Below are positions 1-43,733 of a DNA stretch of 43,733 bases, one piece after another; position 1 is the stretch's first letter, and each line of letters starts with the position of its first letter. The notes under the pieces were generated by a model that had not been told where the DNA came from, did no database searches, and saw only the letters and a list, made by a program, of their open reading frames with translations. This DNA comes from Alphaproteobacteria bacterium (GTDB lineage: Bacteria; Pseudomonadota; Alphaproteobacteria; UBA2966; CAIVPW01). The stretch is taken from positions 1 to 43,733 of the forward strand of contig JABHVE010000036.1 of the NCBI GenBank assembly GCA_018658465.1, read 5' to 3'. Position numbers and translations under genes: made by a program.

Positions 1-949
1 CGGACTGCAAATCACGATCCACCAACTGGCGTGCCTGGGCCACTTGGCGCAACGTATCTAGCTCCACCCGAAACGGCCCCTGGCCCAACAATCGGTCACG
101 CAGCTGACCGGCGGCCAATACCAAAGCCGAGGCGCTGCCCCGACTGGCAGCGACCGGCCCCAGTGACCGCACGGTTTCTTCCACCGCTGCGACGCGGGCC
201 TCAATTGCTGACAGATCCACGGGCGGGGCCAAATCCCCTTCGTCGGGGATTGTTTCCACGACCGCCGCCAACGCCGCGTCCAAGGCCCGAATTTCTTGTT
301 CCAGTTCAGCCAGGCGCGTGGTGAGTGCTGGGTTGGGTGGCACCACCCCACCGTCGCCGGGACCGGCTTCAGCCAACGCACCAACATCTTGGGCAAAGGT
401 TTCCATCACCGCGATCCGCGTCGCCAGTGCCTGCAACCCATCCAAGCGATCGGAAAGATCCGCCAGCGCGGCGGCGTTGTCTGCCTGGATTGCCGGATCG
501 GTTTGGGTATTTTCCAAAGCGCCCAGGCGGGTTTCCACATCCGTCGCCAGCACATCAAAATCCGCCGCCGCCGTCACGCCCCCCAGGACATCGGTGACAG
601 CCGCCAGCGTTTGATCCACCGCATCAAGGCGTTGGGTTAAAGCCTCCCGGTCGGCTTCGGCCGCCGTCAGAGCAGCGCGCAAACTGGCCCGTTCAATTTC
701 CAAAGCGTCAATGCGCGTGGCTTGGTCCTGTATCGCAAATTCGTCGCCACCAAAATTGTTGGAGATCCAAACCCCCGTGGCAACCAATCCGGCACCCACG
801 GCCAACGCAACGACGGCCCGCCACCCCCAATTCCCGGTCGGCGCACGGTCGGGAATTTGCTGCGCTAATGCCTCGGCTGGCTCGTCTGTCAGCGGCCCGT
901 CATCGGGGGCTTCGGCGGAGTCTTGTGCGGGATCAGATTGATCGGTCAT
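1..949 (-). CDS. Mitofilin-like (COG4223-type) inner membrane protein, C-terminus cut by window edge
   Basis: Reading runs from the ATG at 949 leftwards and stays open to base 1, so at least 316 residues are present and the C-terminal part is missing. The first 40 residues are acidic and Pro-rich. A single membrane helix follows at about residues 43-62, and then a long Ala/Leu/Glu/Asp-rich stretch with coiled-coil character. This plan (short cytoplasmic N-terminus, one helix, long periplasmic coiled coil) and its place directly after hemD match the mitofilin-related proteins found downstream of hemC-hemD in alphaproteobacteria. They are thought to shape or support the inner membrane. Its ATG overlaps the hemD stop in an ATGA arrangement, which points to translational coupling. 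The family call rests on architecture and synteny because the conserved C-terminal domain lies outside the window. Confidence 0.75.
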   Translation of the reverse strand, partial: MTDQSDPAQDSAEAPDDGPLTDEPAEALAQQIPDRAPTGNWGWRAVVALAVGAGLVATGVWISNNFGGDEFAIQDQATRIDALEIERASLRAALTAAEADREALTQRLDAVDQTLAAVTDVLGGVTAAADFDVLATDVETRLGALENTQTDPAIQADNAAALADLSDRLDGLQALATRIAVMETFAQDVGALAEAGPGDGGVVPPNPALTTRLAELEQEIRALDAALAAVVETIPDEGDLAPPVDLSAIEARVAAVEETVRSLGPVAASRGSASALVLAAGQLRDRLLGQGPFRVELDTLRQVAQARQLVDRDLQS

Positions 950-1653
950 GGGCCCGCCAACAGACTAAGCAACGAGTCTTGATTTGGTTCGTCCCCCGCG
1001 CGCATATGGGCCCAGGGCAAATCCGATGCGGCATCTGCCACTGCCGGGCTGAGACAAAACGCGTCGATGGTTTTGCAGGAGTTTTGCAATTCAGCCTCGG
1101 TCACCACGTCAACAAACGTCCGCGCCGTTTTCGGCGAGAAAAATAAAACCGCATCCAGATCACCGGAGTCCAGGGCCGCACGCCCGGCTTCGGGAAGCGT
1201 TGTTGTGTGCATTGCATCGTAAAGCACCGGCGCCCGCACGGTAAATCCGGCAGTGGTCATCGTCGCCTCTAAATCCCCCGCCACCGTGGCCCCACGCGGG
1301 TGAACAAGGGCCCCGGCTTTTGGGTCCAATGTATCGATCATCAAAGCCTCCAAGGCACCAACATCTCCACCGCCAATGTGCACCGCGTAATATCCCATGT
1401 CCTGGGCCGCCTGGGCGGTCGCCGAACCCACAGCATAGATAGGAAGACTGCGGTCCTGATCCAACCACCCCAGAGCGCGAATCGCGGCGGCGCTGGTCAC
1501 GGCAATGGCTTGGGCCCCATCCAAATCCACAGAAACATTCAGGCGCGGTTTGATGATCAACATTGGGCAAGAAATGGTTTCATGGCCCATGGTCGCCAAC
1601 CGCGCTTCCAGGGTAGTCGCCTCGGATTGCGGCCTGGTGATCAAAACATTCAT
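946..1653 (-). CDS. hemD: Uroporphyrinogen-III synthase
   Basis: The 235-residue product begins MNVLITRPQSEA, the usual opening of HemD. The family has weak sequence conservation but a typical length of about 230-260 residues with two alternating alpha/beta domains. It closes the linear tetrapyrrole hydroxymethylbilane with inversion of ring D to give uroporphyrinogen III, the precursor of heme, siroheme and cobalamin. The ATG at 1653 directly abuts the hemC stop codon, and its own stop overlaps the ATG of the mitofilin-like gene, so hemC-hemD-mitofilin form a tight operon. The call is secure from the combination of N-terminal motif, length and the hemC neighbour. Confidence 0.93.
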   Translation of the reverse strand: MNVLITRPQSEATTLEARLATMGHETISCPMLIIKPRLNVSVDLDGAQAIAVTSAAAIRALGWLDQDRSLPIYAVGSATAQAAQDMGYYAVHIGGGDVGALEALMIDTLDPKAGALVHPRGATVAGDLEATMTTAGFTVRAPVLYDAMHTTTLPEAGRAALDSGDLDAVLFFSPKTARTFVDVVTEAELQNSCKTIDAFCLSPAVADAASDLPWAHMRAGDEPNQDSLLSLLAGP

Positions 1654-2619
1654 TTAGGATTGCCACGACTCGAACAATTCTGGCCCTGCGGTTTTTCGGA
1701 GTTCAGATCCGGCATCCGACCCAAGGGCAAGGGCGTCCCCCACCGATCCCCTACGTTCTGTATCAAACCGCTGGCGACCATCGGGAAACAGCACGGCGGC
1801 ACGCAGCCACAGGCCATCGCCATCGGGGATCGCCAGGGCGGCAATGGGGGTCCGGCATGATCCATCCAATGATGCCAGCAACGCCCGTTCCGCCGATACC
1901 GCCACACGGGTCTGATCGTCATTCAAGGGGGCCACCAACTCGCGGACGAAAGTGTCGTCGGATCGGATTTCGATTCCCACGGCACCCTGGGCCACTGCCG
2001 GCAGCATTTCAGATGGCTCCAGAATTGATGCGCTGCCATCGTTGATCAAAGTGTCTGCCAATCCCAGCCGTCGCAATCCGGCCAAGGCCAGCAAAGTGGC
2101 GTCGGCTTCCCCCGCCTGCAATTTTTTCAATCGGGTTTGAACATTGCCGCGCAAGGATGCGACGGCGACGTCCGGGCGCAGATGTTTGATTTGTGCGCCG
2201 CGCCGCAAAGACGATGTGCCCACCACCGCCCCCGCGCCAAGGTCGCCGATGGATTTGGCCCCGAACAGCACATCCCGGGGATCTTCACGGGGCAATAGGC
2301 AGGCGATTTCCAAACCATCCGGCAATTGGGTGGGCACGTCTTTCATGGAATGCACGGCCATGTGGATGGTGCCATCCAACAAGGCCTGCTCAATTTCTTT
2401 TGTGAACAACCCTTTGCCACCGACCTCGGCCAGGGGGCGATCTTGGATCCGATCACCAACAACGCTGATCACGGAGACTTCGGCCCCGCCGGGTGCCACC
2501 GACCCCGCGGCAATCAGCCGCGCGATGACGTCGTTTGCCTGGGCCAAGGCCAAGGGGCTGCCCCGGGTGCCGACCCGGACAGTACCGCCATGTTGGTTGT
2601 TCATAGATTGTGTCGCCAT
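1654..2619 (-). CDS. hemC: Hydroxymethylbilane synthase (porphobilinogen deaminase)
   Basis: It polymerises four porphobilinogen units into hydroxymethylbilane. From the ATG at 2619 the product is 321 residues. Visible signatures are VGTRGSPLALAQ near residues 15-27, the HSMKDVPT loop near 90-97, TSSLRRGAQI near 135-144, and LDGSCRTPIA, in which C255 is the residue that carries the dipyrromethane cofactor. The frame is open further upstream to a TTG at 2658, but that extension is not family-like. The ATG at 2619 has a short AAGGA just upstream, and an ATG at 2604 is also possible. The gene is divergent from tsaD with only about 55 bp between starts, so both promoters must lie in or overlap that short gap. 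Confidence 0.96.
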   Translation of the reverse strand: MATQSMNNQHGGTVRVGTRGSPLALAQANDVIARLIAAGSVAPGGAEVSVISVVGDRIQDRPLAEVGGKGLFTKEIEQALLDGTIHMAVHSMKDVPTQLPDGLEIACLLPREDPRDVLFGAKSIGDLGAGAVVGTSSLRRGAQIKHLRPDVAVASLRGNVQTRLKKLQAGEADATLLALAGLRRLGLADTLINDGSASILEPSEMLPAVAQGAVGIEIRSDDTFVRELVAPLNDDQTRVAVSAERALLASLDGSCRTPIAALAIPDGDGLWLRAAVLFPDGRQRFDTERRGSVGDALALGSDAGSELRKTAGPELFESWQS

Positions 2620-2673
2620 GGTCCTTAGTGCTCTAAATCCCAGGATCGGAAAACGCAAGAGCCCTGGCCGCCC

Positions 2674-3720
2674 ATGAACGTTCTAGGAATTGAAACCAGT
2701 TGCGACGAAACCGCCGCCGCCGTGGTTGGCAGCGACGGCGTTGTGCGGTCCAGTTTGATTTATTCCCAACTGACCGACCACCAAGCCTATGGCGGCGTGG
2801 TCCCGGAAATCGCCGCCCGCGCCCATGTGGAACATTTGGACGGATTGGTGCGCGGTGCCCTGGACCAAGCCGATCTGGCCCTGGGCGACGTGGACGCCAT
2901 CGCCGCCACCGCCGGGCCCGGGTTGATCGGCGGGGTGCTGGTGGGCTTGGTCACCGGCAAGGCCTTGGCCATGGCCGCGGGCAAACCGTTGATCGCGGTC
3001 AATCACTTGGAAGGCCACGCCCTTTCAGCCCGGCTGTCTGACCATATCGAATTTCCATTTCTGGTGTTGCTGGTGACCGGCGGCCATTGCCAATTGGTGG
3101 AGGCGGTAAGCCTTGGACACTATGAACTCTTGGGGACCACCATCGACGACGCCGTGGGCGAAGCCTTCGATAAAGCGGCGCGGCTCATGGGATTTGGTTA
3201 TCCCGGCGGTCCAGAAATCGAGAAGGCCGCCCGGGATGGCGACCCCAATCGGTTTCCGTTGCCGCGCCCCATGGCCGGGCGTCCGGGGTGCGATTTTTCG
3301 TTTTCCGGTCTGAAAACTGCCGTGCGGCGAACGGTGGAACAGGCCGAGCCCATGGACGATCAAAGCATCAAAGATTTGGCTGCGTCTTTCCAGTCGGCGG
3401 TGGGCGACGCCCTGGCTGACCGCACATTACATGCCATGGAAATTTTCACCGACCGCCATGGCGGGCCACACCAGTTGGTGATCGCCGGGGGTGTTGCCGC
3501 CAACGGGGCCTTGGCTGAACGCTTAGGGGATTTGGCCGAGGCCCAGGGCTTTTCCCTCACCGTACCGCCGATGGAATTGTGCCCCGACAACGCCGCCATG
3601 ATCGCCTGGGCGGGGGTTGAGCGTTTGCAGGCCGGGTTGACCGACGATTTGGATTTTCTTGCCCGTGCCCGGTGGCCTTTGGACGAGTTGCCAGGTCCCC
3701 CGGCTTCTGTTGTAGGCTGA
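2674..3720 (+). CDS. tsaD: tRNA N6-adenosine threonylcarbamoyltransferase
   Basis: This 348-residue protein transfers threonylcarbamoyl from TC-AMP to A37 of ANN-decoding tRNAs (t6A), acting with TsaB and TsaE in the cytoplasm. It starts MNVLGIETSCDETAAA, the hallmark of the Kae1/TsaD ASKHA fold. The metal-binding HxEGH motif is HLEGH at residues 111-115, and a further His pair occurs at 51 and 54. The C-terminal CPDNAAMIAWAG element that closes the nucleotide pocket is also present. Length is normal for bacterial TsaD. It is followed after 5 bp by gpsA, a common alphaproteobacterial pairing. Confidence 0.97.
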   Translation: MNVLGIETSCDETAAAVVGSDGVVRSSLIYSQLTDHQAYGGVVPEIAARAHVEHLDGLVRGALDQADLALGDVDAIAATAGPGLIGGVLVGLVTGKALAMAAGKPLIAVNHLEGHALSARLSDHIEFPFLVLLVTGGHCQLVEAVSLGHYELLGTTIDDAVGEAFDKAARLMGFGYPGGPEIEKAARDGDPNRFPLPRPMAGRPGCDFSFSGLKTAVRRTVEQAEPMDDQSIKDLAASFQSAVGDALADRTLHAMEIFTDRHGGPHQLVIAGGVAANGALAERLGDLAEAQGFSLTVPPMELCPDNAAMIAWAGVERLQAGLTDDLDFLARARWPLDELPGPPASVVG

Positions 3721-3725
3721 CGGCC

Positions 3726-4727
3726 ATGACCAAATCCTATTCAAAAATCGGCGTTGTGGGCGCTGGCGCCTGGGGGACCGCCCTGGGGTTGGTGGCAATC
3801 CGCGCCGGGTCGTTGGCGACGATTTGGGCCCGGGAAATGGATACGGTCAGCGCCATCAACGACGAACACCGCAATCCGTTTTTGGCCGGCGTTGACTTGG
3901 ACCCCGCCCTGACTGCCACGGCAGCCTTGGCCCAAGCGGCGAAATCCGATGCCCTATTGTTGGCGGTTCCGGCCCAATTTGTGCGCGCCGTTTGCACCGC
4001 CTTGGCGCCGCACTTGGAAGACGGAACACCTGTGGTGATTTGCACCAAGGGCATCGAGCAATCGTCGGGCGCGCTGATGACCGAAGTGGTAGGCGATGCC
4101 CTGCCCGGTGCGGTCTTGGCGGTAATGTCCGGCCCGACGTTAGCGCCCGAAGTCGCCGCCGGGTTGCCCACCGCGGTGACCCTGGCCTGCGCCGACCCGG
4201 AAGTGGGCGAACGCCTGACCCAAGCTTTGGGATCCCCGGCGTTTCGCCCTTATGGATCCAGCGATTTGATCGGCGCGCAAATTGGCGGGGCGACAAAAAA
4301 TGTTTTCGCCATCGCCTGTGGCATCGTATCCGGCCGGGAAATCGGCGAAGACGGGCGCGCCGCTGTGATCACCCGGGGCATGGCGGAATTAATGCGCATG
4401 GGCCGCGAAATGGGGGCCCAAGCCGACACGTTAATGGGCCTTAGCGGCATGGGTGATTTGGTGCTGACCTGCACATCGGCCCAATCGCGAAACCAAAGTT
4501 TGGGCGTGGCCCTGGGCCAAGGGCAATCTCTTGAGGAGATTTTGGCGGCGCGGTCGTCGGTGGCCGAGGGCGTATTCACCGCCGGCGCCGTCATGACCTT
4601 GGCAGAAAAATTAGAGATCGAAATGCCCCTGTGCGCAGCCGTGGATGCCATCGTCAATCATGGGACCGATATTGGCGAAGTGATCCACGGGTTGCTGTCT
4701 CGTCCTTTTCGATCTGAATCCATCTGA
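3726..4727 (+). CDS. gpsA: Glycerol-3-phosphate dehydrogenase [NAD(P)+]
   Basis: It reduces dihydroxyacetone phosphate to sn-glycerol 3-phosphate for phospholipid synthesis. From the ATG at 3726 the product is 333 residues. The N-terminal Rossmann motif GVVGAGAWGTALG is followed by VICTKGIE, MSGPTLAPEVAAG, the catalytic-Lys region GGATKNVFAIACGI and the GLSGMGDLVLTCTS segment, all in family order. The frame extends upstream into tsaD, but those residues are unlike GpsA, so the ATG 5 bp after the tsaD stop was chosen. It is probably co-transcribed with tsaD and the YciI-like gene. Confidence 0.96.
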   Translation: MTKSYSKIGVVGAGAWGTALGLVAIRAGSLATIWAREMDTVSAINDEHRNPFLAGVDLDPALTATAALAQAAKSDALLLAVPAQFVRAVCTALAPHLEDGTPVVICTKGIEQSSGALMTEVVGDALPGAVLAVMSGPTLAPEVAAGLPTAVTLACADPEVGERLTQALGSPAFRPYGSSDLIGAQIGGATKNVFAIACGIVSGREIGEDGRAAVITRGMAELMRMGREMGAQADTLMGLSGMGDLVLTCTSAQSRNQSLGVALGQGQSLEEILAARSSVAEGVFTAGAVMTLAEKLEIEMPLCAAVDAIVNHGTDIGEVIHGLLSRPFRSESI

Positions 4728-4799
4728 CCCCAACGTCTGGGTTTAGGCGGGGCGTTGAAGGCGTCGAATTTTTTTTGGAAATCCACCAGGAGCAAACAC

Positions 4800-5099
4800 A
4801 TGTTGTACGTGATCACAGCCATTGACCGGCCGGGCCAACCCGAAACCCGGGCCGGGGCCCGCCCCGACCATTTGGCCCATATCGCCGAAAACGCGGGATC
4901 AATTCGTATCGCCGGGGCATTTTTGACCGAAAAAGACGAGCCAAGTGGCAGCATGATCGTGATCGAGGCGGACTCATTGGCAGATGCCGAGGGCTTCATG
5001 GCCAAAGATCCCTATGTTGCCGCCGGGGTGTTCGAATCCATCACCATTCGCCGGTGGCGCGTGGTGGCGGGCACAGGGTTGGAAGCCAAAGCCCTGTAG
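4800..5099 (+). CDS. YciI-like protein
   Basis: This 99-residue protein has the small ferredoxin-like fold of the YciI/YCII family: MLYVITAIDRPG at the start, a conserved RPDHLAHI segment with the family His, and a DPYVAAGVF segment near the end. The ATG at 4800 is preceded by CAGGAG at good spacing, so the longer open frame from 4755 was rejected. Biochemical roles in this family are mostly unknown, although some members are suspected hydrolases or dehalogenases. Its position after tsaD-gpsA is common in alphaproteobacteria. Confidence is high for the family and low for any reaction. Confidence 0.87.
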   Translation: MLYVITAIDRPGQPETRAGARPDHLAHIAENAGSIRIAGAFLTEKDEPSGSMIVIEADSLADAEGFMAKDPYVAAGVFESITIRRWRVVAGTGLEAKAL

Positions 5100-5120
5100 G
5101 CACGTATTGTTGCGCCGTTG

Positions 5121-5498
5121 ATGATCCCGTTTCCCCACCAAAACTTGCCCGATGCCGGCACAGTCTTATGTCGCCTGGATGACTTGTCCGATCCGGGCGG
5201 CCAAGAATTCATGTTTGGCGACCCGCCCACGCCGTTTGAGATGTTTGTGGTGCGACGGGGCGAAAACGCATGGGGATACTTCAATTCCTGCCCCCACGCC
5301 GGATCCCCACTGAATTGGACCCCCGGGAATTTCCTGGATCCGTCCAAAACATTGATTCAGTGCGCCACCCATGGGGCCCAATTCAATATGGACGATGGGG
5401 CCTGTGTCAGCGGCCCTTGTCCTGGGTCGCGGCTGACCCCCGTACCGGTCGTAATCAGGGACGGGAAGATACTGATCGCCGGGCCCGGTGATTCATAG
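5121..5498 (+). CDS. Small Rieske-type [2Fe-2S] protein
   Basis: This 125-residue soluble protein carries both halves of a Rieske cluster site: C57-P-H59 (in NSCPHAG) and C81-x-x-H84 (in CATHGAQF), separated by 21 residues as in dioxygenase ferredoxins. There is no membrane helix or signal peptide, so it is probably cytoplasmic. The start is a TTG-ATG pair at 5118/5121, and the ATG was taken. No oxygenase or reductase gene lies nearby, so the electron partner is unknown. It follows the YciI-like gene by about 20 bp and precedes acs by about 65 bp. The cluster type is sure. The process it serves is not. Confidence 0.88.
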   Translation: MIPFPHQNLPDAGTVLCRLDDLSDPGGQEFMFGDPPTPFEMFVVRRGENAWGYFNSCPHAGSPLNWTPGNFLDPSKTLIQCATHGAQFNMDDGACVSGPCPGSRLTPVPVVIRDGKILIAGPGDS

Positions 5499-5563
5499 GA
5501 TACTAACGCCCCAAATCCCGACCGCGACACCCGTTGGGATGGTTTTTAGGCAAAGGGCTCCCT

Positions 5564-7507
5564 ATGTCCGATGATCAAATTTTTCCGGTTCCCGATGGAT
5601 GGGCTGATCGGGCTTGGGCTAATTCCGAAAAATACCAGGAAATGTACGATCGTTCGGTCGCGGATTCCGATGGCTTTTGGGCCGAGGAAGGCAAGCGCCT
5701 GGATTGGATCACCCCGTACACGAAAATTCAGAACACCGATTTCAATCGTCCGGTGTCCATCAAATGGTTTGAAGATGGCACCCTGAACGCTGCGGCAAAT
5801 TGCTTGGATCGGCATTTGGAGACCCGCGGCGGCCAGGCGGCGATCATTTGGGAAGGGGACGACCCAGCTGACTCCCGCACGCTGACATACAAAGAACTGC
5901 ACGAAGAAGTTTCCCGACTTGCTAACGGTCTGAAATCCATTGGCTGTGGCAAGGGCGATGTGGTGACCATTTATATGCCGATGATCCCCGAAGCCGCGGT
6001 GGCCATGCTGGCCTGCGCCCGGATCGGCGCGCCGCATTCCGTCGTATTCGGCGGGTTTTCAGCGGATTCCCTGGCCAGCCGCATTCAGGATTGTCAGTCC
6101 ACTTTTGTCATTACCGCCGACGAAGGGGTTCGAGGGGGCAAGACAATTCCCCTGAAAATCGCCACCGACAAAGCCGTGGAAAATTGCCCAACCGTCAAGC
6201 ATGTGGTGGCTGTGCGGCGCACAGGCGGCGACGTTCCATGGGCTCAAGGCCGCGACGTTTGGTACCACGATCTGGTTGGCCAAGCTTCCAATGATTGCCC
6301 GCCCGAGGTCATGGGGGCCGAAGACCCCCTGTTCATTCTTTACACGTCGGGCAGCACCGGAAAGCCCAAAGGGGTTCTGCACACCACCGGGGGCTACATG
6401 GTTTATGCCGCCATGACCCACCAATACGTTTTCGATTACCACGACGGCGATGTGTATTGGTGCAGCGCTGATGTGGGCTGGGTCACCGGCCACAGCTATA
6501 TCGTTTACGGGCCCTTGGCCAACGGCGCGACCACCTTGATGTTCGAAGGCATTCCCACCTATCCCACCGCCTCGCGGTTTTGGCAGGTGTGCGACAAACA
6601 CCAAGTCAACATTTTCTACACCGCCCCCACGGCCATCCGCGCCCTGATGCGGGAAGGCGAAGAACCCGTGGCCCGCACGTCGCGCAAAAGCATACGACTG
6701 TTAGGTTCGGTGGGAGAGCCCATCAACCCCGAAGCTTGGCTGTGGTATCACCGGGTGGTTGGCGACAGCCGATGCCCCATTGTTGATACCTGGTGGCAAA
6801 CCGAGACCGGCGGCATTCTGATCACCCCATTGGCCGGCGCCATCGATTTGAAACCCGGATCGGCGACAAAACCGTTTTTTGGCATCTCTCCAGAAATCGT
6901 CAATCAGGCGGGGGAAGTTCAAACCGGCGCATCAAGCGGGTTGCTGTGTATGGCGGATTCCTGGCCCGGGCAAATGCGCACATTGTTCGGAGACCACGAG
7001 CGTTTCGAACAAACGTACTTTTCCCAATACGCCGGAAAATATTTCACCGGCGACGGTGCCCGCCGGGACGAAGACGGATATTATTGGATCACCGGCCGGG
7101 TGGATGACGTGATCAACGTGTCCGGCCATCGCATGGGAACGGCCGAAGTGGAAAGCGCGTTGGTCGCCCATCCAAACGTGGCGGAGGCCGCCGTGGTGGG
7201 CTATCCCCACGACATCAAGGGCCAGGGGATTTACGCCTATGTCACCCTGAACGCCGGTGTGGAAGCCGATGACGCCCTGCGTGGCGAACTGGGGAAGTGG
7301 GTGCGCAAGGAAATTGGCCCTATCGCCAAACCAGATTTGATTCAATGGGCCCCGGGGTTACCCAAAACCCGTTCCGGGAAAATCATGCGGCGCATTTTGC
7401 GGAAAATCGCCGCCGATGACTTCGGTAATCTCGGTGATATTTCGACACTCGCCGATCCGGCGGTGGTCGAAGATTTGATCGAAAACAGAGTGAATAGGAG
7501 CAATTAG
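5564..7507 (+). CDS. acs: Acetyl-CoA synthetase (AMP-forming)
   Basis: It activates acetate to acetyl-CoA through acetyl-AMP. From the ATG at 5564 the product is 647 residues, the usual Acs length. The P-loop-like motif [11 protein letters not shown] lies near residue 260. The [11 protein letters not shown] segment carries the Trp that restricts the pocket to short acyl groups. The C-terminal [16 protein letters not shown] holds the catalytic Lys near residue 605, which Pat/CobB-type systems reversibly acetylate. An upstream in-frame start at 5534 adds ten residues without family support. A TetR-family gene follows downstream on the same strand. Confidence 0.96.
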
Positions 7508-7521
7508 ATTGGCCGGCCAAT
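7508..7521. repeat. 14-bp perfect palindrome after acs
   Basis: A perfect palindrome, ATTGGCCGGCCAAT, begins on the base after the acs stop codon. No T-run follows it, so it does not look like an intrinsic terminator. It could be a protein-binding site or chance. Confidence 0.45.
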
Positions 7522-7596
7522 TGATTGGAGCCTTGAAAAATAGGCCGATCGTTTCCACTTTAATGAGGAGAGCTTGATCCTGGTCGATCTGGTTGT

Positions 7597-7648
7597 GAAC
7601 GGGCGTTCGTGCTAAACGAGGTGTACAGTGTGGGTAGTACGAACGTTC
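7597..7648. promoter_or_regulatory. Candidate operator cluster upstream of the TetR-family gene
   Basis: Three small inverted repeats share a CGTTC/GAACG core within about 50 bp just upstream of the TetR-family start: GAAC-GGGC-GTTC at 7597-7608, TCGT-GCTAA-ACGA immediately after, and GAACGTTC at 7641-7648. TetR-family repressors often bind such palindromes in front of their own gene. Assignment as an autoregulatory site is inference from position and symmetry. Confidence 0.35.
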
Positions 7649-7679
7649 TGCCCTTTTATTGGAGCGCCGACGGAAGACA

Positions 7680-8297
7680 ATGGGCAAGGGTGCAAAAACA
7701 CGCGAAGCGATTTTAGAACGGGCGGTCAGTATTGCCAGCCAGTTCGGGTTGACCGGCCTGACCATCGGCGGGCTGGCGAAGGAACTCGAGCTTTCTAAAT
7801 CAGGATTGATTGCCCATTTCGGCACCAAGGAAGCCTTGGATCTGGCCGTGCTTCAGGCTGGCGCAGCGCTGTTTTCCGACCATGTGTTGGTCCCCGCAGG
7901 TCGATCAGACCCGGGGGAACCCCGGGTGCGGGCGTTGTTCGATGGTTGGCTGCGATACGCCAACCTAAAACAGCTGCCCGGAGGGGACATATTCTTCGCC
8001 GCCACCGCAGAACTGGACGACCGTCCGGGGGTTTGCCGGTATTACCTGGCACGGGTGCAAAAAGACTGGCTACAGTCCATCGAAAACGCCACTAGGGAAG
8101 CCATGGGCGAAGGCCATTTCCGCGGAACATTGGATCCCGGGCAAATTTCCTTCAATGTCGTATCGATCCTTCACGGCTATCACGTCTATGCGCGGCTGCT
8201 GAACGATCCCCTTGCCACAAAGCGATCCCAGGCAGCTTTCGAAGCCCTGATCGCCCGGGCCAGGGACCCAGGGTACACCCCACCGCCTGCAAATTAG
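7680..8297 (+). CDS. TetR/AcrR-family transcriptional regulator
   Basis: This 205-residue protein has an N-terminal TetR helix-turn-helix at about residues 7-52: TREAILERAVSIASQFG, then LTIGGLAKELELSKSGLIAHFGTKEALD. A helical ligand-binding domain follows, with the WLRYAN and CRYYLARVQKDW segments seen in the TetR C-terminal type that includes uncharacterised proteobacterial members. The ATG at 7680 follows GACGGAAGACA, which includes a modest ribosome binding site. A TTG at 7659 is in frame but less likely. It lies after acs on the same strand with a 172-bp gap containing palindromes, so it probably has its own promoter. The ligand is unknown. Confidence 0.9.
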   Translation: MGKGAKTREAILERAVSIASQFGLTGLTIGGLAKELELSKSGLIAHFGTKEALDLAVLQAGAALFSDHVLVPAGRSDPGEPRVRALFDGWLRYANLKQLPGGDIFFAATAELDDRPGVCRYYLARVQKDWLQSIENATREAMGEGHFRGTLDPGQISFNVVSILHGYHVYARLLNDPLATKRSQAAFEALIARARDPGYTPPPAN

Positions 8298-8331
8298 TCC
8301 ATAAAATCAATTGGTTAAGGTGGCTAGAGCA

Positions 8332-8829
8332 TTAGGCTCCGTCTACCGGCTTTTCGCACCATGACTGCCGGGCCCCGCCATCGTACGGTCGTGCTAAACC
8401 AGCGTGAATAAGTTCAGCTCCCAGATCCAGGCCGTTGGCCAGGGTGACCCGCGCGGTGATTCTTCCGGCGTATTTGCCGTATCCGGTTTCCCACATTTGG
8501 ATTTGCTGGCCCAATGCCAGGGCAACCACCCGGTCCCGTGCTGCAATGGCTAACGATCGTTCGGTTTCGCAATCGCCTCGGATTTCCGGGGTATCGATGT
8601 CCAAAATGCGCACCCGTATCTCAACGTCCTGGCCCAACCAGATCCGCGCCCGAACGCCGATGGTATCGCCATCGACGACCTCCGTCACAACAGCGGGAAT
8701 TGGCCCGGGCAATATTTCCGCCGCCCAAACCACCCCGGCAAAGGTGATTAGTCCCAGGGATGCGATCCATGCACTTCGCCATCGACTTCGATTGGATTGA
8801 ACCGTAGATTTGCCGGGAATTTCCTGCAT
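8332..8829 (-). CDS. Membrane-anchored or secreted thermonuclease-like (SNase) protein
   Basis: This 165-residue protein has a single hydrophobic segment at about residues 20-37 (signal peptide or anchor) and then an SNase OB-fold. Visible family motifs are VVDGDTI near 47-53, RVRILDIDTPE with the catalytic Arg and Glu and the metal Asp, and KYAGRITARV with the second Arg. The catalytic set therefore looks complete, and a periplasmic nuclease is the natural reading. It is divergent from rsmB with about 108 bp between. Many alphaproteobacteria carry several such small nuclease homologs whose physiological role is not known. Confidence 0.88.
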   Translation of the reverse strand: MQEIPGKSTVQSNRSRWRSAWIASLGLITFAGVVWAAEILPGPIPAVVTEVVDGDTIGVRARIWLGQDVEIRVRILDIDTPEIRGDCETERSLAIAARDRVVALALGQQIQMWETGYGKYAGRITARVTLANGLDLGAELIHAGLARPYDGGARQSWCEKPVDGA

Positions 8830-8937
8830 TTTTCACGGTCGCCAGTCCGACCGCACCACCTCTACGTTGCAAAACTCATGAACATATAACGATTATACAA
8901 TGTACGAATCAAGAACATTTACCAATTGGGCCGCTAA

Positions 8938-10227
8938 TTGACCGGCGCGCGGGTGGCGGCCTTGGGCGTCCTGGCGTCGGTTGACGCGGGGAATCCATTG
9001 GAGATCGCCTTTGATATTTCCGAGGAAAAGCATTTCGCCGGGATGGAACAGCGCGACCGTGCCTTCGCCCGGTTGATGGTTCTGACCGCCCTGCGCAGAC
9101 GCGGGCAAATCGACGACGCCCTGGCCAAGTGCCTGGATCACCCCCTTGCCCCGAAATACCGCAAAGAGCGCAACATTTTGCGCCTGGGTGCCGCGCAGAT
9201 CTTATTTCTGGGGACAAAGGCCCATGGGGCTGTGGATCAGACCGTGGCCTTGGCCGGGCGCAGCACCTTGCGCGGGCTTATCAATGCCGTATTGCGCCGC
9301 CTGACCCGCGAAGGTGCCGCCATTGTAGAGGCCCAAGACGCCCCCCGACTGGCCACCCCGGATTGGCTGTGGGCCCAATGGACCAAGGGTTTCGGAGAAT
9401 CGAACGCCCGTGCGATAGCCGCCACCCACCTGGCCCAGCCGCCCCTGGATGTGACCGTCAAATCCGACCCAGATGCCTGGGCCCAACGGCTTGGTGGGAC
9501 CGTGACCCCCACCGGCTCGGTGCGCATTATGGATGCCGGTGCGGTCCCCGGATTGGCCGGTTTCGACGATGGCGATTGGTGGGTCCAAGACACCGCGTCC
9601 TCCATCCCCGCGCAGCTGTTGTTGGGGGCCCTGGAAAACCCCAGTGAGACCCGCATCGCCGACCTGTGCGCGGCCCCCGGGGGCAAAACCGCACAACTGT
9701 GCTTTTCGGGCGCAACCGTTACCGCCGTTGACCGTTCGGCCAATCGGTTGAAGCGATTGCGCAAGAATTTGGCCCGCCTGGGATTGTCGGCAACGGTCAT
9801 CGCCGAAGACGCCGTGGACTGGCGACCGCCTAATCCCATGGACGGTGTGTTGTTGGACGCCCCGTGCACCGCCACCGGGACTATTCGTCGTCGCCCCGAC
9901 ATATTGTGGGCCAAGGACCCGACCAGCGCCGACAAAATGTCTGGGGTCCAGGCAAGGTTATTGAAGGCCGCCGCCGCCATGGTCGCCGCCAAAGGGGTGT
10001 TGATGTATTGCACGTGCTCCCTGGACCCACGGGAAGGCATCGAACAGATCGAGGGGTTCTTGAGGAACCACCCGGACTTTGCCCGGGAAGCCATCCGTCC
10101 TGACGAAGTCGGCGGACTAGCGGAATTGGTGACCCCTGAGGACGATCTGCGGACCCTTCCCAGTCATTTGGCAGACCTGGGCGGCATGGACGGATTTTAT
10201 GCTGCGCGCCTGCGTCGCAGCCCATAA
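8938..10227 (+). CDS. rsmB: 16S rRNA (cytosine(967)-C(5))-methyltransferase
   Basis: This 429-residue protein has an N-terminal NusB-like helical domain and a C-terminal SAM methyltransferase domain. The AdoMet motif LCAAPGGKTAQL lies near residue 242. The two active-site cysteines of the RNA m5C family are visible as DAPCTATGT (near 308) and YCTCSLDP (near 357). It methylates C967 of 16S rRNA. A stop codon sits immediately upstream of the TTG at 8938, so translation begins at this TTG or at a GTG five codons later. No strong ribosome binding site is visible. rpe follows after about 50 bp. Confidence 0.93.
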   Translation: MTGARVAALGVLASVDAGNPLEIAFDISEEKHFAGMEQRDRAFARLMVLTALRRRGQIDDALAKCLDHPLAPKYRKERNILRLGAAQILFLGTKAHGAVDQTVALAGRSTLRGLINAVLRRLTREGAAIVEAQDAPRLATPDWLWAQWTKGFGESNARAIAATHLAQPPLDVTVKSDPDAWAQRLGGTVTPTGSVRIMDAGAVPGLAGFDDGDWWVQDTASSIPAQLLLGALENPSETRIADLCAAPGGKTAQLCFSGATVTAVDRSANRLKRLRKNLARLGLSATVIAEDAVDWRPPNPMDGVLLDAPCTATGTIRRRPDILWAKDPTSADKMSGVQARLLKAAAAMVAAKGVLMYCTCSLDPREGIEQIEGFLRNHPDFAREAIRPDEVGGLAELVTPEDDLRTLPSHLADLGGMDGFYAARLRRSP

Positions 10228-10278
10228 ATCCAAGGTCTTCTTGCCGGTCCCACACATTGCTGGTACAGACTGCGCCCC

Positions 10279-10944
10279 ATGCAGCAAAACATCAGAATCG
10301 CACCATCCATTTTGTCCGCCGACTTCGCCGAATTGGGCGAAGAGGTCCGCCGTATCGACACCGCGGGGGCCGATTACGTCCATGTGGACGTGATGGACGG
10401 CCATTTCGTTCCCAACGTGACCATCGGCCCGGGGGTCACCAAAGCCTTGCGCCCCCATTCAAAGAAGGTGTTCGACGTTCACCTGATGATTTCGCCGATC
10501 GATCTGTTCCTGGAAGACTTCGCCGACGCCGGGGCGGACATCATCACGGTTCACCCGGAAGCCGGGGCCCATTTGCATCGCACCATCCAAGAAATCAAAC
10601 GCTTGGGCAAAAAGGCGGGTGCCGCCTTGAACCCCGGAACCCCCATTTCAGCCATCGAACATGTTTTGCCGGATCTGGATATGGTGCTGGTCATGAGCGT
10701 CAATCCTGGGTTTGGCGGCCAAGCGTTCATCGCCAGCCAATTGGACAAATTGCGGGTTTTGCGGTCGATGATCGACAGCCTGGACAAGACAATTGATCTG
10801 GAAGTCGACGGGGGCATCAATTTTGAAACAGCGCCCCTGGCGATCGAAGCCGGTGCCGACGTCTTGGTGGCGGGCACCGCAACATTTACCGGCGGGCCGA
10901 ACGCCTATGCCGGAAACATAGAGCGCCTGCGCGGCGCCGCTTGA
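10279..10944 (+). CDS. rpe: Ribulose-phosphate 3-epimerase
   Basis: It interconverts ribulose 5-phosphate and xylulose 5-phosphate in the pentose phosphate pathway. The 221-residue TIM barrel shows [14 protein letters not shown] at the N-terminus and [13 protein letters not shown] with the metal His and catalytic Asp. It also has [18 protein letters not shown] with the phosphate-binding turn, and LEVDGGIN with the second catalytic Asp. The stop codon overlaps the TTG start of the heparinase-like gene, which suggests coupling. Confidence 0.96.
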
Positions 10945-12713
10945 CCGGACCAGACGACCCAACCGAAGACCCCCGCCCGGCAGCCGCCGGAGCCGAGCCA
11001 GACCCATCTGGCCTGAAACCAACTCTTACCGCAGGCCCGGCGCCATTGCGGCCGCCTGAGCCCGGACGCGCCGCCGCTGGAAAACCGGGTCCATTGCGCC
11101 AAGTGCGCGATGGGCTGATGCGCAATTTGTTCGCCACATCCCTGTACAGATTAAGCCTGCCACGATCCGGCCCCACCGATTTGGCGGCCCAGCCCGCCGA
11201 CCCATGGCCCGGGGATACATCAGTGGCCAACGACATGTTCCAGGGACGGTACCGGTTCGCCGGGCAAGAAATTCACCAATCCAACCAGCCCCCGTGGACT
11301 CAAGCCCCGCCATCAGCCCAATGGCAGCTTGAGGCATCCTCGTTTGGCTGGTTACGCCATTTTGGCGCAGGCGGCGGTGCTGCCGCCCGCCAAGGGGCAC
11401 GGGAACTGGTGCGATCGTGGATCGTCGCCAATGAAGACTTCGACCCTTTGACGTGGGCGCCCGAGGTCATGGGGCGCAGGCTGATGGCTTGGACCAGTCA
11501 CGCCGCCTTTTTGTTGGAAGACGCCGACCCACCATTCCGCCAAGTATTCCTGAGCGCACTGGATCGCCAAGCCCGGCATCTGGGCAGAGCCTGGTCCATG
11601 GCACCGCCGGGGGCGGACCGCTTGGCGGCGTTGGCGGGACTGATGCTGGCATCGGCGACGTTGGACCCCACCGGCCGACGGGCCAACAATTTGATCCACC
11701 ATGTGACCGCCGAAGTCTCGGCCCAGGTCATGGCCGACGGCGGCCATGTTTCCCGCAATCCTTCTGAATTGTTGGAGACCTTACGGACGTTGATCTGGCT
11801 GAATACGGGCTTGGAGGCTGCGGCAGTCCCCGTGCCCACCGGGGTGCCGGAAGCCATCGCCCGGATGGCGCCGATGCTGGCATTTTTCCGCCACGGAGAC
11901 GGGGGCTTCTGCCTGTTCAATGGATCGTCGGAAGACGATCGCGCCCGCATCGATCAAACCTTGGATTTGTGTTTCGGCAACGCCGCCAAATCCAAACGGC
12001 CGTTGGCGGTGGCCACCCACAGCGGCTTCGAGCGCATGATGGCGGGCAAATCTATCGCCCTGGTGGACACCGGCAAACCGCCCAACCCACCCTTCGATGG
12101 GGTCGCCCACGCGGGAACCTTGTCGTTCGAATTTTCCGTCGCCAAGCACCGGATCATCGTCAATTGTGGCCACCGACCCGGTGCCGATTGGTCCCAGGCT
12201 TCACGGGCCACCGCTGCCCATTCCACGGTCACGGTGGGCAACACCAATTCATCGCAGATTTCCGGCGACGGCGTGGCCGCAGGGCCCATGGCGGTAAACG
12301 TCCATCGCAAAGAAGACGAAGGCAATTTGTGGCTGGATTTGGAACACGATGGCTATGTGGCGCGATCCGGTCTGTACCACCGTCGCCGTCTGTATCTTTC
12401 CGCCGATGGCGGCCAACTGCGGGGCGAAGATGTGATCGAAGGGGCGCGAACAGAAGGACGTGTTGGCTTGCCCATCACCGCCCGGTTCCACCTGCACCCC
12501 GATGTCCATGCCTCCCACACATCGGATGGGGCCTTGCTGAAACTTGGCAACGGTCAGGGCTGGCAATTCCGCGCCGCCGGCGGCGTCATCGCCCTGGAAG
12601 AAAGCATTTATCTGGGGGGCGCGGGCGAGGTCCGCCGGGCCGAGCAAATTACAATTTCAGCCGAGGTCGAGGCCGGTGGCACCAGCCTGAAATGGGCCCT
12701 GGCAAAAATCTAG
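10941..12713 (+). CDS. Heparinase II/III-family protein
   Basis: The product is 590 residues from a TTG at 10941 that overlaps the rpe stop codon (TTGA). The first 55 residues are Pro/Ala-rich and probably disordered. The conserved part begins around residue 60 ([12 protein letters not shown]) with the PADPWPGD and [10 protein letters not shown] segments typical of this alphaproteobacterial family. A helical domain ([18 protein letters not shown]) and a C-terminal beta-rich domain ([21 protein letters not shown]) follow. Homologs are predicted polysaccharide lyases, but their substrates are unproven. A gene of this kind after rpe is recurrent in alphaproteobacteria. An ATG at 11119 could be an alternative start, at the cost of the variable N-terminus. 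Confidence 0.82.
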
Positions 12714-12716
12714 ACG

Positions 12717-13421
12717 TCAGAACAAATGGAAGGTGCCGCCCATAACCGAGATGGGCCAACGGCCCGCTTCGAACAGGGCGAATTTGTGGACGAAGGCGTG
12801 GTTGGAGCCTTCGCCCGCCTCATCCTCCACACCAAAGTCATTTTCCGCATCCAAGTCTTCTTCGCGGATTTCTTCGTCTCCAACGCTTTCGGTCGCTAGA
12901 TCAACCAGGGCCCGCAGGTGACAGGCCTGGACGGCACCCCCCGCGGCAGCGCGGATCAATTCGGGGTCTGACACCCCCGACAAGGCGATGGCTTCTTCGG
13001 CCGCCATGGTCGCGGATTTAGACGCCCGTTCAGTGAGCCTGGTCAGGGCTAAATTGAATTCACTTTCGTCGACGATTTCCAAGGCATGGGCCGTCAGCCC
13101 GGCCCGCAGCATTTCTTCGGCTTCCCACCACGGTGTGTTGAACCCCGGGCTTTCACCGGCTTCCGCCGCGGCCTCCCAATCGGGGACCAAGCCGATGGTG
13201 ACATCGACGGCCCCCATGGCGGTTAAATAATTTTCCGCCGCCCGGATGTCGGTGGCCTCCAACGGTCGGCCGACGTTGGCGAACCAGTGGACATGGTCCA
13301 GCCCGGCGGCAAATCGTTCCACCGCCAACAATCGTTCCAGGCCATCCAGGGCCGCGTCTTCATCGTCACGGAGAGGGGTCAGGGTCGGCCTCCTCGTCCG
13401 GGGCTTCGACCCCTGGTTCAT
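12717..13421 (-). CDS. Protein of unknown function, acidic C-terminal region
   Basis: I do not recognise this 234-residue protein. It has no signal peptide or membrane helix. The first 20 residues are basic and Thr/Pro-rich. The middle is helical and Ala/Glu-rich, with repeated small helices such as SKSATMAAEEAIALSG. A strongly acidic stretch (about 20 residues rich in Glu and Asp) precedes a hydrophobic, aromatic C-terminus ending GRWPISVMGGTFHLF. The ATG at 13421 overlaps the 3' end of lolA by 56 bp and has no visible ribosome binding site, so the true start may be a non-ATG codon just after the lolA stop. Codon use resembles its neighbours. It is last in the aminotransferase-ftsK-lolA run. 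Confidence 0.72.
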   Translation of the reverse strand: MNQGSKPRTRRPTLTPLRDDEDAALDGLERLLAVERFAAGLDHVHWFANVGRPLEATDIRAAENYLTAMGAVDVTIGLVPDWEAAAEAGESPGFNTPWWEAEEMLRAGLTAHALEIVDESEFNLALTRLTERASKSATMAAEEAIALSGVSDPELIRAAAGGAVQACHLRALVDLATESVGDEEIREEDLDAENDFGVEDEAGEGSNHAFVHKFALFEAGRWPISVMGGTFHLF

Positions 13422-14019
13422 TGAAAATGAACAATTCCGGTTCCAAATCCGGATCGATGCGCATGCCCGATAACACCACCACAGTTACCAACCCCTGGGG
13501 GTCGGTCACTTCCCATTGGCGCAGTTCTAACGGATCGTCTTGGAACACCAGGGTAATCGAGCCTTCGTCGGGGCGATCGGGATCAACCAAGGTCAGGCGC
13601 AAAATTCCGGGCTGTGAAATCACCGCCTGGGCATAGCCAGATTTGATCAAATCGACGGTGCGGGCAACCAGGGGCCCCAAGGGCGTGGCGGCCACCGGCC
13701 AAGCATTAACCTGCCCCAATTCGTGGTCATAAAAAATCAGGCGAAAGCCGTCGGCAACAATCAGCAACGGCACCGGCGGTGCGTATTCAAACCTGAGCCG
13801 ACCCGGGCGGCGCATATAGAATTCACCCATGGCCACCTTGCCATCCGGGGCGATTTGCGAAAATTCTGCACTGAGTGTGGTAATGGCGTTGAAGTACACT
13901 TCGATGCGGGCAACATCGGCCAGGTCTTGTTCAGACATTTCGGCCTGGGCCTGGGCGGGTGGGATGGTAATCCCCAAGGCCACCACCAAGGCAAATCCCA
14001 GTCGCGTCAAGGAATTCAC
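13366..14019 (-). CDS. lolA: Outer-membrane lipoprotein carrier protein LolA
   Basis: This 217-residue periplasmic chaperone ferries lipoproteins from LolCDE to the outer membrane. A signal peptide with Ala-x-Ala processing covers about residues 1-26. The mature part shows the LolA pattern: VEVYFN-type start (here IEVYFNAITTLSAEFSQ), GEFYMRRPGRLRFEY, an ILIVADG-type segment (LLIVADGFRLIFYD), and late SITLVFQDDPLELRQWEVTDPQG. The start is a GTG at 14019, six bases after the ftsK stop. The last 25 residues are acidic and Pro-rich and overlap the downstream unknown gene. ftsK-lolA adjacency is typical. Confidence 0.93.
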   Translation of the reverse strand: MNSLTRLGFALVVALGITIPPAQAQAEMSEQDLADVARIEVYFNAITTLSAEFSQIAPDGKVAMGEFYMRRPGRLRFEYAPPVPLLIVADGFRLIFYDHELGQVNAWPVAATPLGPLVARTVDLIKSGYAQAVISQPGILRLTLVDPDRPDEGSITLVFQDDPLELRQWEVTDPQGLVTVVVLSGMRIDPDLEPELFIFNEPGVEAPDEEADPDPSP

Positions 14020-14024
14020 GGGAT

Positions 14025-16463
14025 CTAGTTGCCCATCAAGATTTCACGTTTGCCGGTACGATTGGGCGGACCCAAAACCCCTTCGGCTTCCATGCGTTCG
14101 ATCAGCCGGGCGGCGCGGTTATAGCCGATTTGCAATTGCCGTTGGACGAAGCTTGTTGATGCCCGTTGGTCGCGCAACACCAAGGCCACGGCATCCCGGT
14201 ACAAGGCGTCGCCATCGTCGTCTGCGCCGGCACTTGATGTGTCAGGATCGGTCTCGGGTTCTTCGGTGACTTCGGCCAGATAGTCCGGCTGGCCTTGGCG
14301 CTTCAATGCCTTGACCACCCGATCGACCTCTTCGTCCGAAACAAACGGCCCGTGCACCCGTTGAATGCGGCCACCGGATTCCATGAACAACATGTCCCCC
14401 TGGCCCAACAATTGTTCGGCGCCTTGCTCGCCCAAAATCGTCCGGCTGTCGATTTTCGAGGTGACCTGGAATGACACTCGGGTGGGGAAATTCGCCTTGA
14501 TGGTGCCGGTGATCACATCCACCGACGGCCGCTGGGTGGCCATGATCAAATGAATGCCAGCCGCCCGGGCCATTTGCGACAGCCGTTGGATGGCGGCCTC
14601 CACATCCTTGCCCGCCACCATCATCAGGTCGGCCATTTCGTCCACCACCACCACGATGAACGGCAGGTGCTTCATTTCCAGGTCTTGTTCTTCGTACACC
14701 GGCTCGCCGGATTTCGGGTCGTATCCGGTTTGCACCGTGCGGGTCGGCTTGCCGCCGCCGGACAGCGCATCGGCAACACGCTGGTTATAGCCGGCCACAT
14801 TGCGGACCCCCAGCAACGACATGGCGCGATAGCGGTTTTGCATTTCCCGCACCACCCATTTCAAAGCCACCACGGCCTTGCCCGGCTCAGTCACAACGGG
14901 GGCCAACAAATGGGGGATGTCGTCGTACACCGACAGTTCCAGCATTTTGGGATCGATCATGATCAACCGGCATTGCTGGGGTGTCAGGCGGTACAGCAAC
15001 GACAAGATCATGGTGTTCACGGCGACCGATTTGCCCGACCCGGTGGTCCCGGCAATCAGCAAATGGGGCATCCGCGCCAGGTCTGCGACGACGGGTTCAC
15101 CGGCAATATTTTTGCCCAATGCCAAGGACAAATTGCCCGAGGTGCTTTCATATTCCGGCGTCGACAACAGCTCGCGCAGCAACACCATTTCGCGGTTGGA
15201 ATTCGGTAGCTCGATGCCAATAAGGTTTTGTCCGGGGATCACCGCGACCCGGGCAGAAATCGCGCTCATGGACCGGGCGATGTCGTCGGCCAAGCCGATC
15301 ACCCGGGACGTTTTTGTCCCCGGGGCCGGATCCAATTCATACCGGGTCACCACCGGGCCAGGATTGACTCGGGCGATTTCCCCGTGGACGCCAAATTCCC
15401 CCAGCACCGTTTCCAGCAGCCGGGCGTTTTTTTCCAGGGCGGCGTCGTTCATGGAGTCGGCGCGCCGGGTGGTGCGCCCCGTGGCCTGTAACAACGACAA
15501 GGGCGGCAATTGGAATTTGCTTGATGCATCCAAATCCAACGCCGGTTGGGAATCGGTTTTCGCCCGTTTGGATTTGCGCAACAACGGCGCCCGAGGGGCA
15601 ATCCGCGATGGCACCGGGGCAGTGGCGGAATTGGCGGACGCAGGCGATGGCGATGGCGCGGGCGCGGGGGTTTGGCTCTGGAACACCGGCGGCTCTACCC
15701 GGGGAGCATCCCCACCAAATCGTGGCTCGGCTCGGGCGGGGGTTCTGACCAACGGAGCCTGAACCGGTTGATCTGATTTTTCCCCTCGGACCATCTGCCG
15801 TGCCTCGACTGCGGCGGCCCTTAAACCGCGGCCACCAAGGCGGGCGACGGCACGGACCCCGCGGCCGACGCCTGTTGCCATGGCCCGCCATTCCCGCACA
15901 GCCAATCCCAGACTGACGGTCAAAAATCCCAATCCCAAGACGCCCAGCACGCTACCCCAAACGATTGGCGGCACACCTGGCACAGCCTTTAAACCCATAG
16001 CAGCCGTGGATGTGGACAAAACGTCACCCAACCAGCCGCCAAGACCGGCGGCGATGGGCCAGCCGTCGGGGGCCGCCAGGGACGACGCGAAACCGGCGGC
16101 GAACAGCAACGTCGGCGGCACCAGGGTCAAATTCAGCCACACTCGTGGCAGGCCCTGGTGGGAAAATAATCGCCATGCCCAGGCCGCCAACAACACCGGC
16201 GCCAGGGCCCCGGCGACCCCCAAGGTTTGGATCACGATGTCGGCCACATAGGCCCCGGGCGTACCGACGAAGTTTTCCGCCGCCCGCCCGGTGGCGTTGT
16301 TCCAACTGGGGTCGTCAGGGGAATAGCTGCCCATCGACAGCGCCAACAGACCGCCTGTTATGGCCAGGGCCGCGCCGGTGATTTCCAACGCTCGGCGGCG
16401 GAAAAATTCCGTGGCGCCAGCGGGCAGCAGGGAGGATGAGCGGCGCTCAGAATCTTGGGTCAT
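14025..16463 (-). CDS. ftsK: DNA translocase FtsK
   Basis: This 812-residue septal motor pumps chromosome ends toward XerCD/dif at division. About four membrane helices occupy residues 25-190, followed by a Pro/Ala-rich linker to about residue 320. The RecA-like motor has Walker A GTTGSGKS near 474 and Walker [13 protein letters not shown] near 605. The C-terminal winged-helix gamma domain (about 745-810, ending [19 protein letters not shown]) reads KOPS sites. The ATG at 16463 lies three bases after the aminotransferase stop. All functional parts appear intact. Confidence 0.97.
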
Positions 16464-16466
16464 GAC

Positions 16467-17651
16467 CTATGAAAGCGTGCTGTTGATGCGTTGCAGGGCG
16501 TCGGCGGTGGAGTCCATGTCGGTGACCATGGCCAAGCGCACATAATCATTGCCGGGGTGTTTGTCACCGTTGCCAAGGTAGCCCCCGGGCATGACTTTTA
16601 GGGAGGCATTTTGCCACAGGGCCGTGGCGGCGGCCTCGCTGTCGCCAGTGCGTAGCCACAAAAACATTGCCGCCTGGGGCCGATAGAATTCGAACTTGCC
16701 CGCCAGTTCCCGCTCCGCCAAATCGAATTTGTCGCGGTAGGATTGGCGCGCCGATTCCACGTGGTCATCGTCGGACCACAAAGCCGCCGACGCCGCCTGA
16801 ACCGGCAAGGAAACCGACGCCGCAGCATAGCCCCGCAATTGCACGAACGCGTCGATGACCCGTGCATCACCCGCCACAAACCCCGACCGCAAGCCGGGGA
16901 CGCTGGATCGCTTGGACAGGGAATGAAACACCACCAGATTATCTAACCCCAGGCCCAAATTTGCGCAAACTTCCAAGGCCCCGACCGGCGGCGTGCTGTC
17001 ATAGATGTCGGCGTAACATTCATCCACGGCCAGCAAGAAATCGTGTTTGCGGGCCAAGCGGATCAAGACTTCCAAATAGTCCGCCCCCGCCATGGTCCCC
17101 TGGGGATTGGCCGGGGAACACACATAACAAATCGCCGTGCGATCCAACGTTTCTGTGGGCAATCCGGCGAAGTCCGGCATGTGACCTTGGGCGGGATCGG
17201 CGTCCACGAACACTGGCTCGGCACCGGCGCTGACCGCCGCACCGGCATAGGCCGGGTAATACGGGTTGGGGATCAGCGCAGCCGCCCTGGGGTGGCTACC
17301 GGGATCGGGCACCACCACTTGGGGGATCAAAAACAAGCCTTCGCGGGAGCCGGATAGAATCACCAAGTTGCGATCAGGATCGATGAAATCTTGGGGCAGG
17401 GCATAGCGCCTGTTCAGCCACCCGGCTGCCGCCTGGCGAAATTCCGGGGTGCCCCGCAACGGTGGATACCGCCCCAACAGGGCGCGGTTTTCATGAAGAA
17501 TATCGCCGACGAAATCCGGGAACGCATGGCGCGGCTCGCCCAGGGACAAATCCAACACCGCCTTGGATGGGTTCGGCGGAATCCCATCAAGCAGGGTGGC
17601 GATCCGCGCGAACGGCCCATCGCCCAAGACGTCCAAACGACGGCTCAGCAC
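16467..17651 (-). CDS. Class I/II PLP-dependent aminotransferase (DapC-like)
   Basis: This 394-residue fold-type I aminotransferase shows LSLGEPRHAFP at the N-terminus, IPNPYYPAYAGAA, CSPANPQGTM, VDECYADIY and the PLP-Lys segment HSLSKRSSVPGLRSGF with Lys near 246. Alphaproteobacterial genes upstream of ftsK with this pattern are usually assigned as succinyldiaminopimelate transaminase for lysine and peptidoglycan synthesis. The substrate cannot be settled from sequence alone. The start is a GTG at 17651, and an in-frame stop lies just upstream, so no longer form is possible. It probably leads the operon with ftsK and lolA. Confidence 0.88.
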   Translation of the reverse strand: MLSRRLDVLGDGPFARIATLLDGIPPNPSKAVLDLSLGEPRHAFPDFVGDILHENRALLGRYPPLRGTPEFRQAAAGWLNRRYALPQDFIDPDRNLVILSGSREGLFLIPQVVVPDPGSHPRAAALIPNPYYPAYAGAAVSAGAEPVFVDADPAQGHMPDFAGLPTETLDRTAICYVCSPANPQGTMAGADYLEVLIRLARKHDFLLAVDECYADIYDSTPPVGALEVCANLGLGLDNLVVFHSLSKRSSVPGLRSGFVAGDARVIDAFVQLRGYAAASVSLPVQAASAALWSDDDHVESARQSYRDKFDLAERELAGKFEFYRPQAAMFLWLRTGDSEAAATALWQNASLKVMPGGYLGNGDKHPGNDYVRLAMVTDMDSTADALQRINSTLS

Positions 17652-17762
17652 GCGCGAGGCTCAATCAGTAGCCTGAATGTGTGCATCGACCGCAGGATAT
17701 GGTGGTCACAGGGAAATTGGAAGGGGTTGGGGTGAGAGTTAATGCGTCCTCAGCAGGGCGAA

Positions 17763-17793
17763 GAAAAAAGGGCCGAGCAATGATGCCCGGCCC
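17763..17793 (-). terminator. Rho-independent terminator of glnK-amt
   Basis: On the minus strand a nine-pair stem (GGGCCGGGC with GCTCGGCCC, one G-U pair) closes a six-base ATCATT loop and is followed directly by TTTTTTC. It lies about 85 bases beyond the amt stop codon in the right orientation. Confidence 0.85.
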
Positions 17794-17802
17794 TGTGAGT
17801 GT

Positions 17803-17836
17803 GGAGGCCTAGTGCCCTTTGGGGCCTCCATGGAGG
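17803..17836. repeat. Three-way complementary segments between amt and its terminator
   Basis: GGAGGCC at 17803-17809 can pair with GGCCTCC at 17823-17829. The latter also begins the palindrome CCTCCATGGAGG at 17825-17836. The two pairings exclude each other, and both lie in the amt 3' untranslated region before the terminator. Confidence 0.4.
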
Positions 17837-17876
17837 GGGATTGAGCCCTCACATCTTAAAGTAGTCCGATTGCGTC

Positions 17877-19202
17877 CTAAATCACGCTTTCTCCGTGTAG
17901 GGCGATATCCAGGCCTTGGCGTTCTTCGTCATCTTCGACGCGGATGCCCATGGTGGCCTTGATCACCAGCATCAGCACCGCGGTCGCCACGGCGCAGTAA
18001 ATGATGGTGGAGCCGATCCCATAAATCTGGGTCAACACTTGGCCCCAATTGCCTTCCAATCCGCCCGGTGTTCCGCCGATGGCTTCGACCGCAAACACCC
18101 CGGTGAGAATGGCACCAGTGATGCCCCCCAAACCGTGCACGGCAAACACATCCAGACTGTCGTCATAGCCGAACATGTGCTTCAGGGATGTGGCACCCCA
18201 GTAGCAGACGATACCGGCAATCACGCCGATGGCCAATGCCCCCGCCGGGTCCACGTACCCGGAAGCCGGGGTGATGGCCACCAAGCCCGCGATGGCGCCA
18301 GAAGCCGCCCCCAAAACGCTGGGCTTTTTCTGGGAGAACCATTCAACGAACATCCACGACAACACAGCGCCTGCGGTGGAGATTTGTGTGACCAACATGG
18401 CCATACCTGCCGCACCGTCGGCTGCGACGGAAGACCCGGCGTTAAAGCCGAACCAGCCAACCCACAGCAACGACGCGCCGATGACAGTGTAGCCAACATT
18501 GTGGGGCATCAGGTTTTCTTTGCCATAGCCCAGGCGTCCACCCAAAATGATGGCCGCCACCAAAGCCGCGACCCCCGAGTTGATGTGAACCACAGTGCCG
18601 CCGGCGAAATCCAGAACACCCAGATCGCCAAGGAAACCGCCGCCCCAGACCCAATAGGTGATGGGCGCGTAGACAATGATCGACCACAGCACGGTGAACA
18701 CCAGCAGGGACGAAAACTTCATGCGTTCCGCCACCGCCCCGGTGATCAGGGCCGAAGTAATAATTGCAAAGGTCATTTGGAACATGATGAACAGGCTGTC
18801 GGGGATACCTTCGCCGCCGGCCACGTCCAGGTCTTTTAGGAACATCATGTCCAGGTTACCGACGAAACTGCCGCCGCCGGACGAAAACGCCAGGCTGTAA
18901 CCGATGACCATCCAAACGACGCTGATCACGGCGGTGATGACAAAGCTTTGCATCAAGGTCGCCAACAAATTCTTTTTCCGCACCATGCCGCCGTAAAACA
19001 GCGCCACACCGGGGATGGTCATCATCAGGACCAGCGCCGTGGCGGTTAGAAGCCAGGCGGTATCGCCAGAATCAAGTGTGGCTTCTTGGGCCCAAGCTGG
19101 GGCCGCCAAAAACAGCGCCCCCAATCCGAAAAACACGGCCAAAGCCCGCGCGCCTGATTTACTTAATGCGGCCCCTGGGGCCGCTTTCATTAATTTGCTC
19201 AT
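17877..19202 (-). CDS. amt: Ammonium transporter (Amt/Mep/Rh family)
   Basis: This 441-residue inner-membrane ammonium channel has a cleavable signal peptide at about residues 1-37 (ending in APAWAQ) and about eleven helices. Both conserved pore histidines are visible, in GGTVVHINSGVAA and FAVHGLGGITG. The C-terminus VEDDEERQGLDIALHGE is the region that GlnK contacts. The ATG at 19202 follows GGGAGAAG, so the open frame running further upstream (to 19445) is not used. It lies ten bases after glnK, the usual order, so that GlnK can block the channel when nitrogen is sufficient. Confidence 0.96.
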   Translation of the reverse strand: MSKLMKAAPGAALSKSGARALAVFFGLGALFLAAPAWAQEATLDSGDTAWLLTATALVLMMTIPGVALFYGGMVRKKNLLATLMQSFVITAVISVVWMVIGYSLAFSSGGGSFVGNLDMMFLKDLDVAGGEGIPDSLFIMFQMTFAIITSALITGAVAERMKFSSLLVFTVLWSIIVYAPITYWVWGGGFLGDLGVLDFAGGTVVHINSGVAALVAAIILGGRLGYGKENLMPHNVGYTVIGASLLWVGWFGFNAGSSVAADGAAGMAMLVTQISTAGAVLSWMFVEWFSQKKPSVLGAASGAIAGLVAITPASGYVDPAGALAIGVIAGIVCYWGATSLKHMFGYDDSLDVFAVHGLGGITGAILTGVFAVEAIGGTPGGLEGNWGQVLTQIYGIGSTIIYCAVATAVLMLVIKATMGIRVEDDEERQGLDIALHGESVI

Positions 19203-19212
19203 GATCTTCTCC

Positions 19213-19605
<393 letters not shown>

Positions 19606-19620
19606 TCACATCCCGTGCCA
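19606..19620 (-). promoter_or_regulatory. Possible sigma-54 promoter of glnK-amt
   Basis: On the minus strand, TGGCAC-GGGAT-GTGA lies about 55 bases before the glnK ATG. The -24 half matches the sigma-54 consensus perfectly, but the -12 half reads GTGA instead of TTGC, so the core GC is GA at the correct 10-base spacing. glnK-amt is commonly NtrC/sigma-54 controlled, which makes the site plausible. Confidence 0.4.
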
Positions 19621-19664
19621 GTTTTCTGTGTATGGTCTAAAGCGTTGAAATTCCTATGGAATTA

Positions 19665-19684
19665 CGGGTTTGGCCGAAAACCCG
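19665..19684. other. Seven-pair hairpin in the glnK/ubiH-like intergenic region
   Basis: CGGGTTT and AAACCCG are perfectly complementary around a six-base loop. There is no T-run on the plus strand. It sits midway between the two divergent starts. Function is unknown. Confidence 0.4.
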
Positions 19685-19706
19685 CCGCAGTCCACGGGCG
19701 ATATAT

Positions 19707-19751
19707 GGCTAAATTTTAGGCATTGATTTTAGCAGTGGCTAAAAATTAGGC
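19707..19751. repeat. Pair of 15-bp direct repeats, 30 bp apart
   Basis: GGCTAAATTTTAGGC (19707-19721) recurs as GGCTAAAAATTAGGC (19737-19751). Each copy is itself nearly palindromic. The 30-bp spacing puts both on the same face of the helix, as expected for a dimeric regulator bound in tandem upstream of the UbiH-like gene or glnK. Confidence 0.4.
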
Positions 19752-19822
19752 GTTTGTAATTTGGGGTTGGGCAACCACCCCACCGACTGGACATTGCCGC
19801 CCCCACGGTCCAACCTTTCCCA

Positions 19823-21064
19823 ATGGAATTTCCAGTGGAAACCGGCGAAATCCCTGGCTTTGATACCGACGTGTTGGTGGTCGGCGGCGGGCTTGTTGGC
19901 CAAAGCTTGGCCATTGCTTTGGCCCAAGCCGGAGTATCCGTTCACGTGGTGGACCGGGCGGTCCCAGAAACCACCCTGGCTCCCGAACACGATGGCCGAG
20001 CGTCGGCGATTTCCTTTGCCAGCCAACAAATGCTGCGGGCCATTGGCGTGTGGAACGACATTGCGGAGTCACAGCCGATTTTGGGGATCCGGGTGACCGA
20101 CCGGAATTCGCCCCTGCACATTCATTTTGATCATAAGGGCCTGGGTGGGGAGCCGTTTGGCGCCATGGTGGAAAACCGCCATATGCGCTTAGGCTTACAC
20201 ACCACCTTAAAACGAACGACCGTACGGAATACTGCCCCAGAGTCTCTGAAATCGTTTGTGACCAACCCGTTTGGGGTGGAAGCGACGTTAGAGAGCGGCG
20301 ACGTGGTGCATGCCAGGATGCTGGTTGCTGCCGACGGGGCGCGGTCCCAGACCCGGGATATGGCCGGGATCGGCACCCGCGGTTGGAGCTATGACCAGTG
20401 GGGGATTGTCACCACCGTGGCCCACGAACGGCCCCACGAAGGCATCGCCCACGAACGATTTTTGAACCCTGGGCCTTTTGCCATTTTGCCACTGACCGGC
20501 AACCGGTCGTCGCTGGTGTGGACCGAAGCCCCCGCAATGGCGGCGGAGATGGTCAAACTAGGCGATGAACGGTTTGGCGAAGAATTGCGGGCACGGTTTG
20601 GCGACTTTTTGGGGGAAATCCGGACCATCGGCCCACGATGGCGCTATCCGTTGCACCTGCGGTTGGCTGACAGCTATGTGGCCGATCGCTTTGCCTTGGT
20701 GGGGGATGCAGCCCACGCCATGCACCCCATCGCCGGTCAGGGTTTGAATTTGGGTCTGCGCGACGCCGCCGCGTTGGCCGAGGTCATCGTCGACGCCCAC
20801 CGGCTGGGCCTTGATATCGCCAGCGCCGATGTGCTGGCCCGGTACGAACGCTGGCGGCGGTTGGACGGCCTGACATTGTTATCGGTGACCGACGGCCTGA
20901 ACAAACTGTTTGCGCCGAATTCCGGCCCCGTTGCCTGGGCCCGGGACTTCGGCCTGGCCGCCGTGAACCAAATGCCACCGGTGAAGCAGTTCTTTGTGAA
21001 CCACGCCCGAGGCACCGTGGGAAAATTGCCGAAGTTGCTGCGTGGAGAGCAGATCGCGCCCTGA
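19823..21064 (+). CDS. UbiH/UbiF/Coq6-family FAD-dependent hydroxylase (ubiquinone biosynthesis)
   Basis: This 413-residue flavoprotein monooxygenase has an N-terminal dinucleotide motif (VLVVGGGLVGQSLA), the DGRASAIS segment characteristic of the UbiH/VisC group, the mid-sequence DG motif (VAADGARSQTR) and the GDAAHAMHPIAGQGLNLGLRD motif that binds FAD phosphate. It probably hydroxylates the ubiquinone ring. Alphaproteobacteria use UbiH, UbiF, UbiL or UbiM-type enzymes with overlapping positions, so the ring carbon cannot be assigned. The last four residues (QIAP) and the stop codon are encoded by a palindromic repeat unit. It is convergent with the Trm112-like gene. Confidence 0.9.
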   Translation: MEFPVETGEIPGFDTDVLVVGGGLVGQSLAIALAQAGVSVHVVDRAVPETTLAPEHDGRASAISFASQQMLRAIGVWNDIAESQPILGIRVTDRNSPLHIHFDHKGLGGEPFGAMVENRHMRLGLHTTLKRTTVRNTAPESLKSFVTNPFGVEATLESGDVVHARMLVAADGARSQTRDMAGIGTRGWSYDQWGIVTTVAHERPHEGIAHERFLNPGPFAILPLTGNRSSLVWTEAPAMAAEMVKLGDERFGEELRARFGDFLGEIRTIGPRWRYPLHLRLADSYVADRFALVGDAAHAMHPIAGQGLNLGLRDAAALAEVIVDAHRLGLDIASADVLARYERWRRLDGLTLLSVTDGLNKLFAPNSGPVAWARDFGLAAVNQMPPVKQFFVNHARGTVGKLPKLLRGEQIAP

Positions 21065-21081
21065 AGGGGTGCGTGAATCTG
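21050..21081 (-). repeat. Palindromic repeat unit U1 (overlaps the UbiH-like gene 3' end)
   Basis: The 32-bp unit reads CAGAT, CGCGCCC, loop TGAAG, GGGTGCG, TGA, ATCTG. The arms pair with one G-T wobble. The unpaired TGA on the 3' side marks the reverse orientation of the family, whose forward form is CAGAT-TCA-stem-ATCTG. Its loop holds the stop codon of the UbiH-like gene. Confidence 0.8.
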
Positions 21082-21088
21082 ATCGTCA

Positions 21089-21130
21089 GAAAAAAGAGCA
21101 GATCGCGCCCTGAAAGGGCGCGTGAATCTG
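21089..21130 (-). terminator. Terminator-like structure after the Trm112-like gene, built from repeat U2
   Basis: Read on the minus strand, the U2 hairpin is followed two bases later by a six-base T-run (CTCTTTTTTCTG). It starts seven bases beyond the Trm112-like stop codon, so it would end the cnoX-lonN-trm112 transcript. Confidence 0.65.
21099..21130 (-). repeat. Palindromic repeat unit U2
   Basis: Same family and orientation as U1. CAGAT, then CGCGCCC and GGGCGCG around loop TGAAA, then TGA and ATCTG. The stem is perfect, whereas U1 has a wobble at the same place. Confidence 0.8.
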
Positions 21131-21136
21131 ATCGGC

Positions 21137-21322
21137 CTAGTCAAGACTTCGGGCTTCGTCCACCAACATGATCGGGATGCCGTCGCGGATGGGATAGGCC
21201 AGCTTGGCTTTGTCGCTGATCAGCTCTTGGGCCTCCGCGTCATACCTCAATGGCCCCTTGGTCAGCGGACAGACAAGAATTTCCAAGAGTTTGGGGTCAA
21301 CCGGAGTGGACGTTTCTGACAT
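21137..21322 (-). CDS. Trm112-family (UPF0434) small protein
   Basis: This 61-residue protein has the Trm112/YcaR signature: [20 protein letters not shown] at residues 9-28, then [21 protein letters not shown]. The family is a zinc-ribbon-like fold, and eukaryotic and archaeal members activate methyltransferases. Only one Cys is present here, so zinc binding is probably lost, as in many bacterial homologs. The ATG at 21322 follows GAGAAAGAG. It is third in an operon after cnoX-like and lonN-like genes but separated from them by 229 bp of palindromic repeats. Confidence 0.9.
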
Positions 21323-21341
21323 GTGCTCTTTCTCTGTCGTT

Positions 21342-21496
21342 CAGATTCACGCGCCCGACAAGCGTCGGCCACGATCTGCACTTGGTCTTTTCTTACCGTT
21401 CAGATTCACACGCCCGACAAGCGTCGGCCACGATCTGCACTTGGTCTTTTCTTTCCGTTCAGATTCACGTGCCCGACAAGTGTCGGCCACGATCTG
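21342..21496 (+). repeat. Tandem array of palindromic repeat units U3, U4, U5 (59-bp period)
   Basis: Units start at 21342, 21401 and 21460, each 37 bp: CAGAT, TCA, a 10-base arm, a four-base loop, the partner arm and ATCTG. The arms end CCCGAC and GTCGG. Each unit is followed by a nearly identical 22-bp linker containing CACTTGGTCTTTTCTT. U5 has T-A where U3 has C-A in the stem. The array lies between the lonN-like and Trm112-like genes of one operon. Confidence 0.85.
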
Positions 21497-21511
21497 CACT
21501 TTCTTACCGTT

Positions 21512-21543
21512 CAGATTCACGCGCCCTCAGTGGGCGCGATCTG
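21512..21543 (+). repeat. Palindromic repeat unit U6
   Basis: CAGAT, TCA, CGCGCCC, loop TCAGT, GGGCGCG, ATCTG, 32 bp with a perfect seven-pair stem. It has the short form seen in U1 and U2 but the forward orientation of U3-U5, and it ends eight bases before the lonN-like stop codon. Confidence 0.8.
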
Positions 21544-21551
21544 CACTCAGG

Positions 21552-22268
21552 TTAATGCATGACCCCTGGGCCGCCTTCGCCGACCAGGGATGATAATTCC
21601 AACAAGGTGGTCAAAACCTTGGCCCGTTCCGCCAAAGTTCCGGCCTCTAATAAAGCCTGTTTTTCCCGCGGCTCGAACGGGCACATCATGGCCAGGGACG
21701 TGACCAATGCCTCGCCGGGGAACTTTTCCAGGGCATCCCATTCGGTGCCAAAATCATGGACTTCGAAATAGCCGCGCAGGGCGTCGAACAGGCCACCTCG
21801 GTCCACGGGGCCTGAATCTTCCGGTTCCAAATCCCGGCGGTACCGAGCATAGGACACCAACGCCCGGCGATAGCCGCGCTTTACCGGCAATTCATCGACA
21901 ATGGAAAATCGGCAAATCCCGGTCAGGGTAATGTGCTGGGTGCCGTCGTCGCCGGCTTCGTGCATCATGATCCGCCCCACACATCCCGCGCGATAGGTGG
22001 CAGGGGCCTTGGAGCCATCCAGCATGTCTTCGTTGGCGTCCGCCGGTTGGACCATGCCAATCAGACGATCGCCGTCCATGGCATCGCTGATCATGGCCAA
22101 ATAGCGCGGCTCGAAAATCCGCAAGGGCAGATTGCCGCGCGGCAGCAGCAACATCCCAGTCAGGGGGAAAGGTGGGATGGTCCGGGACAGCTCATCAAAG
22201 CCAACGCCGGCCAAATTGGCGGCAACCACATTGGGATCAACGTTTTTGGGATAAACCGGATTGGTCAT
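21552..22268 (-). CDS. Lon N-terminal (LON substrate-binding) domain protein
   Basis: This 238-residue protein has only the Lon protease N-domain: IPPFPLTGMLLLPRGNLPLRIFEPRYLAMISDAM near the start, then a beta-rich part with RIMMHEAGDDGTQHITLTGICRF and a helical C-terminal bundle (LVTSLAMMCPFEPREKQALLEA). No ATPase or protease domain is present. Such proteins are conserved next to thioredoxin-like genes in alphaproteobacteria, and their role is unproven. The ATG overlaps the stop of the cnoX-like gene (ATGA), indicating coupling. Confidence 0.9.
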   Translation of the reverse strand: MTNPVYPKNVDPNVVAANLAGVGFDELSRTIPPFPLTGMLLLPRGNLPLRIFEPRYLAMISDAMDGDRLIGMVQPADANEDMLDGSKAPATYRAGCVGRIMMHEAGDDGTQHITLTGICRFSIVDELPVKRGYRRALVSYARYRRDLEPEDSGPVDRGGLFDALRGYFEVHDFGTEWDALEKFPGEALVTSLAMMCPFEPREKQALLEAGTLAERAKVLTTLLELSSLVGEGGPGVMH

Positions 22269-23200
22269 GAAAACAGCAGTGACGACAAGCGTCTGCGCCC
22301 CGATTGGGTCAACTCGTCGGTGGGGCCAAATGCGTCAAACAACGTGACCAATTGTTTGCGGGCCGCATCATCATCCCAGGTGCGATCCATTTCGATCATG
22401 TCCAATAATGCTTCGACGGCATCTTCCCGGCGGCCATCAGCCACATAGGCCGAGGCTAAATCAAAGCGGATTTGCTGATCCTTTGGATTGGCCTGTACCG
22501 CCGCTTCCAATTCGCTGACTTCCGCGCTGTCTGCGCCATCACCACCGGTTTCTGCGGATTGTAGGCGCAATGTCAGCTCGGCTTGAGCCGCCAAAATAAG
22601 GGGGTCGGTGGCGTGTTCACGGGAAACCAGGGCCAAAGTTTGAGCGGCCAGGTCCAAATCGCCACCTTCGATGTAGCAATCGGCCAATCCGGCGATGGCA
22701 CCGACGTTTCCGGGCTCGGACTTCAAGGCCATGGCATAAATACCGATGGCGGCCCCCAAATCGCCTTTTTCGCGCACGATTTGGGCTTCTTGGACCATTT
22801 CATCGACCGGGGACGGCCCCAAATCGCCAACGATCTTTTCGACGAAATCCTTGATTTGGCTTTCGGGCAAGGCCCCCACGAAGCCATCCACCGGCTGGCC
22901 GCCTTTAAAGGCATAGACCGCCGGAATCGATTGGACCCGCAGTTGCTGGGCCAGTTCTTGGTTATCATCCACATTGATTTTGACTAGGCGTACCGCGCCT
23001 CTGGCGTCGGTGACGACCTTTTCAATGATCGGGCTTAAGGTCTTGCAGGGCTGGCACCACGGGGCCCACATATCCACAATAACCGGCACTTCGTTGGACG
23101 CATCCACCACATCCGCCATGAATTCGGCGGTGCTGGAATCCTTGATCAATGGGCCCCCAGACGGCGACGGCGCGGGGGTCATATTCATTTCGTCAGTCAT
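22265..23200 (-). CDS. cnoX: CnoX-type thioredoxin with TPR domain
   Basis: From the ATG at 23200, preceded by AAGGAG, the product is 311 residues. A thioredoxin domain covers about residues 18-125 with the active site APWCQPCK (C49 and C52 both present) and the cis-Pro segment SIPAVYAF. The remainder is a TPR-like helical region with an Asp/Glu-rich middle. E. coli CnoX lacks the first Cys and acts as a holdase. Alphaproteobacterial members with an intact CxxC can also reduce disulfides, so both activities are plausible here. The frame is open upstream to 23326, but that part is not conserved. Confidence 0.88.
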   Translation of the reverse strand: MTDEMNMTPAPSPSGGPLIKDSSTAEFMADVVDASNEVPVIVDMWAPWCQPCKTLSPIIEKVVTDARGAVRLVKINVDDNQELAQQLRVQSIPAVYAFKGGQPVDGFVGALPESQIKDFVEKIVGDLGPSPVDEMVQEAQIVREKGDLGAAIGIYAMALKSEPGNVGAIAGLADCYIEGGDLDLAAQTLALVSREHATDPLILAAQAELTLRLQSAETGGDGADSAEVSELEAAVQANPKDQQIRFDLASAYVADGRREDAVEALLDMIEMDRTWDDDAARKQLVTLFDAFGPTDELTQSGRRRLSSLLFS

Positions 23201-23285
23201 ACGTACTCCTTGGTGCGCGTGGCGCACACTGTTGCCTCTAACATGGAGCCATCGACCCAGCGCTTCAAGCCTGGACTTGCCCACC

Positions 23286-23313
23286 TTGCAAACCCGTGAA
23301 CGGACAGTATGAT
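23286..23313 (+). promoter_or_regulatory. Sigma-70-type promoter of tRNA-Gly
   Basis: A TTGCAA -35 box (23286-23291) and TATGAT -10 box (23308-23313) are separated by 16 bp. The predicted start falls about 18 bases upstream of the tRNA. Confidence 0.6.
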
Positions 23314-23337
23314 CGGCGCCCGACAAATATACGGAGC

Positions 23338-23412
23338 GCGGGCGTAGCTCAGTGGTAGAGCATCACGTTGCCAACGTGAGGGTCGTGAGTTCGAATCTCA
23401 TCGCCCGCTCCA
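23338..23412 (+). tRNA. tRNA-Gly (anticodon GCC)
   Basis: A full cloverleaf can be drawn. The acceptor is GCGGGCG with CGCCCGC, the D-arm contains AGCTCAGTGGTAGAGC, and the anticodon stem is CACGT with ACGTG around loop TTGCCAA (GCC at 23370-23372). The T-arm contains GTTCGAATC. The discriminator is T and the CCA end is encoded. It lies between the divergent cnoX-like operon and the convergent purM, and a TTTTT follows at once. Confidence 0.97.
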
Positions 23413-23440
23413 TATTTTTGTCGGTCCCACCGCACATCCC

Positions 23441-24541
23441 CTACGCCGGGCGAAAAGTCTTGCCGTCGTTGACCAGATCCACGGGGGTGAAGGCGTTTGA
23501 TGTGATCCGCACCGTGCCAGGCTCGGCGGTTACAGTGCCGATGACCTGGGCCGGTTTGCCCCTGGATTTGGCCAATGCCACCACCGCGTCGGCGTTTTCC
23601 GGGCGGGTGATCAGGCCCATGCCCACCCCCATGTTGTAAATGCCATAAAGATCAGACCTGGGCACACCACCCTGGTCAGCCATGACCCGAAACACCGCGG
23701 GCACGTCGGGCAGGGTATCCAGCACAAAGCCCACGGGTGCTTCCACCCGGGTCAAATTCAAGAATCCTTCGCCGGTGATGTGGATCAGCCCGGTGACTAG
23801 GTTTTGGTCCAACACATCAACGGATTCCCCTACATAAATGAATGTGGGTTCCAGCAATTCTTCCCCCACCGAGCGGCCGAAATCGGCGATTTGGCTGTCC
23901 GCCGTCATCCCCAAGTCATCAAAGAACACTTTGCGCGCCAGAGTCATGCCGTTGGAATGAATGCCGTTGGAGCCAATGCCGACGACCACGTCCCCCGGCG
24001 CCACATCCGCCCCCACATTGACCGCATCCAAGGCCACGGTGCCGGTGGCCATGGCCGCCAGATCGAAGCCCAGACCCGGTTTCCAGCCGGTGATGACCCC
24101 AGGCATTTCGGCGATTTCGCCGCCGGGAATTGATGCCCCCGATTGGACGGCGCCATCGGTCAGGCCAATGGAGATTTGGTCCAGCACAGTGGGATCGGTG
24201 CGTTCCACCGCGATGTAATCCACCAACGACAGGGGCTTGGCCCCCACGCACACCAGATCGTTCACGTTCATGGCCACGCAATCGATACCGATGGTGTCGT
24301 ATTTACCCAGCATTTGGGCGATCAGGGCCTTGGTGCCCACCCCATCGGCGCAAATCGCCAAGCCCTGGCCGCCAGCCAATTCAACAATGTTGGCGTATTT
24401 GCCGAAATCCAACGCCACCCGGCCCGGGCCCGATTCCGGCCAGGTGGTACGTAAGCGTTTGGTTATGCGGGTGAGGGCGTTTTCGGCCTGGGCCACATCG
24501 ACCCCGGCCGCCTGATAGGCGTCGCTATTTTCGTCTGCCAT
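23441..24541 (-). CDS. purM: Phosphoribosylformylglycinamidine cyclo-ligase
   Basis: This 366-residue enzyme makes aminoimidazole ribonucleotide from FGAM with ATP, step five of purine synthesis. Signatures are YQAAGVDVAQAENAL at the N-terminus, the glycine-rich VELAGGQGLAICADGVGTK, the DCVAMNVNDLVCVGAKPL loop, and GIGSNGIHSNGMTLAR. Length is slightly above the usual 345-355. The ATG at 24541 fits the family start. It is not clustered with purN as it often is; a small membrane-protein gene lies upstream on the same strand. Confidence 0.96.
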   Translation of the reverse strand: MADENSDAYQAAGVDVAQAENALTRITKRLRTTWPESGPGRVALDFGKYANIVELAGGQGLAICADGVGTKALIAQMLGKYDTIGIDCVAMNVNDLVCVGAKPLSLVDYIAVERTDPTVLDQISIGLTDGAVQSGASIPGGEIAEMPGVITGWKPGLGFDLAAMATGTVALDAVNVGADVAPGDVVVGIGSNGIHSNGMTLARKVFFDDLGMTADSQIADFGRSVGEELLEPTFIYVGESVDVLDQNLVTGLIHITGEGFLNLTRVEAPVGFVLDTLPDVPAVFRVMADQGGVPRSDLYGIYNMGVGMGLITRPENADAVVALAKSRGKPAQVIGTVTAEPGTVRITSNAFTPVDLVNDGKTFRPA

Positions 24542-24748
24542 CCCCGGCCCTGCCTGTGCATTGTGTCACCAGGGAATATCACGCCAAGGGGCGCTTGTTA
24601 ATCAGATGTACGGGGTGTGCCCCAACTTGAGGTTAACCAATCCGGCGAAGCCAATATCGACCAGCGGCGGGCGGAACCAAGCTTCGAAACAGTCCGACAG
24701 ATCGGAGCACGCGCGAAATTCGTTTGGTCACGATATTCCCTCGTTTGA

Positions 24749-25030
24749 TTAGAATTGGAGGATCGAGGAGAAGACCAGCAACGCCGCGAGGTTGGCTGCC
24801 GTCATCGCCGCAATCAGCGTTGCCCAACCCAGGGCGTTCCCAGCCATGCGCATTGGAATGGCTTTGGCAGTGATGCGCCGGCGATCATTTGCCGCGCGAC
24901 GGTCAGGGGAAACACCCCCGGACGCCATAGTTGGAAAATCTAAAGGGGTGTGTTGGCTGGCGGTGCGCCGTGCCGTTCCGCGATCCACCTGGGCGTCGCC
25001 CGACGCCTGGTCATGTGCAGTGTTGGCCAT
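24749..25030 (-). CDS. Small membrane protein of unknown function
   Basis: This 93-residue protein has a polar, Arg- and Asp-rich N-terminal two thirds (RRAANDRRRIT) and one hydrophobic segment over the last 30 residues (GWATLIAAMTAANLAALLVF), so it is probably a tail-anchored or single-span inner-membrane protein. A strong GGGAGGA ribosome binding site lies seven bases before the ATG at 25030, the main reason to accept it as real. I recognise no family. It is divergent from the next small membrane gene across a 397-bp gap. Confidence 0.65.
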   Translation of the reverse strand: MANTAHDQASGDAQVDRGTARRTASQHTPLDFPTMASGGVSPDRRAANDRRRITAKAIPMRMAGNALGWATLIAAMTAANLAALLVFSSILQF

Positions 25031-25427
25031 GTCAGTTCCTCCCGAAACCGTGACGCCATTTGCGCCATGACCAAACGATAGCCCCCACCCGTAAACAACA
25101 CATGAACCAGCACAGTAAACAGAAAATTAAATCGCCGAATTCGCGCGGACTTTTTTTGGAAATTACATGCGGCAAATCGCCACTGGGGAAACGAAATTTT
25201 GTTGCTGATTCGCTCACAAATTCAACCCGAAATTTGTCAGATCCGCAGTGTCCATTGCGATTGTTTCCAACCATAGGATTTTGTGATCAATCCAATAGCG
25301 CAAACAGCAAACGATCCTTTTTTTCAATGGGTTGGATAGGTTTTTTCGGTCGCCCACCGACACTAAATATAAGACATAGCCCCGCCGCAAAACAGGCTGG
25401 GCCCACAAATTTGAAAGTGAGGACATC
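25031..25427. other. Gene-free 397-bp divergent intergenic region
   Basis: The stretch is visibly richer in A and T than its neighbours, with T-runs near 25150 and 25315-25345. I see no convincing gene. Two open frames cross it but lack ribosome binding sites and family character. It separates two divergent small membrane-protein genes and probably holds both promoters; a TAAATATAAG stretch near 25366-25375 could be a -10 region for the rightward gene. No repeat or RNA gene was recognised. Confidence 0.5.
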
Positions 25428-25562
25428 ATGACAATTCAACCCCACGACGATCACAACGAAAAGCACACCGGTATGAATTTCACCATCGTCTTTGGCATGG
25501 TTGCCGTTTCCACAATGGCGTTCCTTGCTGCGATGGCATACCTGTCCAGCGTCGCTTATTGA
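25428..25562 (+). CDS. 44-residue single-span membrane protein
   Basis: The first 15 residues are His/Asp-rich (MTIQPHDDHNEKHTG), followed by one hydrophobic helix (about residues 17-42) with many Met and Ala residues. A GTGAGGA ribosome binding site precedes the ATG at 25428. The layout resembles small accessory subunits of respiratory complexes, for example the tiny subunit IV of aa3-type oxidases, but I see no diagnostic motif and no oxidase genes nearby, so that is only a possibility. It lies 136 bp upstream of the GlpX-like gene. Confidence 0.6.
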   Translation: MTIQPHDDHNEKHTGMNFTIVFGMVAVSTMAFLAAMAYLSSVAY

Positions 25563-25698
25563 TCGACCCGCCACCCCGCGATCTTGGGTAAGTCCTGTCT
25601 GGCAGAAATGCTGCCAGCGGGCCTTGCCCTACCGACCATCATTGTGACTAGACTGGCCCTGTTTTTCTGACATCCCCTGGATCTTCCTGGAACCCCAG

Positions 25699-26667
25699 AT
25701 GGACCCTGCCAGTTCCCAATCTGCCGAATTTTTCTTATACGAGCTGCGTGTCGTCGCCGAGGCGGCGGCACGGGCGGCTGCGCGTTTTGCTGGCCGTGGC
25801 CCCGGCGAAGCGGGCCCAGCGGCGGCGGGTGCCATGCGCGACGCCCTGAATCAGTTGTCGTTGGATGGCACGGTGATCGTCAGCGACGCTGGTCGCGAAG
25901 GCGCTGAATTCATGGTGGAAGCCGATCGGGTGGGGGACCCAAGCGCCGCACACAAACTTGACCTGGCGGTGGACCCAGTTGAAGGCACGCGGTTTTTAGC
26001 CCGGGGCATGACCAACGCCATGTCGGTGATCGCAGTGGCGCCAAAAAACATGCTGTTCCAGCCGGGCCCCGCTTTGTATATGGAAAAAATCGCCGCACCC
26101 GTGGCGGCGTTTGGCAAAATTGATTTCAACGCGCCTATCCCTGACCGTTTGGCGGCCCTGGCCGACGCCCTGGACAAGCCAATTCAGGACTTGTCGATTT
26201 ATGTGCTGGAGCGCGACCGCAACAAAAAATTGGTAAAGCAAATCCGCAAGGCCGGGGCCCGGGTTTCGTTGTTCGCCGCGGGGGACATCGCAGGCGCCCT
26301 GATGGCGGCCCTGCCCGGCACCGGGATTGATGCGTTGATGGGCACCGGAGGGGTGCCCGAAGGCATTTTGGCGGCCTGCGCCATGCGCGCCCTTGGTGCC
26401 GAATTTTTGGGCCGGTTCGACCCCCAACAGCCCCAGGAAGCAAAGGCGTTGAAAGACACCGGGATGGACAAAAACCGCTGGTACACCCGCAACGAAATAG
26501 TGGCGTCCCACGATGTGCAGTTTTGCGCCACCGGAATCACCAGCGGATCCTTGTTGGATGGGGTCCAACGGTTAGATGCCTATGAACGCACCCAGACGTT
26601 GTTGCTGTCAGGACTGAACGATGGCTATGAAATATTGACGGCCTATCACCGGCGCGAGGACACCTAG
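25699..26667 (+). CDS. glpX: Divergent class II fructose-1,6-bisphosphatase (GlpX-like)
   Basis: This 322-residue protein aligns with GlpX throughout: RVVAEAAARAAARFAGRG at the start, KLDLAVDPVEGT with the metal Asp and Glu, IDALMGTGGVPEG with a further Glu, and FCATGITSGSLLDGV near the end. Two other metal-site regions have changed. The DKNxxDGAAV segment reads PGEAGPAAAG, losing the Asp equivalent to E. coli D33. The IGEGExDEAP segment reads VSDAGREGAE, turning E57 into Asp and losing the next Glu. Either the enzyme binds metal differently, acts on another sugar phosphate, or has lost activity. The fold and family are clear. The reaction is uncertain. Confidence 0.8.
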   Translation: MDPASSQSAEFFLYELRVVAEAAARAAARFAGRGPGEAGPAAAGAMRDALNQLSLDGTVIVSDAGREGAEFMVEADRVGDPSAAHKLDLAVDPVEGTRFLARGMTNAMSVIAVAPKNMLFQPGPALYMEKIAAPVAAFGKIDFNAPIPDRLAALADALDKPIQDLSIYVLERDRNKKLVKQIRKAGARVSLFAAGDIAGALMAALPGTGIDALMGTGGVPEGILAACAMRALGAEFLGRFDPQQPQEAKALKDTGMDKNRWYTRNEIVASHDVQFCATGITSGSLLDGVQRLDAYERTQTLLLSGLNDGYEILTAYHRREDT

Positions 26668-26676
26668 GTCGACGGC

Positions 26677-27567
26677 CTAATTTTCCACCAAGGTTTTTGA
26701 TTGCCACAGGGAAACAATGATCGCGATCCCAAATGTGGTGGTCGACGTGTCTTTGAACAGCGGGCTTTGGTCGTTGGCGGCACCCTTATAGAAGTCAAAA
26801 CGCAACGCCGACAGAATGCGAACGCGCGGGCCAAATCGACGGCTGGCGGAAATTGCCAATTTCGATCCCATGTAGCCGCTTTTTGCCACATAGGCAGACC
26901 GGGTGCCCGTGGCGAAGGCGGTTGGCACCCCATAAAACAGCGATTGCAATTTGGCGTCGGCAAATGCTGCGGATACGCCAATTTTGAACTTGATGTCCGA
27001 GGCCAGAAAATCGTCGTGCTGATAAGCCAGCTCAGGCACCGTGATCAGGCCTTGGTAATCGAAACGACTGCCAAAATTTGTTGAAAATACACCGCGCACC
27101 GGTAGCTCGAATTCAATGCGAACGTCTCCGGCCTGGGCCAATGTGAATTCCAAACGCGGGCCGATTTCCCCCAACCAATCCAAATCCGGCATGCCAGCAC
27201 GGGCGCGGTTATTGGCGGAGTCCACATCAAAGGCCGCCGACAGACTGATATCGATTTCCGCCCGATCGGATTTGAACAGGCGGCCCCGCAACAAGCCCTT
27301 GTCGTCGGACCGGATCACCTCGCCACGGTAGGCGAAGTACGGCAACGGCAGAATTTCGAAGGTTGTTTGATCCGCCGCCGGATAGGTCGGCAGAATCCCA
27401 ACCCCCACCAATGCGCCAATTTCCCACAAGGGCAGGGGGTGCTGATCGGCGTGAGCCACCGACGAGAACCCAACGGCAAGAACAAGCCCAAGGAACCACC
27501 CGCCGACACCCACAAACTTTGCTGGAAAATCTGGAAATTGCACCGTCGGGTTATACATCGAATTCAT
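26677..27567 (-). CDS. MipA/OmpV-family outer membrane protein
   Basis: The product is about 296 residues from the ATG at 27567; an in-frame TTG lies at 27579. A signal peptide ends near AHADQ. The mature protein starts with WEIGALVGVGILPTYPAADQ, the family opening, and continues as alternating beta strands with aromatic girdles (ILPLPYFAYRGEVIRSD, RFDYQGLITVPELAYQ). The C-terminus of the barrel ends in a hydrophobic strand. MipA/OmpV proteins are outer-membrane barrels linked to murein enzyme scaffolding or small-molecule uptake. It is convergent with glpX (nine bases apart) and divergent from the GDH gene. Confidence 0.85.
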   Translation of the reverse strand: MNSMYNPTVQFPDFPAKFVGVGGWFLGLVLAVGFSSVAHADQHPLPLWEIGALVGVGILPTYPAADQTTFEILPLPYFAYRGEVIRSDDKGLLRGRLFKSDRAEIDISLSAAFDVDSANNRARAGMPDLDWLGEIGPRLEFTLAQAGDVRIEFELPVRGVFSTNFGSRFDYQGLITVPELAYQHDDFLASDIKFKIGVSAAFADAKLQSLFYGVPTAFATGTRSAYVAKSGYMGSKLAISASRRFGPRVRILSALRFDFYKGAANDQSPLFKDTSTTTFGIAIIVSLWQSKTLVEN

Positions 27568-27684
27568 GGCCGCAGCCAAAGCGTCCCAATGGTCTTTGAT
27601 CTTTTGTTAACCATACGCCGCGCATTGTTTCGTTGAATCCCAAGGCCGTGGCCCAGCCGCGGCGCTGTCCCCGGGGGGACGCCC

Positions 27685-30600
27685 ATGGCTCGCCAATCCC
27701 GCACGCCGACCGAAGCACACATCGACAAGATTGTAGGCCATTTAAGAAATCGATCGACCAAGGCCCAGGTGGGACCTTTGGAGCGATTTGTCCGACTGAT
27801 GTACGCCCGGGCCAGCGCCCAGGATTTATTGGAAGCCGAAGTCGACGATTTGTACGGCGCCGCTGTGGGCTTGTGGAAATTTTCCGAGGTCCGCAAACCT
27901 GGAAAAATTGGGTTGCGGGTGTTCACCCCTGAAATGAAAAAAGACGGCTGGGCAGTGCCCAGAACGGTGGTCGAATTGGTCACCGAAGATCAGCCATTCT
28001 TGGTCGATTCCGTCGCCGCACGTCTGGCCAGTGCCGGACATTCTGTGTTGTTCCGGGTGCACCCAGCCATGGACGTGTTGCGCGGCCGCGACGGCAAGCG
28101 GCGGGATTTGTTGGACCAGCAATCCCACACCCCGGGCAAAATCCGCGAAGCCGTTTTGCACCTGGAAATCCAAGGGGTGGTAACCCCCGCCCGCGTCAAA
28201 GAAATCACCGGCCTGATCCGCGAGGTGGTCGCCGACATCCGCAGTGCGGTGGAAGATTGGCGTCCCATGCTGGACGTGCTGGACAGCACAATCGATGAAA
28301 TCAAGCGGTCACCGCCGCCCTTGGGCGAAGAAGGCGTATCAGAGTCCATCGCCTTTTTGGAATGGATGCGCGACGGACACTTCACCTTTTTGGGCTGCCG
28401 GGAATACGCCTATTCGTTCAAAAAAGGCTCGGAGGCCTTTAAAGCCACCGAAAAAATGGGGCTGGGGATTTTGCGCGATCCCAAGGTGCATGTTCTAGCC
28501 GGAGCCACAGGGCTGGCTGCGGTTTCCGAAGAAGTGCGCGAATTTTTATCCCGGCCGGAATTGTTGATTGTCACCAAAACCAAGGCGCGATCCCGGGTTC
28601 ACCGGATCGTCCCCATGGATTACATCGGCGTCAAACGCTACGGAAAAAATGGCCAAGTCATTGGCGAAATGCGGTTTGTCGGCCTGTTCACCGCCACTGC
28701 CTATAACCGCACCGTAGAGACCATCCCTCTGTTACGCAGCAAGGTCGCCCACACCATTCGCCGGGCCGGATTTGCCCCGGAAAGCCACGACGCCAATGCC
28801 TTGCTTTATGTGTTGGACACCTTCCCCCGGGACGAGCTGTTCCAGGTTTCTGACGACTATTTGTTCCACACCGCCTTGGGCATTCTGGATCTGCGCCAAC
28901 GGCCGCGCATCCGCGCCTTTCCCCGGTTGGATCGGTTCGAACGGTTTGCCTCGGTGCTGGTTTATGTGCCCCGGGAATTGCACACCACGGCCTTGCGCGA
29001 ACGCCTGGGCGGCATATTGGAAGAAGCCGTCAACGGCGAAGTGTCGATCGATTACACCCAAATCAGCGACGACCCCCTGGCCCGGATCCATTACATTTTG
29101 CGTACCAAACCGGGGACCGGAATTGATCCCGATCCGGTGATCTTGCAGCAAAAATTGACCCAAGCCGCCCGCCGTTGGGAAGACGGTTTGGCCGACGCCT
29201 TGGCGGAACAATGGGGCGACGGCGAAGGCGCGCGTCTTGCCGCCCGGTACGACGCCACAAGCTTCTCGGCCGGATACAAGGACATGTTCACGGCCGAAGA
29301 AGCCCTGAACGACATCACAAAAATGGAAAGCCTGACCGGCGCCGACGACATGGCGATGATCCTGTATCGGCCCGGCGATGCCGCCGCCAGTTCGTTCCGA
29401 TTGAAAGTATTCAACCCTGGCACCGCCGTGGATTTGTCAGACATGCTGCCCATGCTTGAACACATGGGTCTGAAGGTCATCGACGAGCGCCCCCATCGGG
29501 TGTCGCCAAAGAGCGGCGCAATCCCGGTGGTTTGGGTCCAGGATTTGGGCGTTGCCGACCCCGATGGCAAAGCTTTGGATTTGTCCAAATTCCGCAACCA
29601 GTTCCGCGAAACTTTCGCCCGGGCTTCCCAGGGCCAAATTGAGAGCGATGGCTTCAACCGGCTGGTTTTGGCGGCAGGCCTGCAGTGGCGGCAGGTGGTG
29701 GTCATCCGCGCCATTTGCAAATACCTGCGCCAAGCCGCCATCGCCTTTAGCCAGGAATACATGGAAGGAACCCTGGCGCGGAACCCCGCCATCACCGCGC
29801 TGCTAGTGGATCTGTTCGAAGCACGGTTTGACCCGGCAGTGGGCAAAGACCGGGCAAAGCGCGTCAAATCCATTGAACGGCGCATCACCAAACGCCTGGA
29901 TCAGGTGCAAAACCTGGATGAAGACCGCATTTTGCGGCGCTATTTGAACGTCATCCAAGCCACCTTGCGAACCAATTTTTATCAGTCGGCTGAAGACGGC
30001 GGTCCGAAATCCTATGTGTCGTTCAAAATCAGCAGCGGCGAGGTGGATGAATTGCCCCTGCCCCGGCCCCATGTGGAGATTTTTGTGTACAGCCCGCGCA
30101 TGGAAGGAGTCCATTTGCGCGGCGGCCGGGTATCCCGTGGCGGCATCCGCTGGTCAGACCGCCGGGAAGATTTCCGCACCGAAATTTTGGGGCTAATGAA
30201 GGCCCAAATGGTCAAAAACGCGGTGATCGTGCCCATCGGTGCCAAGGGCGGGTTCGTGGTCAAACGCCCGCCAACCACCGGCGGCCGCGAAGCTTTTCTG
30301 GCCGAAGGCATTGCCTGTTACCAATTGCTGATGCGCGGCCTGTTGGACGTTACCGACAACCAGGGTGCCCGTGGCGCTAAGGCCCCGGCCCAAGTCACCC
30401 GTCACGACGGCGACGACACATACTTGGTGGTGGCCGCCGACAAGGGCACCGCAACATTTTCCGACATCGCCAACGCCATGTCGCGGTCCTACGGGTTTTG
30501 GCTGGATGACGCCTTCGCCTCGGGCGGCTCCGTCGGCTATGACCACAAAAAGATGGGCATTACCGCCAGGGGTGCTTGGGAATCGGTCAAACGCCATTTC

Positions 30601-32535
30601 CGCGAAATTGGCCTGGACACTCAGCGCGAAGATTTCACCGTGGTGGGCATCGGCGATATGGCCGGGGACGTATTCGGCAACGGCATGATGCTGTCGAAAC
30701 ACATCCGCCTGTTGGGGGCGTTCAACCACATCCATATTTTTGTCGATCCCGACCCGGCAAACCCGGCCAAAACCCTGACCGAGCGCAAGCGGTTGTTCCG
30801 CATGCCGCGATCGGCGTGGACCGATTATGACACCGCGCTGATTTCCAAAGGCGGCGGAGTGTTCGAGCGGGCCGCCAAATCCATTCCCATATCGCCGCAA
30901 ATGAAAAAGGCCTTCGGCATTACTGCGTCGGCCATGGCCCCCAACGATTTGATCCGCGCCATGCTGGGTGCAAGCGTGGACTTGTTATGGATCGGTGGCA
31001 TCGGCACCTATGTGAAAGCCAGCGACGAACGGGACGCCGAAGTGGGCGACCGGGCCAACGACGCGCTACGCCTGAACGGTGTGGATTTGCGCTGCAAGGT
31101 GGTGGGCGAGGGCGGCAATCTGGGCTTCACCCAGCGCGGCCGTATCGAATTCGCCGAAGCCGGTGGCCGCATCAATACCGACGCCGTGGACAATTCCGCC
31201 GGGGTCGATTGCTCGGATCACGAGGTCAATATCAAGATCCTGTTCGGCCAGATCATGGCCAAGGGCGATTTGACCATGGCCCAGCGCGACAAAGTGTTGG
31301 CGTCAATGACCGATGAAGTCGCCGATTTGGTGCTGCGCGATAACTATCTGCAATCCCAAACCATTACCGCCATGGAATTGCGGGCTCCGGCGTTGCTGGA
31401 ACCCCAAGCCCGGTTCATGCGCGAACTGGAACGGGATGGGCGTCTGGATCGCGAATTGGAATTTCTGCCCGACGACGAAGTGATTGCCGAGCGGGCGGCC
31501 GCCGTCGCCGGACTGTTCCGACCGGAAATTTCGGTGGTCATGGCCTATGCCAAAAACACCCTGTACGAAGCGTTGTTGGAAAGCGATCTGCCGGAACAGC
31601 CGTATTTGGCGGGTGTTCTGCGGGATTATTTCCCCACCCCCATGCGCAAAAAATATGACGGCGCCATCAAGGCCCATCGCCTGCGTCGGGAAATTGTCGC
31701 CACTGCGGTCAGTAACGGCATGGTCAATCGGGTGGGTGCCACGTTCGTTAGCCAAATTTCTCAGGAAGGCGGCTTCACCGAGGCCGCCATCGCCCGGGCA
31801 TATTCCGTGGTTGTTGAAGCCTTCGCCTTGGAGGATTTGTGGGCCGGGGTCGAAGCCCTGGACAACAAGGTGCCGGCGGAATTGCAGACCACAATGCTGC
31901 TAGAAGCCGCCGATCTTGCCTACAACATGACTCTTTGGTTTCTCAACAACGAGGCTCAACCCATCGCCATCGGCCCCACCATCAAGGCCTATCGCCCGGG
32001 GATCGCCGAATTGGAGGCGGGCCTGGACGCAATGCTGTCGGATCTGGAAGCCGACGCCTATGACAAGCGCCTGGACTCCTACACCGCAGGCGGTGCGCCG
32101 ACAGAAATTGCCAAGCGTGTCGCAGGGTTGGCGGCCATGCGGTCGGCCTGTCACATTGTCTTCGCCGCCAATGCCGCCAAACGCCCGGTGCGCGAGGTGG
32201 GCGAGGTCTTCTTTGGGGTCGGGGCCTTGTTGGGGTTGGATTGGCTGCGCTGGGCGGCTGAACAAACAACGTCAGACACCCATTGGCAGCGCATGGCCGT
32301 GGCCGCCATCGTCGACGATTTTTATGGCCAGCAGCGGGCACTGGTCACCCGCGCCCTACGCACCGGCACACCCACCTCGGCGAAGAAGGCCATCGAGGCG
32401 TGGGCAGAGGAAAACCGCACAGAGGTGGAGCGCACCAGCACCATGATCAGCGAATTTCGCGCTACCGGGGCCGTCGACATCGCCCGCTTGGCCTTGGCCA
32501 ACCGCATTGTCCGGAGCATGCTAACCGCCCGATAA
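27685..32535 (+). CDS. NAD-specific glutamate dehydrogenase, large (GDH180-type)
   Basis: This 1616-residue protein is of the large bacterial NAD-GDH class, about 180 kDa, which deaminates glutamate to 2-oxoglutarate and ammonia. An N-terminal regulatory part with ACT-like segments (VTEDQPFLVDSVAARLA near residue 105) covers about the first 650 residues. The catalytic region begins near 700. GGRVSRGGIRWSDR lies near 812, the substrate-binding Lys in GAKGGFVVKRP near 851-858, and the NAD-binding GIGDMAGDVFGNGM near 988. A helical C-terminal domain completes it. GGGGGGAC just upstream supports the ATG at 27685. It stands alone as a transcription unit. Confidence 0.96.
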   Translation: MARQSRTPTEAHIDKIVGHLRNRSTKAQVGPLERFVRLMYARASAQDLLEAEVDDLYGAAVGLWKFSEVRKPGKIGLRVFTPEMKKDGWAVPRTVVELVTEDQPFLVDSVAARLASAGHSVLFRVHPAMDVLRGRDGKRRDLLDQQSHTPGKIREAVLHLEIQGVVTPARVKEITGLIREVVADIRSAVEDWRPMLDVLDSTIDEIKRSPPPLGEEGVSESIAFLEWMRDGHFTFLGCREYAYSFKKGSEAFKATEKMGLGILRDPKVHVLAGATGLAAVSEEVREFLSRPELLIVTKTKARSRVHRIVPMDYIGVKRYGKNGQVIGEMRFVGLFTATAYNRTVETIPLLRSKVAHTIRRAGFAPESHDANALLYVLDTFPRDELFQVSDDYLFHTALGILDLRQRPRIRAFPRLDRFERFASVLVYVPRELHTTALRERLGGILEEAVNGEVSIDYTQISDDPLARIHYILRTKPGTGIDPDPVILQQKLTQAARRWEDGLADALAEQWGDGEGARLAARYDATSFSAGYKDMFTAEEALNDITKMESLTGADDMAMILYRPGDAAASSFRLKVFNPGTAVDLSDMLPMLEHMGLKVIDERPHRVSPKSGAIPVVWVQDLGVADPDGKALDLSKFRNQFRETFARASQGQIESDGFNRLVLAAGLQWRQVVVIRAICKYLRQAAIAFSQEYMEGTLARNPAITALLVDLFEARFDPAVGKDRAKRVKSIERRITKRLDQVQNLDEDRILRRYLNVIQATLRTNFYQSAEDGGPKSYVSFKISSGEVDELPLPRPHVEIFVYSPRMEGVHLRGGRVSRGGIRWSDRREDFRTEILGLMKAQMVKNAVIVPIGAKGGFVVKRPPTTGGREAFLAEGIACYQLLMRGLLDVTDNQGARGAKAPAQVTRHDGDDTYLVVAADKGTATFSDIANAMSRSYGFWLDDAFASGGSVGYDHKKMGITARGAWESVKRHFREIGLDTQREDFTVVGIGDMAGDVFGNGMMLSKHIRLLGAFNHIHIFVDPDPANPAKTLTERKRLFRMPRSAWTDYDTALISKGGGVFERAAKSIPISPQMKKAFGITASAMAPNDLIRAMLGASVDLLWIGGIGTYVKASDERDAEVGDRANDALRLNGVDLRCKVVGEGGNLGFTQRGRIEFAEAGGRINTDAVDNSAGVDCSDHEVNIKILFGQIMAKGDLTMAQRDKVLASMTDEVADLVLRDNYLQSQTITAMELRAPALLEPQARFMRELERDGRLDRELEFLPDDEVIAERAAAVAGLFRPEISVVMAYAKNTLYEALLESDLPEQPYLAGVLRDYFPTPMRKKYDGAIKAHRLRREIVATAVSNGMVNRVGATFVSQISQEGGFTEAAIARAYSVVVEAFALEDLWAGVEALDNKVPAELQTTMLLEAADLAYNMTLWFLNNEAQPIAIGPTIKAYRPGIAELEAGLDAMLSDLEADAYDKRLDSYTAGGAPTEIAKRVAGLAAMRSACHIVFAANAAKRPVREVGEVFFGVGALLGLDWLRWAAEQTTSDTHWQRMAVAAIVDDFYGQQRALVTRALRTGTPTSAKKAIEAWAEENRTEVERTSTMISEFRATGAVDIARLALANRIVRSMLTAR

Positions 32536-32673
32536 ATCGCTCTGGGCGGCCCATTTAGGGGTTAGGGGGGGGGTAATTTAGCCTTGGAGTACCCATATAC
32601 GGGGTTGGCTCCGCTAATTCGCATGTCTTTGATTCACACAGAACGCCTTTGAAACGGCGGGAAGGGAAGAAGT

Positions 32674-33597
32674 ATGGACGTTACATCAGCATTTGTTTTG
32701 GCGTTTGTTGTTTTCGCAGTTGTCTTGGTCTTTTCCGGGGCCAAATCGGTCAAACAGGGCTGGGAATTCACAGTCGAGCGTTTTGGCCGGTACACCCGGA
32801 CTTTGCGCCCCGGATTCCATTTGATCGTGCCATTTATCGACCGCATCGGCGCCAAAATGAACATGATGGAAAACGTTCTGGACGTGCCGCCCCAAGATGT
32901 GATCACCAAGGACAACGCCATGATCCGGGCGAATGGGGTGCTGTTTTTCCAGGTGCTGGATTCCGCCAAAGCGGCCTATGAGGTCAATAATTTACAGCGG
33001 GCCACCCTGAATTTGGCCCTGACCAACATTCGTACGGTCATGGGGTCCATGGATTTGGACCAATTGCTGTCCCAGCGCGAAGTGATCAATGCCCAACTGT
33101 TGTCGGTGATCGATGAAGCCACCCGTCCGTGGGGGGTCAAAGTCACCCGCGTGGAAATCAAGGACATCGAGCCACCCCGGGATTTGGTGGACGCGATGGC
33201 CCGGCAAATGAAGGCAGAACGGGAGAAACGCGCCAATATTTTGGAAGCCGAAGGGTTCCGCCAAGCGGAAATTCTGAAAGCCGAGGGCGAAAAACAAGCG
33301 GTGATCTTGGATGCCGAGGGCGCGCGCGAAGCCGCGTTCCGCGCCGCCGAGGCCCGGGAGCGTGAAGCCGAGGCCGAGGCCAACGCAACACAAATGGTTT
33401 CAAACGCCATCGCATCTGGGGACATTCAGGCGATAAACTATTTTGTCGCGTTGAAGTATGTGGAGGCTTTGGGGCAGTTCGCTACCAGCCCCAATCAGAA
33501 AACCATGTTTTTGCCCATGGAGGCGACTGGGGTGATGGCAGCCATTGGCGGTATCGCCGAAATTGCCAAGGAATCTTTGGCAAAGGATCCGTCATGA
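32674..33597 (+). CDS. qmcA: SPFH/Band 7 family membrane protein (QmcA-like)
   Basis: This 307-residue protein has one N-terminal membrane helix (about residues 5-22) and a Band 7 domain beginning VKQGWEFTVERFGRYTRTLRPGFH. It includes the family segments DVPPQDVITKDNAMIRANG and NIRTVMGSMDLDQLLSQRE. A Glu/Ala-rich coiled coil follows (about 170-235). Such stomatin-like proteins form oligomeric rings in membrane microdomains. A GGGAAG site precedes the ATG. The stop overlaps the NfeD start, and SPFH plus NfeD partners are a well-known conserved pair. Confidence 0.93.
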   Translation: MDVTSAFVLAFVVFAVVLVFSGAKSVKQGWEFTVERFGRYTRTLRPGFHLIVPFIDRIGAKMNMMENVLDVPPQDVITKDNAMIRANGVLFFQVLDSAKAAYEVNNLQRATLNLALTNIRTVMGSMDLDQLLSQREVINAQLLSVIDEATRPWGVKVTRVEIKDIEPPRDLVDAMARQMKAEREKRANILEAEGFRQAEILKAEGEKQAVILDAEGAREAAFRAAEAREREAEAEANATQMVSNAIASGDIQAINYFVALKYVEALGQFATSPNQKTMFLPMEATGVMAAIGGIAEIAKESLAKDPS

Positions 33598-34034
33598 TCG
33601 CATTGACCGATCTGGTGTTCTGGCACTGGTGGATTTTGGCCGCCGTACTGGTGGGCCTGGAAATGGTGGTGCCCACCACCTTGCTGTTGTGGCCCGGGTT
33701 GGCCGCAGCCGCGACCGGGTTGGTCCTATTGCTGGTGCCGGGCATGGAATGGCAGCCCCAAGTTTTTGTGTTCGCCATTCTGTCGGTCATCGCCGTGGCC
33801 TTGGCCCGGGTGTATTACCGCATGCGCCCCCAGGCCACCGAAGACAGCGGCCTAAATCGCCGGGCAGACCGGTATATCAACCAACAATTCACCTTGGACG
33901 CCCCCATTGTGAATGGCCAAGGAAAGCTGAAAGTGGACGACACCACCTGGCGGATCACCGGCAATGACATGGCGGCTGGGGCCCGGGTGCGGGTGACGTC
34001 TGTGGATGGGGATGTTCTGCGCGTTGAAGGCTGA
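33594..34034 (+). CDS. NfeD-family membrane protein
   Basis: This 146-residue protein is the short NfeD type. Two or three membrane helices lie in residues 8-72 (WHWWILAAVLVGLEMVVPTTLLLWPGLAAAATGLVLLL), then a C-terminal OB-fold-like domain (ANGQGKLKVDDTTWRI-type segment, VTSVDGDVLRVEG end). It probably works with the SPFH protein encoded just upstream, whose stop it overlaps by an ATGA. The long form with a serine protease domain is absent here. Confidence 0.92.
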   Translation: MIALTDLVFWHWWILAAVLVGLEMVVPTTLLLWPGLAAAATGLVLLLVPGMEWQPQVFVFAILSVIAVALARVYYRMRPQATEDSGLNRRADRYINQQFTLDAPIVNGQGKLKVDDTTWRITGNDMAAGARVRVTSVDGDVLRVEG

Positions 34035-34112
34035 ACCCCCGCACATTTCATTGGTTGCGCCGGGGTCTGTAACCCTTCAACATATGCGAGAACTTCGGTA
34101 TGAGGGGGGCTC

Positions 34113-34568
34113 ATGACCAAAACCTTTTTCGCCGCCGCCACGGCCGTCGCCACATTGGCTGTGGGGCTGATGTTCGCCAGCGCGGCCATGGCCCAGGGCA
34201 CCGCTGTTGGCACATGGGTCACCGAAGGCGGCCAATCCCGCATCGAAATTTTCGATTGCGACGGCCTGGTGTGCGGCACCATTGTTTGGCTGGAAGAACC
34301 CAACGAAGAAGACGGCACCCCCAAGATTGATGACGAAAACCCCGATGAAGCGTTGAAAACCCGTCCGTTGATGGGCCTGCAAATGCTTGAAGGGTTCAGC
34401 GCCAGCGGCCCCACTGCATGGGGTGGCGGCACCATTTATGACCCGGAAAGCGGCAAAACGTATTCCAGCACAATGGAGCTGGGGGACGACAACACCATCG
34501 AAGTGCGCGGATACGTGCTGTTGCCGATCTTTGGTCGATCCCAAACCTGGACCCGGTACACGCCCTAA
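34113..34568 (+). CDS. DUF2147-domain secreted protein
   Basis: This 151-residue protein has a signal peptide ending at about residue 27 (ASAAMAQG) and then the DUF2147 pattern: VGTWVTEGGQSRIEIFDCDGLVCGTIVWLEEP, LMGLQMLEGF and GGGTIYDPESGKTYSSTMEL, ending GRSQTWTRYTP. Two cysteines in DCDGLVCG could form a disulfide. The fold is a lipocalin-like barrel, and the function is not known. GAGGGGGG precedes the ATG at 34113. It follows the SPFH-NfeD pair by about 80 bp. Confidence 0.92.
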   Translation: MTKTFFAAATAVATLAVGLMFASAAMAQGTAVGTWVTEGGQSRIEIFDCDGLVCGTIVWLEEPNEEDGTPKIDDENPDEALKTRPLMGLQMLEGFSASGPTAWGGGTIYDPESGKTYSSTMELGDDNTIEVRGYVLLPIFGRSQTWTRYTP

Positions 34569-34586
34569 CTTAGAATTTGGTCCGAA

Positions 34587-35867
34587 ATGACGGACCAAAA
34601 ACCATCCTCCACCCGGGGATTAATTGGCTGGGCCCTGTTCGATTGGGCCAATTCGCCGTTCACCACCTTGATCGTCACCTTCGTTTTTTCCGTTTATTTC
34701 AGCCTGGGCATCGTCGGCGACGAAATCCGCGGCACCCAATTGTGGGGCAACGCGGTCAGCATCAGCGCCCTGATTATCGCCGTGCTGGCGCCCATTTTGG
34801 GGGCAATCGCCGATTCTGGTGGCCCACGAAAGCCATGGCTGTTGGGGTTCACCGCCCTGTGCGTGGTGGGGTCCGCCATGCTGTGGGGGGCGGGGCCGGA
34901 AGAACGCTTCATCGCCTGGGCGCTGATCTGGTTTGTCATTGCCAATATTGGCTTTGAATTCGGCGTGGTGTTCAACAACGCCATGCTGCCCGATCTGGTG
35001 CCCCACAGCCGCCTGGGACGGTGGTCTGGTTGGGCTTGGGGCCTCGGTTATATCGGTGGCCTGGGGGCCATCGTTGTCGCCCTGGTGGCGTTCGTCCAAG
35101 CCGACCAGCCCCTGTTCGGCCTGGACAAAGACGCCCAAGAACATGTGCGGATCGTGGGGCCCTTGGCCGCCGTGTGGTTGGCGGTGTTTGTCATTCCAAT
35201 GTTTTTGTGGACCCCCGACCGACCGCGCACCGGCACACCGTTGGCCGGGCAAATTTCAGGGGGATTGCGATCCCTTTCCAACACCCTTGGCCACCTGCGA
35301 TCCCAGAGCAACATCGTGCGATTCTTGATTGCCCGCATGCTGTACACCGACGGCCTAATTACGGTGTTTGCCATGGGTGGTCTGTTCGCCGCCGGCACAT
35401 TCGGCATGGAGATCGAACAGGTTTTGATCTTTGGCATTGTTCTGAATTTGACCGCCGGGCTGGGTGCCGCCGGGTTCGGTTGGATCGATGATTGGATCGG
35501 CGCAAAACGCACATTGCTGATTGCGGTGGCGGGATTGTTGATCTCCGCATCCGGTGCGGTATTCGCACCGACCACCACCTGGTTTTGGATTTTTGGATCA
35601 GCCCTGGGGATTTTCGTCGGTCCGGCCCAGGCCGCCAGCCGGTCAATGATGGCGCGCCTGTCCCCCGCCGCCCATCGCACCGAATTTTTTGGGATCTATG
35701 CCCTGACCGGCAAAGCCACCGCCTTCATGGGCCCGGCATTGGTGGCAGCGATCACCGCCGCGACCGACAGCCAGCGCCTGGGCCTGTCCATCACATTGGC
35801 GTTCTTTTTGGTCGGCGGCGTGCTATTGCTGGGGGTGCGCGAAGATGTGGAAACGCCAAAGGTATGA
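34587..35867 (+). CDS. MFS permease of the UMF1/Atg22-like family
   Basis: This 426-residue protein has about twelve membrane helices. It begins GWALFDWANSPFTTLIVTFVFSVYF, the strong signature of the UMF1 (Atg22-like) MFS branch, followed by APILGAIADSGGPRKPWL and a conserved NNAMLPDLVPHSRLGRWSGWAWGLGYIGG loop. Yeast Atg22 exports amino acids from vacuoles, but bacterial substrates are unproven. The start lies 18 bases after the DUF2147 stop, so they may share a transcript. Confidence 0.9.
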   Translation: MTDQKPSSTRGLIGWALFDWANSPFTTLIVTFVFSVYFSLGIVGDEIRGTQLWGNAVSISALIIAVLAPILGAIADSGGPRKPWLLGFTALCVVGSAMLWGAGPEERFIAWALIWFVIANIGFEFGVVFNNAMLPDLVPHSRLGRWSGWAWGLGYIGGLGAIVVALVAFVQADQPLFGLDKDAQEHVRIVGPLAAVWLAVFVIPMFLWTPDRPRTGTPLAGQISGGLRSLSNTLGHLRSQSNIVRFLIARMLYTDGLITVFAMGGLFAAGTFGMEIEQVLIFGIVLNLTAGLGAAGFGWIDDWIGAKRTLLIAVAGLLISASGAVFAPTTTWFWIFGSALGIFVGPAQAASRSMMARLSPAAHRTEFFGIYALTGKATAFMGPALVAAITAATDSQRLGLSITLAFFLVGGVLLLGVREDVETPKV

Positions 35868-35913
35868 GGCGGCGTTAACACTTTATTATCCATAATCGCT
35901 GAGGCTTGGGGCC

Positions 35914-36108
35914 ATGGTGGATCGACCCCCCACAGAAAAAGAATTGGCAGAAATCCTGGCCAAATTCCGCCGCGTCGGGCGGAGCCAGATCATGTCGGGT
36001 GGGGCGGTAAATAAGCTGGCCAACGAATTCGACCTGGACGAAAAAGAGGCTGAGGCTGCCGATTCCGGGTCTGAAAAGCCTCCGGCTCCAGACCCGAAGG
36101 GTTCATAA
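35914..36108 (+). CDS. Small acidic protein of unknown function
   Basis: This 64-residue hydrophilic protein has a helical first half (TEKELAEILAKFRRVG) and a Glu/Asp/Pro-rich tail. It has no signal peptide or membrane segment. I do not recognise it. Codon use fits the neighbours, and the start is 46 bp after the MFS permease. Its last third of DNA forms a strong hairpin at 36066-36096. The stop codon lies two bases before a 197-bp inverted-repeat element. Confidence 0.6.
   Translation: MVDRPPTEKELAEILAKFRRVGRSQIMSGGAVNKLANEFDLDEKEAEAADSGSEKPPAPDPKGS
36066..36096. other. Strong hairpin inside the 3' end of the small gene
   Basis: CGGGTCTG (36066-36073) pairs with CAGACCCG (36089-36096), and inside it AGCC pairs with GGCT around a TCC loop. 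No T-run follows on either strand. It could pause ribosomes, protect the RNA 3' end, or be chance in GC-rich code. Confidence 0.45.
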
Positions 36109-36119
36109 AATTTGCCGAT

Positions 36120-36156
36120 CAGATTCACGTGGCCGAAAAAAACCGGCCACGATCTG
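36120..36156 (+). repeat. Palindromic repeat unit U7
   Basis: CAGAT, TCA, CGTGGCCG, an A-rich loop, CGGCCACG, ATCTG. The stem is a perfect eight pairs but differs in sequence from U2 and U6 at both partners, which is compensatory change. Confidence 0.8.
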
Positions 36157-36263
36157 CTCGCGCGACTAATTTCTCACCCTTACGGAGCCCCAAGAGCCGA
36201 CCGCCAAGTTCTGCCCACGTGAATCTGATCGGCAGGAGTAGCGTGAAGAACTGGTCGCGCGAA

Positions 36264-36298
36264 CAGATCGTGGCGTGACTTCACGCCACGTAAAGCTG
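36264..36298 (-). repeat. Palindromic repeat unit U8
   Basis: CAGAT, CGTGGCGTGA, two-base loop CT, TCACGCCACG, TAA, AGCTG. The ten-pair stem is perfect. The bulge sits on the 3' side as in U1 and U2, but the last five bases are AGCTG instead of ATCTG. Confidence 0.75.
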
Positions 36299-36307
36299 AT
36301 CGGCAAA

Positions 36308-37885
36308 CTAGTGCCTGAAATGCCGCATGCCGGTGAAGACCATCCCTAGGTCGGCGGCGTCAGCGGCGGCGATGACTTCGTCATCACGCATGGATCCCCC
36401 GGGCTGAATGACCGCTGTTGCTCCGGCTTCGGCGATGGAATCCAGACCATCGGCAAAGGGGAAAAAGGCATCGGATGCAGCGACCGAGCCGACGGTCAAC
36501 GGCTGGGCCTCGCCTACGGCTTTTGCCGCATCGGCGGATTTGCGCGCGGCAATTCGGGCGGAATCTAGGCGGCTCATTTGGCCTGCACCAATGGCCGTGG
36601 TGGCGGCGTTCTTGGCGAAAATGATGGCGTTGGATTTCACATGTTTTGCCACCGACCAGGCAAACATCAGGTCGCGCATTTCGTCGTCTGAAGGCTGACG
36701 TTTGGTGACCACCTTTAGATCATCCAGACCCACGGTTCCGGTATCCTTTGATTGGGCCAAAATTCCCCCGGCAATCGAGCGAAACACCAAGCCGGGGCGA
36801 TCAGCCACGGGCATGGACCCGGTCAGCAAAACCCGCAGATTTTTTTTGCCGGCGAAAATTTCTAGCGCCTCGGCGTCGGCGTCCGGGGCGATCACGACCT
36901 CGGTGAAGATTTTTGCAATCTCTGTCGCCGCCGCCCCATCCAATGGCATGTTGGCCGCGACGATGCCGCCAAAGGCGCTGACCGGGTCACAGCGCAGGGC
37001 GTTGGCATAAGCTTGCGATAATGTGTCGCCCAGGGCGACGCCGCACGGGTTGGCGTGCTTGATGATGGCGATGGCCGGCCTGTCCGACCCCAGTTCCGCC
37101 GCCAGGGCCAGGGCGGCATCGGCATCGGCGATGTTGTTATAGCTGAGCGCTTTGCCCTGAATTTGGCGGGCCGAAACCACCCCAGGTGCCTTGTCGTCGG
37201 TGGCGTACAAGGCGGCTTGTTGGTGGGGATTTTCGCCATAGCGCAGGGACAGAGCCTGGGTTCCTGTGGCCACCAAGTTGGTAGGCAGGCCATCTTTGCG
37301 GGCCGCGAACCAGGCGGCAATGGCACCGTCATAGGCGGCGACCCGGGCAAAAGCCTTGGCCGCCAGGTGTTCGCGGAATTCAGCGGAAACCCCGGTGTCG
37401 TCCCCCGACATTTCCTCGATCAATTGGCTGTAATCACCGGGATCAACCACCACAGCCACATCCCCGTGGTTTTTTGCCGCAGCGCGAATCAAAGTCGGGC
37501 CGCCAATGTCGATATTTTCAATGCATTCGGCGAACGTGCCGCCGCCGGCCACGGTTTCCTGGAACGGGTATAAATTCACCACCACCAGATCGATTGGCGC
37601 GATGGCGTGGTCTTCCATGGCTTTGACGTGACCGGGGTTTTCGCGCACCGCCAACACACCCCCGGCAATGGTGGGGTGCAAGGTTTTGACCCGGCCATCC
37701 ATGATTTCGGGGTAGCCGGTGTGCTCGGAGACTTCACGAACCGCAACTCCGGCGCTGGTCAGAGCCGCCGCCGTGCCCCCCGTCGACAGGATTTCAACAC
37801 CCCGGCTTTGCAAAAATTTGCCAAGGTCAGCGATTCCTGATTTGTCGGAAACGGTGATAAGTGCGCGGGATATTGAGGATGACAA
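36308..37885 (-). CDS. purH: Bifunctional AICAR transformylase / IMP cyclohydrolase
   Basis: This 525-residue enzyme carries out the last two steps of IMP synthesis. The N-terminal cyclohydrolase domain shows [23 protein letters not shown] and [15 protein letters not shown]. The C-terminal transformylase domain shows [14 protein letters not shown], the catalytic KHANPCGVA motif and the late [12 protein letters not shown] and [11 protein letters not shown] segments. No ATG is available at the proper start; a TTG at 37885 is the best candidate and lacks a clear ribosome binding site. The stop codon lies directly against the 197-bp element. Confidence 0.95.
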
Positions 37886-38044
37886 TGAACACCGTGGGGG
37901 GCTGATTTGATGGACGGAACGCGAGCCTATAGCACGGCTGATGTGACCCCGCCATGGAAGTCGTTGGGATGGGCGCGGATGGTTTGACTTTCCCTAGTGC
38001 GGCGGCTACTCCACCCTTACCATCCCAATCAATGATCGAAAATC

Positions 38045-39316
38045 GTGCCCTTAAATTCGCCCCAAAAAGTAAGCGTCATCGGACTTGGCTATGTGGGTCT
38101 GCCCTTGGCCGTCGCCCTGGCCGAGCATTTTAACGTTCTGGGACTTGATATCGATCACGGGCGCACCGAAGAATTAGCCGAAGGCCATGATCGCACCGGC
38201 GAAGTCACCCCCGACTCCTTAAAAAAATCCAGATGCACCTATACCAGTGAGGCCGCCGACCTGGCCAACTCTGACATCTTTATCGTTGCCGTGCCAACCC
38301 CGGTGGATGACGAAAAAGTGCCGGATTTGGGGCCCTTGCGCGGGGCCTGCGAAAGCGTGGGTCCCCATGTGACCGGCGGATCCGTTGTGGTGTTCGAAAG
38401 CACGGTGTTCCCCGGAGCCACCGAAGACATTTGCGGGCCAATATTGGAGCGCCTGTCAGGATTGGTTTGCGGCAAGGATTTCTTTTTGGGGTATTCGCCA
38501 GAGCGCATGAACCCCGGCGATACCGAACACACCGTCGCCAACATCGTCAAAGTCGTGGCGGGGCAAACCCCGGAAGTTTCCGATCTGCTGGAGAATGTAT
38601 ACGGGCGCATCACCAAGGCTGGCGTCTTCATGGCCCGTGATATTCAGACGGCCGAAGCCGCCAAGGTCATTGAAAACGCCCAGCGCGATATCAACATCGC
38701 CTTCATTAACGAAGCCACCCAGATTTTTCACAAGCTGGGGTTATCCATGTATGACGTGTTGGAAGCGGCCAACACCAAATGGAATTTTTTAAATTTCCAA
38801 CCGGGATTGGTGGGCGGCCATTGCATCGGGGTCGATCCCTATTATTTGGCATACCGCGCCGCCCAAATTGGCCATGACCCAGACGTGTTGTTGGCGGGGC
38901 GGCGGACCAACGATGGCATGGGCGCATGGATCGCCCAACAAATCACCACCGCACTTGGCGGCCCCGCACGGGTATTGGTTCTGGGTCTGACGTTCAAAGA
39001 AAACGTCCCCGATTTGCGCAATTCCGGTGCCTACGGGTTGATTAAGGCCTTGGAAAAATTGGGCAACGATGTGGTGGTGCACGATGCCTGCGCCGATCCA
39101 GCCGAGGCGAAGGCGATCTATGGAGTTGAGTTGATCCCGGACATTTCAGGAAGCGATTTTGCCTGTGTGGTCGGTGCCGTTGCCCACGATGTATACAAAG
39201 ATTTATCCGCCGACGCGCTGACAGCATTGATGAAATCAGGCGGAATTTTGGCGGATATCAAGGGAATTTGGCGGGCGAAATCTTTTGACCCCAACATTCG
39301 CCGCTGGGACCTGTAG
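38045..39316 (+). CDS. Nucleotide-sugar dehydrogenase (TviB/WbpO-type UDP-GlcNAc/GalNAc 6-dehydrogenase)
   Basis: This 423-residue NAD-dependent four-electron dehydrogenase oxidises C6 of a UDP-sugar to the uronic acid, for surface polysaccharide. The Rossmann motif VIGLGYVGLPLAVALAE is at residues 11-27. The middle shows YSPERMNPGD, and the catalytic Cys lies in GGHCIGVDPYYL near residue 260. A C-terminal UDP-binding domain (LGLTFKENVPDLRNS) follows. The sequence resembles the TviB/WbpO branch more than UDP-glucose dehydrogenase, but the sugar cannot be proved by eye. The start is a GTG at 38045. No glycosyltransferases are adjacent. Confidence 0.88.
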   Translation: MPLNSPQKVSVIGLGYVGLPLAVALAEHFNVLGLDIDHGRTEELAEGHDRTGEVTPDSLKKSRCTYTSEAADLANSDIFIVAVPTPVDDEKVPDLGPLRGACESVGPHVTGGSVVVFESTVFPGATEDICGPILERLSGLVCGKDFFLGYSPERMNPGDTEHTVANIVKVVAGQTPEVSDLLENVYGRITKAGVFMARDIQTAEAAKVIENAQRDINIAFINEATQIFHKLGLSMYDVLEAANTKWNFLNFQPGLVGGHCIGVDPYYLAYRAAQIGHDPDVLLAGRRTNDGMGAWIAQQITTALGGPARVLVLGLTFKENVPDLRNSGAYGLIKALEKLGNDVVVHDACADPAEAKAIYGVELIPDISGSDFACVVGAVAHDVYKDLSADALTALMKSGGILADIKGIWRAKSFDPNIRRWDL

Positions 39317-39387
39317 ACATCGCCAGCGACCCGGCGAAATGTCGGTAGTTCCCCTGACTCTCACTGGACCGGCAAATATGCAGTAAT

Positions 39388-39417
39388 GTTAGGCACCCCG
39401 TTTTGGGGTCGCCTAAC
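39388..39417. other. Hairpin between the sugar dehydrogenase and the cupredoxin-like gene
   Basis: GTTAGGC and GCCTAAC form seven outer pairs and CCCC with GGGG four inner pairs, separated by a small A/TC internal loop. No real T-run follows, so it may be a factor-dependent terminator, an operator or a 5' leader structure for the downstream pair. Confidence 0.5.
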
Positions 39418-39461
39418 CTGGGTTCTGTCTTCCTCGAAGACCGAGCACCAAAGCTGGAAAC

Positions 39462-40283
39462 ATGGTCATGGGATCGTTTGGAAATTCGCGTACCTCTTTG
39501 ATGTGGGCTATCGCCTTTTGCGCTGGGTTTTTGACGTTTTTTGGCCCCGGTGTCGATGCCCTGGGTCAAGAGGCCGCCCCGGCAATGCCCATGCCCGAGG
39601 GCGAGCACGACGAACACATGAACATGGCGATGCTGGACATCGAAGTGGACGTCAACGATGCCATGCGTGTGGAGAATGTAACCGGTGGCGCGGCGCCGAC
39701 TGTGACCGCTGGACTTAAACGATCAGCCGACGGCGGATGGGATCTTTCCCTGACCACCGAAAATTTCGTTATGGCAGGCCACGATGCCGAAGGACCCCAT
39801 ATCCCTGGCCAAGGCCAAATTGCCCTGCATGTTAACGGCGCATTCGTAGCGCACCTTATGGGCACCAGCCATCATTTGGATCCCCTGGACGAGGGCGTCA
39901 ACGAGATCGCACTGACCTTGGTCACAATTGATGGGCGCATGTACGCGAACGCCGGGGTCCTGGCCATGGAGCGGTTCTCGGTTCTGGTTTTAGACCGCGA
40001 CCCCAAGCCGGACGCGCCAAAAGCTTCCCTGGCGGTTGATGTCGTCGATGGAATGGAGCCGGAGACGTACCGGATTAATCAAGGCGACCTGGCCGAAATG
40101 CGGTGGACTGTCGCCAGCCCCTTGGTCATTCATCTGCATGGGTATGATGTTGCGGCCCAGGCGCTGCCCCATGCGCCGCTAATTATGGTCATCGAGGCTT
40201 ATGCAGCCGGGCGGTTCGAGATCATGTCCCATTCCGACGAAGGTGAGCTTAACCCGCTGATCTATTTGGAAATCCTACCCTAG
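39462..40283 (+). CDS. Secreted two-domain protein with C-terminal cupredoxin-like domain
   Basis: This 273-residue protein has a signal peptide ending at about residue 35 (DALGQEA). A His/Met-rich linker follows (MPMPEGEHDEHMNMAM), then a beta-rich domain with several His and Met residues (VMAGHDAEGPHIPG, HLMGTSHHLDP). The C-terminal domain (about 185-273) has the cupredoxin-like pattern INQGDLAEMRWTVASPLVIHLHGYDV ... GRFEIMSHSDEGE ... YLEILP. Copper or another metal is likely but not shown. It is transcribed with the polytopic membrane protein 29 bases downstream. I know of no proven function for this pair. Confidence 0.72.
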   Translation: MVMGSFGNSRTSLMWAIAFCAGFLTFFGPGVDALGQEAAPAMPMPEGEHDEHMNMAMLDIEVDVNDAMRVENVTGGAAPTVTAGLKRSADGGWDLSLTTENFVMAGHDAEGPHIPGQGQIALHVNGAFVAHLMGTSHHLDPLDEGVNEIALTLVTIDGRMYANAGVLAMERFSVLVLDRDPKPDAPKASLAVDVVDGMEPETYRINQGDLAEMRWTVASPLVIHLHGYDVAAQALPHAPLIMVIEAYAAGRFEIMSHSDEGELNPLIYLEILP

Positions 40284-40312
40284 TCCGCACATCCCCCGGT
40301 TCAGGCAAAAAC

Positions 40313-41821
40313 ATGCGTAGATTCCTTCACTACTTTGGTGCCGCATTAGCGTCGGCGATTGTTGTTTGGCTCGCATCGCCAGCCGCCGCCCATGGGTTTG
40401 GTCAGCGCTATGATTTGCCGTTGCCGTTGGGGCTTTGGGTGATGGGGGCTGGGGCGACGATCGTACTGACCTTTGCCATCACCGCAGTGTACCTGCGGGA
40501 TGTCCGCACAGATTGGGGGCACCTGGAATTCAACTTGCTGCGGATATCGCTGATCCGCTGGATCGCCCACCCCGGGGTGATCGCGGCAATCCGCGCCCTG
40601 TCTGTCGTGGCCTTTTTGTTCACAATTTATGCCGGGCTAGCCGGCAGCGACAATCCGTACGAAAACCTGATCACAACGATGGTTTGGATAACCTGGTGGG
40701 TGGGGTTCGCGTTCACATGCGCACTGGTCGGGAATTTGTGGGCGCTGGTCAATCCCATACGAACAATTTTCGTTTGGGCGGAGTGGGGATTTTCTCAAGC
40801 GACCGGGGGTGGATCGCTAGCCCGGAACAGGCCCTATCCGCGTGGGCTCCAATCTTGGCCGGGCGTCGTGATTTTTATCGGATTTGCCTGGGCGGAGTTG
40901 GTGTGGGGGGCGAACGATGTGCCGCGGAATTTGGCGATCGCAATTCTCACCTACAGCGCAGTTGCCTGGATAGGAATGTTTATTTGGGGCCGTGACGTTT
41001 GGCTCCGGTATGGCGAGGCGTTCTCCATCGCCTTCGGTATTTTAGCGCGGTTCGCACCGCTGGATGTGCCAATCAAAAGTGATCCGTCCGCGGCACCTGA
41101 ATTAAATCTGCGGCCGCCTGGCGCTGGGCTCAGCGCCGATCGCGCGGTTACTTTTTCGCTTCTTGTTTTCGTCCTGTTGATGTTGGCGACCGTGACATTC
41201 GACGGCTACCTCGAGACACCTTTGTACCGATCAACCGCAGTTGCCCTGTATACCTCCCAATCCCTGGCACCCCTTTTCGAATCGGCCTTCGAAGCCGGGT
41301 TTCCGGTCAATCAAACAGTTCTGACCGGCCAAATGGTACTCATGACCCTGGCGTTTTTGGCCGCCTTTTGGGCGACCAGCTGGGCCATGGTCCGCGCAGC
41401 CTCGCGACGCCCGGGCGCCATCCTTGGGGTTACCACTTACCAGGCAGCCATGGCGTTTGTCTTGACCCTGGTCCCGATTGCGGTGGCGTATCACCTGTCC
41501 CATTATTTGTCCCTGCTGGTGATCAACGGCCAACTGATGATTCCATTGATTTCCGATCCCATGGGGCTTGGGTGGGACTTGTTTGGCACCGTTTCTTATC
41601 GGGTGGATATCGCCGCCATCAGCCCAGCGGTGGTGTGGTACACCGCAATGACGCTGATCGTTATCGGCCATGTCATTGCCGTTGTTTTGGCCCACAGCGT
41701 TGCGATCAGGGTGTTTGGCAGTCGCACTGCCGCCCTAGCCAGTCAAATTCCAATGGTGATCTTGATGGTGTTGTACACGATGCTGAGCCTGTGGATCGTT
41801 GCCCAGCCCATCGTCGGTTAA
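40313..41821 (+). CDS. Polytopic membrane protein of unknown function
   Basis: This 502-residue protein has a signal-like first helix ending AAAHGFGQRYDLPLPLGLW and about eleven further helices. Several helices carry histidines (AYHLSHYLSLLVINGQ, VIGHVIAVVLAHS), which suggests a metal or heme site in the membrane. The N-terminal HGFGQRYDLP pattern is, as far as I recall, that of proteins labelled fenitrothion hydrolase in some databases, but I would not assign that reaction. It is encoded with the cupredoxin-like protein and may form a complex with it. It is convergent with soxA, 24 bases away. Confidence 0.7.
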   Translation: MRRFLHYFGAALASAIVVWLASPAAAHGFGQRYDLPLPLGLWVMGAGATIVLTFAITAVYLRDVRTDWGHLEFNLLRISLIRWIAHPGVIAAIRALSVVAFLFTIYAGLAGSDNPYENLITTMVWITWWVGFAFTCALVGNLWALVNPIRTIFVWAEWGFSQATGGGSLARNRPYPRGLQSWPGVVIFIGFAWAELVWGANDVPRNLAIAILTYSAVAWIGMFIWGRDVWLRYGEAFSIAFGILARFAPLDVPIKSDPSAAPELNLRPPGAGLSADRAVTFSLLVFVLLMLATVTFDGYLETPLYRSTAVALYTSQSLAPLFESAFEAGFPVNQTVLTGQMVLMTLAFLAAFWATSWAMVRAASRRPGAILGVTTYQAAMAFVLTLVPIAVAYHLSHYLSLLVINGQLMIPLISDPMGLGWDLFGTVSYRVDIAAISPAVVWYTAMTLIVIGHVIAVVLAHSVAIRVFGSRTAALASQIPMVILMVLYTMLSLWIVAQPIVG

Positions 41822-41845
41822 GCCGCTGCCGTGGAATCGGTTGAT

Positions 41846-42664
41846 TTAGGGACGCACCGCAGGCGACTCGACGAACAGGCCACGGCCCCGCCAGCGCACA
41901 AAAAAGGTTAAATCCAGCATATCCTCGCTACCGAATTCGAGCGGTTCTGCTTGAACCAGCTCGTTGCACCAGCGGATTTGACGCTGGACCGATGCCAATG
42001 ACTCCCAACGAAGACGGTACGAGGGAAATCCGTTGGACTGGCCTTCCGAAAGTCGGTCTTCCAACCAAGCATTTCCTTTTTGATCTTCATGGCAATCAGC
42101 GCAGGACAAGCTGAGCTTACCGCGTTGCTCTTCGTACAATTCCTGACCATGGTTATAAAACCACTGGGAAATACCCCTGGTATCAACTTCGACCGGCAGA
42201 AGCCGCGACTGATAGGCGACGTATGTCGCCAGCGCCAACATTTCATCCGATTCGTAGGCATACGGTTCGGCTTCCATTTTCCGTTCCCGCATCCAATTTA
42301 TCTGTTCCTCCAGACCGACGATTTCGCCAAATCCAGGGATATTTTCTAGGTACTTCGGGTAACGTGCGGCGATCTTCCACATGCGATCCTCGGCATCGAA
42401 ATGGCAGTCCCCGCAAGATTTTTCCGCGGCACCCTCCACCTTGTTCCAAAGTTCCTCGCCGAGGGCGAGCACAGTCATGCCGGGATTCAGCGAGTCGTCG
42501 TCTTGGAGTGCCTGAATTTCAGGGGTCAAGTATTGGTAGCCTGACATTCGGCCATCCAATTTGGTGTGGTCAACGGCCAGCACGGACGTACTGGCGACCG
42601 TCACAACGGCAATCGCGGCCAGCAGCGCCCGCTTTGGGATCAAACCTGCCACGGATTTGTGCAC
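41846..42664 (-). CDS. soxA: SoxA-like diheme c-type cytochrome
   Basis: This 272-residue periplasmic cytochrome has a signal peptide to about residue 31. Two heme sites are present, C84-GD-C87-H88 and C188-AD-C191-H192. The SoxA hallmark QIRWCNELVQAEPLEFGSEDML holds C233, the position of the active-site Cys persulfide that ligates the second heme. In the first half the matching segment QINWMRERKMEAEP has Met125 instead of Cys. SoxA normally pairs with SoxX to attach thiosulfate to SoxYZ, but no soxX, soxY, soxZ or soxB is in the window. The start is a GTG at 42664, 11 bases after the lipoprotein gene. Confidence 0.85.
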   Translation of the reverse strand: MHKSVAGLIPKRALLAAIAVVTVASTSVLAVDHTKLDGRMSGYQYLTPEIQALQDDDSLNPGMTVLALGEELWNKVEGAAEKSCGDCHFDAEDRMWKIAARYPKYLENIPGFGEIVGLEEQINWMRERKMEAEPYAYESDEMLALATYVAYQSRLLPVEVDTRGISQWFYNHGQELYEEQRGKLSLSCADCHEDQKGNAWLEDRLSEGQSNGFPSYRLRWESLASVQRQIRWCNELVQAEPLEFGSEDMLDLTFFVRWRGRGLFVESPAVRP

Positions 42665-42675
42665 CAGAAATCCAG

Positions 42676-43377
42676 TTAAGGTGTCACCAGCTCGATGGTC
42701 ATGTCGTAGTGCGCTTGCGGCATCCCGCCATGACCCGGCGAGAAACCCAGCACCAGGTTCTGGGCGGCCGGCAGCCCCCCAACCGTGTCGAGTTGGAACG
42801 TCATCTGGGCACCATCAATGAAATTTTGCTGCATGATCATGTAGGCCACGCCGTTGATCATGTCGCCCTCGACTTTAAAGTACGGTCCCATCGGTTCGTC
42901 CTCGGACCGAACCCAAAAAGTGCGGCTGTACTGGGTGACCCCATCTGGCAGATCTGCTAGGCCGGGGGCTGGCCCGTTGGCGACGTCGGAAACCAAATTG
43001 ATTGTGAAGTCATAGTGGGCTTGGGACATTCCGGCATGGCCGGGGGAGAAATTCATCATAATATTTTGGGCGCCTGGCAGCCCGGCAATGACGTCCAGCG
43101 GCAAGGTGATTTCGACGCCATCAATGAAATTCTGCTGCATGACCATGTAGGCCACGCCGGTAACTAAGTCATTCTCAACCTGAAAATACGGCCCCATGGG
43201 TTCGTTTTCGGGCAGAACCCAAAATGTACGGCTGTACTGGGTGACCCCATCTGGCAGATCCCCGATTCCTGGGGGCCCCATGGTCGCTTCCGCCATCTCG
43301 CCATCGACCGCAGCGGTCGTGCAAGCGGCAAGCAAGGCGAAGGACGAAACAAGGAAAATTCTGCTAAGCATGTTCAT
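42676..43377 (-). CDS. Lipoprotein with two tandem copies of one domain
   Basis: From the ATG at 43377 the 233-residue product begins with a lipoprotein signal (FALLAAC; Cys about 19). Two gapless copies of a 91-residue domain follow, each beginning DLPDGVTQYSRTFWV and ending in an AHYD-TI-LV segment; by eye 64 of 91 positions are identical. The domain has conserved MGPYF, GVAYM, MQQNFIDG and FSPGH-GM-QAHYD. The last part resembles TTHB210-like (DUF5602) domains that end in His-rich segments, but that is a weak resemblance. It is first in an operon with soxA. An upstream TTG/GTG extension to 43488 is not supported. Confidence 0.75.
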   Translation of the reverse strand: MNMLSRIFLVSSFALLAACTTAAVDGEMAEATMGPPGIGDLPDGVTQYSRTFWVLPENEPMGPYFQVENDLVTGVAYMVMQQNFIDGVEITLPLDVIAGLPGAQNIMMNFSPGHAGMSQAHYDFTINLVSDVANGPAPGLADLPDGVTQYSRTFWVRSEDEPMGPYFKVEGDMINGVAYMIMQQNFIDGAQMTFQLDTVGGLPAAQNLVLGFSPGHGGMPQAHYDMTIELVTP

Positions 43378-43575
43378 ATATTTGCTCTCGGGTGTCGGGC
43401 GTTGCAAGGGCCGACAAAAAAGAATTTGGGTAATACCTGGGCGGGCAACAAATGGTGCGCTCTGATGCTGCACACAACAAAAAAACAACAGGTTACGTTG
43501 AGTTTTAGTCCCTCCAAAGCAGTGGGCAACCCCATGTCCCGGCAGGTTTCAAAATCCCATCGGTACTGTCAGCCG
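43378..43575. other. 198-bp intergenic region upstream of the lipoprotein-soxA operon
   Basis: It must hold the promoter of the lipoprotein-soxA pair. I see A-runs and a GTTGT-type direct repeat around 43478-43495, but no clear -35/-10 pair and no gene. Confidence 0.4.
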
Positions 43576-43733
43576 CTAGGCATTCAGATGGTGGCATGCC
43601 ACCCGGTGTCCGTTTGCAATCTTGGTTAAGACTGGGACTTCAGCGGCGCAAAGGGCGTCGGCCTTGTGGCACCGCGTTCGGAAATGGCAGCCGCTGGGTG
43701 GGCTAAGAGGCGACGGCAATTCGCCTTCTAGAA
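43576..43733 (-). CDS. Opp/Dpp-type ABC transporter ATP-binding protein, C-terminal fragment
   Basis: Only the last 52 residues lie in the window; the frame is open to the right edge. They read LEGELPSPLSPPSGCHFRTRCHKA ... AAEVPVLTKI ... GHRVACHHLNA, the diagnostic C-terminal extension of OppD/OppF-type ATPases with the Cys residues that bind an iron-sulfur cluster in related proteins. The gene would energise uptake of peptides or another small substrate. It is upstream of the lipoprotein gene on the same strand but 198 bp away, so probably a separate unit. Confidence 0.88.
   Translation of the reverse strand, partial: LEGELPSPLSPPSGCHFRTRCHKADALCAAEVPVLTKIANGHRVACHHLNA

Follow-up and report, generated by a model that had tools for sequence, protein, structure and literature searches.

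A cupredoxin-like gene and a gene for a polytopic membrane protein lie tail to tail with a soxA-like gene and a lipoprotein gene near the end of an alphaproteobacterial contig. The question that this locus raises is whether the four genes encode one redox system or two independent ones. A first-pass annotation of the window (the whole stretch of 43,733 nucleotides analysed here) had proposed a single envelope module that joins copper, c-type heme and possibly thiosulfate or sulfide chemistry.

Layout of the locus

The host assembly is alphaproteobacterial, has a size of 2.05 Mb and is 95% complete. All four open reading frames were present about where they had been annotated. Their positions held overall, but the start given for the cupredoxin-like gene (39388) lay 74 bp too far upstream and is 39462 instead. 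The convergent spacing of 24 bp was correct:

39462..40283, + strand: cupredoxin-like gene, 273 aa
40313..41821, + strand: polytopic gene, 502 aa, membrane protein of an unnamed family
41822..41845, no strand: gap of 24 bp between the stop codons of the convergent pairs
41846..42664, - strand: SoxA paralogue gene, 272 aa, diheme c-type cytochrome
42676..43377, - strand: lipoprotein gene, 233 aa counted from the Met preceding the LAAC lipobox

Export signals are present on all four proteins. A terminator-like or sigma-70-like site was looked for in the gap and none was found. In the following, the two + strand genes are called pair 1 and the two - strand genes pair 2.

Pair 1 is a widespread two-gene module

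Pair 1 is a widespread and so far unnamed module of two genes that are kept side by side. The partner gene encodes a small secreted protein with the motif HLHGYD...GRFPxxxH. A strict motif test, which overlooks longer and truncated partner versions, places it immediately before the polytopic gene in at least 51 of 95 loci; a looser cluster does so in 68 of the 95 (the window is included in the 95). Some polytopic loci have no recognisable partner, and in two relatives it is found several kb away. Homologues of the polytopic protein occur in Proteobacteria, Nitrospinota, Chloroflexota, Actinobacteria and haloarchaea. The family is present in 14 of 61 relatives and in 63 plasmid records, haloarchaea included; for the wider set, 80 named loci were retained from 179 confirmed ones. 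The product name fenitrothion hydrolase, which is in use for proteins of similar appearance, found no support in the literature searched, and the plasmid homologues are annotated as 'hypothetical protein', so that the name was not adopted.

Further secreted proteins were observed near the module. In 18 loci a divergent gene upstream of the pair encodes a secreted protein of ~390 aa (e.g. L096 3268-4443, - strand), which is possibly a third component. Dehalococcoidia/SAR202 loci (L106, L109, L117 and others) encode another secreted protein of ~190 aa, common to 15 loci, about 1.4 kb ahead of the polytopic gene. In several of the same loci the partner has extra domains, one of which has a VPGxGHAHIYVDG motif, as the window's protein and its lake relatives do in their N-terminal domain.

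The polytopic protein

A Pfam scan of 19 polytopic members returned no match, CopD included, and NCBIfam returned nothing beyond one marginal match in one member. A sequence search of the PDB gave no match. The AlphaFold2 model, which was based on 61 sequences from non-plasmid records, reached a pLDDT of 93.7 and a pTM of 0.92 and contains 11-12 membrane helices. Comparing it with the PDB using Foldseek provided no fold match (lowest E-value 0.06; TM-scores not above about 0.2 among the matches listed). Likeness to PmoA or PmoC was found neither by Pfam or PDB sequence matches nor among the fold matches listed. The conserved His residues are the following:

40391..40393, + strand: His27, predicted mature N-terminal residue (cleavage between AAA and HGFG), directly after the signal peptide
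41492..41503, + strand: His394 and His397 (YHxxHY), in a long membrane helix
41669..41695, + strand: His453 and His461, in the next membrane helix

Across 71 aligned sequences His27 (His1 of the mature protein), His397 and His453 are invariant, while His394 belongs to the consensus and is nearly invariant and His461 is kept in at least 90%. The four intramembrane residues are His368, His371, His427 and His435 in mature numbering, and the corresponding model helices span 349-388 and 412-442. This is in agreement with the intramembrane His pairs noticed before, which the model places in two late helices. Such His clusters can also bind heme or zinc. Many Trp, Asp and Asn residues are invariant in the family as well.

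The secreted partner

The cupredoxin-like protein has the following features:

39462..40283, + strand: signal peptide, His/Met-rich linker (residues 42-57) and two domains
40131..40139, + strand: HxH (His224, His226) within the HLHGY motif of the cupredoxin-like domain
40230..40232, + strand: His257, the third conserved His (GRFxxxxH), conserved in at least 90% of the alignment

The N-terminal domain is of unassigned type, and the C-terminal cupredoxin-like domain comprises approximately residues 186-273. His224 is invariant and His226 present in at least 90% of the 38 aligned sequences. A PDB sequence search with the single protein gave no match. The family profile matched chains of Cu nitrite reductase, CuA, nitrosocyanin and laccase with E-values down to 2.8e-8, and its leading named matches were all copper proteins except two designed ones. 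Pfam Cupredoxin_1 (PF13473) is matched by 16 of 38 relatives and not by the window's own copy. The cupredoxin-like fold that had been suggested for this protein is thus backed by the family profile. Its sole Cys, residue 20, lies inside the signal peptide, such that the mature protein has no Cys and hence no type-1 or CuA site.

Function of pair 1

Genes around the polytopic gene were surveyed for functional hints. Among 134 neighbour ORFs, SCO1 (6), CopC (4) and CopD (3) were among the commonest families, as counted with a crude ORF picker and without a control set; c-type cytochromes were recurrent as well. PCu(A)C lies beside the polytopic gene in Sulfitobacter, a single case. In another single case, on a plasmid of Mycobacterium dioxanotrophicus (L082 4983-10563), a small gene followed by the polytopic gene lies just ahead of CAB genes, whose annotation is that of methane/ammonia monooxygenase (subunits C, A and B). 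Many neighbourhoods contain no copper gene and carry nicotinate-type Mo enzymes and branched-chain amino-acid transporters (Rhizobiales, Rhodobacterales).

The cupredoxin fold, the invariant N-terminal and intramembrane His and the copper-trafficking neighbours make copper handling at the cell surface the probable function of pair 1. We infer that the pair serves copper uptake or the loading of a cuproenzyme and would work like YcnI/CopC-CopD. The secreted partner would bind copper through HxH and the third His, and the polytopic protein would receive it at its N-terminal His. The polytopic protein may then carry the copper through the membrane His cluster or hold it there, either for copper uptake or for the loading of an envelope cuproenzyme. 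More tentatively, though we regard it as quite possible, the polytopic protein may found a family so far undescribed, whose members would act in the membrane as transporters of copper or assemblers of copper sites. They would share a fold that the PDB does not yet contain and would accept copper with their N-terminal His. The range of the family would reach from Alphaproteobacteria and Chloroflexota as far as haloarchaea, and it would replace CopD where CopD is missing. A search for CopD in the window's own genome found none.

A different assignment would make the polytopic protein a membrane enzyme, i.e. a heme- or copper-dependent oxidoreductase of which the cupredoxin-like protein forms a subunit, instead of a transporter served by a chaperone. 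The His clusters in two helices together with the many invariant Trp, Asp and Asn residues would suit an enzyme, as would the molybdenum hydroxylases and cytochromes c that are co-located in some lineages. However, stacked bis-His b hemes have a His spacing as in cytochrome b and not one of 3 and 8 residues as seen here. Copper-delivery genes being the recurring neighbours also speaks against an enzyme, and so does the lack of a similar oxidase fold in the PDB. We consider this assignment rather unlikely.

Copper export or detoxification in place of acquisition appears improbable to us: CopC and CopD, which also occur in copper-resistance operons, are among the neighbours, but P-type ATPase and RND efflux families are not among the commonest ones, and the SCO1, PCu(A)C and copper monooxygenase neighbours point to delivery and use.

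The route by which copper reaches bacterial envelope enzymes is poorly known. Pair 1, read as a copper uptake or loading pair, is a concrete and testable candidate, being a conserved module that is uncurated in Pfam and stands beside SCO1, CopC/CopD and copper monooxygenase genes.

Pair 2: a SoxA paralogue and an orphan lipoprotein

The SoxA-like diheme cytochrome was identified correctly in the first place: it scores 184.6 bits against TIGR04484 (cut-off 110), and both CXXCH sites (C84-H88, C188-H192) and the active-site Cys (C233) are intact. In the tree it is sister to the SoxA clade of its family on a long branch (SH-aLRT 92), which indicates a diverged, fast-evolving paralogue. Among eight genomes of its family only this one keeps the window-type paralogue. 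HMM searches detected only two SoxA-type genes genome-wide, the second being located on contig C34. With heme and cysteine sites intact, the window's SoxA is probably still a c-type cytochrome that acts on a thiol or persulfide carrier. Its role is likely that of an accessory or specialised thiol-oxidising cytochrome.

The lipoprotein consists of two tandem repeats, in agreement with the duplicated domain described before:

42985..43263, - strand: lipoprotein repeat 1
42679..42957, - strand: lipoprotein repeat 2

The repeats are identical at 64 of 93 residues (69%). Relatives were sought in 289 alphaproteobacterial and 398 Pseudomonadota genomes and none were found. Likewise there was no plasmid relative and no PDB match (single sequence), and Pfam at E 10 gave only noise. 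A single-sequence structure model had a pLDDT of 31. Since the lipoprotein gene lies 11 bp upstream of soxA, both probably form one operon. At the end of the window (43489-43733) the contig stops 356 bp upstream of the lipoprotein start, such that the - strand operon may continue past the contig end and be cut.

SoxB-less sox clusters

No soxX, soxY or soxZ was found in the window by tblastn, and HMM searches of the whole genome detected no SoxB; both absences had been noted for the window before. A complete sox operon elsewhere in the genome had been considered as the explanation for SoxA. This applies only in part: contig C34 indeed carries soxX, soxY, soxZ and soxA, but no soxB was found and hence no complete Sox system (SoxX, Y, Z, A, B). 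The cluster (L038 1-14000, L058 1-10768) comprises SoxX, SoxZ, SoxA, two SoxY-type genes and a sulfide-dehydrogenase flavoprotein, together with cytochromes c, xanthine-dehydrogenase-like Mo subunits with 2Fe-2S proteins, and sulfatase-modifying-factor-like proteins. Against the 'AACIE arm' model TIGR04487 (cut-off 172) its SoxY-type genes reach only 136 and 110 bits. We infer that pair 2 is probably accessory to this SoxB-less soxXYZA cluster.

SoxB was absent by HMM from all eight family genomes, the window's own included (assemblies 79-98% complete). Among 289 alphaproteobacterial genomes, 51 have a SoxA above cut-off, 24 of them with and 27 without SoxB. For 13 SoxB-less genomes outside the window's family the SoxA region was retrieved. 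Ten of these 13 have a Mo-hydroxylase large subunit and a 2Fe-2S gene beside soxX/soxA, most of the ten also with soxYZ and a sulfide-dehydrogenase gene (loci L196-L203, L206, L207). AACIE SoxY above cut-off occurs in 15 genomes, 14 of which lack SoxB. A Mo enzyme may act where SoxB normally does; literature on an association of Mo hydroxylases with SoxB-less sox genes was looked for and none was found.

One system or two?

If the four proteins formed one envelope redox module, SoxA would pass electrons or sulfur on to the polytopic protein, with first the lipoprotein and then the cupredoxin-like protein as intermediates. The adjacency across a gap of 24 bp and the export signals on all four proteins would fit such a chain. 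However, both SoxA and the polytopic family occur in seven relatives, and in all seven they are on different contigs, i.e. far apart. SoxA and the lipoprotein accompany the polytopic gene only in the window among the 95 polytopic loci, and cupredoxin-like and polytopic genes were found in none of 20 sox loci. In addition, the pairs are convergent and not co-transcribed, the lipoprotein is an orphan, and the Cys-free cupredoxin-like protein offers no type-1 or CuA site for electron transfer. We consider a single module very improbable and its proposal already largely refuted.

The best explanation, which we hold to be fairly probable, is that of two independent operons in tail-to-tail arrangement: a copper-handling pair, and a duplicated SoxA with a lineage-specific lipoprotein. 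The observations of the first-pass annotation are confirmed and its interpretation is partly supported. Copper chemistry and c-heme/sulfur chemistry are each supported separately, but there is no support for a module that joins them: none of the other genomes examined has the two pairs side by side. This negative result illustrates that convergent genes which are adjacent by chance can mimic a new redox pathway.

Comparison with known systems

The SoxA of the window resembles the SoxA of SoxXA (TIGR04484) in being a diheme protein above cut-off with CXXCH sites and the active-site Cys. It differs by its position outside any sox operon, beside an orphan lipoprotein and in a genome in which no soxB was found. 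For the C-terminal domain of the secreted partner, the likeness to cupredoxins (nitrosocyanin, CuA, two-domain laccase, nitrite reductase) is at the profile level; in contrast to these, the Cys ligand is missing, with HxH and a later His in its place.

CopC/CopD, which adjoin some family members, similarly combine a secreted copper binder with a multi-pass protein that has membrane His residues. However, Pfam CopD matches none of the 19 polytopic members, the polytopic fold has no PDB match, and no homology to CopD was found by hhalign of the polytopic protein against three neighbouring CopC-CopD fusion proteins (probability 2.5%).

The nearest functional likeness is provided by YcnI (DUF1775) and YcnJ (CopC-CopD-YtkA) of Bacillus subtilis, for which copper import by exchange between the two has been proposed (PMC12154828, PMC8424229). 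YcnI is cupredoxin-like with an N-terminal-His copper site, and Cu(II) is exchanged between it and the putative importer's CopC domain (PMC12154828). Both systems pair an extracytoplasmic cupredoxin-like protein with a polytopic partner and have an N-terminal His after export. In pair 1, however, this His is on the membrane protein, and there is no CopC or YtkA domain.
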